Part shown: positions 1 through 64,000 of the stretch, in pieces | How positions within the stretch are numbered: the stretch's first letter is position 1 | How the letters are laid out: each line of letters begins with the position of its first letter | Assembly: GCF_031157835.1 (NCBI RefSeq) | Contig: NZ_JAVIDR010000014.1 | Span: 1-64,000 of the forward strand | Direction: 5' to 3' | DNA from: Acinetobacter rudis | GTDB taxonomy: Bacteria > Pseudomonadota > Gammaproteobacteria > Pseudomonadales > Moraxellaceae | Length of the DNA: 64,000 nucleotides | Position numbers and translations under genes: made by a program | The notes under the pieces: generated by a model | Database searches by the model: none | What the model saw: only the letters and a program-made list of their open reading frames with translations | Told to the model about the DNA's origin: nothing

Positions 1-83
1 TCCATGATCGGGATATAAATTCCGCACTGAACATACTTGCGCTTGGACATAAGCGTCTAGCAGTAGGAATCACCCCCATTTAA
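1..83 (+). CDS. TnpB/OrfB-like transposase-associated protein, C-terminal end only
   Basis: Reading the third frame from base 3 gives 26 codons and a TAA at 81-83. The peptide begins HDRDINSALNILALG and ends LAVGITPI. DRDxNxAxNI followed by a LAxG tail is the hallmark C-terminus of IS605-family OrfB/TnpB proteins, where the second D of DRD is the third RuvC catalytic acid. TnpB is an RNA-guided nuclease carried by IS200/IS605 elements. The rest of the gene lies outside the window. The stop codon sits inside the hairpin of the element's right end, as usual in this family. Only a short stretch is available, but the motif is distinctive. Confidence 0.8.
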   Translation, partial: HDRDINSALNILALGHKRLAVGITPI

Positions 84-100
84 GGGGGTGAGGATGTCAA
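1..100 (+). mobile_element. Right end of an IS200/IS605-family (IS1341-like) element
   Basis: After the TnpB-like reading frame there is an 8-bp stem at 70-77 and 84-91 (TCACCCCC / GGGGGTGA) with loop ATTTAA, then GAGGATGTCAA ending at base 100. A hairpin followed at short distance by TCAA is the arrangement of right ends recognised by Y1 (TnpA) transposases in this family. The host DUF454 gene stop codon begins only 8 bases further on, so the insertion lies just downstream of that gene without breaking it. The left end and any tnpA are outside the window. Confidence 0.7.
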
Positions 101-107
101 CCAACAA

Positions 108-533
108 CTAGGCCTTAAACCACATCCATAATTGCACACACAGCATAATCAGCACCACACCTATCACCATCCACAGATGCGGTACACTTAAGAACAAAAT
201 AATAGCTGCAACCGACATACTGATTAAGGAAACAATTTTCACCCGTAACGGTAAACGACGTTGCTCTTGCCATTGTTTTAAAATTGGTGCGATATAACGG
301 TTATTCACAATTTTTGCATGTAATTTTTCAGATCCTTTAGCTGCAAAAACAGTGGCTAAAAAATAAAAATCAAAGGTAGGCAAACCAGGAACAATAATTC
401 CTAAAGTTCCCAATGCCAAACATAGCCAGGCCAAGGCAATATAAATCCAACGTGCAATCCAACTCTTAGCTAACTTCGCTTTTACTACAGGAGTGGTATT
501 ATTTAGCTCTGATACTGACTCTGTTTGTTTCAC
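108..533 (-). CDS. DUF454 (YbaN-like) inner-membrane protein
   Basis: This 141-residue protein matches the DUF454 family (E. coli YbaN type). The N-terminal ~25 residues are polar. A hydrophobic block follows (WIYIALAWLCLALGTLGIIVPGLPT), in which the G-x-x-LPG-LPT signature is typical of the family. The middle is basic, and two more membrane segments lie in the last 45 residues. The molecular function of the family is unknown. It lies 20 bases downstream of the heme oxygenase gene on the same strand, so the two are probably co-transcribed. Its 3' end abuts the IS605-type end. Confidence 0.8.
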   Translation of the reverse strand: MKQTESVSELNNTTPVVKAKLAKSWIARWIYIALAWLCLALGTLGIIVPGLPTFDFYFLATVFAAKGSEKLHAKIVNNRYIAPILKQWQEQRRLPLRVKIVSLISMSVAAIILFLSVPHLWMVIGVVLIMLCVQLWMWFKA

Positions 534-553
534 ATCTTAGCCCTTTGATTAGC

Positions 554-1150
554 TTACTTCAGGTTTTCTAAATCTTGTAATAAGTCACCAAATCGTTTGA
601 AGCCTGCTAATGCTCCAGCAATAATTTGTCCTTTTTCAAGATCACTAAAATGAGCTGTATCTAAGCTATGCTTAAAACGCTTCCATACAATGGCACGCCC
701 TTCAGGATAAGCTGCTAAATTTCTTGCAGCAAACTCAGCACTGTAGCCAAATCGTGCTTGAGCTTCTTTAAATAAAAAAGCTGCTCCCAATGTTGAACCC
801 TCAGAGACATAAATCCATCCCAAAGACTCTGGATATGAAACATGTTGTGTAGCGATAGTTTCAAGCTGTGGTGTGAGTGATAAATCTTTTAAATCTTGTA
901 ATGCAGCATCCGAACGACCACGAATATCAAGATCAGGAATTAACTGCTGCACTTTGCTATCGAGATAAAGATGTTCTACATCTTTTTGGAAATAATATTG
1001 TGACAAGGTAAATTGAGCATAATTCTCTTTACTCTCAAATACACCAGCTTGTTGCATCAGTACTTCCATACGTTCATGTTCACTCAATGTTTCTTGTTTA
1101 AGACTCAACATTAAACTGTCTTGAATGGTTTGATCTGTCGGTGCATTCAT
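554..1150 (-). CDS. hemO: Biliverdin-producing heme oxygenase
   Basis: This 198-residue protein has the length and layout of bacterial heme oxygenases, which open the heme ring to biliverdin, CO and Fe2+ in the cytoplasm and so release iron. His25 in LSEHERME fits the proximal heme ligand near the N-terminus. The segment ESLGWIYVSEGSTLGAAFLF fits the distal helix, whose glycines lie over the heme. The C-terminal GALAGFKRFGDLL is also family-like. No heme receptor or TonB system is adjacent, and I found no clear Fur site in the 347 bases upstream. The subtype (HemO versus PigA/BphO) is not resolved. Confidence 0.85.
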   Translation of the reverse strand: MNAPTDQTIQDSLMLSLKQETLSEHERMEVLMQQAGVFESKENYAQFTLSQYYFQKDVEHLYLDSKVQQLIPDLDIRGRSDAALQDLKDLSLTPQLETIATQHVSYPESLGWIYVSEGSTLGAAFLFKEAQARFGYSAEFAARNLAAYPEGRAIVWKRFKHSLDTAHFSDLEKGQIIAGALAGFKRFGDLLQDLENLK

Positions 1151-1497
1151 TAAGAAGCTCCTTAGTAAAAGTGATTAAAGCTAAACTGAAACTAAAATAT
1201 ATTCGTTACATCAAACTCAATTTATCTCCGACGCTATCTTGATCAGAATAACAATCGTGTAGTTCTTCAATACTGAATAAGTTTTTGATTCATCCTATTT
1301 ATGTCGTATACAAAGTAAAAACTTGCCTTTATCTCTATAGACGAATATGCAAGCTAAAATGCACACCTTTATCATGTAACTTTTTGTAATTATTGTTTTT
1401 GACTTTACACCACTAAAAAAGCAAGAACCGAGTTAATAACTTAACTCGGTTCTCATGAAATATAGTCAACCTATTTAAGCAGACTAATATGTTTCAT
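1151..1497. other. Intergenic region between hemO and prc
   Basis: These 347 bases hold no convincing gene. They contain the prc terminator (1415-1453) and, nearer 1150, the presumed promoter of hemO on the minus strand. No operator was recognised. Confidence 0.6.
1415..1453 (-). terminator. Rho-independent terminator of prc
   Basis: A perfect 13-bp stem (1424-1436 / 1441-1453, AGAACCGAGTTAA arm) with loop TAAC is followed on the minus strand by GC and six T (plus-strand AAAAAA at 1415-1420). It lies 45 bases past the prc stop. Confidence 0.85.
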
Positions 1498-3687
1498 TTA
1501 TTTCTTACTTTGTGCCTGTGCATAATCCAACAAGATATTACTTGCTTCTGTCACATAAGTTTCTTCCTCAGGTAATGGAGGACGCTTATTTGCTTTCATT
1601 TTAGATCGTGCTTCAGCTAAGGCTTCTATTGAAGCTTGATAACTTTCCCAATTTGAATATGGTTTTTGTCCAGTCTCAGCACGGCGTTTATTTTCCGCAG
1701 CTAAGGTTTTATTCTCCAACGCCACTAACTCAGCTTTACGTTGATCAATATCTAAAACCACTTTCTTCTGGTCTTTAGTTGACTTCGCAATATCCATCCG
1801 TGTTGATAAATATTCAAACTGTGGGTCTAACTTAACGCGTTGTTTAGATAATTCAGCAAGTTGAGAGATATAACTATGTGTATCACCCTCACGTTTAAAT
1901 GGTGCTGTTGGAATCGTATCCCACTTCAACGCATTTTTCGCCTTACGCTCACCAAACTCTTCATCGTAAATATCAACCAATTTAATGTCTGGAATTACCC
2001 CTTTATTTTGAGTACTTCCACCAGTAATACGATAAAATTTACGCTGTGTAAGTGTAGCCTGACCATAAGCTAAGCTATCGAGTTGTACCTGAGCAGTACC
2101 TTTACCTGTTGTCGTGCTTCCGATGACAATACCACGCTCATAGTCTTGAATAGCTGCAGAATAAATTTCACTCGCAGAAGCTGAACCCAAGTTAATTAAA
2201 ACAGCCAATGGGCCTGCATATACTTGCTGCCCACCATCTGTATCTTCGTAAACGCTAACATTACCATTACCATCACGAATCTGGACAACTGGGCCTTCCT
2301 TCACCACTTGACCAATCATTTTAGCCACTTCTTCTAGAGATCCGCCTGGGTTATTACGTAAATCAATAATCACCCCATCTACTTTTTGAGCATTTAGTGT
2401 TTGCAAAGCGTCATAGGTATCTTTAGATACAGAACGATAATCGTTGCCCATTCGACGTGCGCGGAAGTTAAGATAGAAAGAAGGAATTTCAATCACACCC
2501 ATGTGGTATTTTTTGCCATCACGAACAACTTCTACAGTACGTGAACGAACACCAGCATCCTCTTCCTGAATCACATCACGAGTCAAGGTAACAACACGTG
2601 CCTGACTTAACGATGCTCCCGCACCCAACAGTTTCACCGCAACCTTAGTGCCACGTTTACCACGAATTAACCCAACAATTTCAGAACTTGGCCAACCGAT
2701 CACATCGACCATTTTCTCACCATTTTGAGCAACACCAATGATACGATCTCCAGACTTCACCTGCCCAGATTTTCCTGCTGGTCCACCTTCAACGATGGTT
2801 TCAATGCGAGTGTAGTCCTCATTGGTACGGTCAGGACGAATCGCGACTCCAATCCCCTCAAGTTGCAAACTTGTTTGACGGTTTAGCTCCATCGCATCTA
2901 CTGGTGGGAAATAGTTACTATGTGGGTCGTATGTTGCAAGCATTGCATTGAGTGTTTTGTCTAAGACATCATCACTCTTAATTCGTTTAATTCGCTCTAG
3001 TTTACGCGTATAACGTTTGGTTAACGTCTGTGCTGGCGTAAGATCTTCTGAAGCACTTAAGTCTTGGCCATTCGCTAAAGATGGATCAGCTTTTAATGCT
3101 TTTTGCTTCGCAGCTTCTTCTTCTTTAGTAATGGTCAAATTAATCAGCTGTGAAACTAATGTTTTTTTCCAATGCGTTTCAAGTTCAGCACGATTACTAA
3201 AATATGCTGCTTTTTCACGATCAACGTCTAAATACTCATTTGATTGTTTTAAATCCTGTGGCTTTTTCAATTCAGCCAACATAAAAGTATAAAACTCATT
3301 GAGGCGAGTACGATATTGAGCATGAATAGCGTAAGCTGCTGTTAAGTCACCTGTTTTCAGTGCTGTACCAAAATTGTTTCCATATTTCTTTTTGTATCCA
3401 TCAACTTCTGTCGCTAAAAATAGACTATGGTCAGGATCAAGACTATCTAAATACATGTCAAGAATGCGTGCTGAGGTTGCAGCATCAAGTCGTAAATTTA
3501 AATAATGTTGACGATCAACCAAAGTTGCTAATTGGCGAGAGACTAAAGCTTGTTCTTGTGTAGGTTTAATGGTGGACGAAGAAACGGTTGCAGACTCTGT
3601 TGCTGCAATAGCTTCATTCATAGCGTAGTTGAAGAACAAACCACCAGTCGCAATTGCAACTGCACAAGCGATTGTTTGAAGTTTCAT
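1498..3687 (-). CDS. prc: Carboxy-terminal processing (tail-specific) periplasmic protease
   Basis: This 729-residue S41 peptidase trims or degrades periplasmic proteins, including peptidoglycan-hydrolase pathway substrates in other species. The signal peptide covers about residues 1-29 (ending EAIAA). A long helical N-terminal domain follows, then a PDZ domain near residues 265-350 (LQLEGIGVAIRP to VAVKLLGAG) and the S41 core. The catalytic Ser is in GSASASEIYSAA, with the Lys 25 residues later in TGKGTAQVQ. A basic C-terminal helical region completes the protein. Length and order match E. coli Tsp/Prc (about 680 residues). It has its own terminator and appears monocistronic. Confidence 0.95.
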   Translation of the reverse strand: MKLQTIACAVAIATGGLFFNYAMNEAIAATESATVSSSTIKPTQEQALVSRQLATLVDRQHYLNLRLDAATSARILDMYLDSLDPDHSLFLATEVDGYKKKYGNNFGTALKTGDLTAAYAIHAQYRTRLNEFYTFMLAELKKPQDLKQSNEYLDVDREKAAYFSNRAELETHWKKTLVSQLINLTITKEEEAAKQKALKADPSLANGQDLSASEDLTPAQTLTKRYTRKLERIKRIKSDDVLDKTLNAMLATYDPHSNYFPPVDAMELNRQTSLQLEGIGVAIRPDRTNEDYTRIETIVEGGPAGKSGQVKSGDRIIGVAQNGEKMVDVIGWPSSEIVGLIRGKRGTKVAVKLLGAGASLSQARVVTLTRDVIQEEDAGVRSRTVEVVRDGKKYHMGVIEIPSFYLNFRARRMGNDYRSVSKDTYDALQTLNAQKVDGVIIDLRNNPGGSLEEVAKMIGQVVKEGPVVQIRDGNGNVSVYEDTDGGQQVYAGPLAVLINLGSASASEIYSAAIQDYERGIVIGSTTTGKGTAQVQLDSLAYGQATLTQRKFYRITGGSTQNKGVIPDIKLVDIYDEEFGERKAKNALKWDTIPTAPFKREGDTHSYISQLAELSKQRVKLDPQFEYLSTRMDIAKSTKDQKKVVLDIDQRKAELVALENKTLAAENKRRAETGQKPYSNWESYQASIEALAEARSKMKANKRPPLPEEETYVTEASNILLDYAQAQSKK

Positions 3688-3886
3688 AATTACCGTTTAC
3701 GTCCTAGAGTTTTCCAATTTCAGCGTTATATTTCTAACTGAAGTGAGTAGAATCAGAATCTTAATCATCTTATTCTGTTTATGTCGTGTAGTTTTATCAT
3801 AATCTGTATCAATGAAGTGTAGCAAATCATTGCAAAATTCAGTTATTGTTCAGTTTTCCCAAAACGTAAAGCAACGGAAGTATTTC

Positions 3887-4912
3887 ATGATTGGCGCATT
3901 GATGCTCGATATTGCAGCGACGACACTCACTCAAGAAGATATTGAATTATTACAAGCTCCGCAAGTTGGTGGCGTAATTTTATTTGCGCGTAACATTGAA
4001 TCCCCTCGACAAGTTCGAGAGTTAACAGATCACATACGTTCTGTTCGTCCAGAGATCTTAATTGCCGTTGACCAAGAAGGTGGTCGAGTACAACGTTTAC
4101 GCCAAGGCTTCACCGCTCTTCCTGCAATGGGACGTTTCGGCGAGCTATATCGCAGCGAACCTGAACGTGCTTGCCACTTGGCCCGTCAATGCGGCTGGCT
4201 TATGGCCACTGAAGTCTTGGCTGTTGGTATTGACTTTAGTTTTGCACCAGTACTAGATATTAATGATATTAGTGATGTGATTGGTGACCGAGCTTTTGCT
4301 GACAACCAAGAACATATTATTATCTTAGCCCGCCAATTTATGCAGGGTATGCAGGAAGCTGGCATGGCAACAACAGGAAAACATTTCCCTGGCCATGGTT
4401 CAGTCAAAGCTGACTCTCATATTGCTGCAGCAATAGATAGTCGTTCTTACGATGAAATCCATGCAAAAGATATGCAGAGCTTTATTCAACTTCAACCACA
4501 ATTAGATGCACTCATGCCAGCTCATGTTATCTATGATCAAGTTGACCCTCATCCAGCTGGATTCTCAAAATTTTGGATTCAACAGATATTAAGAGAACAA
4601 ATGCAATTTGATGGTGTTTTATTCTCAGATGATTTATCTATGCAAGCAGCAGGTGTTGCAGGTGGTGCCGATGCACGTATCGTCGCTGCGCTGAGTGCTG
4701 GTTGTGATATGGGCTTAGTCTGCAATGACCGTGATGCTGCACGATTAGCATTATCTGCCATTGAGAATTTTGCTTTACCAAATCAAACACGCTTAGAGCG
4801 TATGCGTGGAAAAATCCCTGAACTCAGTATTGGTGATACCCTAGATCTAGGCACAGAATGGCAACAATGTGTTGATACTATTCAAGCATTTAAAAATGCA
4901 ACAGCAAACTAA
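3887..4912 (+). CDS. nagZ: Beta-N-acetylhexosaminidase NagZ (GH3)
   Basis: This cytoplasmic glycosidase removes GlcNAc from anhydro-muropeptides in cell-wall recycling and produces the signals that control AmpC in some bacteria. The protein has 341 residues from ATG 3887. I chose this start over an upstream in-frame ATG at 3812 because GGAAG lies 6 bases before it and homologues begin MIGALMLD. Family motifs are VDQEGGRVQRL (substrate Arg region), GKHFPGHGSV with the KHFPGHG catalytic His loop, and VLFSDDLSMQ with the nucleophile Asp. It is transcribed away from prc across a ~200-base spacer. Confidence 0.95.
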   Translation: MIGALMLDIAATTLTQEDIELLQAPQVGGVILFARNIESPRQVRELTDHIRSVRPEILIAVDQEGGRVQRLRQGFTALPAMGRFGELYRSEPERACHLARQCGWLMATEVLAVGIDFSFAPVLDINDISDVIGDRAFADNQEHIIILARQFMQGMQEAGMATTGKHFPGHGSVKADSHIAAAIDSRSYDEIHAKDMQSFIQLQPQLDALMPAHVIYDQVDPHPAGFSKFWIQQILREQMQFDGVLFSDDLSMQAAGVAGGADARIVAALSAGCDMGLVCNDRDAARLALSAIENFALPNQTRLERMRGKIPELSIGDTLDLGTEWQQCVDTIQAFKNATAN

Positions 4913-4947
4913 TTTCTAATCATGTAAATACCACATGGTTAAAAACG

Positions 4948-4975
4948 GGTTGCTTAGATCTAGATTTAAGCAACC
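4948..4975. terminator. Hairpin downstream of nagZ, possible terminator
   Basis: The arms GGTTGCTTA (4948-4956) and TAAGCAACC (4967-4975) pair perfectly, and the stem can extend inward by four more pairs (one G-T). No T-run follows on the plus strand. On the minus strand a CG and five T follow, so it would terminate better in that direction although no minus-strand gene is present. Confidence 0.45.
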
Positions 4976-5212
4976 ACGACCAAAGTCGAACATTTTTCAT
5001 TCGAGTTGATAGCTGGGTGTTATTTATTTTCAAAAACCACTTTCAAGAATAATTTAATAAAATGAATTTATATTCCCTACATTCCTTCAGAAGTTAAATC
5101 CAATATCTATACCACAAACAGCATAATGAAAAATAACCGTAGCGTGTTTGGCAAGGCACTGCTACCATCCTGAAGATATCGCACTACTTTTTATAGAGAA
5201 ATGATCACTGCC

Positions 5213-6478
5213 ATGCAACAGTCCATTGAGCAATACATGCAAACCCTTGGGCAACAAGCACGCCAAGCATCGACCATCTTGGCCAGCGCGTCTACCCTCG
5301 TCAAAAATAATGCTCTTCTTGCCATTTATACGGCACTTGAAAAGCATCAACAAAACATCTTAGATGCTAACCAAATTGATGTGCAACAAGGTATTGCACA
5401 GAATCTGGATGCAGCATTACTTGATCGTTTAGAACTTACTCCTGCACGCTTTGACGCGATGTTAGCAGGTTTGAAAGATGTTGCTAATTTGACAGACCCA
5501 ATTGGAGAAATTACTGATCTGGCCTATCGCCCATCAGGCATCCAATTAGGTAAAATGCGTGTACCTCTTGGTGTTGTAGGTATGATTTACGAATCACGCC
5601 CGAACGTAACGCTTGAAGCAGCCTCTCTTGCACTTAAGTCGGGCAATGCCATTATTTTACGTGGTGGTTCAGAAGCATTACATTCCAATCAAGCCATTGC
5701 CAATGCCATTCAAGAAGGTCTAAAAGCCTCTGGGTTATCTGAACATTGCGTACAAGTTGTGAATACCACAGATCGAGCAGCTGTTGGACAACTCATTACC
5801 TTATCTGAATATGTAGATGTCATCGTTCCTCGTGGCGGCAAAGGCTTAATTGAGCGAATTACCCGTGAAGCAACGATTCCTGTCATTAAGCACCTTGACG
5901 GTAACTGCCATGTCTTCGTAGAAGCACAGGCAGACTTTAGTAAGGCATTACCAATTGCACTCAATGCAAAAACACACCGATATGGTGTCTGTAATGCAAT
6001 GGAAACATTATTGGTCGATGAAAAAGTTGCAGCGGATTTCTTACCTCAAATTGCAGCACTTTATGCAGAAAAACAGGTAGAGCTTCGTGGTTGTAATACC
6101 ACTCAAACGATCTTAGGCAAGGCATGTATTGCAGCAACAGAAGAAGATTGGGCTACTGAATATTTGGCACCGATCTTAGCAATCAAAGTAGTCAGTGGTA
6201 TTGATGAAGCTATTCAACACATCAACCATTATGGCTCACATCATACCGATGCCATTATTACTGAAAACTTTAGTCTCGCACGCCAATTCCTAGCACGCGT
6301 TGATTCTAGTTCGGTTGTAGTGAATGCCTCTACACGTTTTGCTGATGGTTTTGAATATGGACTGGGTGCTGAAATTGGTATCTCTACCGATAAAATCCAT
6401 GCCCGTGGTCCTGTAGGTCTTGAAGGCTTAACCTCACAAAAATGGATTGTATTGGGTGATGGGCAAATTCGCCAATAA
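5213..6478 (+). CDS. proA: Gamma-glutamyl phosphate reductase (proline synthesis)
   Basis: ProA reduces gamma-glutamyl phosphate to glutamate semialdehyde with NADPH, the second step of proline synthesis. The protein has 421 residues from ATG 5213; an ATG four codons earlier (5201) is possible, but family members start at MQxSIEQYMQ. The aldehyde-dehydrogenase fold is evident: [37 protein letters not shown], and the catalytic Cys in [13 protein letters not shown]. The C-terminal [20 protein letters not shown] is highly conserved. It has no proB neighbour here and carries its own terminator. Confidence 0.97.
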
Positions 6479-6880
6479 TCTTCCTCACATTATGGTTACT
6501 TTTGCCAGATTGTAACCTTCATAGCATCTATTTGAGACCCAGTATTTGTTAGTAACTACTGGGTTTTTCACATTTTAAAACATCTTTTTCAATTTAGTTC
6601 AACTTTATAATTGCAGCCCAATTCATTCCTTGTTAGATTCAAGTCGAAGCGTTTTTTTTACCAACAACGTATATTTTTATACACCTTGGTCGATCATGCT
6701 TAAGTCTAATGACCTAAAGTCTAACTAGGCCAAATAAAAACGCTATGCTAAAACTTAAGCACTAATTCGATATTGCAACTTTTTAGCTGTGCTGCGTTGT
6801 ACTTTACACAGCCCGCCATTTAAAAGGTGTGATTGAATTTATCAGGAAGATTCATCATTTAATAATTCGGGTAATTCAAC
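6479..6880. other. Intergenic region between proA and ackA
   Basis: This 402-base gap contains the proA terminator and, before it, a weaker inverted repeat (GGTTAC at 6494 with GTAACC at about 6514). The remaining ~300 bases are AT-rich and presumably carry the ackA promoter. I see no gene in it. Confidence 0.5.
6537..6568 (+). terminator. Terminator of proA
   Basis: The arms ACCCAGTA (6537-6544) and TACTGGGT (6557-6564) enclose a 12-base loop, and five T follow from 6564. It lies 60 bases after the proA stop. Confidence 0.75.
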
Positions 6881-8089
6881 GTGTCTACATCAGTATTGGT
6901 CATCAACTGTGGTTCTTCATCTATCAAATATGCGCTTGTTTCTGATCGTCGTGAAGATCGAATCTACGGCTTAGCAGAAAACTTAGGCTCTGCTGAAGCG
7001 CGCATCAAAGGTATTACTTTTGGTGGTCAACCACTTGAACTCTCTATCCCTTTTGCAGATCATGAAAAGGCGCTAGAAACGGTACTTAACCGTTTGTCTC
7101 AATACCGCCCTCAAGCGATCGGTCATCGTGTTGTTCATGGTGGTACTTTGACGAAAGCTGAACGCTTGACTCCCGAAATTATTGAACGTATTCGTGCAGC
7201 AACACCACTTGCGCCACTTCACAACCCTGCTCACTTGATTGGTATTGACGCAACTATGCGTTTGTTCCCTGATTTACCTCAAGTTGCAGTATTTGATACA
7301 GCCTTCCATCAAACGATGCCTGCACATGCTTATCGCTATGCAGTACCGAAATTCTTGTATACAGAACACAATGTTCGTCGTTATGGTTTCCATGGTACAA
7401 GTCACGCTTATGTTTCAAATCGTGCAACTCAAGTATCTCAGTTGACTGAAAAAGGTGGTTGGTTAAGTGCTCACCTTGGTAATGGTAGCTCAACCTGTGC
7501 CATCTGGAATGGTCAAAGTGTTGATACTTCAATGGGGCTAACACCACTTGAAGGCATTGTAATGGGCACACGTAGTGGTGATGTAGATCCAAGTATTCAC
7601 AGCTTCCTAGCCAATAACTTGGGTTGGGATATCCAAAAAATTGACAAAATGCTCAATAGCGAAAGTGGTCTACTCGGTCTGTCTGCATTATCAAATGACA
7701 TGCGTACATTGATTGAAGCTTCAGAACAAGGTAACGAAGATGCAAGCTTAGCAATTGAAGTATTCTGCTATCGCTTAGCAAAATCTTTGGCTGGTCTAAG
7801 CTGTGGCATACCACGTGTGGATGGCTTAATCTTCACTGGCGGTATTGGTGAAAATTCAGCTTATATTCGTGAAAAAACTATTTCTTATTTACCACATTTT
7901 GGATTCCAGCTCAGTAAAGAGCAAAATAATGAACTTAAACGTGGTACTGAAGGTCGCATTGACGCAGGCACAGGTCCTCAAATTTGGGTTATTCCAACTG
8001 ATGAAGAAGGCCGCATTGCACAAGAAACCCGTACTGTAGTCGATCACTTGACTGCGCAAGATACAACAGCTGAAGTGGCAGCGGTTTAA
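6881..8089 (+). CDS. ackA: Acetate kinase
   Basis: AckA interconverts acetyl phosphate + ADP and acetate + ATP in the cytoplasm. The 402-residue protein has the ASKHA-fold signatures: [12 protein letters not shown] near the N-terminus, [40 protein letters not shown] and [10 protein letters not shown]. It starts [11 protein letters not shown] with GTG at 6881. The preceding sequence (GGGTAATTCAAC) offers only a weak Shine-Dalgarno, and no in-frame ATG fits the family start better. The pta gene follows after 81 bases on the same strand, so the pair probably forms the acetate/acetyl-CoA operon. Confidence 0.96.
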
Positions 8090-8170
8090 AACCGTTGTCA
8101 CCCTCACTGTCGTAATCAAATATCAATTTACTTTATTATGACTCACCTTGTTAAAGGTTAAGACACGTAT

Positions 8171-10315
8171 ATGAAAACGATTTTATTGGTGCCAACTGGG
8201 GAAGGTGTAGGTTTAACATCTGCATGCTTAGGTTTTATTTATGCCTTGGAATGTCAAGGAATTAAAGCAGGTTTTCTCAAACCTTTTTCACAGGAGTACG
8301 ATGCTACAGTTGATCGTACAACTGCGCTTTACCAGCATCTTACCCAATCCGATAATGTAGTCGAACCTATTGCTTATACTCAACTGATTCAGCAATATAA
8401 CCAAGGTGAGTGTGATGTATTACTTGAACAAGCTGTTCATATGCATCGACAAATTGCCAAATCTCATGATTTTATTATTGTTGAAGGCTTGTTACCCAAT
8501 GCACGTGATAGCTTCGCATCAAGTCTCAACGCTTCGCTTGCACAGGCACTTGATGCTAAGGTGGTATTTGTAAGTAATGCAGATATTCGTCAAGCAGAAT
8601 GCAGTGCTGAAAAAGTAGAAACTCAGTTACGTCACTTTGGTGGAGCTGCATCTGAACGAACCGCTGGGGTATTGTTCATGCGTACTCGTGGCTTAGCTGA
8701 AGGAACTGCCCAAATTCCGGTCACACTCGACCCAAGCTTACGTCTCACCAAAGAGATTGCTGATTTTAGTCAAGCAATTCAAAAAACACATGCTCATATA
8801 GGTTCATCACAACTTCCTATTATTGGTCTAGTGCCATTTAGTGATAGTTTGAGTGTACCTCGTGTCAGTGACCTCGCACAACAAATCCGTGCCAGCTGGA
8901 TAAATGTTGGTAAAGCAGAAAAACGTCGTGTACTACACAGCAGCCTCATTTCATCAAACATTGAATATGAATTGAATAAATTTGTTGCTGGCGAGTTAAT
9001 CATCAGTGCTTCTGATCGCGTGGATGTATTACTGGCAAGTAGTCTTGCTTGTAGTAATGGTGTGCCATTAGCAGGTTTAATTCTGACTGAGCACCACCAA
9101 CCAAGTGCTAAAATTTTAGATTTTTGTCAGCCAGCAATCAAAAATGGCTTACCAATTTTACATACAACTTTAAGTACATTTGAAACAGCTCAACAACTTG
9201 CTCAGCTCAGCAATGAAATTCCAGTGGATGATATTGAACGTGCTACACAAGTTACCCGTTTTGTTTCGAGTCATATTGACTTAGATTGGCTCACCGAATT
9301 GGTGAATGGTCAATATACTGCACGCCTTTCTCCATCTGCTTTCCGTCATGAACTCGTACAGAAGTCAATTGCTGCGAAAAAACGTATTGTTTTACCAGAA
9401 GGTGATGAACCACGTACGATTCAAGCTGCTGCTATTTGTCAATCCCGTGGTATTGCACAATGTATTTTACTTGCAAAACCAGAAGCAGTACTTGAGGTTG
9501 CTAAAGCGCGTAATATTGAACTCCCAGCAGATCTAGAAATTATTGACCCTGATCTTATTCGTTCTGAATACGTTGCAAAAATGGTTGAGTTACGCAAAGG
9601 CAAGTTGAATGAATCTCAAGCTGATGAACAACTTCAAGATACGGTTGTACTTGGTACAATGATGCTTGCACTTGATCAAGTTGATGGTCTCGTATCTGGT
9701 GCAGTACACACTACAGCCAATACGGTTCGACCAGCGTTCCAGCTTATTAAGACAGCACCAGATTACTCACTAGTCTCTTCTGTATTCTTTATGCTGTTAC
9801 CAGATGAAGTCTATGTCTATGGCGATTGCGCCATTAACCCAGATCCAGATGCGGCACAATTAGCTGAAATTGCAATCCAATCAGCCGATTCAGCCAAAGC
9901 CTTTGGTATTGACCCTCGTATTGCCATGATTTCGTATTCAACAGGTTCTTCTGGCACGGGTGCAGATGTGGACAAAGTTCGTGAAGCAACTGAAATTGCT
10001 AAGCAACGCCGCCCTGACCTACTCATTGATGGACCATTACAATACGATGCTGCATCAGTTGAAAGTGTTGGTCGCTCTAAAGCACCTGATTCTAAAGTTG
10101 CTGGACGTGCCAATGTATTCATTTTCCCTGACCTGAATACAGGTAATACCACTTACAAAGCGGTGCAACGCGCAGCTAATGTGGTTAGTGTTGGACCAAT
10201 GTTACAAGGACTAAATAAACCTGTGAATGATTTATCACGTGGTGCCTTAGTCGATGATATTGTTTTCACTATTGCACTCACAGCAATTCAAGCAGAGCAA
10301 CAAAAAACAGCCTAA
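8171..10315 (+). CDS. pta: Phosphate acetyltransferase, long form
   Basis: Pta exchanges acetyl-CoA and acetyl phosphate. At 714 residues this is the three-domain form. It has an N-terminal P-loop-like (BioD/CobB-type) domain beginning ILLVPTGEGVGLTS, a DRTGG-type middle domain (about 220-340), and the catalytic PTA_PTB domain from about 390 to the end. The last is marked by KRIVLPEGDEPRT, SGAVHTTANTVRPA, SYSTGSSGTGADVDKV, DGPLQYDAA and FPDLNTGNTTYKAVQR. The N-terminal domains in the E. coli enzyme mediate allosteric control. A strong terminator follows at once. Confidence 0.96.
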   Translation: MKTILLVPTGEGVGLTSACLGFIYALECQGIKAGFLKPFSQEYDATVDRTTALYQHLTQSDNVVEPIAYTQLIQQYNQGECDVLLEQAVHMHRQIAKSHDFIIVEGLLPNARDSFASSLNASLAQALDAKVVFVSNADIRQAECSAEKVETQLRHFGGAASERTAGVLFMRTRGLAEGTAQIPVTLDPSLRLTKEIADFSQAIQKTHAHIGSSQLPIIGLVPFSDSLSVPRVSDLAQQIRASWINVGKAEKRRVLHSSLISSNIEYELNKFVAGELIISASDRVDVLLASSLACSNGVPLAGLILTEHHQPSAKILDFCQPAIKNGLPILHTTLSTFETAQQLAQLSNEIPVDDIERATQVTRFVSSHIDLDWLTELVNGQYTARLSPSAFRHELVQKSIAAKKRIVLPEGDEPRTIQAAAICQSRGIAQCILLAKPEAVLEVAKARNIELPADLEIIDPDLIRSEYVAKMVELRKGKLNESQADEQLQDTVVLGTMMLALDQVDGLVSGAVHTTANTVRPAFQLIKTAPDYSLVSSVFFMLLPDEVYVYGDCAINPDPDAAQLAEIAIQSADSAKAFGIDPRIAMISYSTGSSGTGADVDKVREATEIAKQRRPDLLIDGPLQYDAASVESVGRSKAPDSKVAGRANVFIFPDLNTGNTTYKAVQRAANVVSVGPMLQGLNKPVNDLSRGALVDDIVFTIALTAIQAEQQKTA

Positions 10316-10330
10316 CCTCTGCATGCTCAA

Positions 10331-10370
10331 AAGAAGCTCCTTACTGATTATGATGTAAGGAGCTTCTTTT
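10331..10370 (+). terminator. Terminator of ackA-pta
   Basis: A perfect 14-bp stem, AAGAAGCTCCTTAC (10331-10344) with GTAAGGAGCTTCTT (10355-10368), is followed by T residues to 10370. It starts 15 bases after the pta stop. Confidence 0.85.
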
Positions 10371-10565
10371 ATTTATTAAAGTGCGTATAACTGTCGCCTA
10401 AATTTCAAAGCTTCTCTCTTCTTCGCTTTAAACTGATTAATATTCAACTATATTATCTTTTTCATGAATATATTTAACTCATTAACAGTCTGTGTAATTT
10501 TATGAATAATGTCGTTGACAAGTTTTTATTAATTTAGGCGTTTTAGCTTAAAAAGCGCACTTTTG

Positions 10566-10571
10566 TATAAT
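10566..10571 (+). promoter_or_regulatory. Candidate -10 box of the acyltransferase operon
   Basis: A perfect TATAAT lies 58 bases before the MBOAT gene start. The -35 region 17 bases upstream is poor (TTAGCT), so this is only a candidate. The rest of the gap between pta and this gene (about 10371-10560) shows no gene. Confidence 0.4.
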
Positions 10572-10629
10572 TACATTCATAAGTGAGCGTGCTAGAATCC
10601 GCCAGCTAACTCTCATAGATCCAATAACA

Positions 10630-12129
10630 ATGTTCTCGTTCTTATCCATTGAATTCAGTCTATTATTTATTTTATTTTTCTGTCTTTATTGGTCATTTCG
10701 CTCAAAACCACAAATCCAAAATTTTGTTTTGATGCTTGCAAGTTATGCTGTGATCTATGCTATGGCTAATGCAACAGCCGTTGTTATTCTTTTGGGATTT
10801 AGTTTGGGTATTTATTTGTTGTCCTTAGCAATGGATGCTTATCAACAACATAAAAAGAAGATTCTCATTTTAGGTATTGTTTTTACCTTAGCCCAGCTCA
10901 GTTGGTTTAAGTACTACGATTTTTTCAAAGTGAATATCAGCCAAGCACTTGATGCATTACAACTGGATAGCTCAGGCTTGATGGCTAATCTTATCTTGCC
11001 TTTAGGTATTTCATATTACTCTTTCCAGGCAATAAGTTACTTAGTCAGTCGATATTATAATGAAAGCGAAGTACCTCGATTTGGCATCTTACAATTACTG
11101 ACACACTTTTCATTTTTTGCAACGATTACCGCAGGGCCAATTGCTCGAGCCAAGAATGTGAAAGGTTTAAATGATATTTGTGGTCAAAACTGCGGTATGA
11201 GTGAGCAATTACGCAGTACAACACCAAGACAAGTTTTATTTCCAAGTTTAGCGTTATTGCTCATCATTATTGCACTGATTAAAAAATGGTGGATTGCTGG
11301 CTGGCTAGCCGATGAATGGGTTAACCCTGTCTTTGCAAACCCAATGCAATATCACAGTCTTGAGATTTTAGCAGCGATCTATGCCTATACCTTACAGTTG
11401 TTTTTAGACTTTTCTGGTTATAGTGAAATGATGATTGCATTTGCCCTATTGCTTGGTTTTCGTATTCCTGTGAACTTTAAAGCTCCCTTACTAGCACACA
11501 ATATTCGTGACTTTTGGGATAAATGGCATATCAGTTTATCGACGTGGATTCGAGACTATATCTACATTCCACTTGGGGGAAGCCGAGATGGTTTCACTCG
11601 CACACAATTTAACTTGGTCACCGCCATGGTACTCTCGGGTGTTTGGCATGGTTCTGGTTGGAATTTCTTTCTCTGGGGCTTGCTACATGGTCTAGCCCTA
11701 GTGCTCTTAAACTGTAGCGATAAACTCTATCAAAAAACCTTCAATGTAACCGCAAAACAAGCACGTGATGCACTTTCAAAATCAAGTTGGATTGGCAAAG
11801 TTATTTCTGTGTTTGTAACGATTAACTTTGTTTGTTTCTGTTTTGTCTTCTTCCGTGCCAAAAGCCTAGATGAAGCACTACAAGTCTTCCAAGCGCTCTT
11901 TAGTAATGTCATCAATATACAGTGGACAAATAATCCACTTTATTTATTGAGTTTAATGGTTATCGCTTGGGGACTATACCCGTTTATTAGTCGTTTACTG
12001 CAAAGTGCCTGCCTAAGCCTTATACGTGTACCACGCTATTTGCTTATTGTTCCACTTTTCATCGTATTTTTAATTATTGTTATCTGTGCACCATCTGGCA
12101 TCCCGGGCTTTATCTATGCAAACTTCTAA
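10630..12129 (+). CDS. MBOAT-family membrane O-acyltransferase
   Basis: This 499-residue polytopic inner-membrane protein of the MBOAT family (AlgI/DltB/PatA group) moves acyl groups across the membrane for transfer to surface polymers. Key segments are DFWDKWHISLSTWIRDY, YIPLGGSR and SGVWHGSGWNFFLWG, where the WHG histidine is the invariant catalytic residue of the family. About ten hydrophobic stretches cover most of the length. It overlaps the next gene by 14 bases and is followed by two SGNH proteins, the usual partners in polysaccharide or peptidoglycan O-acetylation. The acceptor cannot be told from sequence, and no glycan synthase is adjacent. Confidence 0.85.
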   Translation: MFSFLSIEFSLLFILFFCLYWSFRSKPQIQNFVLMLASYAVIYAMANATAVVILLGFSLGIYLLSLAMDAYQQHKKKILILGIVFTLAQLSWFKYYDFFKVNISQALDALQLDSSGLMANLILPLGISYYSFQAISYLVSRYYNESEVPRFGILQLLTHFSFFATITAGPIARAKNVKGLNDICGQNCGMSEQLRSTTPRQVLFPSLALLLIIIALIKKWWIAGWLADEWVNPVFANPMQYHSLEILAAIYAYTLQLFLDFSGYSEMMIAFALLLGFRIPVNFKAPLLAHNIRDFWDKWHISLSTWIRDYIYIPLGGSRDGFTRTQFNLVTAMVLSGVWHGSGWNFFLWGLLHGLALVLLNCSDKLYQKTFNVTAKQARDALSKSSWIGKVISVFVTINFVCFCFVFFRAKSLDEALQVFQALFSNVINIQWTNNPLYLLSLMVIAWGLYPFISRLLQSACLSLIRVPRYLLIVPLFIVFLIIVICAPSGIPGFIYANF

Positions 12130-13213
12130 GCAACCTGAATCAATAGACCATGTCAGCACAGACCTCAGTGATGCATCATCAACAGCACAACAAGGTTCAA
12201 CCTCTGCGGCTTTTGTTTATATCTTAAGTAGTTTGTTAATTTGCGCATTGCTGAGTATCTGGATAATGCAAAACTCAGTAAATGCGTACTACCAGCAAAC
12301 CTATCATCAGCCTAGTCCACTGGTTGATTTAGATGATTATCCAAGTTGGAGTTTAGGTGGAACAATTGGTGATGAACTTTATCATCAACATGATGCAGTA
12401 AAAGCCAAAATATCTGCATGGAACAGTGACATCATCGAAAATTTTAACGCTGAATATGCTTTTAGCCCAGAATTTAAAACAGCAATGTTAGAAAAGCAAA
12501 AACAAGAACAACTCAAACTTGCAAGCCAAGCAAAAGCTCAGGCAGAGGCGCGTGCACAAGAAGCACAGTTAAATCAATTTAGTATTACCAAAGCAGATCA
12601 GGTCTTCTTTGCTGGTGACTCCTTAATGCAAGGAGTTGCACCACATGTTCAAAAATACCTACAAGAACAATATTCAATTAAAACCGTTAATCTTAGTAAA
12701 CAAAGTACAGGGCTTGCCTACCCAAAATTCTTTAATTGGCCTCAAACCATCAAAGAAACGTTGGCACAAAATCCAGCAATTAAAATCTTAGTGGTCTTTT
12801 TAGGTCCAAATGACCCTTGGGATATGCCTAGCCCTACAGGAGGTGCTTACCTCAAGTTTGAAACACCTGAATGGGAAGCTGAATATCGCTCACGAATTGC
12901 AGACATTATTCAAACAGCTCAACGACACCAAGTTAAAGTCATGTGGATCAGCCCACCGAATATGCGTAAAGACAGTTTAAATCATCAAATGATTTATCTT
13001 AACCAGATTATTGCAGCTGAAGTTCAGCTACAACATGCCTATTTAATAGATTCAAGAGAAATCTTAGGAACAAGTAACAACATCTATAATGATTATCTAC
13101 TCAAAGATGGAGTTTCAAATAAAATGCGCAGTGCCGATGGCATACATTTTTCAACAGAAGGTCAAAAAAATATTGCCAAGATTATTGAACAACATATTAG
13201 AATTGTGAACTAA
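12116..13213 (+). CDS. Membrane-anchored SGNH/GDSL hydrolase-like protein (DUF459 type)
   Basis: This 365-residue protein starts at ATG 12116 inside the end of the MBOAT gene. An upstream in-frame start at 12077 is less likely because it deepens the overlap. One membrane segment lies at about residues 35-55 (FVYILSSLLICALLSIWIM), so the C-terminal domain is probably periplasmic. A charged Ala/Lys/Glu-rich helix precedes the SGNH domain. Block I is FFAGDSLMQG, the Asn block is FLGPNDPWD, and the His block is ADGIHFSTEGQ. Such proteins usually act as acetyl transferases or esterases working with an MBOAT partner. It is probably translationally coupled to the gene before it. Confidence 0.8.
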   Translation: MQTSKQPESIDHVSTDLSDASSTAQQGSTSAAFVYILSSLLICALLSIWIMQNSVNAYYQQTYHQPSPLVDLDDYPSWSLGGTIGDELYHQHDAVKAKISAWNSDIIENFNAEYAFSPEFKTAMLEKQKQEQLKLASQAKAQAEARAQEAQLNQFSITKADQVFFAGDSLMQGVAPHVQKYLQEQYSIKTVNLSKQSTGLAYPKFFNWPQTIKETLAQNPAIKILVVFLGPNDPWDMPSPTGGAYLKFETPEWEAEYRSRIADIIQTAQRHQVKVMWISPPNMRKDSLNHQMIYLNQIIAAEVQLQHAYLIDSREILGTSNNIYNDYLLKDGVSNKMRSADGIHFSTEGQKNIAKIIEQHIRIVN

Positions 13214-13238
13214 TCCATCTTAGATACAAAGATTTATT

Positions 13239-14522
13239 ATGAATAAACTGCAAAGTTTGACCTCACTATCATGTATGTTATTCATGAGCTGCCAAAGTCT
13301 ATCCGCAGCGAGTTTAAGTAATTTTAATGAACCGAATAGTCAAAATTTAATTCAAGCCTTACAAACAAAAAAAATTCACATTGTGCAGCTTGGAGACTCA
13401 CATACTGCTGCTGATGAAATGACGAATAATATGCGTCTCCAACTACAGAGCACTTTGGGCAATGGTGGAATGGGTTGGGGTATGCCCATGTATTTTACTG
13501 GCCATCGTTTAGTCCGCTATGGTTATGACAATAGTGGTTGGCAACCCGTCTCAAGTCGAACACGCAGTGATGAAAATTATAGTCTTGGTGGATTATTAGC
13601 AATACCACAGTCAACAGCTGCCAGTCTTACGATTAAAGCGAAACAAAGTGAAGTTAGCCAACGCTATACAGTCAGTATTCGCCAGCAGGCAGGTGATAGT
13701 CCCCTCATTGGCCAAGATGCCCAAGGCCGCCCTATCTCTATAGAAGCACCAATCAAAAATGGCACTTGGCAATTTGTGCAGTTTGTTGCCCAGCCACCGT
13801 TTACCATTCAAAGCCAACAAGCAAAACAAACGGCTCTAGGTGGATGGTGGGGAGAAAATGAAAGAGGACAAGGTGCTGTGGTTTCTGCACTCGGTATTAA
13901 TGGTGCTCAGCTCTCTTATTGGAATCGCTGGAATACTCAAGCTTGGCAAAAAGAACTCGCAGCTGTTTCACCCAATTTATTGATTTTGGCTTATGGAACC
14001 AACGAAGCCTACAATAACAATCTTGATGTTGCTCAAACACGTCAAATCTTGATTGAGAAAATTCAAGCAATTCGTAGTGCAAGCCCTAAAACTGCAGTAA
14101 TGATTGTTTCTGCACCTGAAAGCCTAAAAAGCATCAATGGCTCTTGTGGTGTACGTCCAATTAAACTGGACGAAGTACAGCAAATGCAACGTGAAGTTGC
14201 TCAACAATACAAAACACTCTACTGGGACTGGCAAGCGGCTATGGGTGGCAACTGTAGCATGAAGACGTGGATCAACCGTGGTGATGCACGTCGTGATGGT
14301 GTTCACTTCAGTGCTTCTGGTTACCAAAAGCTCGGTAATATGCTTGCGGCAGATATTTTAAATATTGCTAATATTCAATCTAGTACAGTATCACCAAGCT
14401 ATGGTTTAAACACCAATACAGTAGCAGATGATCTCTCACCACAGGGTGGTGTAAATATCAAAACAACAACACGTCCATATGCAACAATTTGCAAGGGAAA
14501 TGACTGTACACCTTTTCCCTAA
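13239..14522 (+). CDS. Secreted SGNH/GDSL hydrolase-like protein
   Basis: This 427-residue protein has a probable signal peptide over residues 1-24 (SLSCMLFMSCQSLSAAS). Block I is VQLGDSHTAADE, block III is LAYGTNEAYNN, and block V is RRDGVHFSASGYQ, giving a complete Ser-Asp-His set. Between them lies a ~120-residue insertion (about 110-225), probably a beta-rich accessory module. It follows the previous SGNH gene by 25 bases and ends in a low-complexity tail. It is likely a periplasmic or surface acetyltransferase or esterase in the same acylation pathway. The substrate is unknown. Confidence 0.75.
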   Translation: MNKLQSLTSLSCMLFMSCQSLSAASLSNFNEPNSQNLIQALQTKKIHIVQLGDSHTAADEMTNNMRLQLQSTLGNGGMGWGMPMYFTGHRLVRYGYDNSGWQPVSSRTRSDENYSLGGLLAIPQSTAASLTIKAKQSEVSQRYTVSIRQQAGDSPLIGQDAQGRPISIEAPIKNGTWQFVQFVAQPPFTIQSQQAKQTALGGWWGENERGQGAVVSALGINGAQLSYWNRWNTQAWQKELAAVSPNLLILAYGTNEAYNNNLDVAQTRQILIEKIQAIRSASPKTAVMIVSAPESLKSINGSCGVRPIKLDEVQQMQREVAQQYKTLYWDWQAAMGGNCSMKTWINRGDARRDGVHFSASGYQKLGNMLAADILNIANIQSSTVSPSYGLNTNTVADDLSPQGGVNIKTTTRPYATICKGNDCTPFP

Positions 14523-14545
14523 GCCGTTCTAAAGCACTCCAAGCT

Positions 14546-14582
14546 AAGCAAGAGATTGTTTTAACAACAATCTCTTGCTTAC
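14546..14582 (+). terminator. Strong hairpin after the SGNH genes
   Basis: A perfect 16-bp stem, TAAGCAAGAGATTGTT (14546-14561) with AACAATCTCTTGCTTA (14567-14582), has a 5-base loop. There is no T-run, so it may act as a processing or partial termination site before the next gene, whose ATG is 17 bases downstream. Confidence 0.6.
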
Positions 14583-14598
14583 TATAGAGAGAATTAAA

Positions 14599-15204
14599 AT
14601 GCAGCCCTCTCCTCGACATACTTTTTTAATCCCCTTCTTATTGGCAATGCTGGGTATTGCCTTAATTCTACTGGCATCAATCGCCCTTATACTGATGTTA
14701 AATCGTTATCTAGGCATGCAAATTAGCTTTGAGCAAAGTCTTCAGATCATATTTATGCTGGTGGGTAGTCTCTGCCTCCCATGGATTACTCAGCGTTTTT
14801 TTAAATCATCTCCCCAACACCCTCACACAGCCCTAAGCACATCTTCTGTACCAAAAGAAAATTCCTATGCGCAAAAGTATCGATGGGGCAAGATCATTGC
14901 TTTTGCATTAGCACTCACGACTTTTTGGGTCATTTTAGGCCCATGGTCATATGTGATTACCATGTTGCAGTATTTGAGTCATTGGACATATCACCGTACC
15001 GCGCTGTTCTTTTTTGCTTTTGTTACCATTGTGCTTTCTTCCCTATTCTTAGCCGCCATATTACATTTTTTCTCACGCTATATTTTTAAAATCGACTCTA
15101 AACAACAATATTGGAATGAGTGGTGTATTAGCCTGAGCTTTGGTCTGGGATTATTGATTTTTGCACAATTATTACTCAACATATTCATACTCAAGTTTTT
15201 ATGA
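14599..15204 (+). CDS. Hypothetical four-helix membrane protein
   Basis: This 201-residue protein of unknown family starts at ATG 14599 with AGAGAGA 7-13 bases upstream. A TTG start at 14575 would fall inside the preceding hairpin. Hydrophobic segments lie at about residues 10-35, 45-65, 100-125, 135-160 and 180-201, with a Ser/His-rich polar stretch between the second and third. It sits in the same orientation behind the acylation operon but separated by a strong hairpin, so a shared role is only possible. No catalytic motif is visible. Confidence 0.6.
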   Translation: MQPSPRHTFLIPFLLAMLGIALILLASIALILMLNRYLGMQISFEQSLQIIFMLVGSLCLPWITQRFFKSSPQHPHTALSTSSVPKENSYAQKYRWGKIIAFALALTTFWVILGPWSYVITMLQYLSHWTYHRTALFFFAFVTIVLSSLFLAAILHFFSRYIFKIDSKQQYWNEWCISLSFGLGLLIFAQLLLNIFILKFL

Positions 15205-15313
15205 TGATGATCCAATTCACACAAGCAATATCATCATCAAAAAATAACCTATTGTATTGCCCCACCATAGTCTAAAAATTCTGCTAAATCACCACTTCAA
15301 CACGTTTATCACG

Positions 15314-15319
15314 TATAAT
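15314..15319 (+). promoter_or_regulatory. Candidate -10 box of the fumarase gene
   Basis: TATAAT lies 39 bases before the fumarase ATG. No good -35 hexamer stands at 16-18 bases, so support is limited to the -10 match and position. Confidence 0.4.
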
Positions 15320-15358
15320 TTAGCCCGCTAGCTTTCAGCCCGCTCAAGAGATTTTGAT

Positions 15359-16885
15359 ATGACAACGATTATCAAGCAAGATGACTTGATCACCTCGGTC
15401 AAGGATGCGCTTCAATTTATTTCTTACTATCACCCACAAGACTTTATCCAAGCGATGAGTCGTGCCTATGATCGTGAAGAGAATAAAGCCGCTAAAGATG
15501 CGATTGCACAGATTTTAATTAACTCGCGTATGTGTGCCGAAGGCCACCGCCCAATCTGTCAAGATACAGGGATTGTCAACGTCTTGGTTGATGTTGGTTT
15601 GGACGTTAAATTTGATTTGACCATGAGCTTAGATGATGCCATCAATGAAGGTGTTCGTCAGGGCTATTTAGAAAATAGTAACGTCCTTCGTGCTTCAGTT
15701 TTAGCTGATCCTGCTTTTGGTCGTAAAAACACCAAAGATAATACGCCTGCAGTGATTCACTATAAACTCGTACCAGGTAATAAAGTAGATATTACTGTTG
15801 CTGCTAAAGGTGGCGGTTCAGAAAATAAATCTAAACTTGCAATGCTTAACCCATCTGATTCAATCGTAGATTGGGTATTAAAAACAGTTCCAACTATGGG
15901 TGCTGGCTGGTGTCCACCTGGTATGCTTGGTATCGGGATTGGTGGTACTGCTGAAAAAGCCATGATGCTTGCAAAAGAAGCGCTCATGGAAGAACTTAAC
16001 ATGGACGAATTACTTCGTCGTGGTCCACAGAACCAAACTGAAGAGCTACGTATCGAAATTTTCGAAAAAGTAAATGCTCTTGGTATTGGTGCACAAGGTC
16101 TAGGCGGTTTAACGACTGTTCTTGATATTAAAATCAAAGACTATCCTTGTCATGCAGCTGGAAAACCAGTAGGTATGATTCCAAACTGTGCTGCAACTCG
16201 TCATGCACACTTCCAGCTTGATGGTACTGGTCCTGCACATATTCAGGCGCCTAAACTTGAAGACTATCCAGAAGTCACTTGGGATTCTTCACAGTCTAAA
16301 CGTGTAGACCTTGATAACATCACACAAGAAGAAATGGATTCATGGAAACCAGGTGATACGCTATTACTCAACGGTACAATTTATACTGGACGTGATGCTG
16401 CACATAAACGTATGGTTGACATGTTAGCAAAAGGTGAAAAACTACCTGTTGATTTAAAGGGTAAGTTTATTTACTACGTTGGCCCTGTTGATCCTGTTGG
16501 TGACGAAGTTGTTGGCCCTGCTGGTCCAACTACGGCAACACGTATGGACAAATTTACCCGTACAATTCTAGAAGAAACAGGATTGTTCGGTATGATTGGT
16601 AAAGCTGATCGTGGTCCTGCTGCTGTTCAAGCAATTAAAGACAACAAAGCCACTTATTTAATGGCTGTTGGTGGCGCTGCATATTTAGTATCTAAAGCTG
16701 TACGTGAAGCTGAAGTTGTTGCCTTTGCTGACCTTGGTATGGAAGCAATCTACAAATTCAAAGTTCAAGATATGCCAGTATCTGTAGCAGTAGATGTAAA
16801 CGGTACTTCTATTCATGCGATTGCACCAAAAATTTGGCAAGCAAAAATCGGTAAAATTCCAGTTGTAGACGCGGCTCAAGGCTAA
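15359..16885 (+). CDS. Class I (iron-sulfur) fumarate hydratase
   Basis: This 508-residue single-chain class I fumarase hydrates fumarate to malate in the TCA cycle using a [4Fe-4S] cluster. The N-terminal (Fumerase) part carries ICQDTGIVNVLVDVG, VAAKGGGSENKSK, PPGMLGIGIGGTAEKAM and PNCAATRHAHF. The C-terminal (beta-domain) part starts near residue 310 and carries YYVGPVDPVGDEVVGPAGPT. Candidate cluster cysteines are Cys62 (CQDT), the Cys in GWCPPGM and the one in PNCAATRH. Class I enzymes are oxygen-sensitive, unlike FumC. It is monocistronic with a terminator 15 bases past the stop. Confidence 0.93.
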   Translation: MTTIIKQDDLITSVKDALQFISYYHPQDFIQAMSRAYDREENKAAKDAIAQILINSRMCAEGHRPICQDTGIVNVLVDVGLDVKFDLTMSLDDAINEGVRQGYLENSNVLRASVLADPAFGRKNTKDNTPAVIHYKLVPGNKVDITVAAKGGGSENKSKLAMLNPSDSIVDWVLKTVPTMGAGWCPPGMLGIGIGGTAEKAMMLAKEALMEELNMDELLRRGPQNQTEELRIEIFEKVNALGIGAQGLGGLTTVLDIKIKDYPCHAAGKPVGMIPNCAATRHAHFQLDGTGPAHIQAPKLEDYPEVTWDSSQSKRVDLDNITQEEMDSWKPGDTLLLNGTIYTGRDAAHKRMVDMLAKGEKLPVDLKGKFIYYVGPVDPVGDEVVGPAGPTTATRMDKFTRTILEETGLFGMIGKADRGPAAVQAIKDNKATYLMAVGGAAYLVSKAVREAEVVAFADLGMEAIYKFKVQDMPVSVAVDVNGTSIHAIAPKIWQAKIGKIPVVDAAQG

Positions 16886-16900
16886 GCGCTTATGGCATAG

Positions 16901-16938
16901 AAAAGCCAGCAGCTAAATAGCGTGCTGGCTTTTTTTAT
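16901..16938 (+). terminator. Terminator of fumarase gene
   Basis: AAGCCAGC (16903-16910) pairs with GCTGGCTT (16924-16931) and is followed by a run of T to 16937. Confidence 0.85.
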
Positions 16939-16967
16939 TGCTTAATTCAAAACTTTTAATAAAAAAA

Positions 16968-17399
16968 TCAACCTTTTGCCATTAATACATAATCACCCTC
17001 AGCACATTTCCCACCATCAACTACTTGCCAAGCATGTTTAATATAAAAACGTTGCGCTGCGTGATTTTCACTCAAGCATTTCAAATTTCCCGTTGTCGTA
17101 AAGTGTTTTTCAGCTGCGATTAAAAGTGCTGAACCTACACCTAAATTTTGAAATTGAGGCGCAACAAATAAATGATGTAAAAAATTATCAGGAAGAAAAA
17201 CTGCTGCAAATCCCAAATATTGCTGCCCATATTCTGCAACAAGTATTAACTCATCTTGGGTCGACGCTTCAAAATCCTGCAACGTCCACTGTGAAGCATC
17301 TAACCAAGACCAACTTTCAATTCTAGTCTGTAGAAAAAGTTGGCTTAAAGCCAGCTTATCTTGTGGTTGATAGTGCCTAATATTGATGCTTAAACTCAA
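16968..17399 (-). CDS. GNAT-family N-acetyltransferase with a TTG start
   Basis: This 143-residue GNAT acetyltransferase of unknown substrate shows the acetyl-CoA-binding motif in LFVAPQFQNLGVGSALLIAAE and a C-terminal block SENHAAQRFYIKHAW. The only start that preserves the family N-terminus is TTG at 17399. A perfect AGGAGG (17412-17407) lies seven bases upstream, which supports it. That Shine-Dalgarno forms the 3' arm of a hairpin which also looks like the topA terminator, so translation or read-through may be structure-dependent. It follows topA in the same direction. Confidence 0.8.
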   Translation of the reverse strand: MSLSINIRHYQPQDKLALSQLFLQTRIESWSWLDASQWTLQDFEASTQDELILVAEYGQQYLGFAAVFLPDNFLHHLFVAPQFQNLGVGSALLIAAEKHFTTTGNLKCLSENHAAQRFYIKHAWQVVDGGKCAEGDYVLMAKG

Positions 17400-17426
17400 A
17401 AAAATCCCTCCTTTATACGGAGGGAT
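17398..17426 (-). terminator. Hairpin between topA and GNAT gene (terminator or SD sequestrator)
   Basis: The arms ATCCCTCC (17404-17411) and GGAGGGAT (17419-17426) form a perfect 8-bp stem. On the minus strand the stem is followed directly by a run of T that includes the GNAT TTG start codon. In that RNA the 3' arm contains the Shine-Dalgarno of the next gene. Confidence 0.7.
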
Positions 17427-17441
17427 GTCTTGTAAGGAGGA

Positions 17442-20078
17442 CTATGCTTCAACCCATTTACCATCTTGATAAACTAGACTCCACTTAGTCGCCTTACCTT
17501 CTGCATTTTCAGAGCCCACATATTGACACTGATTTTTGCGGCTAAACTTAATTAAAGTCGCATTTCCTTCAGGATCTGTATCTGGTGCCATAAGTAAGAA
17601 CTGATACTTCGCATCAAGCTGATCCGCAACACTGCGTAATTCGGCTACTTTAGGCGCACGCGTTTCACGAATTTTAGGAAATTTACTTGCTGCTAGGAAT
17701 AAACCCGCTGCCCCATCACGTAACACAAAATAGTCATCATGTTTCGTTGAACGGAGATGTTCCATTTTAATTGGATCTACTCGTGGAGGCGCAGGCTGAC
17801 CACTTTTGAGTACCTTGCGTGTATTGTCGCAACTATTACAAGCAAAGTAAGGACCAAAACGGCCAGTTTTTAATTGCATTTCACCATTACATTTTTCACA
17901 TGGGAAACTTGGCCCATCATAACCTTTGATTTTGAACTGACCTTGTTCCAATTCAAAACCATGACAATCTGGGTTATTACCACAAATATGCAGCTTACGA
18001 CTACCATCAAGCACATAACTGTCCATTGCTGTTGAACAAATTGTACAACGCTTTTTCGACATTAAATCTGCTGTTTCAGCCGCATCGTCATCTGAAAGCA
18101 CAGCCAAAGACTCAACAGGTGTTAAGTTCATGGTGCCTTTACAACGCTCTTTAGGAGGTAGGTTATAGCCCGAACATCCCAAAAACACTCCAGTTGTCCC
18201 AGTACGAATCTGCATTGGACGACCACATTCAGGACATGCCACAGAGTCAACTTCAACAGGTAGGTTACGTCGCATACCTGCTTCGCTTTGAGCAGTTGTC
18301 AAACGTTTCTTAAAGTCACCATAGAAACTATCTAATAACTCTTTCCAATTACGCTCACCCATTGCCACCTTATCAAGCTGGCCTTCAAGATCTGCAGTAA
18401 AGGCATAATTCATTAAATTATTAAAACTTTCATCCAAGCGATCTGTTACGATTTCACCCATTTTCTCCGCAAATAAACGGCGGTTTTCGAGTTTGACATA
18501 ACCACGATCTTGAATCGTGGAAATAATCGCTGCATAAGTTGAAGGACGACCAATACCACGTTTTTCTAGCTCTTTTACCAAAGAAGCTTCTGTAAAACGT
18601 GCTGGTGGTTTAGTAAAGTGCTGTGATGGATCAAGTTTATCTAATTGTAAGTGTTCACCAACTTTCACTGCCGGTAAAAGTACATCATCATCAGATTTGT
18701 TTGCACCACGTACTCGTGTAAAGCCATCAAACACCAAAGTACGGCCTTTAGCTTTGAGTTCTACACCATTGGCATCAACTAAAATAGTTGAAGATAAATA
18801 CTCAGCTGGGGTCATTTGACAAGCCACAAACTGACGCCAAATAAGATCATATAACCGCTGAGCATCACGCTCCACACCAACTAAACTATCACCTTTAAGT
18901 GCAACATTTGATGGACGAATCGCTTCATGCGCTTCTTGTGCGTTAGCCTTATTACCAAAACGATTAGCCTTTTCTGGTAAATACTTCTTACCATACTCAG
19001 TTTCAATGTGACTACGCACCATATTCACGGCATCATCACTTAAAAATGTTGAGTCGGTACGCATATAAGTAATAAAACCAGCCTCATACAAGCGCTGAGC
19101 CAACATCATGGTTTTCTTCACAGAAAAGCCTAAACGAGTACTGGCTGCTTGCTGTAAGGTTGAGGTGATATAAGGTGCGCTGGGATTAACTTTGGTTGGC
19201 TTGTCTTCACGATTAGAAACGACAAAGTTTGCATCTTTTAAAATCGTCAAGATAGCATCAGTTTCAGCCTTATTTTTTAATTTAAGTGCTTTACCTGCCT
19301 GCTTCACTGCTTCTAAACGGATTGCATCTTTTTGGTTATGCGTATCTGCAAAAATTTGCCAATATTCTTCAGGAATAAACGCACGAATTTCACGTTCACG
19401 CTCAACCACAAGTTTAACTGCAACGGACTGAACACGTCCTGCAGATAAACCACGGGCAATCTTTTCCCAAAGTAGTGGTGAAATCATAAAACCAACTACA
19501 CGGTCGAGGAAACGTCGTGCCTGTTGTGCATTCACTTTATTGGTATCTAAACGTTCTGGATGTTTAAATGCTTCTTGAATGGCATTTTTAGTAATTTCGT
19601 TAAAAACAACACGTTGGTACCGAGAATCATCGCCACCAATCACTTCTTTTAAATGCCAAGCAATCGCCTCTCCTTCACGGTCCAAATCCGTTGCGAGGTA
19701 GATTTCATCAACTTGTGATGCCAATTTTTTCAGTTCTGCAACAACGTGTTCTTTACCTGGCAGCACTTCATAATGCGCTTTCCAATCGTGCTCGGGATCA
19801 ACCCCCATGCGATTAATCAAAGCAGACTGTGCTTTAGCTGCCTTTTCACTTTCTGTTAATTTGGTTCGGCTTGTTGGTTTCTTTTCTGTAGATTTACCTG
19901 CACCGGTAGGCAAATCTCGCACATGGCCCACAGAAGATTTAACAATATATTGAGCACCTAAATATTTGTTAATTGTTTTCGCTTTTGCAGGCGACTCCAC
20001 AATCACGAGAGCACGCTTGTTACCAGCCTCAGCCGTTGCTGCACTGTCTTTAGTTGTGGATCGAGGAGCTTTCGCCAT
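17442..20078 (-). CDS. topA: DNA topoisomerase I
   Basis: This 878-residue type IA topoisomerase relaxes negative supercoils. The TOPRIM domain is at the N-terminus ([19 protein letters not shown] with the catalytic Glu, and [14 protein letters not shown]). The active-site Tyr is in [11 protein letters not shown] near residue 340. The GRPSTYA and RGYV motifs follow. Three C-terminal zinc ribbons are visible: CPECGRPMQ with [14 protein letters not shown] with CGNNPDCHG, and CEKCNGEMQ with CNSCDN. A final Topo_C-like region ends in KWVEA. The N-terminus has a 20-residue Ser/Ala-rich lead. Length and zinc-ribbon number match gammaproteobacterial enzymes (865 residues in E. coli). Confidence 0.96.
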
Positions 20079-20108
20079 AATAAACTTTTATTCCTAGTTG
20101 TTACAAAA

Positions 20109-20558
20109 TTAATATTCAGCCAAAGAAAGAAGAAATGCTTTCATTTCATCAAGTTGAGTCGCTTTGAGATCACTGTGTTCATCCCAATACAGACCAACAC
20201 AGTTGGCTTGCATATCAATAGCATAAATTCCTTGCAATGCAATGGGTAAATCACTAAATTTCTCATCGCCATACAGTACTTTAAGCTTTTGATCCTCAAC
20301 TTTAGCACGCATTAAAGCTAAATTTGCGCTAGGGATTAAAACACTATAATAAGCAATCATACTGGCACGGTCTTCTGTCGCCTTTGGTACAGCAGTCCAG
20401 TCTGGCGCAACCACCAAACGTGGATGTAAGCTCATCTTTCGCGCTTTCTCACGCAAAATTCCTAGGGCTTTTTCTCTTGGGCTCACTCTTAAACCAAAAA
20501 TTGATCCAATCACGAAAACCACAATAATCACTGTAACCCAAAGTCCAGTATTTTCCAT
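20109..20558 (-). CDS. Hypothetical single-pass membrane protein
   Basis: This 149-residue protein of unknown function has an N-terminal membrane anchor (LWVTVIIVVFVIGSIFGL, residues 6-23). A soluble cytoplasmic or periplasmic domain rich in Lys/Arg follows (SPREKALGILREKARKM). Thirty bases separate it from topA downstream on the same strand, so the two may share a transcript. I recognise no domain; the composition resembles conserved Acinetobacter/Moraxellaceae hypothetical proteins. Confidence 0.65.
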   Translation of the reverse strand: MENTGLWVTVIIVVFVIGSIFGLRVSPREKALGILREKARKMSLHPRLVVAPDWTAVPKATEDRASMIAYYSVLIPSANLALMRAKVEDQKLKVLYGDEKFSDLPIALQGIYAIDMQANCVGLYWDEHSDLKATQLDEMKAFLLSLAEY

Positions 20559-20780
20559 ATATTACCCTTTTCTCTCTTTATTAGATTTGCATAAGCGTGG
20601 GGATAAAGGCAAGACGTAAATTCTATTTCGTAATACACATCTTTAATTTTTTTTAAAAATAAAAAGATATTTCAGGATATTAAATCTAACATTCACAACG
20701 AACTTCATTTTGCTTAATGTGCTAAATCAGTCAGTTAAAAGCATATCATTATTAACCCTATAAACACTCATGCCCTAAAA

Positions 20781-21740
20781 CTAGTTTAAGTACATTTCAT
20801 AACTATAGGTCACTTCATGTCCATTCCAATGAATGTAACCTCTTTTGATCAATGCTTTAATAATTAAACTCGCATCCGCTTCAGGAAAGACCTCAGTTAA
20901 TAAATCTTTCAACGAATAAATATCTTTAGGCATGACAACCTGTTTCTCTCTCAGCTGTAAAAGCAATTCAAAATGAATTTGATCGGATGGATGAAAATGT
21001 AGATTGGATAAATCATCTTCAAGTAAACTGTCTTCTTTTTCATGAAGTAGCGTTGAAGGTTTTTTCCCGCCTTGATCAATAAGTGCCTCAATACCTTGAC
21101 GTAACTGTTGTGCTGGGGTTTGGACTTGATCAGGTACTGCTTCATGAATATTGAGATTTGGTACATCATCCCTAGACTCAACTTGCTGTAAATTTAACGT
21201 ATTACCAGTGTTACTTAGCTTTGCAAAACCTTTACGTAATGCCAAAGGTGCATAGTCAATAAATAGCCGATGGTTTTGTATAGGCTGTAATAATAATTCT
21301 AAGGCAACACAAGCACGCTGCGTCCATGTCAAATCTACACCGCCCCATTCAGCCGCTGTGGGTACTACAGTATGTGCATTTGTATGTAACTGCTGTAATG
21401 TACATTTTATAGTCGCTTGCTGAAACAACTGCAACAACTGTGTCGCCTGTAGCTGCGCCGAATATAATGTCACACTCAACTCTAGATCCAGTAAAACCAG
21501 CATCTGCCCAACCAATACGGCATATTGATACTCTTGACGGCAGTTTTGGGGTAAATCCAAAATGATCACTTGACCACTGTTAATTAAGGTTGCCAACTCA
21601 TTGAGCGTGGTTAAACTAAATGAACACTGGTTTTTGCAATGAAACAAATACACAGTGTCATACTTTGCCAACATTGCAGTAAGTTGTGACAGTTCTAAAG
21701 CGTAGCCTTGCAAATCGACTAATGCGACGGTGTTTTGCAT
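20781..21740 (-). CDS. Hypothetical protein, 319 residues
   Basis: No domain is recognised. I chose ATG 21740; the upstream alternative is a TTG at 21761. The N-terminal ~180 residues alternate hydrophobic strands and helices (TVALVDLQGY, DTVYLFHCK, QVIILDLP) like a Rossmann or PIN-like fold. A polar linker (about 185-235) follows. The last ~80 residues (HFELLLQLREKQVVMPKDI, DLLTEVFPEADASLIIKALIKRGYIHW) look like a winged-helix module. It may be a nucleic-acid-associated protein, but that is inference. About 220 bases separate it from the 149-residue gene downstream. Confidence 0.6.
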   Translation of the reverse strand: MQNTVALVDLQGYALELSQLTAMLAKYDTVYLFHCKNQCSFSLTTLNELATLINSGQVIILDLPQNCRQEYQYAVLVGQMLVLLDLELSVTLYSAQLQATQLLQLFQQATIKCTLQQLHTNAHTVVPTAAEWGGVDLTWTQRACVALELLLQPIQNHRLFIDYAPLALRKGFAKLSNTGNTLNLQQVESRDDVPNLNIHEAVPDQVQTPAQQLRQGIEALIDQGGKKPSTLLHEKEDSLLEDDLSNLHFHPSDQIHFELLLQLREKQVVMPKDIYSLKDLLTEVFPEADASLIIKALIKRGYIHWNGHEVTYSYEMYLN

Positions 21741-21889
21741 ATTGAATAATAGATGTAGCAATCAAGTTGATAAGCATTACAACCATGTTAGAGGCTAAGG
21801 TCAAATGAAATTCGTCATCGCCAACATGATTCAGATCAATAAATCGAGTAAACCTCAAAAATCATACGTATTTTACAAATAACTAGAAC

Positions 21890-22135
21890 TTAATAATGTG
21901 GTGGAATATCATTGTGGGGATCAAAAGGCGCAATACCTTCTGATAAATCTGATGCTTCAACACGTCGATATAAAAACTGTAATTGTTTTTTTAAATCAGC
22001 GAGTTCTGCATTTTGTCTTGCAACTTCCGCATCTAATTGCTCAACTAAATCATCCAAAAATGCAATTCTTACTTGCAAATCTTCGATGGGTGCGGACAAT
22101 GGCGCATGATCATCTATATTTTTTGCATTAGTCAT
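21890..22135 (-). CDS. slyX: SlyX-family protein
   Basis: This 81-residue coiled-coil protein of the SlyX family has unknown function. The heptad-rich segment IEDLQVRIAFLDDLVEQL with the C-terminal tail ending PPHY is diagnostic (family members end in xPPHY). I chose ATG 22135 because GAGG stands seven bases before it; an ATG at 22147 has no ribosome site. It is divergent from uup with 32 bases between the starts. Confidence 0.85.
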   Translation of the reverse strand: MTNAKNIDDHAPLSAPIEDLQVRIAFLDDLVEQLDAEVARQNAELADLKKQLQFLYRRVEASDLSEGIAPFDPHNDIPPHY

Positions 22136-22167
22136 TTTAGACCTCATTTGGGATTTCAGGAAACACT

Positions 22168-24057
22168 ATGGCCTATATTACGTTAAGGGACGTCCAACTT
22201 GCATTTGGTGGACCTGCACTTCTCGACGGCGCGAATTTTAACTTAGAACGTGGTGAACGTGTCTGTTTAATTGGTCGTAATGGTGAAGGAAAATCCACAC
22301 TATTAAAATTAATTGAAGGAAGCTTAATTCCTGATCAAGGTGAAGTCTCAATTCAAAATGGTCTAAGCGTTTCAATGCTAGCACAAGACGTACCTATGGA
22401 TACAGGCACTGTTGCTGACATTGTTGCTGATGGAGCTGGTGAAGCTGCCAAAGTGCTTAAAGCTTATCATCAAGCAAGTGATTCTTGTGTTGCTGGTGAT
22501 ATGCAAGCTTGTGAGCTTATGGGAGAGTTACAACATAAACTTGACCAACTTGATGGTTGGGCACTTGAAACTAAAGTCAATGCCATTCTAAGCAAAATGG
22601 GGCTAGATCCTCAAGCTGATTTAGCTGAACTCTCAGGAGGACGTAAACGTCGTGTCCTACTTGCACGTGCCCTACTCACTCAACCAGATGTTTTACTTCT
22701 AGATGAACCAACAAACCATCTTGATGTAGAAAGTATTGAATGGTTAGAAAAATTTCTATTAGATCAAAATAACCTGACACTCTTATTTATTTCGCATGAC
22801 CGTAGTTTTGTCGATAGCATTGCGACTCGTATTGTTGAACTTGACCGTGGTGTATTGCGTAGTTACGAAGGTAACTATTCAACTTACTTAGAGCTAAAAG
22901 CACAACAACTTGAAGCTGAAGAAAAACAAAATGCCTTATTTGACAAAAAATTAGCTGAAGAAGAAGCTTGGATTCGTCAAGGGATTAAAGCACGTCGTAC
23001 CCGTAATGAAGGCCGTGTCCGCGCTTTAAAAGCATTACGTGAAGAATCCAAAGCACGTCGCTTCCAGCAAGGCAAAGCCAGTATGGGCGTACAAGAGGCT
23101 TCACGCTCAGGCAAAGTGGTCTTTGAAGTTGAAAACCTCTCTGTCAGCTACGATCAAAAACAATTAATCAAAGATTTTTCTTGCTTGGTTATGCGTGGTG
23201 ACCGTATTGGCCTAGTTGGTGATAATGGTGTTGGGAAAACCACACTTATCAAAGCAATTTTAGGCGAAATTGAACACGGCGGTACTGTCAAAACTGGAAC
23301 CCAGCTTGAAGTTGCGTATTTTGACCAATTACGTGATCAACTCGACCTAGAAAAATCAGTATTAAATAACGTCTCAGAAGGTTCAGATTTTGTTGATGTA
23401 AATGGGCAACGCCGCCACATTTATAGCTATTTACAAGATTTCCTCTTTGCACCTGAACGTGCCCGTACTCCAGTCAAAGCATTATCTGGCGGAGAACGCA
23501 ACCGTATTCTACTTGCCAAGTTATTACTTAAGCCATCCAATCTCATTGTTATGGATGAGCCAACGAATGACCTTGACATGGTCACCTTAGAATTACTTGA
23601 AGAAATGCTTTCTGAATATAAAGGCACATTGTTATTGATTAGCCATGACCGTGCCTTTATGGATAACGTAGTAACTTCAACTTGGGTTTTTGATGGTAAA
23701 GGCAATATTGATGAATATGTTGGTGGCTATCAAGATTACTTAGAACAACGACCTGACCAAACCGTTGTTGATCAAAAAAGTGAAGTAAAGAAAGCTATCG
23801 CAAAAGCCGAAGCAGCTGCAGCACCAAGTGTTAAAAAGGCAAAACTCAGCTACAAAGACCAGCGAGAACTCGAACAACTGCCTGCTGAAATTGAAAAGTT
23901 AGAACAGGAGCAAGCCGATCTGAATGACAAGCTTGCCGATGGAAGCTGGTTTGTTCGTGATGCAGAAGCAGCGACTGAAGCATCACAGCGCCTTGCAGAC
24001 ATTGATATGCTCCTACTTGAAAAATTAGAGCGTTGGGATCAGTTGGAAAACATGTAA
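22168..24057 (+). CDS. uup: ABC-F family ATPase Uup
   Basis: This 629-residue soluble ABC-F protein has two ABC domains and no membrane part. Uup-type proteins act on ribosomes or branched DNA and influence transposon excision in E. coli. Domain 1 has GRNGEGKST, LSGGRKRRVLLARAL and LLLDEPTNHLD. The interdomain linker is rich in charged residues (about 240-300). Domain 2 has GDNGVGKTT, LSGGERNRILLAKLL and IVMDEPTNDLD. A C-terminal coiled coil (LPAEIEKLEQEQADLNDKL) distinguishes Uup from the EttA and YheS types. It is followed by a strong terminator. Confidence 0.94.
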   Translation: MAYITLRDVQLAFGGPALLDGANFNLERGERVCLIGRNGEGKSTLLKLIEGSLIPDQGEVSIQNGLSVSMLAQDVPMDTGTVADIVADGAGEAAKVLKAYHQASDSCVAGDMQACELMGELQHKLDQLDGWALETKVNAILSKMGLDPQADLAELSGGRKRRVLLARALLTQPDVLLLDEPTNHLDVESIEWLEKFLLDQNNLTLLFISHDRSFVDSIATRIVELDRGVLRSYEGNYSTYLELKAQQLEAEEKQNALFDKKLAEEEAWIRQGIKARRTRNEGRVRALKALREESKARRFQQGKASMGVQEASRSGKVVFEVENLSVSYDQKQLIKDFSCLVMRGDRIGLVGDNGVGKTTLIKAILGEIEHGGTVKTGTQLEVAYFDQLRDQLDLEKSVLNNVSEGSDFVDVNGQRRHIYSYLQDFLFAPERARTPVKALSGGERNRILLAKLLLKPSNLIVMDEPTNDLDMVTLELLEEMLSEYKGTLLLISHDRAFMDNVVTSTWVFDGKGNIDEYVGGYQDYLEQRPDQTVVDQKSEVKKAIAKAEAAAAPSVKKAKLSYKDQRELEQLPAEIEKLEQEQADLNDKLADGSWFVRDAEAATEASQRLADIDMLLLEKLERWDQLENM

Positions 24058-24075
24058 TTCATTACTGCTCTAAGT

Positions 24076-24109
24076 AAGATGCCATCTTTTAAGATGGCAT
24101 CTTGGTTTT
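24076..24109 (+). terminator. Terminator of uup
   Basis: A perfect 13-bp stem, AAGATGCCATCTT (24076-24088) with AAGATGGCATCTT (24091-24103), is followed by GGTTTT. Confidence 0.75.
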
Positions 24110-24241
24110 CATTGCAAGAAAATTAAAATCTTTAAATATCATGGTAGCGTATAGTGTCCCAACGAGAGTCTTTTAAAACTCGTTGCGCTTCATGATACAC
24201 TTATGGCCATTCCCAAAGAAATCAATCTCTAAGCAACATAA

Positions 24242-25177
24242 ATGAGCCAACATCAAGCCTATCAACCTGGTCAGTTTCAATGGTCTTTCCTTCTTCCTAA
24301 ATACTGGGGGATTTGGATTGCAATTGTTTTTTTAATGTTATTGGCAATCTTACCATGGGCATTACAATACCGTTTAGCTCAATGGCTTGGTCACATTGCT
24401 TTTAAGTATTTAAAATCACGTAGAAAAACCACTATTCGCAATCTACAACTTTGTTTTCCAGAATGGTCCGAAGCTGAAGTTGAGCAACAATCACGTCAGG
24501 TTTTTATTGACATGATGATTGGTGTGTTTGAAACACTAAATGCTTGGTACTGTCCGAATTGGTTTAAAGGTCGTGTCACAATTGAAGGCTTAGAACACAT
24601 CACCAATGCCCAAGCACAAGGCCAAGGTGTTCTGCTACTCGGTACACATAGCACTTTACTTGATGCTGGTGGTTATATTTGTGCGCAGTACTTTGATCCA
24701 GATGTCGTCTATCGCCCTCAAAACAATCCACTTCTAGATATGCTGATCTATCGCTGCCGTGCCACTATCTATGGTCATCAAATTGATCACGATGATATGC
24801 GTGGTTTAATTCGACAATTAAAAAATGGCCATGCTATTTGGTATAGTCCAGACCAAGACTTCGGATTAAAACAAGGTGTTATGGCCCCATTTTTTGGTAT
24901 ACCTGCAGCTACTGTCACCGCACATCGTCGCTTATTAAAAATTTCTAAAGCTGCGGCTGTACCACTATATTTTTATCGTCATGGTGATATACGTGATCCT
25001 CGTTATCACATTCTCATTGAGGCAGCCCTAGACAATATGCCAAGTAACGATGAGACTGCTGATGCTACACGTGTCAACAACATCATTGAACAGCAGTTAC
25101 GTATAGCTCCCACTCAATATATGTGGTTTCACCGACGCTTTAAAACACGCCCAGAAGGGTATGAAAAAATTTATTAA
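24242..25177 (+). CDS. Lipid A biosynthesis lauroyl/myristoyl-type acyltransferase
   Basis: This 311-residue LpxL/LpxM (HtrB/MsbB) family enzyme adds secondary acyl chains to lipid A at the inner membrane. An N-terminal membrane segment covers about residues 25-45 (IWIAIVFLMLLAILPW). The catalytic HX4D motif is in GTHSTLLDAGG. Other family blocks are VYRPQNNPLLDML and the WYSPDQDFG segment. It is followed 88 bases later by a glycosyltransferase on the same strand, which suits an envelope role. LpxL versus LpxM cannot be decided from the sequence alone. Confidence 0.9.
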   Translation: MSQHQAYQPGQFQWSFLLPKYWGIWIAIVFLMLLAILPWALQYRLAQWLGHIAFKYLKSRRKTTIRNLQLCFPEWSEAEVEQQSRQVFIDMMIGVFETLNAWYCPNWFKGRVTIEGLEHITNAQAQGQGVLLLGTHSTLLDAGGYICAQYFDPDVVYRPQNNPLLDMLIYRCRATIYGHQIDHDDMRGLIRQLKNGHAIWYSPDQDFGLKQGVMAPFFGIPAATVTAHRRLLKISKAAAVPLYFYRHGDIRDPRYHILIEAALDNMPSNDETADATRVNNIIEQQLRIAPTQYMWFHRRFKTRPEGYEKIY

Positions 25178-25265
25178 TCAGCTTCACTTCAAATGCTGTA
25201 CCTTAATCAAGAAGGTACAGCTATCAATGTCTAAACACACAATGTTCAAATAATAAGGTCCAGCC

Positions 25266-26366
25266 ATGAAAGTGATGCAACTTCTTCCTGAACTGAATAG
25301 TGGTGGCGTAGAACGTGGTACGCTTGAAATTGCTAAAGCACTCGTCACTGCAGGTCATCAATCCCTAGTTGTGTCCAATGGTGGACGTATGGTGAATCAA
25401 CTTGAGTCGGAAGGTTCACAACACCTCAGCTTGGCTATTCATAAAAAATCCTTGGCCAGCCTATGGCAAATTCGTCCACTACGTAAGTTGATACAACAAC
25501 ATCAACCAGATATTTTGCATGTTCGCTCACGAGTACCTGCATGGTTAACTCACTTTGCTCTTAAAGGCATACCCGCTCAGCAACGCCCACACTTAATTAG
25601 CACAGTACATGGCTTCTATTCTGTTAATCGCTATAGCGCCATTATGACTCAAGCAGAAAAAGTTATTGCCGTTTCAGATAGTGTTGTTGAATACATCCAT
25701 AGCCACTACCCTCATTGTCCACCTCAAAATATTGTGCGTATTTATCGCGGTATAGACCCACAAGCTTTCCCACATCACTATCAACCATCAGCACAATGGT
25801 TACAAAAGACCTTTCTAGATTATCCGCAACTTGAAAACCGCTTTTTAGTTTGTTTACCAGGGAGAATTACCCGTTTAAAAGGACACGAAACACTCATTGA
25901 ACTCGTGGCAGCTTTGCACAAGAAATTTCCTCAACTTCATGCGGTTATTGTTGGTGGAGCAGATGCAAAAAAAGCTGCTTATTTAGATGAAATAGAAAAA
26001 AAGATTTCAAGCCTAGGCTTAAGTAATGACATCACTTTTGTTGGACATCGTAGCGATATTCGAGAATGGTTAGCTTTAAGTGATGTTGTATTATCTCTCT
26101 CTAGCCAGGCAGAAACTTTTGGACGAACTGCTCTTGAAGCACTCTCTCTTGGCACACCAGTTATTGGCTGGAAACGTGGTGGCGTTGCTGAAATACTTGC
26201 ACAGCTCTATCCTCAAGGTCTAATTGAAGTTGATGACATAGAGTGCATGCAGATGCAATTAGAATGGCATATTGAACAAAGACAACATGTTGCTCCTGTA
26301 CATCAATTTAGCTTAGAGCAAATGTGTGACCAAACGCTATCGCTTTATCAAAGCATCTTAGATTGA
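25266..26366 (+). CDS. Glycosyltransferase family 4
   Basis: This 366-residue GT-B enzyme is probably involved in lipopolysaccharide core or capsule assembly. The N-terminal domain begins LLPELNSGGVERGTLEIAKAL. The C-terminal nucleotide-sugar domain has LPGRITRLKGHETLI and SSQAETFGRTALEALSLGTPVIG, the EX7E motif of GT4. The protein lacks membrane segments and is expected on the cytoplasmic face. It lies behind the lipid A acyltransferase gene with an 88-base gap. Donor and acceptor sugars are unknown. Confidence 0.85.
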   Translation: MKVMQLLPELNSGGVERGTLEIAKALVTAGHQSLVVSNGGRMVNQLESEGSQHLSLAIHKKSLASLWQIRPLRKLIQQHQPDILHVRSRVPAWLTHFALKGIPAQQRPHLISTVHGFYSVNRYSAIMTQAEKVIAVSDSVVEYIHSHYPHCPPQNIVRIYRGIDPQAFPHHYQPSAQWLQKTFLDYPQLENRFLVCLPGRITRLKGHETLIELVAALHKKFPQLHAVIVGGADAKKAAYLDEIEKKISSLGLSNDITFVGHRSDIREWLALSDVVLSLSSQAETFGRTALEALSLGTPVIGWKRGGVAEILAQLYPQGLIEVDDIECMQMQLEWHIEQRQHVAPVHQFSLEQMCDQTLSLYQSILD

Positions 26367-26382
26367 AGCTCAGTCAATAAAA

Positions 26383-26415
26383 AGCCCAAACTCAGTATCT
26401 AATAGAATTTGGGCT
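26383..26415. terminator. Hairpin after the glycosyltransferase gene
   Basis: AGCCCAAA (26383-26390) pairs with TTTGGGCT (26408-26415) around a 17-base loop. T residues follow on the minus strand (plus-strand AATAAAA before it) but not on the plus strand. Confidence 0.45.
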
Positions 26416-26646
26416 CTAGATTAGCTTTCCAAAGTTATCTGTTGTTTTTTTCATTGAGTTGTCTATGCAACCTTTATTAGTTCAGTTTAGCTTTATTCTA
26501 TTTATTATTTTTTTTTGCCTTTCTTGCGCTACTGTTCACATATTAGCGTAGAGGCAAACTAGAACACTAGTTGTAATCAGACTCATTGAATGTAAGCCAA
26601 AGTCGAATATCTTATTAGATATTCACATAAATACTATAGAATCAAC

Positions 26647-27672
26647 TCATTGTATTTTTTTCTCTATTTCATGCTGCTGTACCATGCTATCTAAGATGGG
26701 TTTTTCTTCGGCCTTAGCTTGCTCAATTCCGCTTTGAATCGCATCTTGTACAGCCTTTTGATCTCCTTCAACCATTTCTAATTCATCTTGTATTTGTTCA
26801 AAAATACGATCTGTTTGTAGCTCAACATAGATTGGAAAGTGATCTGAACCAATATGTGTTAATCGCTTCATTTTAATTAATGCAAAATCCACACTGTGAA
26901 ACACATGGTCAAGTGACCACCGCAGTAAAGGATAATTTGCGTGAAATGTGTTGATATAGTGTCGCCCTATCCGTGGATCAAGCAAACCACTTATACGTTG
27001 AAACAATCTTGTCGTTCGTGACCAAGCAACGTCATTTAAGTCACCCATAACAATACAGCTTTCATCCAAATCCTGAATATGATCACCAATAATCAATAAC
27101 TCAGCATCGCGTAAGGTTGAATTTTTTGCTTCTGTTGGACTTGGAGGCTTTGGATGTAAGGCATATATTCGTACTGGCTGTCCTGAAGTTAAAATCACGC
27201 TGCAATGAATAGAAGGAATTTCATCGCTAAGAAGAAATTTAATCTCAATATCTTGAAGGGGTAATCGACTATACAAGTGCATGCCATACAAGTTTTCAAG
27301 CGGTACCGCAACACGATAAGGATAGTCAACTTCCAATACCTCTAGCTGATGTTGCCAAAGTAAATTTGTTTCTAAAGTGAGTAGGATATCTGGCTGATAC
27401 TGCTGAACATGTTTAATAAGTAAATGATACTGATCATTGGTCATCAATACATTTGCAACAATTATTGAGAGTTGCTGTTGAGGATTCCAAGCAGAAGCTG
27501 GTACTTGTTTTACCTGTTTCTTCCATACCAGAGTATAAGGCAGCACCATTTTAAGTTGATAAATGAGCGCAGCAATAAGTCCAGCGAGAATTATTTGTCT
27601 CCAACTATCCCATGCTGTGGGCCAAACAATTAAACACAATAGACTCGCTAACCCCAAAACGAGAATTTGCAA
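26647..27672 (-). CDS. Membrane-anchored endonuclease/exonuclease/phosphatase-family protein
   Basis: This 341-residue EEP-superfamily protein has two N-terminal membrane segments (about 1-20 and 27-45). Metal-binding and catalytic motifs in order are LLTLETN (Glu), ALHPKPP, VMGDLNDVAWS (Asp-Asn), SLDHVF and HIGSDHFPIYVEL (final Asp-His). A Glu/Lys-rich tail of about 50 residues follows the domain. Such enzymes cleave phosphodiester bonds in nucleic acids or lipids; the substrate is not evident. The tail and membrane anchor are common in Acinetobacter-type homologues. Confidence 0.82.
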   Translation of the reverse strand: MQILVLGLASLLCLIVWPTAWDSWRQIILAGLIAALIYQLKMVLPYTLVWKKQVKQVPASAWNPQQQLSIIVANVLMTNDQYHLLIKHVQQYQPDILLTLETNLLWQHQLEVLEVDYPYRVAVPLENLYGMHLYSRLPLQDIEIKFLLSDEIPSIHCSVILTSGQPVRIYALHPKPPSPTEAKNSTLRDAELLIIGDHIQDLDESCIVMGDLNDVAWSRTTRLFQRISGLLDPRIGRHYINTFHANYPLLRWSLDHVFHSVDFALIKMKRLTHIGSDHFPIYVELQTDRIFEQIQDELEMVEGDQKAVQDAIQSGIEQAKAEEKPILDSMVQQHEIEKKIQ

Positions 27673-27987
27673 CTGTGGAAAATCAGCACATCGAATTTGC
27701 TACTCATTGTGTGAAATTAAAAACCAAACACTTAACCAAATCACCTTTACCGTAATTACATTTATTTAAAGCATATGCTGTACTTATGTTGCTCATTGTC
27801 ATTTTTTACATGCCAATCGCAGCTGTCTTTTTTTTATCAAACCACATACTCTACTTAAGTATTATGTTTTTCATATTTTTTGAAAATTTCTTACGGTTTT
27901 AATTGTGTAATGCTTGCAGTTACAAGCGCTTTTGATACACTGAAAAATCCTTTTATTTTTTATATTAACGCACCGAGGCAAAGTGAC
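27673..27987. other. Intergenic region upstream of asd
   Basis: This 315-base AT-rich gap lies between divergent genes. It should hold promoters for asd (plus) and the EEP gene (minus). An in-frame ATG for asd at 27880 exists, but the ribosome site favours 27988. No other gene was seen. Confidence 0.5.
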
Positions 27988-29103
27988 ATGAAAGTAGGTC
28001 TGGTCGGTTGGCGCGGGATGGTTGGTTCCGTCCTTATGCAACGTATGGTTGAAGAAAATGATTTTGCGCATATAGAGCCATTTTACTTCTCAACCAGTAA
28101 CGCAGGGGGAGAAGCCCCTGCATATGGCGGCAAAACCGCCCCAGCACTTATGGATGCGACAGACATTGAAAGTCTCAAGCGGATGGATGTCATTATTAGC
28201 TGTCAAGGTGGTGACTATACTTCTGAAGTCTATCCAAAACTTAGAGCAGAAACTTGGAAAGGTTATTGGATTGATGCTGCATCTACACTTCGTATGGAAG
28301 ATGAAGCAATTATCGTACTTGATCCAGTCAATGCTCATGTCATCAAAGATGGTTTAAGTAATGGTGTTAAAACATTTGTTGGTGGAAACTGTACAGTTTC
28401 ACTGATGCTTATGGGTATGGGCTCATTATTCCAAAACAATTTGGTCGAATGGCTTTCTGCGATGACCTATCAAGCAGCATCAGGTGCTGGTGCGCAAAAT
28501 ATGCGTGAGCTCATCACAGGTATGGGATATTTATATAACAATACCAAAACGCTTTTAGATGATCCTAAATCTGCAATTTTGGATATTGACAGTCGTATTG
28601 CTGAATTACAACGTGGTGAAGAATTCCCTTCAGCACAGTTTGGTGTTCCTTTAGCAGGTTCTTTGATTCCATACATCGACAAACAGCTCGAAAGTGGTCA
28701 ATCTAAAGAAGAGTGGAAAGGTCAAGTTGAGACCAATAAGATCTTAAATAACGCACAAATTGTTCCAATTGACGGTCACTGTGTACGTATTGGTGCCATG
28801 CGTTGTCACTCACAAGCATTGACTTTAAAGTTGAAGAAAGATGTTCCATTAGATGAAATTGAAGATATGATTCGTCAATCTAATCCTTGGGCAAAAGTTG
28901 TTCCTAATACACGTGAAGCATCTATGACAGATTTAACACCTGTTGCAGTAACAGGTACTTTAAGTGTGCCAGTAGGTCGTTTACGTAAATTAAATATGGG
29001 TAAAGAGTATCTTGGTGCATTTACTGTAGGTGACCAACTACTTTGGGGTGCGGCTGAACCTTTACGTCGTATGTTGCGTATCTTAATCGATTACAAAGCA
29101 TAA
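27988..29103 (+). CDS. asd: Aspartate-semialdehyde dehydrogenase
   Basis: Asd makes L-aspartate semialdehyde from aspartyl phosphate with NADPH, the branch point to lysine/diaminopimelate, threonine and methionine. The protein has 371 residues from ATG 27988, with GAGG nine bases upstream and a typical [16 protein letters not shown] start; an upstream extension to 27880 is rejected. The NADP loop is GWRGMVGS and the catalytic Cys is in [12 protein letters not shown]. The substrate Glu-Arg-His region is [17 protein letters not shown]. It is followed by a strong terminator. Confidence 0.97.
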
Positions 29104-29128
29104 GCTCTATTGGCATTATTTAGTATGC

Positions 29129-29163
29129 ACAAGCCGATCAAATGATCGGCTTGTTTAATTTTT
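29129..29163 (+). terminator. Terminator of asd
   Basis: ACAAGCCGATCA (29129-29140) pairs with TGATCGGCTTGT (29143-29154) and is followed by TTAATTTTT. Confidence 0.85.
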
Positions 29164-29271
29164 AAATACAGAAAAACCAAAGCAGTGTATCGAGCGCAAT
29201 AGCGAAACCCTAGCATCAATCCATATTTAAAATTATGATGTAAACACTTTGTTCCTAAAATTTATCTTGCT

Positions 29272-30243
29272 ATGCAAAAAATTGCCTTAATTTATATGGG
29301 CGGTACTTTTGGTTGTGTTGGTGAACCACTTGCACCTATGCCACAACACAGCTTTCTCCCAAAACTACAAACACTTCTTCCCAAACAGTTTGACGTACAA
29401 TGTTTCTCAGCAATAACAATTAAAGATAGTAGTGCCTGTACTGCCTTAGATTGGCTGCAACTCATTCAACAAATCCAACAGCTACAGCATGAGTTTCAAC
29501 ACTTCATTATTATTCATGGTACCGATACTTTAAGTTATGCTGCTGCAACTTTAGCGCGTTTTCTAGCACGTTCTTTCCATGTTATTATCACTGGAAGTCA
29601 ATTTCCCCTGCTTGACCCAACAGGTGAACACCCACGCCCTATCAGTGATGCATTTGACAACTTAAATACAGCACTCAAACATATTTTACATGTTGATGTA
29701 GGTGTTTATTTGGCCTTTGATCAGCAACTTTTCCATGCTGCAACAGCGCTAAAATTACATACAACAGCGCTTAAAGCATTTCATGGTATTGCCTATAATG
29801 AAAAAATAACCAACCAATCCAAACAAGCCTTTCAGGTACATAATGAGCACTTACAACGCGCTCAACAACTCAACATTCTCAATTGGATGTTACAGCCAAT
29901 TGAAAAAGAAAAATTAGCACAGAACATCATCCAGCTCTGTAAAAATCCACCCGATTTTTTAATTTTGCAAGGCTATGGCACAGGTAACATGGCCAGCGAT
30001 GCAGGTATTATTGATGCCTTACAGCAACTAAGACAGAGCGGTTGCGTCTGTGTACTCACCACACAAGTTGCATTAGGTGAAACAGATCAACGTTACGCCA
30101 TTACACAATGGACCCAAAATGCTGCAATCTTAATCAATGACAGTTATGGCCATGCCGATCTCTATGCCAAAATTCTTAAAATTTATTTAGAATACCGCAC
30201 TACTGACGAGTATGTGCAACATTGGTCAGATCATTTAAATTAG
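29272..30243 (+). CDS. ansA: Type I L-asparaginase
   Basis: This 323-residue cytoplasmic-type asparaginase hydrolyses L-asparagine to aspartate and ammonia. It has no signal peptide. The first nucleophile Thr is in YMGGTFGCVG, the Thr-Asp pair is in HGTDTLSYAAATLAR, and GSQFPL and LQGYGTGNMASD are also conserved. It ends eight bases before truA, so it is probably co-transcribed with it. The position between asd and truA is unexpected because related genomes carry fimV there (see findings). It could also use related amides. Confidence 0.88.
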   Translation: MQKIALIYMGGTFGCVGEPLAPMPQHSFLPKLQTLLPKQFDVQCFSAITIKDSSACTALDWLQLIQQIQQLQHEFQHFIIIHGTDTLSYAAATLARFLARSFHVIITGSQFPLLDPTGEHPRPISDAFDNLNTALKHILHVDVGVYLAFDQQLFHAATALKLHTTALKAFHGIAYNEKITNQSKQAFQVHNEHLQRAQQLNILNWMLQPIEKEKLAQNIIQLCKNPPDFLILQGYGTGNMASDAGIIDALQQLRQSGCVCVLTTQVALGETDQRYAITQWTQNAAILINDSYGHADLYAKILKIYLEYRTTDEYVQHWSDHLN

Positions 30244-30251
30244 AGGTCGCT

Positions 30252-31049
30252 ATGCAACGTTTCGCAATTGGAATTGAGTTTAATGGGATGCGTTATCGTG
30301 GCTGGCAAACCCAACAAGCTGGTGTACGAAGTATTCAAGAGACTTTAGAAAAAGTTCTCAGTAAAATTGCCGACCATCCTATCACTTTACATGGTGCTGG
30401 TCGCACAGATGCTGGTGTACATGCGACCAATATGGTTGCACACTTCGACACCACGGCAATTCGCCCAGAACGTGGTTGGTTAATGGGTGCCAATAGTCAA
30501 TTACCCAAAGATATTGCATTGCAATGGATTCGTCCAATGGATGACAGCTTTCATGCCCGCTTTAAGGCACAAGCCCGCCGTTATCGTTATGTTGTCTACC
30601 AATCACCCCAACGCCCAGCACTATTACATAAGCAAGTTACACATGCTTACTACCCGCTCAATGTAGAACTCATGATTGAGGCAGCAAAAAAGTTTGAGGG
30701 AACTCATAATTTTGAAAGCTTTCGGGCAGCATCGTGCCAGTCAAATCAACCTGTACGTCATGTGCGCCATTGTCGCCTTATTCGTCATGGTGCTTTCTTA
30801 GTTTTAGATATTCAAGCCGATGGCTTTTTGCATCACATGGTGCGAAATATTATGGGGTGCTTGCTAGAAATTGGACAAGAGTTATACCCAATCGAACATA
30901 TTGATGAAATTTTTGCAGCACTAGATCGTAAAGCAGCGGGTATTACAGCACCGCCTGATGGTCTTTACTTTATCCATGCGGAATATCCAGAACAGTTCCA
31001 GCTACCAACACCTCCTTTGGGGCCACAGTGGCTCAATATGCCAGACTAG
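30252..31049 (+). CDS. truA: tRNA pseudouridine(38-40) synthase
   Basis: TruA isomerises uridines 38-40 in the anticodon arm. The protein has 265 residues from ATG 30252. GAGG lies eight bases upstream, and homologues start MQRFAIGIEFNG; an earlier in-frame start inside ansA is rejected. The catalytic Asp is in GAGRTDAGVHA. QARRYRYVVY and DGFLHHMVRNIMG are conserved. It lies directly behind the asparaginase gene and ends in a clear terminator. Confidence 0.96.
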   Translation: MQRFAIGIEFNGMRYRGWQTQQAGVRSIQETLEKVLSKIADHPITLHGAGRTDAGVHATNMVAHFDTTAIRPERGWLMGANSQLPKDIALQWIRPMDDSFHARFKAQARRYRYVVYQSPQRPALLHKQVTHAYYPLNVELMIEAAKKFEGTHNFESFRAASCQSNQPVRHVRHCRLIRHGAFLVLDIQADGFLHHMVRNIMGCLLEIGQELYPIEHIDEIFAALDRKAAGITAPPDGLYFIHAEYPEQFQLPTPPLGPQWLNMPD

Positions 31050-31065
31050 TTGCTAATAACAAATA

Positions 31066-31100
31066 GCAAAAGCCCCAACAGTACTGTATGGGGCTTTTTA
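31066..31100. terminator. Bidirectional terminator between truA and the AraC gene
   Basis: AAAAGCCCCA (31068-31077) pairs with TGGGGCTTTT (31089-31098), with T-tracts on both strands. It lies between two converging genes. Confidence 0.85.
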
Positions 31101-31168
31101 TTTCAGGACTAGGCACCTAGAAAACGACAATCACTCCTCGCTCTAGGCAATTCATACCCCAGTCTGCG

Positions 31169-32176
31169 TTAACGTTGTTTACGTTTACGATATTCCACAG
31201 GCGTTTCATTGGTCCAACGTTTAAAAGCACGATAGAAAGTACTCGGCTCAGAAAAACCCGTCAGATACACAATACGCTCTACACTTTCACTGGTATTTGC
31301 CAATAATTTTTTGGCCAAACGACAGCGATAATCAGACAAAATTTGCTGAAAACTTGTATTGGCTTCGCTCAACTGTGTTCTAAGTCGACGTGGCGTAATA
31401 TCAAGCTGTGTAGCAACGGTTTCTAATGTTGTTTCGCCACTTTCCAAAGTAGAGCCAATCGCTCTACGCACTTCCCCAACCAAGTCATAACGCGCAAGTT
31501 CTTGCAATTTTTCAATCGCCAATTGCTCATGTAGTTGTAATAATTCAGGTTCAGCTTGCCAAAGTGGGAAAGATAAAATTGCAGGATCAAAGTATAAACG
31601 GGTTTCTTTTTGTCCTAAGCTCACTGGGCATTCAAAAACACGTAGGTATTCATCGGCACTTGCGCCTGAATTAAAGTTAAAATCGATGTATAACGGTTCA
31701 AAACGCCCTTCAGTAATAAATTTAAAAAATCGCAAAATACCTGAAAAAGCACATTCAGAAAAATGACGATTAATCAAATTATCAGCCCAAGGTTGCTCAC
31801 CATTGGTTAAATAACAATGATCATCTTCTATGACAAGTCGTGCATGTAGTGCATCACTGATTAAACGTTGGTATGCCAAAGCACGCTTTAGACCTTCACC
31901 AAAGTTTTCACTACTAATAAATAAATGCTCAATAACTTGCCCACGATATAGGGGTAAGTGTTCACCTAAATGCAAACCAATATCTGGATCTTTGCTGACT
32001 TCTTCTGCTGCAACCCAAAAAGCATATTGCGCACTCAAAGGTGTTCTCGCATTTAGCTCAACTTGATTTAATGCCACACCTGCTTTTGTTAATATTTCTT
32101 CGGTGGGCAATCCTGAACGACGTATCGCTTGATAGCCCAATCGCAATACCACCGAAGCATCAGTTAGCTGACTCAC
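31169..32176 (-). CDS. AraC-family transcriptional regulator (OruR-like)
   Basis: This 335-residue regulator has an N-terminal arabinose-binding-like domain of the OruR/ArgR type (residues ~20-200: TPLSAQYAFWVAAEEVS, DIGLHLGEHLP). A C-terminal double helix-turn-helix spans about 235-330 (TLETVATQLDITPRRLRTQL and the second HTH RIVYLTGFSEPSTFYRAFKRW). The closing segment ETPVEYRK is the standard AraC end. Effector and targets are unknown, and no metabolic gene is adjacent. Confidence 0.87.
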   Translation of the reverse strand: MSQLTDASVVLRLGYQAIRRSGLPTEEILTKAGVALNQVELNARTPLSAQYAFWVAAEEVSKDPDIGLHLGEHLPLYRGQVIEHLFISSENFGEGLKRALAYQRLISDALHARLVIEDDHCYLTNGEQPWADNLINRHFSECAFSGILRFFKFITEGRFEPLYIDFNFNSGASADEYLRVFECPVSLGQKETRLYFDPAILSFPLWQAEPELLQLHEQLAIEKLQELARYDLVGEVRRAIGSTLESGETTLETVATQLDITPRRLRTQLSEANTSFQQILSDYRCRLAKKLLANTSESVERIVYLTGFSEPSTFYRAFKRWTNETPVEYRKRKQR

Positions 32177-32343
32177 GCTCTGCCCTTCCTTGTATGTTAT
32201 TCATTTATACTCAAAAAAATTAGTTTTAGCTTAGCTTCGATTGACCATACTGACAATAATTATAAGCTAATTTTTGTAGAATTTATTTATCTCAATGTTC
32301 GTTCATTTTCACTCCATACAAATAAGACAATGTATACACTCTC

Positions 32344-32372
32344 TTGTTTTTCACCGAAATATTGCCTATAAT
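32344..32372 (+). promoter_or_regulatory. Promoter of infA
   Basis: TTGTTT (32344-32349) and a perfect TATAAT (32367-32372) are separated by 17 bases. The -10 box lies 33 bases before the infA ATG. This is a convincing sigma-70 type promoter. Confidence 0.65.
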
Positions 32373-32405
32373 TTGCGCCTTTCCAATTTGATCATCAGGT
32401 AGGCT

Positions 32406-32627
32406 ATGGCCAATAAAGAGGAACTTATCGAGTTCGAAGGCGTTGTCACCGAAACGCTTCCTAATACTATGTTTCGTGTACGTTTAGAAAACGGTCACGA
32501 GGTTGTTGCACACATCTCTGGTAAAATGCGTAAACACTATATTCGTATTTTAACTGGCGATAGCGTAAAGGTTGAAATGACACCTTACGATCTCAGTAAA
32601 GGTCGTATTACTTATCGTGCACGCTAA
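32406..32627 (+). CDS. infA: Translation initiation factor IF-1
   Basis: This 73-residue S1/OB-fold protein binds the 30S A site during initiation. The sequence [36 protein letters not shown] and [24 protein letters not shown] is nearly invariant in bacteria. AGGTAGGCT precedes the ATG. It has its own promoter and a bidirectional terminator. Confidence 0.98.
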
Positions 32628-32640
32628 GTTTTAGTGTAAG

Positions 32641-32668
32641 CAAAAAAAGCCACATATTGTGGCTTTTG
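32641..32668. terminator. Bidirectional terminator after infA
   Basis: AAAAGCCACA (32645-32654) pairs with TGTGGCTTTT (32658-32667), with A/T tracts on both sides. It lies between converging genes. Confidence 0.85.
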
Positions 32669-32696
32669 CTGTTTATACAAAGTGTACCTTTATATT

Positions 32697-33077
32697 TTAA
32701 ACTTCCTTCAAAGCTGAGGTTTTACAGCCTACAGTTTGACACTCTCGTGTCCGCTCTCGTAACCATGAATTTCTTTCTTGGGTTTTGCGTAATTGACATG
32801 ATGTGTTAATCACATCACCACGGTTGGACTCTCGTGTACATGCTTGATCACGTTGTTTGATCCATGCCAATTGCGAACGCTTTAAACTATCTTTTTGCTC
32901 TTTATTCAAAAGCTTTCGTAACTCTTGATAGTTTTTATTTAGCTCATTGTCTGCATTTACGTAGACCTTACCATCACAATATACGGCATCATAAGTATTA
33001 CGTGTACTATCGCAATTATCAGCAAAAGCCAAAATTGGCGTACACATAACAGACAACATTAAAAGTATTTTTTTCAT
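32697..33077 (-). CDS. Secreted LprI-like (DUF1311) protein
   Basis: This 126-residue protein has a signal peptide MKKILLMLSVMCTPILAFA. The mature DUF1311/LprI-type domain contains six or so cysteines (CDSTRNTYD, VYCDGKVY, QACTRESN, SCQLRKTQERNSWLRER, CQTVGC). Some family members inhibit lysozyme in the periplasm; that role here is inference. It is a single gene between infA (converging) and leuB. Confidence 0.75.
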   Translation of the reverse strand: MKKILLMLSVMCTPILAFADNCDSTRNTYDAVYCDGKVYVNADNELNKNYQELRKLLNKEQKDSLKRSQLAWIKQRDQACTRESNRGDVINTSCQLRKTQERNSWLRERTRECQTVGCKTSALKEV

Positions 33078-33210
33078 TGATTCCCCTAGATGACATCCGT
33101 CACCATTATTGTATATTCATGATATTGTGCGCATACCTGTTCCCTAATCAGGTTTAATTATTATTCACTGTCTCTAAATCAATGTCACTTTTTATCTTGA
33201 AAAGTCACAC

Positions 33211-33243
33211 AAAAAAGCAGCTAGATATTTCTATCTAGCTGCT
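33211..33243 (-). terminator. Terminator of the leuCD-leuB operon
   Basis: A perfect 12-bp stem, AGCAGCTAGATA (33216-33227) with TATCTAGCTGCT (33232-33243), has loop TTTC. On the minus strand it is followed by six T (plus-strand A at 33211-33216). Confidence 0.88.
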
Positions 33244-33271
33244 AAATACATCATCTATAAGTGAGAAATAT

Positions 33272-34354
33272 TTATTCTCCGAGTGCAGCAACCACAGCAG
33301 CACCCATAGCCACTGTACCTACACGTTGCATACCTTCAGACATAATATCTGCTGTACGTAAACCTTGATCAAGCACTTTACCTACAGCATCTTCAATCGC
33401 TTTAGCAGCAGCTTCTTCACGGAAGCTATAACGCAACATCATTGCAACAGATAAAATGGTTGCTAATGGGTTTGCAACATCTTGACCAGCAATATCAGGT
33501 GCAGAACCATGACATGGCTCATACATTCCTTTGCCATTTTCATCTAAAGAAGCAGATGGCAACATACCAATTGAACCAGTTAACATTGCAGCCTCATCGG
33601 ACAAAATATCACCAAAAAGGTTACCTGTTACAATAACATCAAACTGTTTTGGCGCACGTACCAATTGCATTGCCGCATTATCAACATACATATGTGACAA
33701 TTCAATGTTTGGATATTCTGCTTGTTGCATAGCAGTTACTGTTTGCTTCCAAAGCTCTGTTACTTCTAAAACATTGGCTTTATCGACAGAACAAACTTTA
33801 GAACCACGTAAACCTGCCAATTCAAAAGCTACTTTTGCAATACGTTTAATTTCTGACTCACTATAAACGTCTGTGTTATAGCCCTGTTTTTCGCCATTTT
33901 CTAATTCGCGAATACCACGAGGTTGACCAAAATAGATCCCGCCTGTTAGCTCCCGAACGATTAAAATATCTAAACCTGCAACAACTTCTGGCTTAAGACT
34001 TGAGGCATCAGCCAATTGCGGATAAAGCAATGCTGGACGTAAATTTGCAAACAGATTTAATTCACTACGAATTTTTAACAAACCACGTTCTGGGCGAATA
34101 GAACGCTCAATGCTATCCCATTTAGGTCCACCAACTGCCCCTAAAAGAATTGCATCGGCCTGTGTAGCTTGTGCGGCAGTAACCGCTGGATACGGTTCAC
34201 CATGTGCATCAATAGCTGCACCACCAAGCAAACCATGCTGCCATGTTAAGTCCAAACCAAATTGAACATTAACATGTTGTAGAACTTGTTCAGCCGCTGC
34301 AATAATTTCAGGACCGATTCCATCACCCGCAAGAATTAAAATATTTTTAGACAT
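33272..34354 (-). CDS. leuB: 3-isopropylmalate dehydrogenase
   Basis: This 360-residue NAD-dependent enzyme oxidises 3-isopropylmalate to 2-oxoisocaproate in leucine synthesis. Motifs are [11 protein letters not shown] at the N-terminus, [22 protein letters not shown] (substrate arginines), and [15 protein letters not shown]. Further on are [21 protein letters not shown] with the catalytic and metal Asp, and [12 protein letters not shown], the coenzyme loop. It is the last gene of the leu operon, 43 bases after a lipoprotein gene, with a terminator right behind. Confidence 0.97.
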
Positions 34355-34397
34355 CGTCTTGTTCCATAGGTCGTACAGTCAATTCAAACTGTATAAA

Positions 34398-34964
34398 TTA
34401 AATCTTTTCTTCCACAAACTCGCTCACCCCTGTTGCTGCATCATGAGGACGGCAAAAACGGCGCACCAGTTTGTTGACTTCATGAACATCAACACAGAGT
34501 GGTGCTGGAGGGGAAACACTCAGCAAACTGCCAGCCTTCTTGCTTTGTTTGCGATACATTGTTAACTGATAGCGTTTATTTGGCTTAAATTGATGAATAA
34601 AATGAAACACTTCAGCGTGTTTATTTGATATCGGATAAAAATGAACAACGACCTCATGCTGCTTTGCAGGTATAGTCAAATATAAATTACTTTGATCACG
34701 TGCCTCTCCAGTTAAATGAACATAACCTTTGCGTATAGCATTTGGATTTACACGTTTACTCTGGTCATTCACAATTTCAATTTGATCTATTCGACTAAAC
34801 TCACAACTTTTTGCACCAGCACAATAGAGGCTGACATTATTTTCTGCGTTCGGCCTCTTCTCTACTTGTTGAATCATTAAACGATCCAAAGCAAAATGCG
34901 TAGATTGGCAAGCACTGAGTAGAAAACCTGCGAAACCAATGATAATGATACGACTACGAAACAT
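34398..34964 (-). CDS. Putative lipoprotein within the leu operon
   Basis: This 188-residue protein of unknown function starts at ATG 34964 (an upstream TTG at 34976 is less likely). The N-terminus is FRSRIIIIGFAGFLLSACQ, a lipoprotein signal with lipobox LSAC and Cys20 as the lipidation site. The mature part is basic and beta-rich, with a Lys-rich tail and no recognised domain. It is inserted between leuD and leuB in the same direction, so it is presumably transcribed with leucine genes although no metabolic link is apparent. Confidence 0.75.
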   Translation of the reverse strand: MFRSRIIIIGFAGFLLSACQSTHFALDRLMIQQVEKRPNAENNVSLYCAGAKSCEFSRIDQIEIVNDQSKRVNPNAIRKGYVHLTGEARDQSNLYLTIPAKQHEVVVHFYPISNKHAEVFHFIHQFKPNKRYQLTMYRKQSKKAGSLLSVSPPAPLCVDVHEVNKLVRRFCRPHDAATGVSEFVEEKI

Positions 34965-35064
34965 TACACAGCCCAACCCCTATCAATAATACCAAGACAA
35001 ATGTGCTCAGAATCTTAGCAGGTGTCAGGCAGTGATGCTATGAGTTTCCTACCCAATCATCGGC

Positions 35065-35715
35065 TTAAGCTTTAAGCTCACGAAACACCCAAGGACGTGC
35101 TCGTTGTGTTTTCTCTTCATAAGCACGAATTTCATCAGTTGCTTGTAAGGTCAAGCCAATATCATCCAAACCATTTAATAAACAATGCTTACGAAATGGA
35201 TCGACCTCAAAACTGAAGATTTCACCATTTGGTGTACGCACTTGTTGCGCTTCCAAATCAACGGTTAGTTGATAATTGGGTTGTTCAGCACATTGCTTAA
35301 ATAATTGATCAACAACATCTTCTGGCAAAATTACAGGCAACATCCCATTTTTAAAACAGTTATTAAAAAAGATATCGGCAAAACTTGATGCAATCACAGT
35401 TCTAAAACCATATTCACTCAAAGCCCACGGTGCATGTTCTCGACTTGAACCACAGCCAAAGTTTTGACGTGCAATCAAAATATTCGCACCCTGATAACGC
35501 GCTTGGTTCAATACAAAATCAGGATTTAGAGGACGTTTTGAATTATCTTGTCCTGGATAGCCTTCATCAAGGTAGCGCAACTCATCAAATAAGTTATCAC
35601 CAAAACCAGTACGTTTGATTGATTTTAAAAACTGTTTCGGAATAATTAAATCGGTATCCACATTGGCACGATCCAATGGCGCAACGATCCCTTGTTCAAT
35701 CGTATAGGCTTGCAT
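35065..35715 (-). CDS. leuD: 3-isopropylmalate dehydratase small subunit
   Basis: LeuD is the swivel-domain subunit of isopropylmalate isomerase, which works with LeuC. The protein has 216 residues from ATG 35715. AGGGG is six bases upstream of that codon but touches the alternative ATG at 35721, so 35715 is preferred. Conserved segments are [28 protein letters not shown] and [18 protein letters not shown]. It follows leuC by 12 bases. Confidence 0.96.
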
Positions 35716-35727
35716 AGTCATCCCCTA

Positions 35728-37155
35728 TTAAAAGTTACGTACATCGACAAAGTGCCCTGCAATTGCGGCAGCAGCGGCCATTGCTGGACTTACTAAGTGT
35801 GTTCGACCACCATTACCTTGGCGTCCTTCAAAATTACGGTTTGAAGTAGATGCACAATGCTCACCAGGCTGTAATTTATCTGCATTCATTGCCAAACACA
35901 TCGAACAACCAGGTTCACGCCACTCAAAACCAGCTTCGATAAATATTTTATCTAAGCCTTCTTGTTCAGCTTGTTGTTTTACCAAGCCAGAACCAGGAAC
36001 AATCATCGCTTGCTTAATACTAGCTGCAACTTTACGGCCACGAATAACCTCAGCTGCTGCGCGAATATCCTCAATACGAGAGTTGGTACAAGAACCAATA
36101 AATACTCGGTCTAATTGAATTTGACTTAATGCCTGACCAGCATCTAGACCCATATATTGATACGCTCGTTTCCAATCACTTCGCTGCACATCATCTTTAG
36201 CTTGTTCTAAAGTCGGAACATCTTGTGATACTGGAATCACCATTTCTGGCGAAGTTCCCCAAGAGACTTGTGGTTCTATCTCTTCACCTTGCATTACAAC
36301 AACCGTATCAAAATGAGCATCAGCATCTGAATGCAAAGTATTCCAATATGCTACTGCGGCATCCCATTCAGCGCCTTGTGGTGAATACGGACGATTTTTA
36401 ACATATTCAATGGTCTTTTCATCTACAGCAACCATACCAACACGAGCACCAGCTTCAATTGCCATGTTGCATACAGTCATACGTCCTTCAATAGACATAT
36501 CTCTAAAAACTTGACCACCAAACTCTATTGCATGTCCTGTTCCACCAGCGGTACCAATTTTACCAATAATGGCAAGTACAACATCTTTAGGAGTTACACC
36601 TTGACCTAATTGACCATCAACACGGACCAACATGTTTTTCATTTTCTTTTGTACAAGACATTGGGTCGCTAATACGTGTTCAACTTCTGAAGTACCAATA
36701 CCATGTGCCAAACAACCAAAAGCACCATGTGTAGCTGTATGCGAATCCCCACATACAACTGTCATACCAGGTAAAGTTAAACCTTGTTCAGGCCCTACAA
36801 CATGTGCAATTCCCTGACGGATATCATTAATATCAAATTGTGTAATATCAAAAGTACGACAATTATCATCTAAGGTTTGTACTTGAATACGTGAAGTATC
36901 ATCTTCTATACCTGCAATACCTGCAGCACGTTCTTTTTTAGAAGTCGGTACATTATGGTCAGGTGTTGCAATATTGGCACTTAAACGCCAAGGTTGACGA
37001 GCAGCAAGTTGCAAACCTTCAAAGGCTTGTGGTGAAGTCACTTCATGTAATAAATGACGATCAATATAAAGTAAGCATGATCCATCATCACGCTGTTTTA
37101 CCAAGTGGTCATCCCACAATTTATCATAAAGTGTTTTTTGAATATTGCCTGCCAT
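35728..37155 (-). CDS. leuC: 3-isopropylmalate dehydratase large subunit
   Basis: LeuC carries the [4Fe-4S] cluster that isomerises 2- to 3-isopropylmalate. The protein has 475 residues from ATG 37155; a start at 37170 is rejected because GGAG lies nine bases before 37155 and the family begins MAG(x)nTLYDKLW. Conserved elements are [48 protein letters not shown] and [18 protein letters not shown]. The three cluster cysteines lie in the last two elements. It is the first gene of the leu operon. Confidence 0.97.
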
Positions 37156-37196
37156 GTCGACTTGCTCCATAGATCTAGGTATTTCTGTTTAAATCT

Positions 37197-37202
37197 ATTA
37201 TA
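37197..37202 (-). promoter_or_regulatory. Candidate -10 box of the leuC operon
   Basis: On the minus strand TATAAT (plus-strand ATTATA at 37197-37202) stands 41 bases upstream of the leuC ATG. The -35 hexamer at 17 bases is only TTAGAA. Confidence 0.45.
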
Positions 37203-37311
37203 CCCAGCTTTATTCATTATTCTAATTTATCATTTTTATAGATTAACAAACTTATTGGAATAAATATTTATTATTCAATAAATCCTCATTAAACATTAAT
37301 TTAGACTAGAC

Positions 37312-37336
37312 ATTATCATTGTTAATGATTATCATT
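37312..37336. promoter_or_regulatory. Fur-box-like site upstream of the DUF2061 gene
   Basis: ATTATCATT occurs twice (37312-37320 and 37328-37336) with GTTAATG between. The second copy overlaps the palindrome AATGATTATCATT. Repeats of ATTATC/GATAAT are the building unit of Fur operators. The site lies 44-68 bases before the DUF2061 start, a repressor-like position. Confidence 0.5.
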
Positions 37337-37379
37337 TGCATCATCAAGTTATTTACTTAGTTTACATGAGGAGGTTGAG

Positions 37380-37601
37380 ATGAGTCGTGTGAAAAACTTT
37401 ATGCGTTACAATCAACGCACTCTTAAAAAAACCCTAAGTTACTATGTAATGCATATTAGTATTGCCATGTTAGTGGCATACATCGTTACAGGAAATATGA
37501 TGATTGCAATGACACTTAGCCTACTTGAACCCACTGTTCAAGCATTTGCATTCTTTTTTCATGAAAAAATTTGGAATAGTAAGCTATTAAATTCAAATTA
37601 A
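37380..37601 (+). CDS. DUF2061 small membrane protein
   Basis: This 73-residue protein matches DUF2061. It has a polar N-terminus (KNFMRYNQRTLKKTLSYYVMH) and two membrane segments (about 22-40 and 42-60). Between them the TGNMMIAMTLSLLEPTVQAF motif is typical of the family. A very strong ribosome site (GAGGAGG) is five bases before the ATG. Function is unknown. A Fur-like operator upstream suggests iron control. Confidence 0.85.
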   Translation: MSRVKNFMRYNQRTLKKTLSYYVMHISIAMLVAYIVTGNMMIAMTLSLLEPTVQAFAFFFHEKIWNSKLLNSN

Positions 37602-37645
37602 AAAAATAAAAATAAATAATTAAAATAATAGATTTAAAAAAATTT

Positions 37646-37683
37646 AAGCATACTTCTTGCACCGAAGAAGTATGCTTTTTTAT
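37646..37683 (+). terminator. Terminator of the DUF2061 gene
   Basis: A perfect 13-bp stem, AAGCATACTTCTT (37646-37658) with AAGAAGTATGCTT (37665-37677), is followed by a T-run. Confidence 0.88.
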
Positions 37684-37892
37684 TTTACAAAAAAGTGTAT
37701 TTTGATACAAAAAGTGTTAACTATCTCACATATTTTTATTTATCATGTGAGTAAGCCCTTTAATTAAACTTAATTTATTAATTTCGATAATGAAATTAAG
37801 CTTAAAGAAAGAATCAATGTAAACTCAAATCGAGTATTATCACGACGAAACTTAATTGATGAGTTAAAGTCATTTTAACGAATGGTGAATCT

Positions 37893-38750
37893 ATGAATCT
37901 CGCAGCTTTTGATGCTTTCATTAAAGTTATGGAAACTGGTTCTATTTCTATGGCTGCGGAACAACTTTTTATTACACAACCCGCAGTCACCAAACGTATT
38001 CATACTTTAGAAAGCTATTTTGGCGTTAAACTTTTTGAATCCGCTGGACGGGGAGTACAACCCACACATGCAGCTAATTCTTTACTTCCCAAAGTAAAAA
38101 ATTGGATGAATGAGCTTAATGATATCCACCACACCCTTAGCCATGAACATGACCAAGTTCGTGGCATAGTAAAAATTGGGACAAGTCATCATATTGGCTT
38201 GCATCATTTACCTGATTATTTAAAACAATATACTCAACGCTTTAGTGACGTTACCTTAGATGTACACTTTGTTGACTCTGAACAGGCTCATGAGCAGGTA
38301 TTAGCTGGGGATCTAGAACTCGCATTCCTGACCTTACCTCCAGTTTTAGATGATCGCCTTAAATATATTCATATATGGGATGACCCTTTAGTCTTTGTTA
38401 GTGCTCCTTTTCATCCATTAGCAGGAAAAAGGAACTTAAAACTTAAAGACTTAATTGAGTACCCAAGTATTTTACCTGCAGCACAAACCTTTACGAGTCA
38501 GATTACGCTACGTGAATTTGAGAAAGAAGGGCTTAAGCCGCGTGTAAGTATGAGCAATAATCCTTTAGAAACCATACGGATGTTGGTGTCAATTGGGCTG
38601 GGTTGGTCTGTTTTACCTAAAACCTTACTCACAGACGAGTTACAACAACTTGATCTTGATCTTGAAATGCATCGCCAACTTGGCATTGTCTGGCATCCCG
38701 GACGTACCCAATCTAGAGCAATACAAGAACTTATTAAAATTGTAGAGTAA
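37893..38750 (+). CDS. LysR-family transcriptional regulator
   Basis: This 285-residue regulator has an N-terminal winged helix (AFDAFIKVMETGSISMAAEQL, FITQPAVTKRIHTLE) and a C-terminal periplasmic-binding-like effector domain (from ~90, GIVKIGTSHHIG; later IRMLVSIGLGWSVLP). The recognition helix reads TQPAVTKRI instead of the more common TQPALSxQI. Targets are unknown. It is not directly divergent from leuC, since the DUF2061 gene lies between, so leucine control is only a guess. The region 37684-37892 upstream is AT-rich with no gene. Confidence 0.88.
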   Translation: MNLAAFDAFIKVMETGSISMAAEQLFITQPAVTKRIHTLESYFGVKLFESAGRGVQPTHAANSLLPKVKNWMNELNDIHHTLSHEHDQVRGIVKIGTSHHIGLHHLPDYLKQYTQRFSDVTLDVHFVDSEQAHEQVLAGDLELAFLTLPPVLDDRLKYIHIWDDPLVFVSAPFHPLAGKRNLKLKDLIEYPSILPAAQTFTSQITLREFEKEGLKPRVSMSNNPLETIRMLVSIGLGWSVLPKTLLTDELQQLDLDLEMHRQLGIVWHPGRTQSRAIQELIKIVE

Positions 38751-38766
38751 AACGACAAGTGAGATA

Positions 38767-38798
38767 AGGCGATTTAATCTTGATAAGTTAAATCGCCT
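38767..38798. terminator. Hairpin between converging LysR and DUF2789 genes
   Basis: AGGCGATTTAA (38767-38777) pairs perfectly with TTAAATCGCCT (38788-38798). T-tracts are short on both sides. Confidence 0.55.
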
Positions 38799-38804
38799 GT
38801 ATCA

Positions 38805-39056
38805 TTATTTTACTTGATTTACAGAATCTTCATGCAAAGACTCATTGAGTTGATCAATTACTGTAGTCCACTCACCATCTGAACCCATTTTCTCTTCTAA
38901 AAAAGCACGTTGGGATATACTCCAAAACTCAGCTTGTAAAATATCAACATGTGCAGCCAACTGATGCTGCTCAATGAACAAAGCAATTGCTTCTTGACTT
39001 GCATCTAAACCGAGTTGCTCAAATAAATAAGTCATTCTAGGTCTTAAACCATTCAT
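38805..39056 (-). CDS. DUF2789-family small protein
   Basis: This 83-residue helical acidic protein resembles DUF2789 members, which are single-domain proteins of unknown function in Acinetobacter and Pseudomonas. It starts at ATG 39056 because AGGAG stands seven bases upstream; ATGs at 39062 and 39074 lie too close to or before that site. Family-like segments are LFEQLGLDASQEAIALFI and LAEAxFWSxxQRAFL-type (here LQAEFWSISQRAFLEE). Confidence 0.75.
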   Translation of the reverse strand: MNGLRPRMTYLFEQLGLDASQEAIALFIEQHQLAAHVDILQAEFWSISQRAFLEEKMGSDGEWTTVIDQLNESLHEDSVNQVK

Positions 39057-39166
39057 TTTCATACTCCTTTTCATTGCTTACACATAAAATATTTTTAGAT
39101 TATTTGTTCAACATACATGATTTTTAAGCATAAATGTGGCTTATCTTTAATAAAGAATGGGTTGAA

Positions 39167-39829
39167 TTAAACTGATGCCGTAATCGACCAATCCTCAATA
39201 GGCCAACCTTGCTGTTGAGCTAATTGAGCTAAACGCTCATCTGGAGAGACAACAATTGCATGATCAGCATATTCCAGTAAAAAACGGTCGTTTATAGAAT
39301 CTGAATACGCCCAAGACTCTGTCACCTCGCGTCCATCCAACCACTGTTCCAAACGAAGCAACTTACCTGTTTGATAACAAGGTGTTCCTGCAACTTTACC
39401 TGTATAGTATCCGTCTTTAAACTCAGCAGTCGTTGCAATCACCTCAGTAATACCAAATTCATTAAATATAGGTGCGGTAATAAAATCAGATGTTGCAGTA
39501 ATCCCCACCAACTGATGCCCTGCTTGACGATGCTGTTCAATCGCAAGAAAACCAGCTTTACGCATTTTTACGCGAATGACTTTGTCCATAAACTGTTGAT
39601 GTAATTTTTTTAACTCAGCTTGGCTATGTTGAGTTAAAAACTCAAAAACAAACTCATTATAAGCAATCGGATCTAACTGCCCTGCTTTATAGTCCTCATA
39701 AAATTGATCATTCATTTGACGATGTCGAATAGGATCAACTAAGCCCTCATTTACTAAAAATTCACCCCAAGCATGGTCAGAATCGGTATCAAGGAGGGTG
39801 TGATCAAGATCAAACAGTGCCAATTTCAT
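39167..39829 (-). CDS. HAD-IB family phosphatase
   Basis: This 220-residue haloacid-dehalogenase phosphatase of subfamily IB (SerB/histidinol-phosphatase-like) starts at ATG 39829 with GGAAG upstream. Motif I is ALFDLDHTLLDTDSD, motif II is VGITATSDFI, and motif III is WAYSDSINDRFLLEYAD. The substrate is unknown. It is divergently arranged from rppH, with about 180 bases between the two starts. Confidence 0.85.
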   Translation of the reverse strand: MKLALFDLDHTLLDTDSDHAWGEFLVNEGLVDPIRHRQMNDQFYEDYKAGQLDPIAYNEFVFEFLTQHSQAELKKLHQQFMDKVIRVKMRKAGFLAIEQHRQAGHQLVGITATSDFITAPIFNEFGITEVIATTAEFKDGYYTGKVAGTPCYQTGKLLRLEQWLDGREVTESWAYSDSINDRFLLEYADHAIVVSPDERLAQLAQQQGWPIEDWSITASV

Positions 39830-40012
39830 GAAAACTTCCATTCAAACTGAAATTTAAGAAAAAAAATGTAAATCTATCTCCGCTAGTCGATAGAAATTCG
39901 TTAAGATCATAGCAATTTTAAAACATTATTACTTTGATTTTTTAGATATGAGCAAAAAGGCAAAATGCTCGCAGAATCAAAGTCAACATATAGATAGATT
40001 TTAGGTAGCCAA

Positions 40013-40507
40013 ATGATCGACTCAGAAGGTTTCCGACCGAATGTCGGGATCATTTTGGCAAATGATAGTGGACAAGTGTTATGGGCAAAACGCATTGGAC
40101 ACAATGCGTGGCAATTTCCTCAGGGCGGGATTCACTTTGGTGAAACTCCTGAGCAAGCGCTATTTCGAGAGTTACGCGAAGAAGTGGGGTTATTACCTGA
40201 ACATGTTCAGGTCATTGCTCAAACACAAGGTTGGCTACATTATCGTTTGCCACATCGCTACATTCGGTCAGACTCTGATCCGGTATGTATCGGGCAGAAG
40301 CAAAAGTGGTTTTTATTAAAACTGACAGCTTCTACACAATTTATTCGATTAAATCTGGCAGAATCTCCAGAATTTGATCAATGGCAGTGGGTAAGTTACT
40401 GGTATCCACTTGGGCAAGTAGTGAATTTTAAAAGAGATGTTTATCGTAAAGCGATGATGGAGTTATGTGCATGTGTTCCACAACATATACATAAAAATTC
40501 ATTATAA
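40013..40507 (+). CDS. rppH: RNA pyrophosphohydrolase
   Basis: RppH removes pyrophosphate from 5' triphosphate RNA and triggers decay. This 164-residue Nudix protein starts [15 protein letters not shown], as do E. coli and Pseudomonas RppH. The Nudix box runs from [16 protein letters not shown] to LREEVGL and is complete. Further conserved parts are [11 protein letters not shown] and [16 protein letters not shown]. The rppH-ptsP order is common in gammaproteobacteria. Confidence 0.95.
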
Positions 40508-40600
40508 ATGGCAAATGCTTTTTTAGAATACAGCTGCTATAACTATGGGGTCTACCTTCAGACTAATTAATAGATTTTATATTTTAAGGAGTTGACATTA

Positions 40601-42895
40601 ATGTCAAACATGCAACTAGATACCTTGCGGCGAATTGTGCAAGAAATCAATTCGTCTGTTTGTTTGCATGACTCCTTAGACATCATGGTCAATCAGGTCT
40701 CTGATGCCATGCATGTAGACGTCTGTTCAATTTATCTATTTGATGAACGCAATCAACGTTATCTACTTATGGCTTCTAAAGGTCTAAATCCTGAGTCTGT
40801 AGGCAACGTTGCGTTACAGCTTGGCGAAGGCTTAGTTGGTCTGGTTGGGCAGCGTGAAGAAATTGTCAATTTAGACAATGTCTCCAAACACGAACGTTTC
40901 GCTTACTTCCCTGAAACCGGAGAAGAAATTTACCATTCTTTTCTTGGTGTACCCGTCATGTATCGGCGTAAGGTCATGGGCGTAATGGTTGTGCAAAACC
41001 GTGAAGCTAAAGACTTTAGTGAAGCAGCTGAATCATTCTTAGTAACGCTTTGTGCTCAACTTTCTGGTGTAATTGCACATGCACACGCTGTGGGTAATAT
41101 TGATGTTTTTCGAAAACCCAACCTAGGCTCTACCTATAAAACTTTTCAAGGCTCTTCAGGTGCTGGAGGCATTGCTTTAGGCCGTGCCATTATTCTCTAT
41201 CCTTTAGCAGATTTAGCTGCCATTCCTGATCGTGAAGCTGACGATATCAGTGAAGAACTTGTTTTACTTGATCAAGCCATAGAATCTGTTCGACAAGAGA
41301 TTCGTTCACTTGATGAAAAAATGCATGACTCTCTCATGTCAGAGGAACGTGCTCTGTTTAGCGTGTTCTTACGCATGTTAGATGACAATGCTCTGCCTGC
41401 TGAAATAAAAGAATTAATTCGTGATGGTCACTGGGCACAAGGTGCAGTAAAACGCGTTATTGATCGCCATGTTGCTCTTTTTGCACAAATGGAAGACGAC
41501 TATTTACGTGAGCGTGTTGCAGATCTTAAAGATCTAGGTCGACGTATTCTCGCTTCCTTACAAGAGGCAGATTCTAGCCATAAGGAACTCAGTTCTGACA
41601 GCATTATTATTGGTGAAGAAATCAGTACAGCGGCCTTAGTTGAGCTTCCTGTTGGTAAAATTGCAGCTATTGTTACCTCTGAAGGTGCAGCAAACTCACA
41701 TATGGTCATTGTTGCTCGTGCATTAGGTATTCCAACTGTTGTGGGTGTCACCGAACTCCCCATTAATACATTAGATGATGTTGAACTCATTGTTGACGCC
41801 TATCAAGGGCGTGTTTTTGTAAATCCGCCACGGCGCTTACGCCAACGTTATAAAGAGATTCAAAAAGAAGAAGAACAAATGGCGAAGGATCTCAAACAAT
41901 ATGAGACCAAAGATGCGATTACACCCGATGGTGTAACAGTACGCTTGTTTGTTAATACTGGCCTCATGATTGATGTTGTCCGAGGTGTTCAACGTGGTGC
42001 CAAAGGCGTTGGTCTATATCGTTCTGAAATTCCATTTATGCTCCGTGAACGTTTTCCTGGCGAAGAAGAGCAACGGGCAATTTATAGACAACAGCTGAGT
42101 CATTTTGCCAATAAACCTGTGGTCATGCGTACCCTCGATATTGGCGCAGATAAAGACTTACCCTATTTTGAAATTGAAGAAGAAAACTCTGCCCTAGGCT
42201 GGAGAGGTATTCGCTTTACGCTTGATCATCCTGAGATTTTTTCTTCTCAAATTCGTGCCATGCTCAAAGCCAGCATTGGCCTGAATAATTTGCATATCTT
42301 GTTGCCTATGGTGACCAGCATAAGTGAGGTTGAAGAAGCACTCTACCTACTTGAACGTGACTGGATTGCGGTACAAGAAGAGGAAGAAGTCAAAATCACC
42401 AAACCTAAAATTGGTATTATGGTTGAGGTTCCAAGCGTACTCCTACAAATTGACGAGTTTGCAGAGTTAGTGGACTTTTTCTCTGTTGGTTCTAATGACT
42501 TAATTCAATATTTACTTGCCGTAGACCGTAATAATCCACGTGTTTCTAGTGTTTATTCACATTTCCACCCATCGGTATTACGCTCACTACAACGCCTCGT
42601 TATAGAGTGTCATAAATACAATAAGCCAATTAGTATTTGTGGTGAAATGGCTGGTGATCCACTTTCTGCGGTTCTGCTCATGGCAATGGGATTCAACACA
42701 CTGTCTATGAGTTCAAGTAATATTTTACGGGTACGTAAAGCGATCTGTAACGTATCAATGAGCGATGCACAGGTCTTACTCGAACAGGTATTAAAGATGA
42801 ATAACCCACTCATCGTTAAAAGCTGGATTGAATATTACTTTAAAACACATGGTCTTGCAGACATGGTGAAATCTTCTCGTATTGTTAATGTCTAA
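40601..42895 (+). CDS. ptsP: Nitrogen-PTS enzyme I (phosphoenolpyruvate-protein phosphotransferase)
   Basis: This 764-residue EI-Ntr phosphorylates NPr from PEP. The start is ATG 40601 with AAGGAG nine bases upstream; a TTG at 40592 is rejected. An N-terminal GAF domain (about 15-165) senses small metabolites such as glutamine. The EI N-domain follows, and the phospho-His is expected in EGAANSHMVIVARA. The C-terminal TIM barrel has GVGLYRSEIPFM, TLDIGADKDLPY, GIMVEVPSV, FFSVGSNDLIQY and SICGEMAGDP with the active Cys. It follows rppH by 93 bases. Confidence 0.95.
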   Translation: MSNMQLDTLRRIVQEINSSVCLHDSLDIMVNQVSDAMHVDVCSIYLFDERNQRYLLMASKGLNPESVGNVALQLGEGLVGLVGQREEIVNLDNVSKHERFAYFPETGEEIYHSFLGVPVMYRRKVMGVMVVQNREAKDFSEAAESFLVTLCAQLSGVIAHAHAVGNIDVFRKPNLGSTYKTFQGSSGAGGIALGRAIILYPLADLAAIPDREADDISEELVLLDQAIESVRQEIRSLDEKMHDSLMSEERALFSVFLRMLDDNALPAEIKELIRDGHWAQGAVKRVIDRHVALFAQMEDDYLRERVADLKDLGRRILASLQEADSSHKELSSDSIIIGEEISTAALVELPVGKIAAIVTSEGAANSHMVIVARALGIPTVVGVTELPINTLDDVELIVDAYQGRVFVNPPRRLRQRYKEIQKEEEQMAKDLKQYETKDAITPDGVTVRLFVNTGLMIDVVRGVQRGAKGVGLYRSEIPFMLRERFPGEEEQRAIYRQQLSHFANKPVVMRTLDIGADKDLPYFEIEEENSALGWRGIRFTLDHPEIFSSQIRAMLKASIGLNNLHILLPMVTSISEVEEALYLLERDWIAVQEEEEVKITKPKIGIMVEVPSVLLQIDEFAELVDFFSVGSNDLIQYLLAVDRNNPRVSSVYSHFHPSVLRSLQRLVIECHKYNKPISICGEMAGDPLSAVLLMAMGFNTLSMSSSNILRVRKAICNVSMSDAQVLLEQVLKMNNPLIVKSWIEYYFKTHGLADMVKSSRIVNV

Positions 42896-42929
42896 AAAAC
42901 ACCCCCTCCCGTTATACCTACAGGAGGGG
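42893..42929 (-). terminator. Terminator between ptsP and yfhL
   Basis: CCCCTCC (42903-42909) pairs with GGAGGGG (42923-42929). The minus strand continues into T residues (plus-strand AAAAAA at 42894-42899), so it mainly serves the ferredoxin operon, and its stem may also stop ptsP. Confidence 0.65.
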
Positions 42930-43006
42930 AATGATTGAATTCATTTCACCACATTAGTGTATTTTAAAAATAGCTTCGTCCTCATTTAAAATCGAGCATC
43001 GCCACT

Positions 43007-43255
43007 TTAGACAATATTAAGCGCTTTAAATTTGCTTAAAAGCTGCTCTTGACTCTCTCTAAATTCTGGATGTGGCACTATACATTCGATGGGACAAACT
43101 GCTACACAAGTTTGATGATCATAGAAACCAACGCATTCGGTACAACGTTCCACATCAATTTCATAATACTTCTCCCCTTCAAAAATCGCTTGATTGGGAC
43201 ACTCAGCTAAGCACATATCACAATTGATACAGTCATCGGTAATGAATAAACTCAT
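43007..43255 (-). CDS. yfhL: YfhL-family 2[4Fe-4S] ferredoxin
   Basis: This 82-residue ferredoxin has two cluster motifs, CINCDMCLAECP and CTECVGFYDHQTCVAVCP. The second is expanded, as in the Alvin (AlvFd/YfhL) type with its low potential. A C-terminal helical extension is also typical. The gene lies three bases after the peptidase-U32 gene, so the two are co-translated. I infer that it donates electrons to, or matures, that enzyme. Confidence 0.9.
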   Translation of the reverse strand: MSLFITDDCINCDMCLAECPNQAIFEGEKYYEIDVERCTECVGFYDHQTCVAVCPIECIVPHPEFRESQEQLLSKFKALNIV

Positions 43256-43258
43256 GAC

Positions 43259-44668
43259 TTAATCTGCAACATAAGCTAGAGCAGATGCGGAAATATTTTG
43301 ACTAGAATGATTTAAGTTTCGAATCAAAAGTGCAAACTCAACATTAACCTCAGCAGGTATAGGAATTTTTACAATGTGACCAGAACCCTTAGCAACATCA
43401 ATCGCTTGACCTTTCTTATCTAAAATTTCAGTCAAATCAAATGTGATATTCCCTTGCGGTGTCATCAACTCTAAAGAATCACCTACAACAAATTTATTTT
43501 TCACATCAATCAGCAGATACTCTCCTTGACGCTCAAGTACTTCACCACAGTATTGTTGATGGTCAAATACTGATGAACCGGTTGCATAGTTTTGATAATC
43601 ACTGTGTACATGACGACGCAAGAAACCTTCCGTGTATCCTCTATTCGCCAAACCTTCTAATTGTGTCATTAAGGCAGGATCAAATGCACGCCCTGCTAGA
43701 GCATCATCAATTGCCTTACGATAAATTTGTGCTGTACGAGCACAATAAAAATACGACTTAGTACGCCCTTCAATTTTAAGTGAATGTACTCCCATTTTAC
43801 TCAAGCGCTCTACATGTTGAACTGCACGTAAATCTTTTGAGTTCATGAAATACGTACCATGCTCATCTTCCTCGGCGGCAAACATATCTTCATCATTGCG
43901 CTGCAATAACACTGGATCAGCCATATGATGCTGTGCCAACGCATGCTGTTCATCAGCATCAGCTTTACAACAAGCCTTTATAACTTGGTCATTTTCATCT
44001 AATTGTTGTACTGCAATCACGTCGCCAGTTACATCTTCCTGAGCTGCATGAATGTTATAATCCCAACGACAAGCATTGGTACAAGCCCCTTGATTTGCAT
44101 CTCGCTTATTCATATATCCGGATAGTAAACAACGACCTGAATAAGCCATACATAATGCACCATGCACAAACACTTCAATTTCCATTTCTGGTACTTGTTT
44201 TTTTATTTCCTCAATTTCTTCAAGTGACAGTTCACGCGATAAAATCACACGTGTTAGTCCCATGTTTTTCCAAAACTTTACTGTAGCCCAATTTACTGCA
44301 TTTGCTTGTACAGATAGATGAATTGACATTTGAGGAAAATGTTCACGTACCATCATAATTAGACCAGGATCAGACATGATCAAAGCATCAGGTTGCATGG
44401 CAACGACTGGAGTTAAATCCTGAATAAAATTTTTCAACTTACTGTTATGTGGCTGGATATTTACGACCACATAAAACTTCTTTCCAAGTTCATGTGCTTC
44501 TTTTATGCCTATAGCAAGATTTTCAAGATCGAAAGCATTGTTTCGGACACGCAGGCTATAACGTGGCTGACCTGCATAAACCGCATCAGCACCGTAGGCG
44601 AATGCATAACGCATATTCTTTAATGAACCTGCGGGTGAAAGTAGCTCAGTGCTTTGGGTAATACTCAC
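43259..44668 (-). CDS. trhP: Peptidase U32-family protein YegQ (tRNA hydroxylation protein TrhP)
   Basis: This 469-residue protein of the U32 family carries the signature EVFVHGALCMAYSGRCLLS. A following cysteine cluster (CTNACRW) and a short C-terminal beta domain complete the family layout. The E. coli orthologue YegQ/TrhP participates in prephenate-dependent 5-hydroxyuridine formation at tRNA wobble position 34. An acidic insert at about residues 205-270 (DENDQVIKACCKADADEQ) is longer than in E. coli (453 residues). It forms an operon with the ferredoxin gene. Confidence 0.88.
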   Translation of the reverse strand: MSITQSTELLSPAGSLKNMRYAFAYGADAVYAGQPRYSLRVRNNAFDLENLAIGIKEAHELGKKFYVVVNIQPHNSKLKNFIQDLTPVVAMQPDALIMSDPGLIMMVREHFPQMSIHLSVQANAVNWATVKFWKNMGLTRVILSRELSLEEIEEIKKQVPEMEIEVFVHGALCMAYSGRCLLSGYMNKRDANQGACTNACRWDYNIHAAQEDVTGDVIAVQQLDENDQVIKACCKADADEQHALAQHHMADPVLLQRNDEDMFAAEEDEHGTYFMNSKDLRAVQHVERLSKMGVHSLKIEGRTKSYFYCARTAQIYRKAIDDALAGRAFDPALMTQLEGLANRGYTEGFLRRHVHSDYQNYATGSSVFDHQQYCGEVLERQGEYLLIDVKNKFVVGDSLELMTPQGNITFDLTEILDKKGQAIDVAKGSGHIVKIPIPAEVNVEFALLIRNLNHSSQNISASALAYVAD

Positions 44669-44857
44669 GATGAACCTATAGGCATATAAAAAGTAGGTGT
44701 TTATTTTAATTTGATTTTAAATCGATTCAACCTAGTAAATTGCTCAGGATTAATCGGATATAAGAGATTGTATGTATAAATTAGAGAAATTGAACAGAAG
44801 TGAATGATGGCAATAAGAACAGTTAAGAAATACGTCGTTATTTAAACTAAAAATATA

Positions 44858-45058
44858 TTATGCAGCACAATTTAAAGCAGTGAACAGGCAATAAAAAAGG
44901 CGATCTTCCGCAGAATTTCGCCCTTGTTTATGTTTTTGATAACCTCGTTTGAGATCTTTTTTACGGTCTTTAAACACTTGACTACGGTTAACTTCATGCA
45001 TATGTTTTGCAACAAAATTATGCTGTTCAAGCTGTGGCAGCTTTTTTTGCTTTGCCAT
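44858..45058 (-). CDS. Small basic hypothetical protein
   Basis: This 66-residue Lys/Arg-rich protein starts MAKQKKLPQLEQHNF at ATG 45058 (an ATG at 45067 is also in frame). The core HMHEVNRSQVFKDRKKDLKRGYQKHK resembles small conserved DUF7230-like proteins of gammaproteobacteria. The last 12 residues (LFYCLFTALNCAA region) are hydrophobic and unlike the rest. Function is unknown. Confidence 0.6.
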   Translation of the reverse strand: MAKQKKLPQLEQHNFVAKHMHEVNRSQVFKDRKKDLKRGYQKHKQGRNSAEDRLFYCLFTALNCAA

Positions 45059-45067
45059 AATATTCAC

Positions 45068-45497
45068 CTATAAATGTCTTCAGATTATTGCTTCTTGGTG
45101 CTTTAAACTAAAAAAGCATGACTAAATTGATTGAGCTCAACTAGTTGCGATAATTGTATGCCTTTTATACCAAAATACAAGCATTCATCAAATTGACACA
45201 GCCTGATGTTACATACTTTATCATTCAATTAAATGACCCTTTTTAATCGCTAAAATGAATTATTAATATCTTTTAAATCGGTTTGAATAATAAATGAAAT
45301 TGCACTAAATTGAATTTATCGCATGACTACGATGACTTAATTAACACTAAATCCCATCGAATCATATGATACATAATGGTTTACAGTTCATCTCTTTATC
45401 TGTGTTATACATATAGTTATTGTAGATTCTTCTAGCCAATTAATTCTCTAGTATATTAATTCATTCGCAAGAATATCGTGATTCTTTGGAGACAATA
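45068..45497. other. Intergenic region upstream of the catalase gene
   Basis: This 430-base AT-rich stretch contains no convincing reading frame. It must carry the catalase promoter. I could not assign an OxyR site with confidence. Confidence 0.5.
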
Positions 45498-47018
45498 ATG
45501 AGCCAAGACTTTAAAAAATGTCCTGTTTCGCACCTCACTACTGATTTTGGTGCACCCGTTGTTGATAATCAAAATAGTATGACAGCTGGAGCACGAGGCC
45601 CTCTGCTTGCTCAAGATCTGTGGTTAAATGAAAAATTAGCCAACTTTGTACGCGAAGTCATTCCTGAGCGCCGTATGCATGCAAAAGGTTCTGGTGCTTT
45701 TGGTACATTCACTGTAACCCACGATATCACTGCTTATACACGTGCAAAAATTTTTAGTGAAGTGGGTAAAAAAACCGAAATGTTTGCTCGTTTCACGACC
45801 GTTGCTGGGGAGCGTGGTGCCGCTGATGCTGAACGAGACATTCGTGGTTTTGCGCTAAAGTTCTATACCGAAGAAGGCAACTGGGATATGGTTGGAAATA
45901 ATACTCCTGTATTTTTCTTACGCGACCCTCGAAAATTCCCAGACCTCAACAAAGCAGTTAAACGTGATCCACGCACCAACCTTCGTAGTGCCACTTATAA
46001 CTGGGACTTTTGGACCCTACTGCCTGAAGCACTACATCAAGTTACTATTGTGATGTCGGATCGTGGTATTCCTAAAAGTTTCCGCCATATGCATGGTTTT
46101 GGCAGCCATACCTATAGTTTTATCAATGCAAATAATGAACGTTTTTGGGTTAAATTCCACTTCCGTACACAACAAGGTATTGAAAACTTAACCGATGCAG
46201 AAGCTGCAGCAATCATTGGCCAAGACCGTGAAAGCAACCAAGCAGACTTATTCAATGCAATTGAACAAGGCAATTATCCAAAATGGAGCATGTACGTCCA
46301 AATCATGCCTGAAACAGATGCAGAAAAAGTGTCATATCATCCATTTGACCTTACCAAAGTTTGGCCACATGGTGACTACCCTCTTATTCCAGTGGGTGAA
46401 TTTGAGCTTAACCGCAACCCTGAAAACTTCTTCCTAGATGTTGAACAATCTGCTTTTGCACCAAGTAATTTAGTCCCAGGTATTAGCGTATCTCCTGACC
46501 GTATGTTGCAAGCACGTTTATTTAATTATGCCGATGCACAGCGCTATCGTTTAGGTGCAAACTACCAGCAAATTCCAGTGAATGCAGCACGCTGTCCAGT
46601 ACATTCTAACCATCGTGATGGGCAAGGTCGTACAGATGCAAACTATGGTGGTTTGCCGCACTATGAACCAAACAGCTTTAACCAATGGCAAGAACAGCCT
46701 GAATTTAAAGAGCCTGCTTTAAAAATTACGGGTGATGCAGATTTTTGGGATTATCGTCAAGATGATGCTGACTACTTTAGTCAGCCACGTGCCCTGTTCC
46801 AACTCATGAAGCCAGAACAACAACAGGCATTATTTAATAATACCGCTGCTGCTATGGGTGATGCGTTAGACTTCATCAAATACCGTCATATTCGTAATTG
46901 CTACGCTTGTGATCCAGCTTATGGAGAAGGGGTTGCAAAAGCCCTTGGACTTAGCGTTGCCGATGCACAAGCTGCTCGTGCCACTGATCCTGCACAAGGC
47001 CAATCAAGCTTACTTTAA
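45498..47018 (+). CDS. Monofunctional heme catalase
   Basis: This 506-residue small-subunit catalase decomposes hydrogen peroxide. The start is ATG 45498 with GGAG six bases upstream. The distal heme His lies in [15 protein letters not shown], and the distal Asn lies in [28 protein letters not shown] is conserved, and the proximal heme Tyr lies in [14 protein letters not shown]. Length matches KatA-type enzymes. It is followed by a bidirectional terminator. I do not assign katA or katE without a phylogeny. Confidence 0.95.
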
Positions 47019-47027
47019 TCAATAATA

Positions 47028-47056
47028 AAAAAGCCCTTAAATTTTAAGGGCTTTTA
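47028..47056. terminator. Bidirectional terminator after catalase
   Basis: AAAAGCCCTTAAA (47029-47041) and TTTAAGGGCTTTT (47043-47055) form a perfect stem with A/T tracts on both sides, between converging genes. Confidence 0.85.
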
Positions 47057-47092
47057 CCATCTCATCTCATTGAACTCAATCAAAATATCTGC

Positions 47093-48187
47093 TTAAACAG
47101 ACAACTTCTGACCTTCTTTTAAACAATAAAATGGGTTCATGAGCTTAGATTGCCGTTGTAAGGTCTGTTGTAACTGCTGCTGTGGCAGTTCACGAGGCTC
47201 ATCTGTTAGCTGAAAAGTTCGATAATGTACCGCCAATGAACGCTTAGCTTGTAAATCGATATGGGCTTGAAAGGCATCTTGTGGATTCATATGCATATAA
47301 CGCATGAGTTCTCGAGGCTCATAAGTACCAATAGGTAAAATAGCCAAACGAGCATGCCCTAACCGCTGTTGTATTTGCTTAAAGTGTGGTGAATAGCCAG
47401 TATCTCCAGCAAAGAAACAATGACCATGTTCATTTACTATTGAGAATCCCCCCCATAAAGCAGCATTCTGATCAAGTAAACCTCTTCCTGAACCATGCTG
47501 CGCTGGTGTATACACAATCTTCAAACCATGGAACAGCGCACTTTGCCACCAATCCATCTCAATCACATGCCAACTTTTATCTAGATAATAGGCATTACCT
47601 AAACCTGTATAAATAGGCATAGCAAATTTTTGATGTAACCAACTTAATGTAGCCAAATCCATATGATCATAATGATTATGGCTTAAAAGTACTGCATGAA
47701 TATGAGGTAATTGCTCCAAAGCAATACCTGCAGAAATCACCCGTTTAGGCCCTATCCCCTGACGTGGACTCACATGCTCGCACCATACGGGATCTGTCAA
47801 AAAGTTATATGGGCCAATTTGAATGAGCACTGTTGCATGTCCAACCCACCATACTTGCCAATCATCAAGGCTAGCATGAGGACGATCTTGTGCTAAACCA
47901 TATTCGTTGGCATGTAGATGAGGATTATCTTGTATATCCTCTACATCCCAAGTATTAGATTTACGTAATAACAACCACTTAAATAAAGTCCAGTAGTTAC
48001 GCTCCGTACTACTTGGAATTTCATTTGAGAAACGCTGAGCTGAAGGGTTTACTGCCATAGCAACTTTAGGGACACCCCAAACATGCGCCAAACAATTTGC
48101 AGTCTTTAAGCTATAACTCAATGAGGTCGTCTGTTTTGGTTTGAGAGGCTCAGCCTCTTGTACCGATTGTGTATTTAATTGATTCAT
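47093..48187 (-). CDS. MBL-fold metallohydrolase (NAPE-PLD/UlaG-like)
   Basis: This 364-residue metallo-beta-lactamase-fold protein has the metal motif LLSHNHYDHMDLATL (HxHxDH). A second His is in YTPAQHGSGRG, Asp is in FFAGDTGYSPHF, and His is in LAVHYRTFQLTDEPREL. The sequence is close to the N-acyl-phosphatidylethanolamine phospholipase D group, often annotated as RomA-like outer-membrane-related proteins. An N-terminal ~60-residue extension precedes the domain. The substrate is unknown. Confidence 0.82.
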   Translation of the reverse strand: MNQLNTQSVQEAEPLKPKQTTSLSYSLKTANCLAHVWGVPKVAMAVNPSAQRFSNEIPSSTERNYWTLFKWLLLRKSNTWDVEDIQDNPHLHANEYGLAQDRPHASLDDWQVWWVGHATVLIQIGPYNFLTDPVWCEHVSPRQGIGPKRVISAGIALEQLPHIHAVLLSHNHYDHMDLATLSWLHQKFAMPIYTGLGNAYYLDKSWHVIEMDWWQSALFHGLKIVYTPAQHGSGRGLLDQNAALWGGFSIVNEHGHCFFAGDTGYSPHFKQIQQRLGHARLAILPIGTYEPRELMRYMHMNPQDAFQAHIDLQAKRSLAVHYRTFQLTDEPRELPQQQLQQTLQRQSKLMNPFYCLKEGQKLSV

Positions 48188-48365
48188 TGCCGCCCTTTAA
48201 AGTATACAGCTCGAAGATCAATTGAAGTATACGGGATAATCATCAGAATAAAATCTATCTATGTGACCTACAACTATAATTCAAATTCATCACAATAAAC
48301 TGTATAAACTTGGCAAGTTTTTGAATATTGCTACAGTAAAAAATATTTTATGATTATTTTAAAAT

Positions 48366-48401
48366 AAAAAAGGAGTCGGACATTAGGGACTCACCGACTC
48401 C
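48366..48401 (-). terminator. Terminator of the hca-mhpB operon
   Basis: GGAGTCGG (48372-48379) pairs with CCGACTCC (48394-48401). On the minus strand it is followed by a T-run (plus-strand AAAAAA at 48366-48371), about 30 bases after the hcaD stop. Confidence 0.8.
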
Positions 48402-48429
48402 AAAAACTAAAAATAAACTCAATCAATAA

Positions 48430-49650
48430 TTAACACATTGATTTTAAAGCCAAACTACAATCTAGATGTTGTTCCATTTTAAAGGCTTGTGTGGTATTTA
48501 CCATTTTTTTAAGGTGACGCATTTCCTTCGCAGCATTCACTGCAATGGCAGCGGTAATTACACCATTAGTTACACCAAATAAAATAAAGTTTGAGAGTAC
48601 ACCAGAACTCTCCATTTCTCCACGGACATACCATTGTTCAGCATCCATCGCACCAACAAATTGGAAGTTTGCACCCAATTGATCTGTCCAGAACCAAGGT
48701 GCTTGTTCTGTTAGAGGGCTTGCACCCATAACATGACGAGCAAAACTCTCAGCTTGACGATTAGCATTTTCCCAACTTTCAATGCGTTGCATTTGACCAT
48801 TGGCTAAACGTTGCTTAGCAACATCACCAGCGGCATAAATGTCTGGATCACTGGTTTGCGCAAATTCATTAACAATGATAGCAGCATCCACTTCAAGTCC
48901 AGCATCAACAGCCAACTGTGCATTGGCAACGATACCAATCCCGTAAATCACGGCATCGGCTTCAAGCACTTCACCATTTTGCAATTCAACTTTGACAACC
49001 TCACCGTCTAAATGACAGCTTGCCATATGTGTGTTGAGTAAAATATTGACTCCGTGTTGACGATGCTGCTGCGCCATAAAATCAGTCAATAATTGTGGCG
49101 CACAACGTCCCATCACACGAGGACCGGCTTCAAGTACTGTCACTTGACAGCCTCGGAACTGAGCAGATGAAGCCAACTCTAAACCAATAACACCACCACC
49201 AACTAACACAATACGGCGGCCTGGCTGTAACACAGGAATAAGTGCTTGTGCATCTTCCAAATTACGCAAGGTATAAACATGTTTTTCAAGGGCATCAAGG
49301 GCAGGTAAACGACGTGCAGATCCACCTGTTGCAATTAACAGTTTGTCATAAGCAATACGATCGGCATTAGCCAGCACAACCTGCTTAGCATCACGATCAA
49401 TTGACACAACTGCTGTACCAGAAATATGTCGCACCCCCAAATCTTGCAGCTTCTGTACAGACAAAATTTCGAGTTTAGTATTTTCTGGATCTAAAATAGC
49501 GTCTTTAGACAGAGGTGGACGCTCATAAGGAAGATGGGTCTCATCCCCAATTAGGGTAATTGTGCCTGTATATTGCAAGGCACGTAACTGTAAAATAGCG
49601 TTGGCCCCTGCTTGACCGGCACCAATAATGACAATATTTTTAATGCTCAT
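48430..49650 (-). CDS. hcaD: Ferredoxin-NAD+ reductase of the ring-hydroxylating dioxygenase
   Basis: This 406-residue FAD/NAD(P)-dependent reductase of the oxygenase-coupled type (HcaD/BphA4) feeds electrons from NADH to the Rieske ferredoxin. The FAD loop is VIIGAGQAGANAILQLR, the NAD loop is RRIVLVGGGVIGLELAS, and the second FAD motif is IYAAGDVAKQRL. The C-terminal reductase domain contains WFWTDQLGANFQFVG. It is the last gene of the operon, overlaps mhpB by 11 bases, and precedes a terminator. Confidence 0.9.
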   Translation of the reverse strand: MSIKNIVIIGAGQAGANAILQLRALQYTGTITLIGDETHLPYERPPLSKDAILDPENTKLEILSVQKLQDLGVRHISGTAVVSIDRDAKQVVLANADRIAYDKLLIATGGSARRLPALDALEKHVYTLRNLEDAQALIPVLQPGRRIVLVGGGVIGLELASSAQFRGCQVTVLEAGPRVMGRCAPQLLTDFMAQQHRQHGVNILLNTHMASCHLDGEVVKVELQNGEVLEADAVIYGIGIVANAQLAVDAGLEVDAAIIVNEFAQTSDPDIYAAGDVAKQRLANGQMQRIESWENANRQAESFARHVMGASPLTEQAPWFWTDQLGANFQFVGAMDAEQWYVRGEMESSGVLSNFILFGVTNGVITAAIAVNAAKEMRHLKKMVNTTQAFKMEQHLDCSLALKSMC

Positions 49651-50620
49651 CTGCAGAATTTCCTGAAGTTAAAACGGCTGAAACAATACCAAAGCCTGCA
49701 ATCCACTCACTGATTGCTTGGTAGCAATGAGTCGTCATACGATAGTCACCAAGTTCACTCAAAGCAGCAAATGCCGCCATCCAACAACGAACCTCTTGAC
49801 CACCTCGACCGCCTTGCTCACGAATTTGCTGTTCAGTCATTGCTTCTATAGCCGCAAAATCAGCACGGGCAAAAATATCAAGTAAAGCATGATCCCACTC
49901 TGGATTAAGTGGTACAGCAACACTTTTATCTCCAGCTGCAAGCTTCTGGCCAACTGCAATGATTTTTCCTTGTCGAGCAGCACGTGCTTCATGACTTGGA
50001 TTACGTCCAGCAATCAAAAACTCTTCAACTTCAGCTGGAACACTACCCATCTGAGGTGTTGGTGGATCATGAGATAACCCACCAGTACCTAGGATTAAAA
50101 CTCGTTCGCTAGTTAAATCTAAGCTTTTAATAAAACGACCTATTGCACGCCCTAGTGCCACAGTACGTTGAGTTGTTGGCATAGGTGATGCAGCACTGTT
50201 AATAAACACTGGAATCACTGGATAACGGTCTAGTTGGCCCGAACACAAAAAATGTAAAGGCTGGGTAACCCCATGATCAGCCTGCATACGATACGAATAC
50301 GACAGATCAACACCATCTTTCAATACATGACGAACCAGACTTAAAGCGGTCTGTTCAGGCACATTAAGCCGTCCAGGACCATAATCCCAATCACCAGCCG
50401 CTGTCGCGCGAATACCGGCACAAAAACTTGGCATAAGATCATAGAAAAAACCATTAAAATGGTCTGGACCAAAAGCAATAATCAGTGTTGGATCATAATC
50501 CTCAACCTGTTTTGCCATTGTCGCAAAAGTTTCACGAACTTGTCGTTCCTGAGCTTGATCTTGTGGCTTGGCAAACTCCATTAAAGGACTGTGCGAAGCA
50601 CAAATCAGTTTTACCGCCAT
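49640..50620 (-). CDS. mhpB: 2,3-dihydroxyphenylpropionate 1,2-dioxygenase (extradiol)
   Basis: This 326-residue LigB-type non-heme iron dioxygenase opens 2,3-dihydroxyphenylpropionate (or the cinnamate analogue) at the meta position. I chose ATG 50620 with AGGGG eight bases upstream; the longer form from 50647 lacks a ribosome site. Motifs are ICASHSPLMEFAKP, IAFGPDHFNGFFYDLMP, ADHGVTQPLHFL and LGTGGLSHDPPTPQ, matching MhpB/MpcI. Unusually, it sits between hcaB and hcaD inside the upper-pathway operon and overlaps hcaD. Confidence 0.93.
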   Translation of the reverse strand: MAVKLICASHSPLMEFAKPQDQAQERQVRETFATMAKQVEDYDPTLIIAFGPDHFNGFFYDLMPSFCAGIRATAAGDWDYGPGRLNVPEQTALSLVRHVLKDGVDLSYSYRMQADHGVTQPLHFLCSGQLDRYPVIPVFINSAASPMPTTQRTVALGRAIGRFIKSLDLTSERVLILGTGGLSHDPPTPQMGSVPAEVEEFLIAGRNPSHEARAARQGKIIAVGQKLAAGDKSVAVPLNPEWDHALLDIFARADFAAIEAMTEQQIREQGGRGGQEVRCWMAAFAALSELGDYRMTTHCYQAISEWIAGFGIVSAVLTSGNSADEH

Positions 50621-50693
50621 AATTGATTCCCCTATTCCCAACGACATCTAAATGCCGCATCATCCATTGCGTTTTACTTTAAGGTTCAAATAC

Positions 50694-51506
50694 TTAGTCT
50701 AAGAAACCAGCACGAGGTTGACGTAAGCCACGGATTCCTAAACCACAATCCGCATTGATTAATACACCTGTCAGTGGGCGATTATTTTCACGCGATGCCA
50801 ACAATACATAACTTCCAGTCATATCTTCTGGCTCTGGCAAAAACTGTAAAGGCATGCCTTCACCAATTTTGCTCATATCACGACCATCAAGTAAGCCTTT
50901 GTCCTGCTGACCTAAACTTGCAGCACCTTTAATATTGACATTCATCCCTGATGGTGCGACAGCATTGACTCGAATTTTAGGGGCTAACTCATAGGCAAGC
51001 TCTTTCATTACTCCAACACCTGCATGTTTCGAAGCAGTGTAAATGGGTCCACCACCTGAAGAATAAAGCGCAGCATTAGAGAGTGTTAAGATGATTGAAC
51101 CTTCCGATTTAGTCAGTGGTTCAAGCGCAGCCTTGGCACCTAAAATCAGAGATTTGGTATTAATAGCCATAATCTCATCAAAGGCATTTTCCAATTGCTC
51201 ACCTGTCATATGCACGATATCGGCATAATGATCCCAAATTCCCGCATTGGCGATAAAACAATCTAATCGACCATAATGAGCAACTGTTGCTTCAACCGCA
51301 CGCAAATTATCTGCATAAACGGTTACATCACCAGCAATTGCCAAAACCTTATCACCAAAGCGTTCAACCAATGCGTCGACTTTAGCTTGAGAGCGTTGTA
51401 AAACTGACACTTTGGCACCTTCTGCCAAAAAGCGTTCAACCAACGCCAACCCCAAACCTGAACCACCACCAGTGATCAGTACGACTTGGTCTTTGACCCA
51501 GCTCAT
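50694..51506 (-). CDS. hcaB: cis-Dihydrodiol dehydrogenase (SDR)
   Basis: This 270-residue short-chain dehydrogenase oxidises the cis-dihydrodiol of phenylpropionate/cinnamate to the catechol-type 2,3-diol with NAD+. The glycine motif is TGGGSGLGLAL, NAG is in FIANAGIWDHY, and the catalytic Ser-Tyr-Lys are in LTLSNAALYSSGGGPIYTASKHAG. The C-terminal PEDMTGSYVLLASRENNRPLT is typical of the HcaB/BphB group. The length equals E. coli HcaB. It overlaps hcaC by four bases. Confidence 0.92.
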   Translation of the reverse strand: MSWVKDQVVLITGGGSGLGLALVERFLAEGAKVSVLQRSQAKVDALVERFGDKVLAIAGDVTVYADNLRAVEATVAHYGRLDCFIANAGIWDHYADIVHMTGEQLENAFDEIMAINTKSLILGAKAALEPLTKSEGSIILTLSNAALYSSGGGPIYTASKHAGVGVMKELAYELAPKIRVNAVAPSGMNVNIKGAASLGQQDKGLLDGRDMSKIGEGMPLQFLPEPEDMTGSYVLLASRENNRPLTGVLINADCGLGIRGLRQPRAGFLD

Positions 51507-51835
51507 GCCGGTACTCCTGCCATGTCTACATAAAGTGCACCATCCTCAACCTGTACTGGGAAAGTTTGAATTGGATCAGTTGCAGGTAAACAAAGGGCTT
51601 GTCCTGTTTTCAAACAAAAACGTGCTGAATGTAAAGGGCACTCAACCGTACCATCATCTTCTAAATAGCCTTCAGACATTGAAGCATTACCATGTGAGCA
51701 ACGGTCATTCATAGCGAAGTATTCACCGCCGTTATTAAACACAGCCAGTGCTTCAATACCATTGACACCACAATCTACTTTGATTGCTTCGCCTTCATCT
51801 AACTCGCCAATTTGGCAAACAAAAATCTTTTCCAT
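51503..51835 (-). CDS. hcaC: Rieske-type ferredoxin component
   Basis: This 110-residue [2Fe-2S] Rieske ferredoxin carries electrons from HcaD to the oxygenase. The cluster ligands are in CSHGNASMSEG and CPLHSARFCL (C-x-H...C-x2-H). The N-terminal VCQIGELDEGEAIKVD and C-terminal PVQVEDGALYVDM are typical. Its start overlaps the hcaF stop by one base. Confidence 0.93.
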   Translation of the reverse strand: MEKIFVCQIGELDEGEAIKVDCGVNGIEALAVFNNGGEYFAMNDRCSHGNASMSEGYLEDDGTVECPLHSARFCLKTGQALCLPATDPIQTFPVQVEDGALYVDMAGVPA

Positions 51836-52353
51836 TAGAAAAACACACTGAGGTTATGAGAAGTATAAGTGACCTGATCAAGAGTGATCTTGCGATTAAA
51901 GATTTGCCAACCAAGGCCACCTTCAACACGACGCAATTTATCTAAACGTTTACCAACATAGAAAGTCACATCTTTCTCTTTTTGAGTTCTATAGAGTAAG
52001 TAAGCAACATGAACGTCATATTCACCTTCAACTTCGGTCGGTTCTACACGAATATTCGTCACCATATGTGTCGTACGAGATGGAGGTTCTTCCGCCCAAG
52101 CCATACCTGTTTCTAGACGTGCAACTCGGCGTTCTAACAGATGCTTGTTATCGTTAAATACCCAAGTTGTTGGTAATTCAAGATGACGACGACGATCACG
52201 TGTTTGTGCATTCGGCGTAGTACGCAAGGTATAAGAAATATCTTCAGCTAAAACATCGAGCCACTCACGAAAGCGCCACTCATCAAGTAAGGCAGCTTCT
52301 TGATAGAGAAATTGACTAATTTCGTGATGCAATTCCATTGATACTTGACTCAT
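51835..52353 (-). CDS. hcaF: Aromatic-ring-hydroxylating dioxygenase beta subunit
   Basis: This 172-residue small subunit has the same length as E. coli HcaF. The ring_hydroxyl_B fold is indicated by [44 protein letters not shown] and [16 protein letters not shown]. It is structural and helps assemble the alpha3beta3 oxygenase. Its start overlaps the hcaE stop by four bases (ATGA). Confidence 0.93.
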
Positions 52354-53717
52354 TTCATTAGCTCCTGCTCATATGCCTCAGCGGCTTTTTCGACTTCTTC
52401 CCAAGTCTCATTGATCAATAAATCTGCCCAACGACGATACATACCACGTGCTGCTGTCTCTGAGAAAATATAGTTAGTGATGCCTGGAATACCATCTTCA
52501 CGTACTTTTTCATTACCAAGCCCCATTTCCATAATCAATGGGTTTTGACGTGCTTTAAAACCACGTAATACTTTTTGAATTTCAATCCAGTTTTCTGAGT
52601 CATCTTGCTCCAAGAAACCAGCAGGACCAAAAGCACGTGTTGCTGAACGTTCAAATGCTTCTTTCACATCTTGTGGCGCATCTGCATCAGCAATACAAAA
52701 TGCCCAAACTTCAGTTTTGTTTGGACCACGTGGATGCCATACACGTAAAGTCGCAGTACCGTTCAACCATGAAAGTGTTGGGAACATCGTGTTGTGCCCA
52801 GCCAAACGTAAAGCACGAATTTCACCTAAACGGTCTTTAACTTCGTCGTAGGTTTCGCGGAAATAGTTAGCTACTTCACCATCTACCCATACGTTTGCAT
52901 CTGGTTTTTCAGTAAAGAAGAAACCTGAACCATGACCACGTTGGCCATATTGAATTGCATCTTTTGCAGTTTCCCATACAGGGCGAGCTGTTTGAGCTGA
53001 ACCTAATTGTTTAGATCCATCATCATCAGGTTTTGCACCTAAAACTTGAATTGCAGACGCATGAGAGAACAAAGCATGGTACTGGTCAGAAGCAAATTGT
53101 TCTGCTGCAAATTTCCAGTTACAGTCAATTTCCCACTTATGTACACCACCAATGATTTCTGTTCCACCTGGACGACGATCTAAAACACCGTCTAAATACC
53201 AAGCGATATCACCCATGTATTCATCTAAGTTTGGCGTTGTTTCATCCCAGCAACCAAAAATTAAACCTTTGTACGATTCAACACGGTTAACTTCAATCAG
53301 GCCCCATTTTTCTTTACAGGCACCTTGAGGAAATGCACGATCTTCTAAAGGAATATCCTTCAAGCTACCATCTGTGCCATACGACCAACCATGATACGGA
53401 CAAGTAAATGCACGTGTATTACCACAATCTGCATAACTCACACGCATAGAGCGATGACGACATTGGTTTAATAATGCCTTAATTGAACCATCTTTTTGAC
53501 GGACAACAATAATTGGGTCTTCACCCATGTAGGTATTAAAGAAATCGCCCGCTTTGGGAATTTGACTCTCATGACAGAGGAATAACCAAGTACGACCGAA
53601 GACTCGTTCTAATTCAAGTTCATAGATCGCTGGATCTGTATAAATAGAAGGAACAATACGTCCATTTTTGGCATCAACTAAACTGTCGATATTGAGGGCT
53701 TCAATTCTATTTTCCAT
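52350..53717 (-). CDS. hcaE: 3-phenylpropionate/cinnamate dioxygenase alpha subunit
   Basis: This 455-residue catalytic subunit (453 in E. coli HcaE) adds O2 across ring carbons 2 and 3. The Rieske cluster is in [12 protein letters not shown] and [11 protein letters not shown]. The mononuclear iron ligands are in [11 protein letters not shown] (D/H-x4-H), with the third carboxylate expected in [11 protein letters not shown]. The alpha subunit is of the biphenyl/phenylpropionate class and not the benzoate class. As first gene of the operon it is divergent from a LysR gene 216 bases away. The substrate is inferred from the operon, especially mhpB. Confidence 0.9.
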
Positions 53718-53933
53718 TTAAACTCTCCATAGTATCCTCAGCAAGAAAAATCAAAAAGATTCATTTTGGGATAATATGGATTTAAGCCTGATGTCTGAGA
53801 AATATATTTTATATATGCACCTATAGCTGTTAACGATTATAGTGCGATAGATTTATCTCCAAATAATCAGATATGCTAGGCCTATAATATATTTAGGTGT
53901 ACTTATTTATAATAGGTCAAATAGGATAACCAA
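53718..53933. promoter_or_regulatory. Divergent control region between hcaE and its LysR regulator
   Basis: These 216 bases separate hcaE (minus) from a LysR gene (plus), the standard arrangement for LysR autoregulation and activation. An inverted repeat CACCTA (53818-53823) / TAGGTG (53894-53899) is present, but I cannot show it is the operator. Confidence 0.5.
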
Positions 53934-54833
53934 ATGGAATTACGTCACCTTCGTTATTTTGTTACTGTTGCTGAAGAGCTAAATTTTAGTAAAGCTGCAT
54001 TACGCTTACATACTGCACAACCCTCTTTGAGCCAACAAATTAAAGATTTGGAAAAACGACTTGGCATCCAATTATTTAATCGAACTAAACGCAAAGTAGA
54101 ACTAACCTCTGAAGGTGAATCTTTTCTTCCTTATGCACAGTCCACCTTATTACAAGCTGACCTCACCATACAAAAAACACAAAAAGTAGCCAATGAACTG
54201 AGTAATTGTTTGAGTATTAGTTTTGGACCTGTTGCAGAATTAAAAATATTTCCTAATATTTTACCAAGCTTGAGATTTGACTATCCCGACCTCAAACTCA
54301 ATCTACAAAGTATGAATGAAATTCAACAACAGAAGGCTTTAGAGGCAGGACAAATTGATATTGGCTTCATCCGAGAAAATTTAACAGGCCCAGATTTACG
54401 CAGCTGCCTATTGTTTCGCGAGAAATTAATTTTTCTTTTACCAAAAACTCATCCACTTTGTCGGTATGAAACCATCCCAATTCGCGCCTTAGATCATGAA
54501 GCATTAATTATTGCTTCTGTTGAACATGCACCAACATTGCATCGTTCAGTCATGCACTTTGCAAAACAGCATAATATTAAGTTCAACTTCATTCAGCATG
54601 CAGGAAATATTTTATTTAATATCAACTCAGTAAATATGGGTCTAGGCTGCGCTATCTTACCAAGCTACATTGAACCCATGATTAAAAACCACCCGAATAT
54701 TGCAATTCGCTCATTAGAAATAGAGCCACCTTTAATTGACTTATTTATGAGCTATAACACCAAGAACAATCAGAAAAACATCGAAATATTTATTAATGCT
54801 ATTCAAAATAAAAAGTTTCAGCAGCTAAGTTAA
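53934..54833 (+). CDS. hcaR: LysR-family regulator of the hca operon (HcaR-like)
   Basis: This 299-residue LysR protein starts MELRHLRYFVTVAEELNF and has the HTH AALRLHTAQPSLSQQIKDLE, very close to the BenM/CatM/HcaR group. The effector domain spans about residues 90-295. It faces hcaE across 216 bases and precedes mhpC in the same direction, which supports control of phenylpropionate genes. E. coli HcaR is also LysR-type, but the symbol here rests on context and general family likeness. Confidence 0.75.
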   Translation: MELRHLRYFVTVAEELNFSKAALRLHTAQPSLSQQIKDLEKRLGIQLFNRTKRKVELTSEGESFLPYAQSTLLQADLTIQKTQKVANELSNCLSISFGPVAELKIFPNILPSLRFDYPDLKLNLQSMNEIQQQKALEAGQIDIGFIRENLTGPDLRSCLLFREKLIFLLPKTHPLCRYETIPIRALDHEALIIASVEHAPTLHRSVMHFAKQHNIKFNFIQHAGNILFNINSVNMGLGCAILPSYIEPMIKNHPNIAIRSLEIEPPLIDLFMSYNTKNNQKNIEIFINAIQNKKFQQLS

Positions 54834-55045
54834 TATGCTGCTGAGACTATATAAAAAACAGATTGTTTAAAATAAAAATAATATTAGTCATTTTAACCAG
54901 ACTCTACCATTATCATAATTACAGTGTATGTTGCTGAGGTTGAATATATTGCATTATCGATCTTTTAAATAAAGCTCGAACATAATCAAATTATGCAATT
55001 CTATCAACTGAGTCTCAATCATCTAGATACATGAAAGGAACTTAT

Positions 55046-55903
55046 ATGAGCGCAATGGATATTCCGAACTATCAAACTGATGCATTTTTCGGACTACAAG
55101 ATCAATGGTTAGAAACTGCAACAGGTGAATTAACGCATTACCATGAAGTGGGTGAAGGTACACCTATCTTGTTTTTACATGGTTCTGGTACAGGTGTATC
55201 TGCAGCAGCGAACTGGTGGTTAAATCTGAATGATATTGCGCAAGTAGGTCATTGTTACGCTATCGACTCCATTGGTTATGGTCAGACAGTTGTTGCACCT
55301 GGTACCGCTTATGGTATTAAAGCATGGGTTGAACATGCAATCCGTTTTCTTGATGCAAAAGGCATTGAAAAAACATGGGTTGTTGGCAACTCACTTGGCG
55401 GCTGGCTCGCATTTCAAATGGCACTTGATTATCCAGAACGACTGCTGGGTATTATCTCAATGGGTACAGGCGGTGCAAAACAAACTGCTGCATTAAAACA
55501 ACATTCAAATCCAGAGTTATCGCCTGCGGGTATTAAAAAGACCTTAGAGATGTTTGTGGTTGATAAAACCCTCATTACTGATGAACTGGTCAAAGTACGT
55601 TTTGATGCTGCAAAAAATGACTATGCTTCAGACCGCTTACTTGAGGTTGTTGGTGCTCGTGATCGTGACCGTTTTGAATTCCCTCTAGATTTTGAAAAAA
55701 TGAAAGATATTCAAATACCTGTACTCCTTATTCATGGCGTACAAGATGTGGTTATTCCTGTAAGCCGTAGTTGGGATATCTTGAATACCGTGCCTCATGC
55801 CGATGCACACATCTTTAACCAATGTGGTCATTGGTCACAAGTTGAAAAATCTGTCGAGTTTAATCAGATCGTTTGTAATTATTTAACTCAACACGGCATT
55901 TAA
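55046..55903 (+). CDS. mhpC: 2-hydroxy-6-oxonona-2,4-dienedioate hydrolase
   Basis: This 285-residue alpha/beta-hydrolase cleaves the meta-ring-fission product to 2-hydroxypenta-2,4-dienoate and succinate (or fumarate from the cinnamate branch). The start is ATG 55046 with AAGGA six bases upstream; ATG 55031 is the alternative. The oxyanion motif is FLHGSGTGVSAAANW, the nucleophile Ser is in VVGNSLGGWLAF, Asp is in LLIHGVQDVVIP, and His is in NQCGHWSQVE. The length matches E. coli MhpC (288). It stands apart from mhpB and mhpDFE. Confidence 0.92.
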   Translation: MSAMDIPNYQTDAFFGLQDQWLETATGELTHYHEVGEGTPILFLHGSGTGVSAAANWWLNLNDIAQVGHCYAIDSIGYGQTVVAPGTAYGIKAWVEHAIRFLDAKGIEKTWVVGNSLGGWLAFQMALDYPERLLGIISMGTGGAKQTAALKQHSNPELSPAGIKKTLEMFVVDKTLITDELVKVRFDAAKNDYASDRLLEVVGARDRDRFEFPLDFEKMKDIQIPVLLIHGVQDVVIPVSRSWDILNTVPHADAHIFNQCGHWSQVEKSVEFNQIVCNYLTQHGI

Positions 55904-55917
55904 ACTATATAGATCCA

Positions 55918-55947
55918 TTTAATTTGCATATTAATATGCAAATTAAA
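55918..55947. repeat. 30-bp perfect palindrome after mhpC
   Basis: The sequence from 55918 to 55947 is identical to its reverse complement (half-site TTTAATTTGCATATT). It lies 15 bases after the mhpC stop and before the terminator. It has no T-run and is AT-rich, so it may be a cruciform or protein-binding site. Confidence 0.8.
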
Positions 55948-55982
55948 CACAATAAGATCATTTATTTCTCGATCAACCCTTT

Positions 55983-56014
55983 GGCTTACTTCCATCAAAG
56001 TAAGCCTTTTTTTA
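55983..56014 (+). terminator. Terminator of mhpC
   Basis: GGCTTACT (55983-55990) pairs with AGTAAGCC (55999-56006) and is followed by seven T. Confidence 0.85.
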
Positions 56015-56155
56015 TTTAAAGATCTTTATTAATAGATAATATAATTTTCAATATCTTTATTTTGAATTATTCCAGTGTTTTTAAAATAATATAATTACTA
56101 CAAAGTATGCAAAATACTTTTAATCCAAATTCAGGAAAGGAAATAGGATATACAC

Positions 56156-57412
56156 ATGGAAAGAGTAAAGTTTTCAGTATTCATGCTGTCTTTAATTAGC
56201 ACACCTAGTTTTGCAAATAGTTTTATTGATGATAGCCAAATTAAACTCACTACTCGTAACTATTATTTAGACCGATCATTTACAGAACATAATGATATAA
56301 TTCCTGGAGCAAAAGACTGGGCCCAAGGTTTTATATTTAATTTTAATTCAGGTTATACTCCTGGCACTGTTGGTTTTGGTTTAGATATTCAGACATTAAC
56401 ATCTATTAAACTACAAGGAGACTCTAAATATCTACCTAGTGGTTTATTACCAACAGACCCTCAGAGTAGAGAACGAGAAAAAACTGCTTCTGAAATAGGA
56501 GCCACCTTAAAAGTAAAATACAAACAAACAGAATTAAAAGCAGGAACATTACAACCCTGGACACCTGTAATTTTTAGTTCTCCCTCTCGTTTACTACCAC
56601 AAACTTTTCTAGGTGGTATGATTCAGAGTAAAGATATTAAAGATCTAGAGTTAATTGGTGGTTATATTAATCAAGTCAATCACCGAGACTCTACAAACTA
56701 TGAAGATTTAACTAATATTGGTTTTAATCAAAGATTTAAAGTTGCAAAAACCAACCAGTTTATATTTTCAGGTGGTAAATATAACTTCTCACCTAACACT
56801 CAATTTGGATTATATTATGCAATGGCTGATGATATTTATAATCAAGCAGCTTTCACATTTAAAAATGATTATAAATTAGATAATAATCTTAAATTGATTA
56901 GTGATATACGGGTTTGGAACAGTACTGAAAATGGTGCAGCCAAAGCTGGAAAAATTGATAATACACTAGCAACAGCTAACTTTGGTCTAGACCACAACAA
57001 TCATCGCCTTACTTTTAGCACCATGCAAAACTATGGCGATACAGCTCACCCTTATCTTTCTGGTGGTGAAGTTTTAATCTTTATTGATGGCTGGAGTACA
57101 GACTTTTTAAATGCCAAAGAGCAAGTTTATGGTCTTCGTTATGATTATGATTTTAAAGACTATGTACCTGGTCTTAAATTTATGACCCGATACACCAAAG
57201 GCCGTAATATTAAGCTTGCTTATTCAAACGAGAAACATGAAGAAGATTCTTTAGACTTCGACCTTGGATATACAGTGCAATCCGGTACATTTAAAGGCCT
57301 AGGCTTACGTGCACGTTATGCAATTTATGATAACGATTTTGGTGCAAAAGCCAGCTTCAAACCTGCAGATGAAACTCGAATCAATATCGATTACACCTGG
57401 AAATTTAAATAA
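56156..57412 (+). CDS. OprD-family outer-membrane porin
   Basis: This 418-residue outer-membrane protein has signal peptide VFMLSLISTPSFA and mature start near NSFIDDSQ. The first strand and loop (LTTRNYYLDRSF, GAKDWAQGFIFNFNSGYTPG, VGFGLDIQTLTSIKL) and the terminal strand ending in an aromatic residue (INIDYTWKFK) are hallmarks of the OprD/Occ family, which takes up small aromatic or organic acids. Position between mhpC and the transporter genes suggests a phenylpropionate entry porin. Base composition is more AT-rich than the hca genes. It is preceded by a 140-base spacer after the mhpC terminator. Confidence 0.88.
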   Translation: MERVKFSVFMLSLISTPSFANSFIDDSQIKLTTRNYYLDRSFTEHNDIIPGAKDWAQGFIFNFNSGYTPGTVGFGLDIQTLTSIKLQGDSKYLPSGLLPTDPQSREREKTASEIGATLKVKYKQTELKAGTLQPWTPVIFSSPSRLLPQTFLGGMIQSKDIKDLELIGGYINQVNHRDSTNYEDLTNIGFNQRFKVAKTNQFIFSGGKYNFSPNTQFGLYYAMADDIYNQAAFTFKNDYKLDNNLKLISDIRVWNSTENGAAKAGKIDNTLATANFGLDHNNHRLTFSTMQNYGDTAHPYLSGGEVLIFIDGWSTDFLNAKEQVYGLRYDYDFKDYVPGLKFMTRYTKGRNIKLAYSNEKHEEDSLDFDLGYTVQSGTFKGLGLRARYAIYDNDFGAKASFKPADETRINIDYTWKFK

Positions 57413-57447
57413 AATTTCACAATTTCCGACTTACCAGTTCAAGAATA

Positions 57448-57492
57448 CTAGATTAAGACCTCGCCCCCATAAGGAGCGAGGCCTTAATCTAG
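57448..57492. terminator. Bidirectional terminator between porin and LysR genes
   Basis: A 17-bp stem with one mismatch pairs CTAGATTAAGACCTCGC (57448-57464) with GCGAGGCCTTAATCTAG (57476-57492), between converging genes. Confidence 0.75.
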
Positions 57493-57502
57493 CAATATAA
57501 AA

Positions 57503-58381
57503 TTAAATAATTTTCTTAAAGTTTTCAATCAAACGATCAAGTGATGGTGTATTAGGCATATTTTTATAGTTAATAAATAATTTAATCTTAGGTTGAATAT
57601 TTGAGAAACGTCTGACAATTGTATTACCACTCACGATTCCACGAACAAAATCAGGTAAAACCGCAACACCCATTCCCATACTAATATAACTCATGGTTAC
57701 AAAAGCGTTTTCAGACTCCATAATAACATTATAATTAACATTATTTTTTTTCAACATATCAATCGTTAGTTGTCTTAATTCTGGTGCATGATGAATTGAT
57801 GGCAAAATAATATCACTACCATTCAATTCTTTTAAGGTAATAAATTCAGATTGGGCCAACGGATGACTTTTATGAACAGCCAATAATAAATCTTCCTCAG
57901 AACATTCAATACTACTAATTTCAATATTATTTATATTTGATCGAGTAAAAGCTAAATCTATCTCACCCTTTTCTAATTTCTTAATAAGTGAAGGCCCCAT
58001 ATCACTCACTAATTCTATTTTAACAGAGGTATCATGATGTTTAATTAGATCCAAAATCACTTTAGGTATTTTAACTTCAACACCAATAAGAACACCAATT
58101 TTAACTACAGAATTTTTAGTATTAAGTTTATGTGCAAAATTTTTAGCTTTCTCAGCTTCAACTAAAGTTTTTTTTGCTTCTTCTAAAAAAACTTCACCTG
58201 CTTTAGTTAAAGTAAATACACGACTACCACGCTCAAATAATTCAACATCTAAGTAATTTTCCAAATCTTTGATTTGTTGACTTAATGAAGACTGAACTGT
58301 ATTAAGTTTCTTTGCTGCAGAAACAAAACTCTTCTCTTCACTAATAGTTAAAAAATATCTTAAATGCCTGAGCGTAAGCAT
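57503..58381 (-). CDS. Second LysR-family regulator of the catabolic island
   Basis: This 292-residue LysR protein starts MLTLRHLRYFLTISEE with HTH AAKKLNTVQSSLSQQIKDLE, so it belongs to the same BenM-like branch as the first regulator but is clearly diverged. It is very AT-rich, with many Lys/Asn codons. It is followed by the porin gene in converging orientation and lies upstream of nothing obvious on its own strand. The MFS gene lies behind its start in the same direction. It may control the transporter, porin or mhpDFE genes; this is inference. Confidence 0.85.
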   Translation of the reverse strand: MLTLRHLRYFLTISEEKSFVSAAKKLNTVQSSLSQQIKDLENYLDVELFERGSRVFTLTKAGEVFLEEAKKTLVEAEKAKNFAHKLNTKNSVVKIGVLIGVEVKIPKVILDLIKHHDTSVKIELVSDMGPSLIKKLEKGEIDLAFTRSNINNIEISSIECSEEDLLLAVHKSHPLAQSEFITLKELNGSDIILPSIHHAPELRQLTIDMLKKNNVNYNVIMESENAFVTMSYISMGMGVAVLPDFVRGIVSGNTIVRRFSNIQPKIKLFINYKNMPNTPSLDRLIENFKKII

Positions 58382-58488
58382 AATCCTATCCTCTAAACAT
58401 ATATCACTCCATGATGATACTATTATAACCCCAACTAAATATATTTAAACACATACAATATAAAATAAACATACACCTTAGTATAAAT

Positions 58489-58520
58489 AAAAAGTTGCCT
58501 TTAAAATTAATAAAGGCAAC
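58489..58520 (-). terminator. Terminator of the MFS gene
   Basis: GTTGCCTTT (58494-58502) pairs with AAAGGCAAC (58512-58520). The minus strand continues into TTTTTA after the stem. It lies 40 bases past the MFS stop. Confidence 0.75.
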
Positions 58521-58559
58521 TGATTATTGTTTAATAAATTTATTTTTAAATTACAGCGA

Positions 58560-59795
58560 TTAAGATGCAACTTGAGATGGAGTTACGACCTGTTCAGTTT
58601 TTTGTAAACTCTTTGATAAGAACATCATAATAATTGCAGAAAGTACAATTCCTGGAATAGCAGCAGTAAATACACCTGAAGCCCCTGCACCCGAAGCAAT
58701 GATCATGCCTGCAACTGTTGGTCCAAGCATTGCACCCACACGACCAATTGCAGAAGCAGCTCCAACTCCAGTACCTCGTAAATGCGTTGGATAAATAAAA
58801 CTACCATATGCATAAAGTACGCCTTGCCCACCAATAGTAAATGTCCCTGTTAAAGCTGCTGCAAGGTAAATACCATTTAATGTGGTTGCTGCATTTAAAC
58901 TAATCAAACCAGCTAAAATCCCAACATACATTAAGGCAATAATAAATACTTTGTTATAGCGATCAATCAGCATGCCCAATGTAATCGTGCCAAAGAATGC
59001 ACCAATCATAAAACAAACTTGTGCCATACTGCCCTGTTGACGACTAAAACCGAGTTCCATAAATAGGGATGGCAACCAACTCAACATGATGTAAACCACC
59101 ATTAAGGTAAAGAAGTAACTTACCCAGAGTAAAAGAGTACGCAGCATATATTCACGGCCAAAGATATCTTTAAAACCAGTAGCCTGAGATTGTTGTTCAG
59201 CAAGCTGCTTAGTTTTCAAAAATTCTTTTGATTCAGGTAAGCAGTACATCATTAATGGAATCACCAATAGCGGTAAAATCCCACCAAGATAGAAAATCGT
59301 TTTCCAGCTTCCACTACTATCAAATGCCGACCATGCAGATAAGAGCAATGCACCAACAGGCAAACCACAGTACATTAATCCAACAGCACGACCACGACGT
59401 TCAGGGGTTGTTGACTCTGAGGCCAATGTAATAAGGTTAGGCAATGCTGCCCCCATCCCCACACCTGCCAAAAAGCGCACCGCTAACAATGTATAAAATG
59501 AATTAACCCATACAGTCATTAAGGTGAATACAGCAAAAATCGCGACAGACCAGATCAAAACTTTTTTACGCCCAACCTTATCAGCATAACGCCCACCAAA
59601 AAGCGTACCAGGTAACAGACCTAAAATACCTGCACTAAAAAACACCCCGAGTTGCTCTGGGCTTAAAGCAAAATATGCCTTAATCCCCGAAGCAGCAATC
59701 CCTGCTGCCTGTAAATCCACACCCTCAATAACTGCAACAACAAAACACAGAAACACAGTAATTAACGACGTCCTTGATTGATTTTGATCTCTCAT
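58560..59795 (-). CDS. MFS aromatic-acid transporter (AAHS/MhpT-like)
   Basis: This 411-residue major-facilitator protein has about 12 membrane segments. The first helix has VVAVIEGVDLQAAGIAASGI, in which the Asp is the residue conserved for proton-linked uptake in aromatic acid:H+ symporters. The A-motif follows as GGRYADKVGRKKVL. It starts MRDQNQSRTS. The best match in type is MhpT/HppK, the 3-hydroxyphenylpropionate transporter. By position it should import phenylpropionate or a related acid. Confidence 0.85.
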   Translation of the reverse strand: MRDQNQSRTSLITVFLCFVVAVIEGVDLQAAGIAASGIKAYFALSPEQLGVFFSAGILGLLPGTLFGGRYADKVGRKKVLIWSVAIFAVFTLMTVWVNSFYTLLAVRFLAGVGMGAALPNLITLASESTTPERRGRAVGLMYCGLPVGALLLSAWSAFDSSGSWKTIFYLGGILPLLVIPLMMYCLPESKEFLKTKQLAEQQSQATGFKDIFGREYMLRTLLLWVSYFFTLMVVYIMLSWLPSLFMELGFSRQQGSMAQVCFMIGAFFGTITLGMLIDRYNKVFIIALMYVGILAGLISLNAATTLNGIYLAAALTGTFTIGGQGVLYAYGSFIYPTHLRGTGVGAASAIGRVGAMLGPTVAGMIIASGAGASGVFTAAIPGIVLSAIIMMFLSKSLQKTEQVVTPSQVAS

Positions 59796-60174
59796 TCGAC
59801 TTTCCTTCGTCTATCAAAATCGGCATATTTACAGCTTAAAAATAAAAGAAATAGTTAGACCAAAGTAGTATAGACATTCGTTTTTAAGACTGTTTTTTAT
59901 GCAGTGTATATGTAGTGAGTGTTTCATCATTTTATTGATTAAATTTCCTTATTGAAGTATCTAATTTTTATATAGCCACACTGATTTTTAACGTCGATTA
60001 ATATTGATTTCATTTATCACTATCGTTGTTTTATATCAGTATTTATATAAAAAATATTTCAATAAATCTTATAGTTATAAAGCAATATTTCACAACAACC
60101 AGATCAAATTCAATCACAATAAAAAAAGCCCCTGCAGGGGCTTTTCCTTTAAAACAATTGATCGGATGCCTTAA
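59796..60174. other. Intergenic region between mhpE and the MFS gene
   Basis: This 379-base AT-rich gap holds the mhpDFE terminator at 60117-60145 and presumably the promoter of the MFS gene near 59820-59900. No gene or repeat was recognised. Confidence 0.5.
60117..60145 (-). terminator. Terminator of mhpDFE
   Basis: AAAAGCCCCTG (60124-60134) and CAGGGGCTTTT (60135-60145) form a perfect inverted repeat. The minus strand continues with a long T-run. Confidence 0.85.
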
Positions 60175-61185
60175 TTAAGCTTTTGCTTTAGCCATCGTCA
60201 ACGCTAAATCTTCGATCATATCCTCTTGACCACCAACCGTACCACGACGACCAAGCTCAAGTAAGATTTCACGTGCTGAAACGCCATATTTTGCTTCTGC
60301 ACGTTTAGCAAACAGCAAGAATGATGAATATACGCCTGCATAACCTAGTGTTGCAGCATCACGGTCAGCACGAATCGGGTGTGTCATCATTGGAATGACA
60401 AGATCTTCTGCAATATCTTGTACTTTAAACAGATCAATACCTGTCTCCATTCCCATACGATTTGCAACAGCAATAAACAACTCAAGTGGTGTATTACCAG
60501 CACCAGCACCCAAGCCAGCTGCGGCAGCATCAATACGATTTGCCCCTGCTTCAACTGCTGCAACAGAGTTTGCAACACCCATTGCTAAATTATGGTGCCC
60601 ATGGAAACCAATTTCAATTTTGGCATCAAAATGTTGACGTAAAGTAGCAATACGTTCAGAAACATCTTTAGGCAACATATAACCAGCAGAGTCAGTAACA
60701 TAAATACAGTTTGCACCATAAGCTACCATTTTCTCTGCTTGTTCAAGCAATTGCGCTGGAGTTGCCATATGCGCAAGCATAAGAAAGCCCACTGTATCCA
60801 TATCCAACTTACGCGCAGCTGTAATATGTTGTTCAGATACATCAGCTTCTGTACAGTGCGTAGCAACACGAATTGTAGATACCCCAATTTCATGTGCCAT
60901 TTTCAAATGATCAACAGTACCAATACCTGGCAAAAGCAAAGCTGAAACTTTAGCTTGTTTAAGCTGAGGAATAATAGCAGACAAATAAGCTTCATCTGTT
61001 GCTGCAGCAAAACCATAGTTAAGTGATGCACCACCTAAACCATCACCATGTGAAACTTCGATCAATGGTACGCCAGCTGCATCAAGTGCAGTTGAAATAT
61101 CAACCATTTGCTCGATGCTCATTTGATGACGCTGTGGATGCATACCATCACGTAAAGTCATATCATGTAATGTAATCTTAGACAT
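60175..61185 (-). CDS. mhpE: 4-hydroxy-2-oxovalerate aldolase
   Basis: This 336-residue class II aldolase splits 4-hydroxy-2-oxovalerate into pyruvate and acetaldehyde. The N-terminal [15 protein letters not shown] carries the catalytic Asp and metal region. [21 protein letters not shown] and [15 protein letters not shown] (metal His residues) are conserved. It forms a channelling complex with MhpF. Order mhpD-mhpF-mhpE and a 12-base gap to mhpF match the E. coli mhp operon. Length equals E. coli MhpE (337). Confidence 0.95.
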
Positions 61186-61197
61186 GAGCTTGCTCCT

Positions 61198-62094
61198 TTA
61201 AACTTCAGCTTTCATCAATAAACGTTCAGCAAACATTTCTGCAGTACGTGCAGCAGCAGCTGTCATAATGTCGAGGTTACCTGCATATTTAGGTAAAAAA
61301 TCCCCTAACCCTTGTACTTCTAAGAAGATAGATACGCGATTACCATCAAACACTGGACCATTCACTAAAGTATAGCCAGGTACATATTTTTGTACTTGTT
61401 CCAGCATGGCATGTACAGAGGCAGTAATTGCAGCTTGATCAGGTTCACCCTCAACCAAACAATGTACCGTATCACGCATCATCAGTGGCGGTTCAGCCGG
61501 ATTAATAATGATGATCGCTTTACCTTGCTTAGCACCACCAACTTTCTCAATTGCACCCGCAGTAGTACGCGTAAATTCATCAATATTTTTACGTGTTCCT
61601 GGACCAACAGACTGTGTAGAGACGGTCGCCACAATCTCGCCATAGCTTACGCTTTGCACCTGAGAAATTGCTGCAACCATCGGAATCGTTGCCTGACCAC
61701 CACAAGTAACCATGTTTACATTGGGTACTTCACCAGCATCCAATAAAGCAGCCAAGTTAACTGGCGGCACACAGAATGGGCCAATTGCAGCAGGAGTAAG
61801 ATCAATCATCAATACCCCAAGCTCATTGAGTTTGCGACTGTTTTCAGCGTGAACATAAGCTGATGTCGCATCAAAAGCGATTTTAATCTCATCCGCAGCA
61901 ACGTGAGGCAATAGACCGTCAACACCTTCAGCAGTGGTTTTAAGTCCCATTGCTTCTGCACGTTTTAAGCCTTCTGAAGTTGGATCAATCCCAACCATCC
62001 ATACTGGCTCTAAAAATTCACTTCGTTGTAACTTATATAGTAAATCAGTACCGATATTACCTGGCCCAATCAAAGCACATTTAATCTTTTTCAT
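61198..62094 (-). CDS. mhpF: Acetaldehyde dehydrogenase (acylating)
   Basis: This 298-residue enzyme converts acetaldehyde and CoA to acetyl-CoA with NAD+. The NAD loop is [15 protein letters not shown] and the catalytic Cys is in [33 protein letters not shown] and [16 protein letters not shown] are family signatures. It is somewhat shorter than E. coli MhpF (316) at the C-terminus, as in many DmpF/BphJ enzymes. Eighteen bases separate it from mhpD. Confidence 0.95.
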
Positions 62095-62112
62095 GATTCT
62101 CTTCCTGCCGTA

Positions 62113-62913
62113 TTAAGCCGTTTGTGTCGAAAACACTGTACTGACACTACCTAGCCCATCAATTTCAACTTTGAACTCATCGCCTGCTTGAACAACCACC
62201 ATAGGCCCAAGTGCACCTGTTAAGATCAAATCACCTGCTAACAATGGACGTCCACGACGTACCATTTCATCAGCCAACCATACCGCGGCATTCAAGGGAT
62301 TACTTAAACAAGCACGCCCAACACCCTCTGAAACAACCTCATCGCCACGCGTCATTCGCATACGACAGTTCACTAGGTCTAAATCGGCAAGTGATACAGG
62401 GCGTGATCCCAATACATAGGCTGCAGAAGAAGCGTTGTCTGCTACAGTATCCACAATTGAAATTTTCCAATCTGCAATACGACTATCTACAACCTCAATT
62501 GCTGCAAGGGCATAGTCTGTTGCATTGATAATATCGACATAGCTATGCTTTTCTTTAGTGAGATCATGTTTAATCACTAAAGCAATTTCAGCTTCAACTT
62601 TGGGTTGGATGAGTTGATCAATCGCGATGGTTTCACCATCACCATAAGCCATGTCTGCAAACAACATACCGAAGTCAGGTTGATCAACACCGAGTTGTTG
62701 TTGTACAACTTTTGAAGTTAAACCGATCTTACGGCCAACCAAACGACGACCTTGTTGTAATGCATGTTGCGTGTTCAATTCTTGAACTGCATAAGCACTA
62801 TCTAAATCGGCTTGAACGCCACCCAATTGTGGGCGAACAGGAGAAATCGCAGTGTGTGATCCTTCAGCGTCTCTTAGGGCTGTGGCCACTGCTTCAACAG
62901 CAGAGTTCAACAT
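62113..62913 (-). CDS. mhpD: 2-keto-4-pentenoate hydratase
   Basis: This 266-residue FAH-fold hydratase adds water to 2-hydroxypenta-2,4-dienoate, giving 4-hydroxy-2-oxovalerate. Motifs are GRKIGLTSKVVQQQLGVDQPDFGMLFADM, the metal-binding PKVEAEIALVIK (Glu-x-Glu), and VVDSRIADWKISIVDTVADN. NPLNAAVWLADEM with LTGALGPM closes the protein. It is the first gene of the mhpDFE operon. The 287 bases upstream (62914-63200) show no gene and should hold the promoter. Confidence 0.95.
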   Translation of the reverse strand: MLNSAVEAVATALRDAEGSHTAISPVRPQLGGVQADLDSAYAVQELNTQHALQQGRRLVGRKIGLTSKVVQQQLGVDQPDFGMLFADMAYGDGETIAIDQLIQPKVEAEIALVIKHDLTKEKHSYVDIINATDYALAAIEVVDSRIADWKISIVDTVADNASSAAYVLGSRPVSLADLDLVNCRMRMTRGDEVVSEGVGRACLSNPLNAAVWLADEMVRRGRPLLAGDLILTGALGPMVVVQAGDEFKVEIDGLGSVSTVFSTQTA

Positions 62914-63200
62914 TTATCGTTCCTAAAACTGCAATAATTTAACCAACCCTCTTAACTACAACGCACCACACCACCAATAAGCGTAAGGGCAAGTACAGCA
63001 CTTTAGCCATCACAACTATGTGTCTAGGATATATTTAAGAGGATGCAAATAATTCAATTGCTAGAATCGAGAAAATGACAACAAAAGACCAATACTTATT
63101 ATGTTTGATAACATAGTTGAGAACTATTATAGATATTTTCAGTTTAAGACCAGTCTCCTGAGCATTGTCAGGAGAATAGCCAATTAAAACTATACTGTTA

Positions 63201-63875
63201 TTATGCTTTATTCGCCACAAAGGGACTGAGTAAACAATGTTGTAACTCAGCTACACTATCTACAATGGCTTGCGGTTGATACTGCATTAAGACTTGCATC
63301 TCATGAACACCATAACTTACCCCAACACTACGCATCCCTATACGCTGTGCCATTTCTAAGTCATAACTGCTATCCCCAACCATTATCGCACGTTCTACTG
63401 CTACACCAGTATACTGAAGAATTTGCTCTAACATTAATGGGTTTGGTTTAGAACGAGTTTCACTAGCAGCCCGAGTTATCGCAAAAATAGACTCACTTTG
63501 GGTTTTAGCCAAAACACGATCCAGCCCTGACCGACTTTTTCCTGTCGCCACGGCTAAAAGGATCTCTTGCTGTTGCAAGGTATGAAGCATTTCCGCTACA
63601 CCATCAAACCAATGGTCATTAACTGAATTCGCCACATAATGGGCCGAATAGGCTTCCAAAATATCTTGATGCAACTCAGGCACTTGAGGGAATAAAATTT
63701 GCATGACTTCGGGCAAACCCAAACCAATAATACTTTGCGCAGCGGCATCAGTTAAAGGCTGCTGATACTGTTGTGCAGCAAAATGTAAGCTTCTTACTAT
63801 CTGCCCAACAGAATCAAATAAAGTGCCATCCCAATCAAAAACAACCAAATCAAAAGGTTGTAGCAGCTTAGTCAT
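63201..63875 (-). CDS. HAD-IA family phosphatase
   Basis: This 224-residue haloacid-dehalogenase hydrolase is of the phosphoglycolate phosphatase/beta-phosphoglucomutase type. Motif I is VVFDWDGTLFDSVG, motif II is LAVATGKSRSGLDRVL, motif III is the Lys in RSKPNPLMLE, and motif IV is IMVGDSSYDLEMAQRIG. Its ATG overlaps the stop of the upstream rluC-like gene by eight bases, a common gammaproteobacterial pairing. The substrate is unknown. Confidence 0.88.
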   Translation of the reverse strand: MTKLLQPFDLVVFDWDGTLFDSVGQIVRSLHFAAQQYQQPLTDAAAQSIIGLGLPEVMQILFPQVPELHQDILEAYSAHYVANSVNDHWFDGVAEMLHTLQQQEILLAVATGKSRSGLDRVLAKTQSESIFAITRAASETRSKPNPLMLEQILQYTGVAVERAIMVGDSSYDLEMAQRIGMRSVGVSYGVHEMQVLMQYQPQAIVDSVAELQHCLLSPFVANKA

Positions 63876-64000
63876 CTTTTTGTGCCCGTAATTGTGCCAC
63901 TATATTTTGCATATCCTCAGGTAACGGTGCTTCTATTAAAGGATAGTTTGGAATTTCCAAACGCATCGCATGTAAACATAAACGACGTGGCGTTGGACCA
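63868..64000 (-). CDS. RluC-type 23S rRNA pseudouridine synthase, C-terminal end only
   Basis: Forty-three codons of the C-terminus are present, running into the window edge. The peptide starts GPTPRRLCLHAMRLEIPN and contains the RLxLHA segment characteristic of RluA-family (RluC/RluD) synthases. It ends LRAQKDD. Its stop TAA (63870-63868) overlaps the start of the HAD gene. RluC is favoured because rluC is usually followed by such a phosphatase gene. Confidence 0.75.
   Translation of the reverse strand, partial: GPTPRRLCLHAMRLEIPNYPLIEAPLPEDMQNIVAQLRAQKDD

What the first reader, a model, noticed from the sequence alone, without database searches (positions are those of the whole stretch)
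1..120. TnpB end with a readable right end and the likely guide
The TnpB C-terminus, hairpin and TCAA terminus form the expected 3' part of an IS605-family element. In characterised TnpB systems the reRNA (omega RNA) covers this end, and its guide is the flanking sequence just past the element. That guide would begin at base 101 (CCAACAACTAGGCCTTAAAC) and overlap the last bases of the DUF454 gene. It would therefore direct the nuclease to the empty donor site.
Basis: partly seen in the sequence, partly recalled or inferred. Interest (0 to 1): 0.6.

Follow-up and report, generated by a model that had tools for sequence, protein, structure and literature searches.

The report
Right end of multicopy TnpB element
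The first 100 bases are the tail of a small jumping gene that occurs 16 times in this Acinetobacter genome and probably makes a guide RNA aimed at its own empty landing site; it is a well-formed example of a known kind of element, remarkable mainly because no transposase gene able to move it was found in the genome.

Summary
Bases 1-100 are the right end of a ~1.2 kb tnpB-only element present 16 times in this Acinetobacter genome: 16 right ends finish at GGATGTCAA before different flanks, and 16 left ends follow TTTAT. A copy inside an ABM gene fixes the boundaries to the base: 29 of 29 relatives read are uninterrupted exactly there. The window's left partner is contig C24; in 6 of 8 relatives the same neighbours adjoin without the element. 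The element's middle lies in an assembly gap, so this tnpB copy cannot be read; three of four fully assembled copies are open.

Compensatory changes across 50 right ends support a structured reRNA scaffold ending at base 100, so the proposed guide (101 onward, TAM TTTAT) follows from IS200/IS605 precedent. Guide RNA and cleavage are inferred, not shown.

Side find: 7 of 16 copies carry a 22-nt palindromic insert in reRNA hairpin 1; the same insert recurs in IS3- and IS5-family transposase genes.

The parts
3..83 (+). 3' end of tnpB: last 26 codons and stop; holds the RuvC-III Asp (HDRD)
   Evidence: full copies of the same element match PF07282/PF01385 and NF040570
31..100 (+). reRNA scaffold, 3' part, as conserved: closing stem 31-34,36-37 with 92-97; hairpin 1 39-44/51-56; hairpin 2 57-59/64-66; right-end hairpin 71-77/84-90
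67..70 (+). GAAT, the same letters and place as the right guide (GR) of IS608, 5' of the right-end hairpin
   Evidence: sequence; IS608 GR/CR from PMC5934647 passages
71..90 (+). right-end imperfect palindrome (IPR) / last reRNA stem
97..100 (+). TCAA, right cleavage site (CR) and end of the element
101..120 (+). host DNA; predicted guide (first 16-20 nt past the element), predicted target when preceded by TTTAT in an empty site
   Evidence: inference
108..533 (-). DUF454 gene, converging on the element; 7 bases lie between its stop codon and the element

Best explanation
Bases 1-100 are the right end of one of 16 copies of a ~1.21-1.23 kb IS1341-type element (IS200/IS605 superfamily, tnpB only) in an Acinetobacter. 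Shown: copy number, boundaries to the base on one copy and by copy comparison on the rest, insertion 3' of TTTAT without target duplication, IS608-like right-end signals, a conserved RNA-type fold over the last ~70 nt, open tnpB in three of four fully assembled copies, no tnpA in those copies. Inferred: TnpB binds an RNA that covers its own 3' end plus 16-20 nt of flank (from base 101, CCAACAACTAGGCCTTAAAC); it cuts TTTAT + that sequence, i.e. the empty site left by excision or carried by an uninserted sister or strain, and repair from the occupied copy restores the element. Movement itself would need an IS200-type TnpA supplied by a related element, present in the past or outside the assembly.
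For: 16 right ends and 16 left ends in one genome, 4 complete copies plus 12 + 12 contig-end halves. Empty site to the base: own C52 reads ...CATTTTTAT|element|AGCCCATTTCC..., relative G146 reads CACTTTTAT|AGTCCATTTCC; 29 of 29 relative loci read (of 35 relatives that matched) are uninterrupted there. Window site: of 12 left-only flanks only C24's matches the sigma-factor neighbour of the DUF454 gene in relatives (70.7% over 198 aa in G146); in 6 of 8 relatives' loci that gene (60-71%) lies within 0.6 kb of DUF454, too close for the element, and none of the 8 loci holds GGATGTCAA. Right-end signals equal IS608's (GAAT, TCAA); left motif TTTAT in 48 of 51 relative loci with a left end found; L142 (TTTAC) and L153 (TTCAT) carry matching changes in the guide next to the left hairpin (GAAAG, TGAAA instead of TAAAA). 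RNA fold: 96.4% of cells paired, 88 two-sided-change cells against 29.0 +/- 3.8 in shuffles, covariation 0.248 against 0.091 (0 of 500 shuffles; slid structures 0.072 at most); alignment-free recount on 67 ends agrees. TnpB: in 30 relatives Asp174 and Asp330 invariant, alternative Glu290 in 29 (Asp in one); the three open own copies have the same residues.
Against: No RNA, cleavage or excision data. The middle of the window's tnpB copy is in an assembly gap; one of four complete copies (C54) is frameshifted in the zinc finger. In 30 of 30 relatives the canonical RuvC-II Glu position holds Gly. No Y1 TnpA was found in the genome, so present-day mobility is doubtful; 12 assembly gaps at element copies mean absence is not proof. 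Target/guide agreement at the left end is not uniform: L145 has TTACT with an unchanged guide, and L116, L121 and L135 have a changed guide with TTTAT unchanged. The window site itself cannot be aligned to the base with relatives. The count of pairs with two-sided change is only mildly above shuffles (6 against 4.7; 33 of 500 as high).
Confidence: 0.82

Rival explanations
1. The TnpB family here has lost nuclease activity (canonical RuvC-II Glu replaced by Gly) and acts, if at all, as an RNA-guided DNA-binding repressor, like the TldR proteins (name and idea recalled, no call).
For: Gly at the canonical Glu position in 30 of 30 relatives aligned; in the match of relative L108 it stands against the Glu of ISDra2 TnpB.
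Against: A Glu exactly six residues before the zinc-finger Cys, the alternative position described in PMC10711439, is kept in 29 of 30 and is Asp in one; both Asp are invariant. The gene is multicopy inside mobile ends, not a single domesticated gene.
Confidence: 0.12
2. A relic: elements spread in the past, helper TnpA lost, and neither reRNA nor nuclease matters now in this strain.
For: No Y1 transposase found in the genome; one of four complete copies frameshifted; 7 of 16 right ends have the 5' arm of hairpin 1 replaced by a 22-nt insert.
Against: Three of four complete copies have an open tnpB; reRNA pairing is kept by compensatory changes across species. Copies are 92-96% identical, so not all are very recent.
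Confidence: 0.3
3. The hairpin serves only as single-stranded DNA substrate of TnpA or as a transcription terminator, with no guide RNA.
For: GAAT/hairpin/TCAA equals the IS608 DNA signal.
Against: Hairpins 1 and 2 lie inside the coding end, away from the TnpA signal, and still show two-sided changes (UA/CG/GC; AU/CG/UA); no T run follows the hairpin.
Confidence: 0.06

Closest known systems
IS1341 group (tnpB-only members of the IS200/IS605 superfamily)
   Same: Only tnpB between LE and RE; hairpin ends; 1.21-1.23 kb, near the 1,252-1,393 bp of the shorter IS1341 elements in PMC9956272 (passages)
   Different: 16 copies; that paper gives about one to four IS1341 copies per genome in the species it surveyed. 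Relatives with tnpA and the same ends exist in the genus (9 of 51 loci)
Solo-tnpB elements of Sulfolobus islandicus (PMC10640517, passages)
   Same: Solo tnpB with TTTAT at the left end, as predicted there by alignment
   Different: Archaeal; the enzyme tested there was the tnpA-associated one with TTTAA
IS608 / ISHp608 (IS605 group)
   Same: GR GAAT and CR TCAA identical; hairpin at each end; insertion 3' of a short T-rich target kept at the left flank
   Different: Target TTTAT instead of TTAC, with AAAA instead of AAAG as left guide; no tnpA
ISDra2 TnpB with reRNA
   Same: RuvC/zinc-finger TnpB (relative L108 to 8bf8, E 2.4e-22); TAM at left flank; guide expected past the right end
   Different: TTTAT not TTGAT; alternative catalytic Glu
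TnpBs with alternative Glu (PMC10711439)
   Same: D-phi-G motif (DLG) plus Glu six residues before the zinc finger
   Different: Not the DPG (pro-Fanzor) clade
HgcC RNA (Rfam RF00062)
   Same: Weak match over the same 3' scaffold: window 7-113, 20.6 bits, E 0.016; L142 33.4 bits, E 3.9e-4
   Different: All matches are below the gathering score of 50 bits; 4 of 7 loci matched, not the own copies L009, L026, L028

Membership tests
IS200/IS605 superfamily | Sub-terminal hairpins at both ends, no target duplication | tested here: met
   hairpins by reading; no duplication at the C52 site
IS200/IS605 superfamily | Insertion 3' of a fixed short target kept at the left flank | tested here: met
   TTTAT in 16 of 16 own left ends, 48 of 51 relatives
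IS605 group | Y1 transposase TnpA in the element | tested here: not met
   absent from the four complete copies and not found in the genome
IS1341 group | tnpB as the only gene between LE and RE | tested here: met
   four complete copies
IS1341 group (criterion of PMC9956272) | No remnant of a Y1 gene in the element | tested here: met
   tblastn of 8 relatives' TnpA against the C44 copy: best E 1.3, longest 32 residues; protein level, not the 20-bp DNA criterion of that paper
TnpB RNA-guided nuclease | RuvC D-E-D and zinc finger | tested here: met
   D174, E290 (alternative place; 29 of 30), D330, Cys pairs; own copy NF040570 256 bits, cut-off 100
TnpB RNA-guided nuclease | reRNA overlapping the 3' end of tnpB and running into the flank | tested here: inconclusive
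   structure conserved by compensation; no RNA data
TnpB RNA-guided nuclease | TAM- and guide-dependent cleavage | not testable with these tools
   needs bench work
IS607 | Serine-recombinase TnpA, GG crossover ends | not tested
   no search for the recombinase was made; the hairpins and TTTAT/TCAA ends argue against it
TldR (dead TnpB repressor; recalled) | Catalytic residues lost | tested here: not met
   both Asp and the alternative Glu kept

The most novel reading that the evidence does not exclude
In this family the guide-RNA scaffold and tnpB itself are being remodelled by a dispersed family of ~22-nt palindromes (consensus CTTnCGAARC-nnn-GYTTCTCAG) that replace about 7 nt each, mostly inside transposase genes of Acinetobacter and Moraxella: an undescribed micro-element, or a host-driven lesion, that hits tnpB/reRNA, IS3 and IS5 genes alike. 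Seven of the 16 copies here carry it in reRNA hairpin 1; one tnpB in genome G169 carries four.
Probability: 0.35. Interest if true: 0.75.

Novelty: new member of a known kind. Interest (0 to 1): 0.45.

Why it matters
It gives a genome with 16 natural, individually addressed guides of one TnpB family and no transposase found, so retention could be studied apart from transposition. PMC9956272 (passages) leaves open whether IS1341 elements are independent or decayed IS605; in Acinetobacter the same tnpB family and the same ends occur with and without tnpA, interleaved on the tnpB tree (at least 3 changes forced), which makes the question testable. The scaffold covariation points to the bases an engineered version should keep.

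Tried and rejected
Tried without gain: phage collection (no match); DNA searches for the window flank in 58 and in 175 genomes, which found no empty site for this insertion that aligns to the base; an off-site match of the guide at C56 (18 of 20 letters), set aside because no TTTAT precedes it; a solitary left-end-like stretch at C33:11398, with no tnpA or tnpB match in 3 kb; tRNA scan of the window (none). Structure prediction was not run; the sequence match to solved TnpB was judged enough. Papers: passages, one section (34) and one outline (44) were seen; search listings only in 22, 26, 27, 42, 43, 48, 75, 89. The core 13-mers of the 22-nt palindrome were in no paper held; that library is open-access text only.

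Rows dropped before counts: 68 distinct right ends were found in 107 loci by a pattern that requires GG[AG]AT and GGAnGTCAA, so those letters are near-invariant by construction; 50 were aligned, 18 left out (7 own copies with the 22-nt insert, 2 own short ends, 9 relatives with long loops or odd spacing: L085, L122, L128, L132, L136, L139, L143, L145, L152). The alignment-free recount used 67. Left ends: 11 of 62 loci had none within 16 mismatches of the own left end. tnpA: 8 by motif plus L157 read = 9 of 51. In the tree only 6 tnpA-bearing rows had a tnpB fit to use.

Full report
WHAT IS THERE. The window starts at base 1 of contig C5 of a 56-contig genome; 58 of the 62 fetched relatives of its element are titled Acinetobacter and the genus handle is shared with them, so I take it for an Acinetobacter. 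Searching the same genome with bases 1-120 gives 16 places that match the element part, the window included, and one short match to the flank. All 16 read GGATGTCAA and then differ at once. Related right ends are also on 33 plasmid records, 11 of Acinetobacter, the best 90% identical over 92 bases, and on no phage record.

BOUNDARIES. Four copies are assembled complete (C33, C44, C52, C54), 92-96% identical to each other and 1,212-1,226 bases long with TTTAT counted. A left-end query gives 16 left ends and one doubtful stretch; all 16 are preceded by TTTAT. Four complete copies plus 12 left-only and 12 right-only contig ends make 16 elements. The C52 copy lies in an antibiotic-biosynthesis-monooxygenase-like gene (PF03992, E 3.7e-10). 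I searched the part left of the insertion in 173 genomes: 35 relatives match, loci were issued for 29, and in 29 of 29 the gene runs on without interruption at the same codon. The closest, G146, reads CACTTTTAT|AGTCCATTTCCTATTG against own CATTTTTAT|element|AGCCCATTTCCTACTG. So the element is inserted 3' of TTTAT, ends at TCAA, and duplicates nothing.

THE WINDOW'S OWN SITE. In G146 the DUF454 gene is followed on its strand by a sigma-factor gene and another gene that looks like FecR to me. Of the 12 left-only flanks only C24's (L036) matches this neighbourhood (sigma 70.7% over 198 aa, the FecR-like gene 65.0% over 274 aa). C24's flank gene has sigma-70 domains. In 6 of 8 relatives' loci a close homologue of that sigma gene (60-71%) lies 0.1-0.6 kb from DUF454; the other two have only a 22-23% match; none of the 8 holds GGATGTCAA. 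C24's flank ends TTTGACAATCTAATTTTTTAT, and G146 has TTTTGACAATCTAATTTTT at the matching place, then diverges. The element thus lies between the DUF454 stop codon (7 bases away) and the sigma gene, whose likely ATG is 70 nt from the left end with TTTAT counted (a Fur-box-like stretch there is my reading from memory, not tested). The ~1 kb between C24 and C5 is not assembled, so this tnpB copy cannot be read. Of the four complete copies three are open (395, 391, 391 codons between stops) and one, C54, is frameshifted in the zinc finger.

NO TRANSPOSASE. PF01797 (Y1) has no match in the genome at E <= 0.001. In a genus sample of 149 genomes 45, the own included, hold element DNA at E <= 1e-10 and 26 hold a Y1 match; comparing the two lists, which appear to be the same sample, 23 of the 26 Y1 genomes are among the 45, and 22 of the 45 have none. 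Of 62 relatives fetched, 51 have a recognisable left end; 9 have a tnpA between left end and tnpB, 42 do not. Two of the relatives' TnpAs were scanned and are IS200-type (Pfam E 8.5e-45 and 2.7e-46). No tnpA remnant was seen in the C44 copy. On a quick tnpB tree of 58 rows the tnpA label needs 4 changes, 3 forced by well-supported branches, against 5.9 on average for shuffled labels (2-3 of 500 as low), so it is also partly inherited; three rows are short. I infer that tnpB-only and tnpA-bearing forms share ends and that the 16 copies were moved in trans.

END SIGNALS. IS608 has CR TCAA, GR GAAT, CL TTAC, GL AAAG (PMC5934647 passages). Here CR and GR are identical; the left target is TTTAT with AAAA before the left hairpin. 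Among 51 relatives 48 have TTTAT. L142 has TTTAC and its left guide is GAAAG; L153 has TTCAT and TGAAA: each changed target base comes with a matching guide base. Against this, L145 has TTACT with an unchanged guide, and L116, L121 (AAAC) and L135 (TGAAA) have a changed guide with TTTAT unchanged. The pairing rule is thus suggested, not established.

RNA SCAFFOLD. Fifty right ends were aligned. RNAalifold finds a closing stem, two small hairpins within the coding end and the right-end hairpin. For the structure I named, 96.4% of cells pair; two-sided changes 88 cells against 29.0 +/- 3.8 in shuffles; covariation 0.248 against 0.091, 0 of 500 shuffles as high; structures slid by 1-3 columns reach at most 0.072. 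The number of pairs with two-sided change is less decisive (6 against 4.7, 33 of 500). The closing stem hardly varies, so covariation says nothing for it. Hairpin 1 has UA:30, CG:18, GC:1, UG:1 at its apical pair, which at protein level swaps Lys and Glu (GHK/GHE); hairpin 2 has AU:34, CG:14, UA:1, other:1. An alignment-free recount on 67 ends agrees; the 7 own copies with an insert lose hairpin 1. The window end folds better than shuffles (z -4.28 for 35-100). Rfam's HgcC RNA matches weakly over the same stretch, below its gathering score.

NUCLEASE. Own TnpB matches NF040570 (256 bits, cut-off 100); its relative L108 matches ISDra2 TnpB (E 2.4e-22). In 30 relatives Asp174 and Asp330 are invariant; the column that meets the Glu of ISDra2 is Gly in 30 of 30; Glu290, six residues before the first zinc-finger Cys, is Glu in 29 and Asp in one. 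The three open own copies show the same residues. PMC10711439 (section 23 and passages) describes this alternative Glu, with a D-phi-G clade. So the protein is probably an active nuclease of that clade; not tested.

GUIDE. In IS200/IS605 the base right of the element is the first guide base; the guide part was about 16 nt in ISDra2. Hence guide 101-116/120 and target TTTAT-CCAACAACTAGGCCTTAAAC. In the own genome a search with the 120-base query found that sequence only here, plus one 18-of-20 match without TAM. The element destroys its own target by splitting TTTAT from the guide match.

SIDE FIND. Seven of the 16 right ends (C33, C24 end, C1, C52 start, C21, C17, C16) carry TTACGAAACAGTGTTTCTCAG in place of the 5' arm of hairpin 1. 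With up to 1 mismatch this 21-mer occurs 23 times in 11 of 175 Acinetobacter genomes, the backward control never. By my reading, 13 are in tnpB, 5 in an IS5-family gene, 1 in an IS3-family gene, 4 elsewhere, one of these in a terminator-like hairpin. Sixteen plasmid records of Acinetobacter and Moraxella match part of it; I read six, five in IS3-family genes and one in the IS5-family gene. Aligned with uninterrupted relatives, the genes gain 14-17 nt net, about 7 nt being replaced. The stem varies by compensation (GAAAC/GTTTC, GAAGC/GCTTC); one locus, seen as L147 and L070, has it reversed; one tnpB (L208) has four, the fourth a variant in the right-end loop. In 390 genomes of the order, few of them Acinetobacter, only the own genome was hit; the window has none. 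Copies of one IS are not independent events, so enrichment in transposase genes is suggestive only. The cause is unknown to me.

VERDICT. An ordinary kind of element, unusually well delimited here, with a plausible but untested guide function; the missing transposase and the 22-nt palindromes are the parts worth a follow-up.

Noticed in passing
L026:3516-3536 and six further own copies; L208:1301-1321, 1399-1419, 1501-1521; L205, L206, L207, L147: A ~22-nt palindromic insert family (CTTnCGAARC-nnn-GYTTCTCAG) sits in reRNA hairpin 1 / tnpB of 7 of 16 own copies and in unrelated IS3- and IS5-family transposase genes, replacing about 7 nt each.
   Followed up: partly
window 39-56: A Lys/Glu change in TnpB's C-terminus (GHK/GHE) tracks the base pair at the tip of reRNA hairpin 1: the RNA appears to constrain the protein.
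   Followed up: partly
window 7-113: Weak match to Rfam HgcC RNA over the reRNA scaffold, below the gathering score.
   Followed up: partly
L037, L038, L042 left flanks: Several left ends lie directly in the T tract after terminator-like hairpins, where TTTAT is easily found (by eye).
   Followed up: no
window 108-3687: Minus-strand run of tail-specific protease, heme oxygenase and DUF454 genes; in relatives a sigma-factor gene follows, and the element lies in between here.
   Followed up: partly
L046:1501-1547 (C33:11398): A solitary left-end-like stretch (79% over 44 bases) with no tnpA or tnpB match in the 3 kb read.
   Followed up: yes
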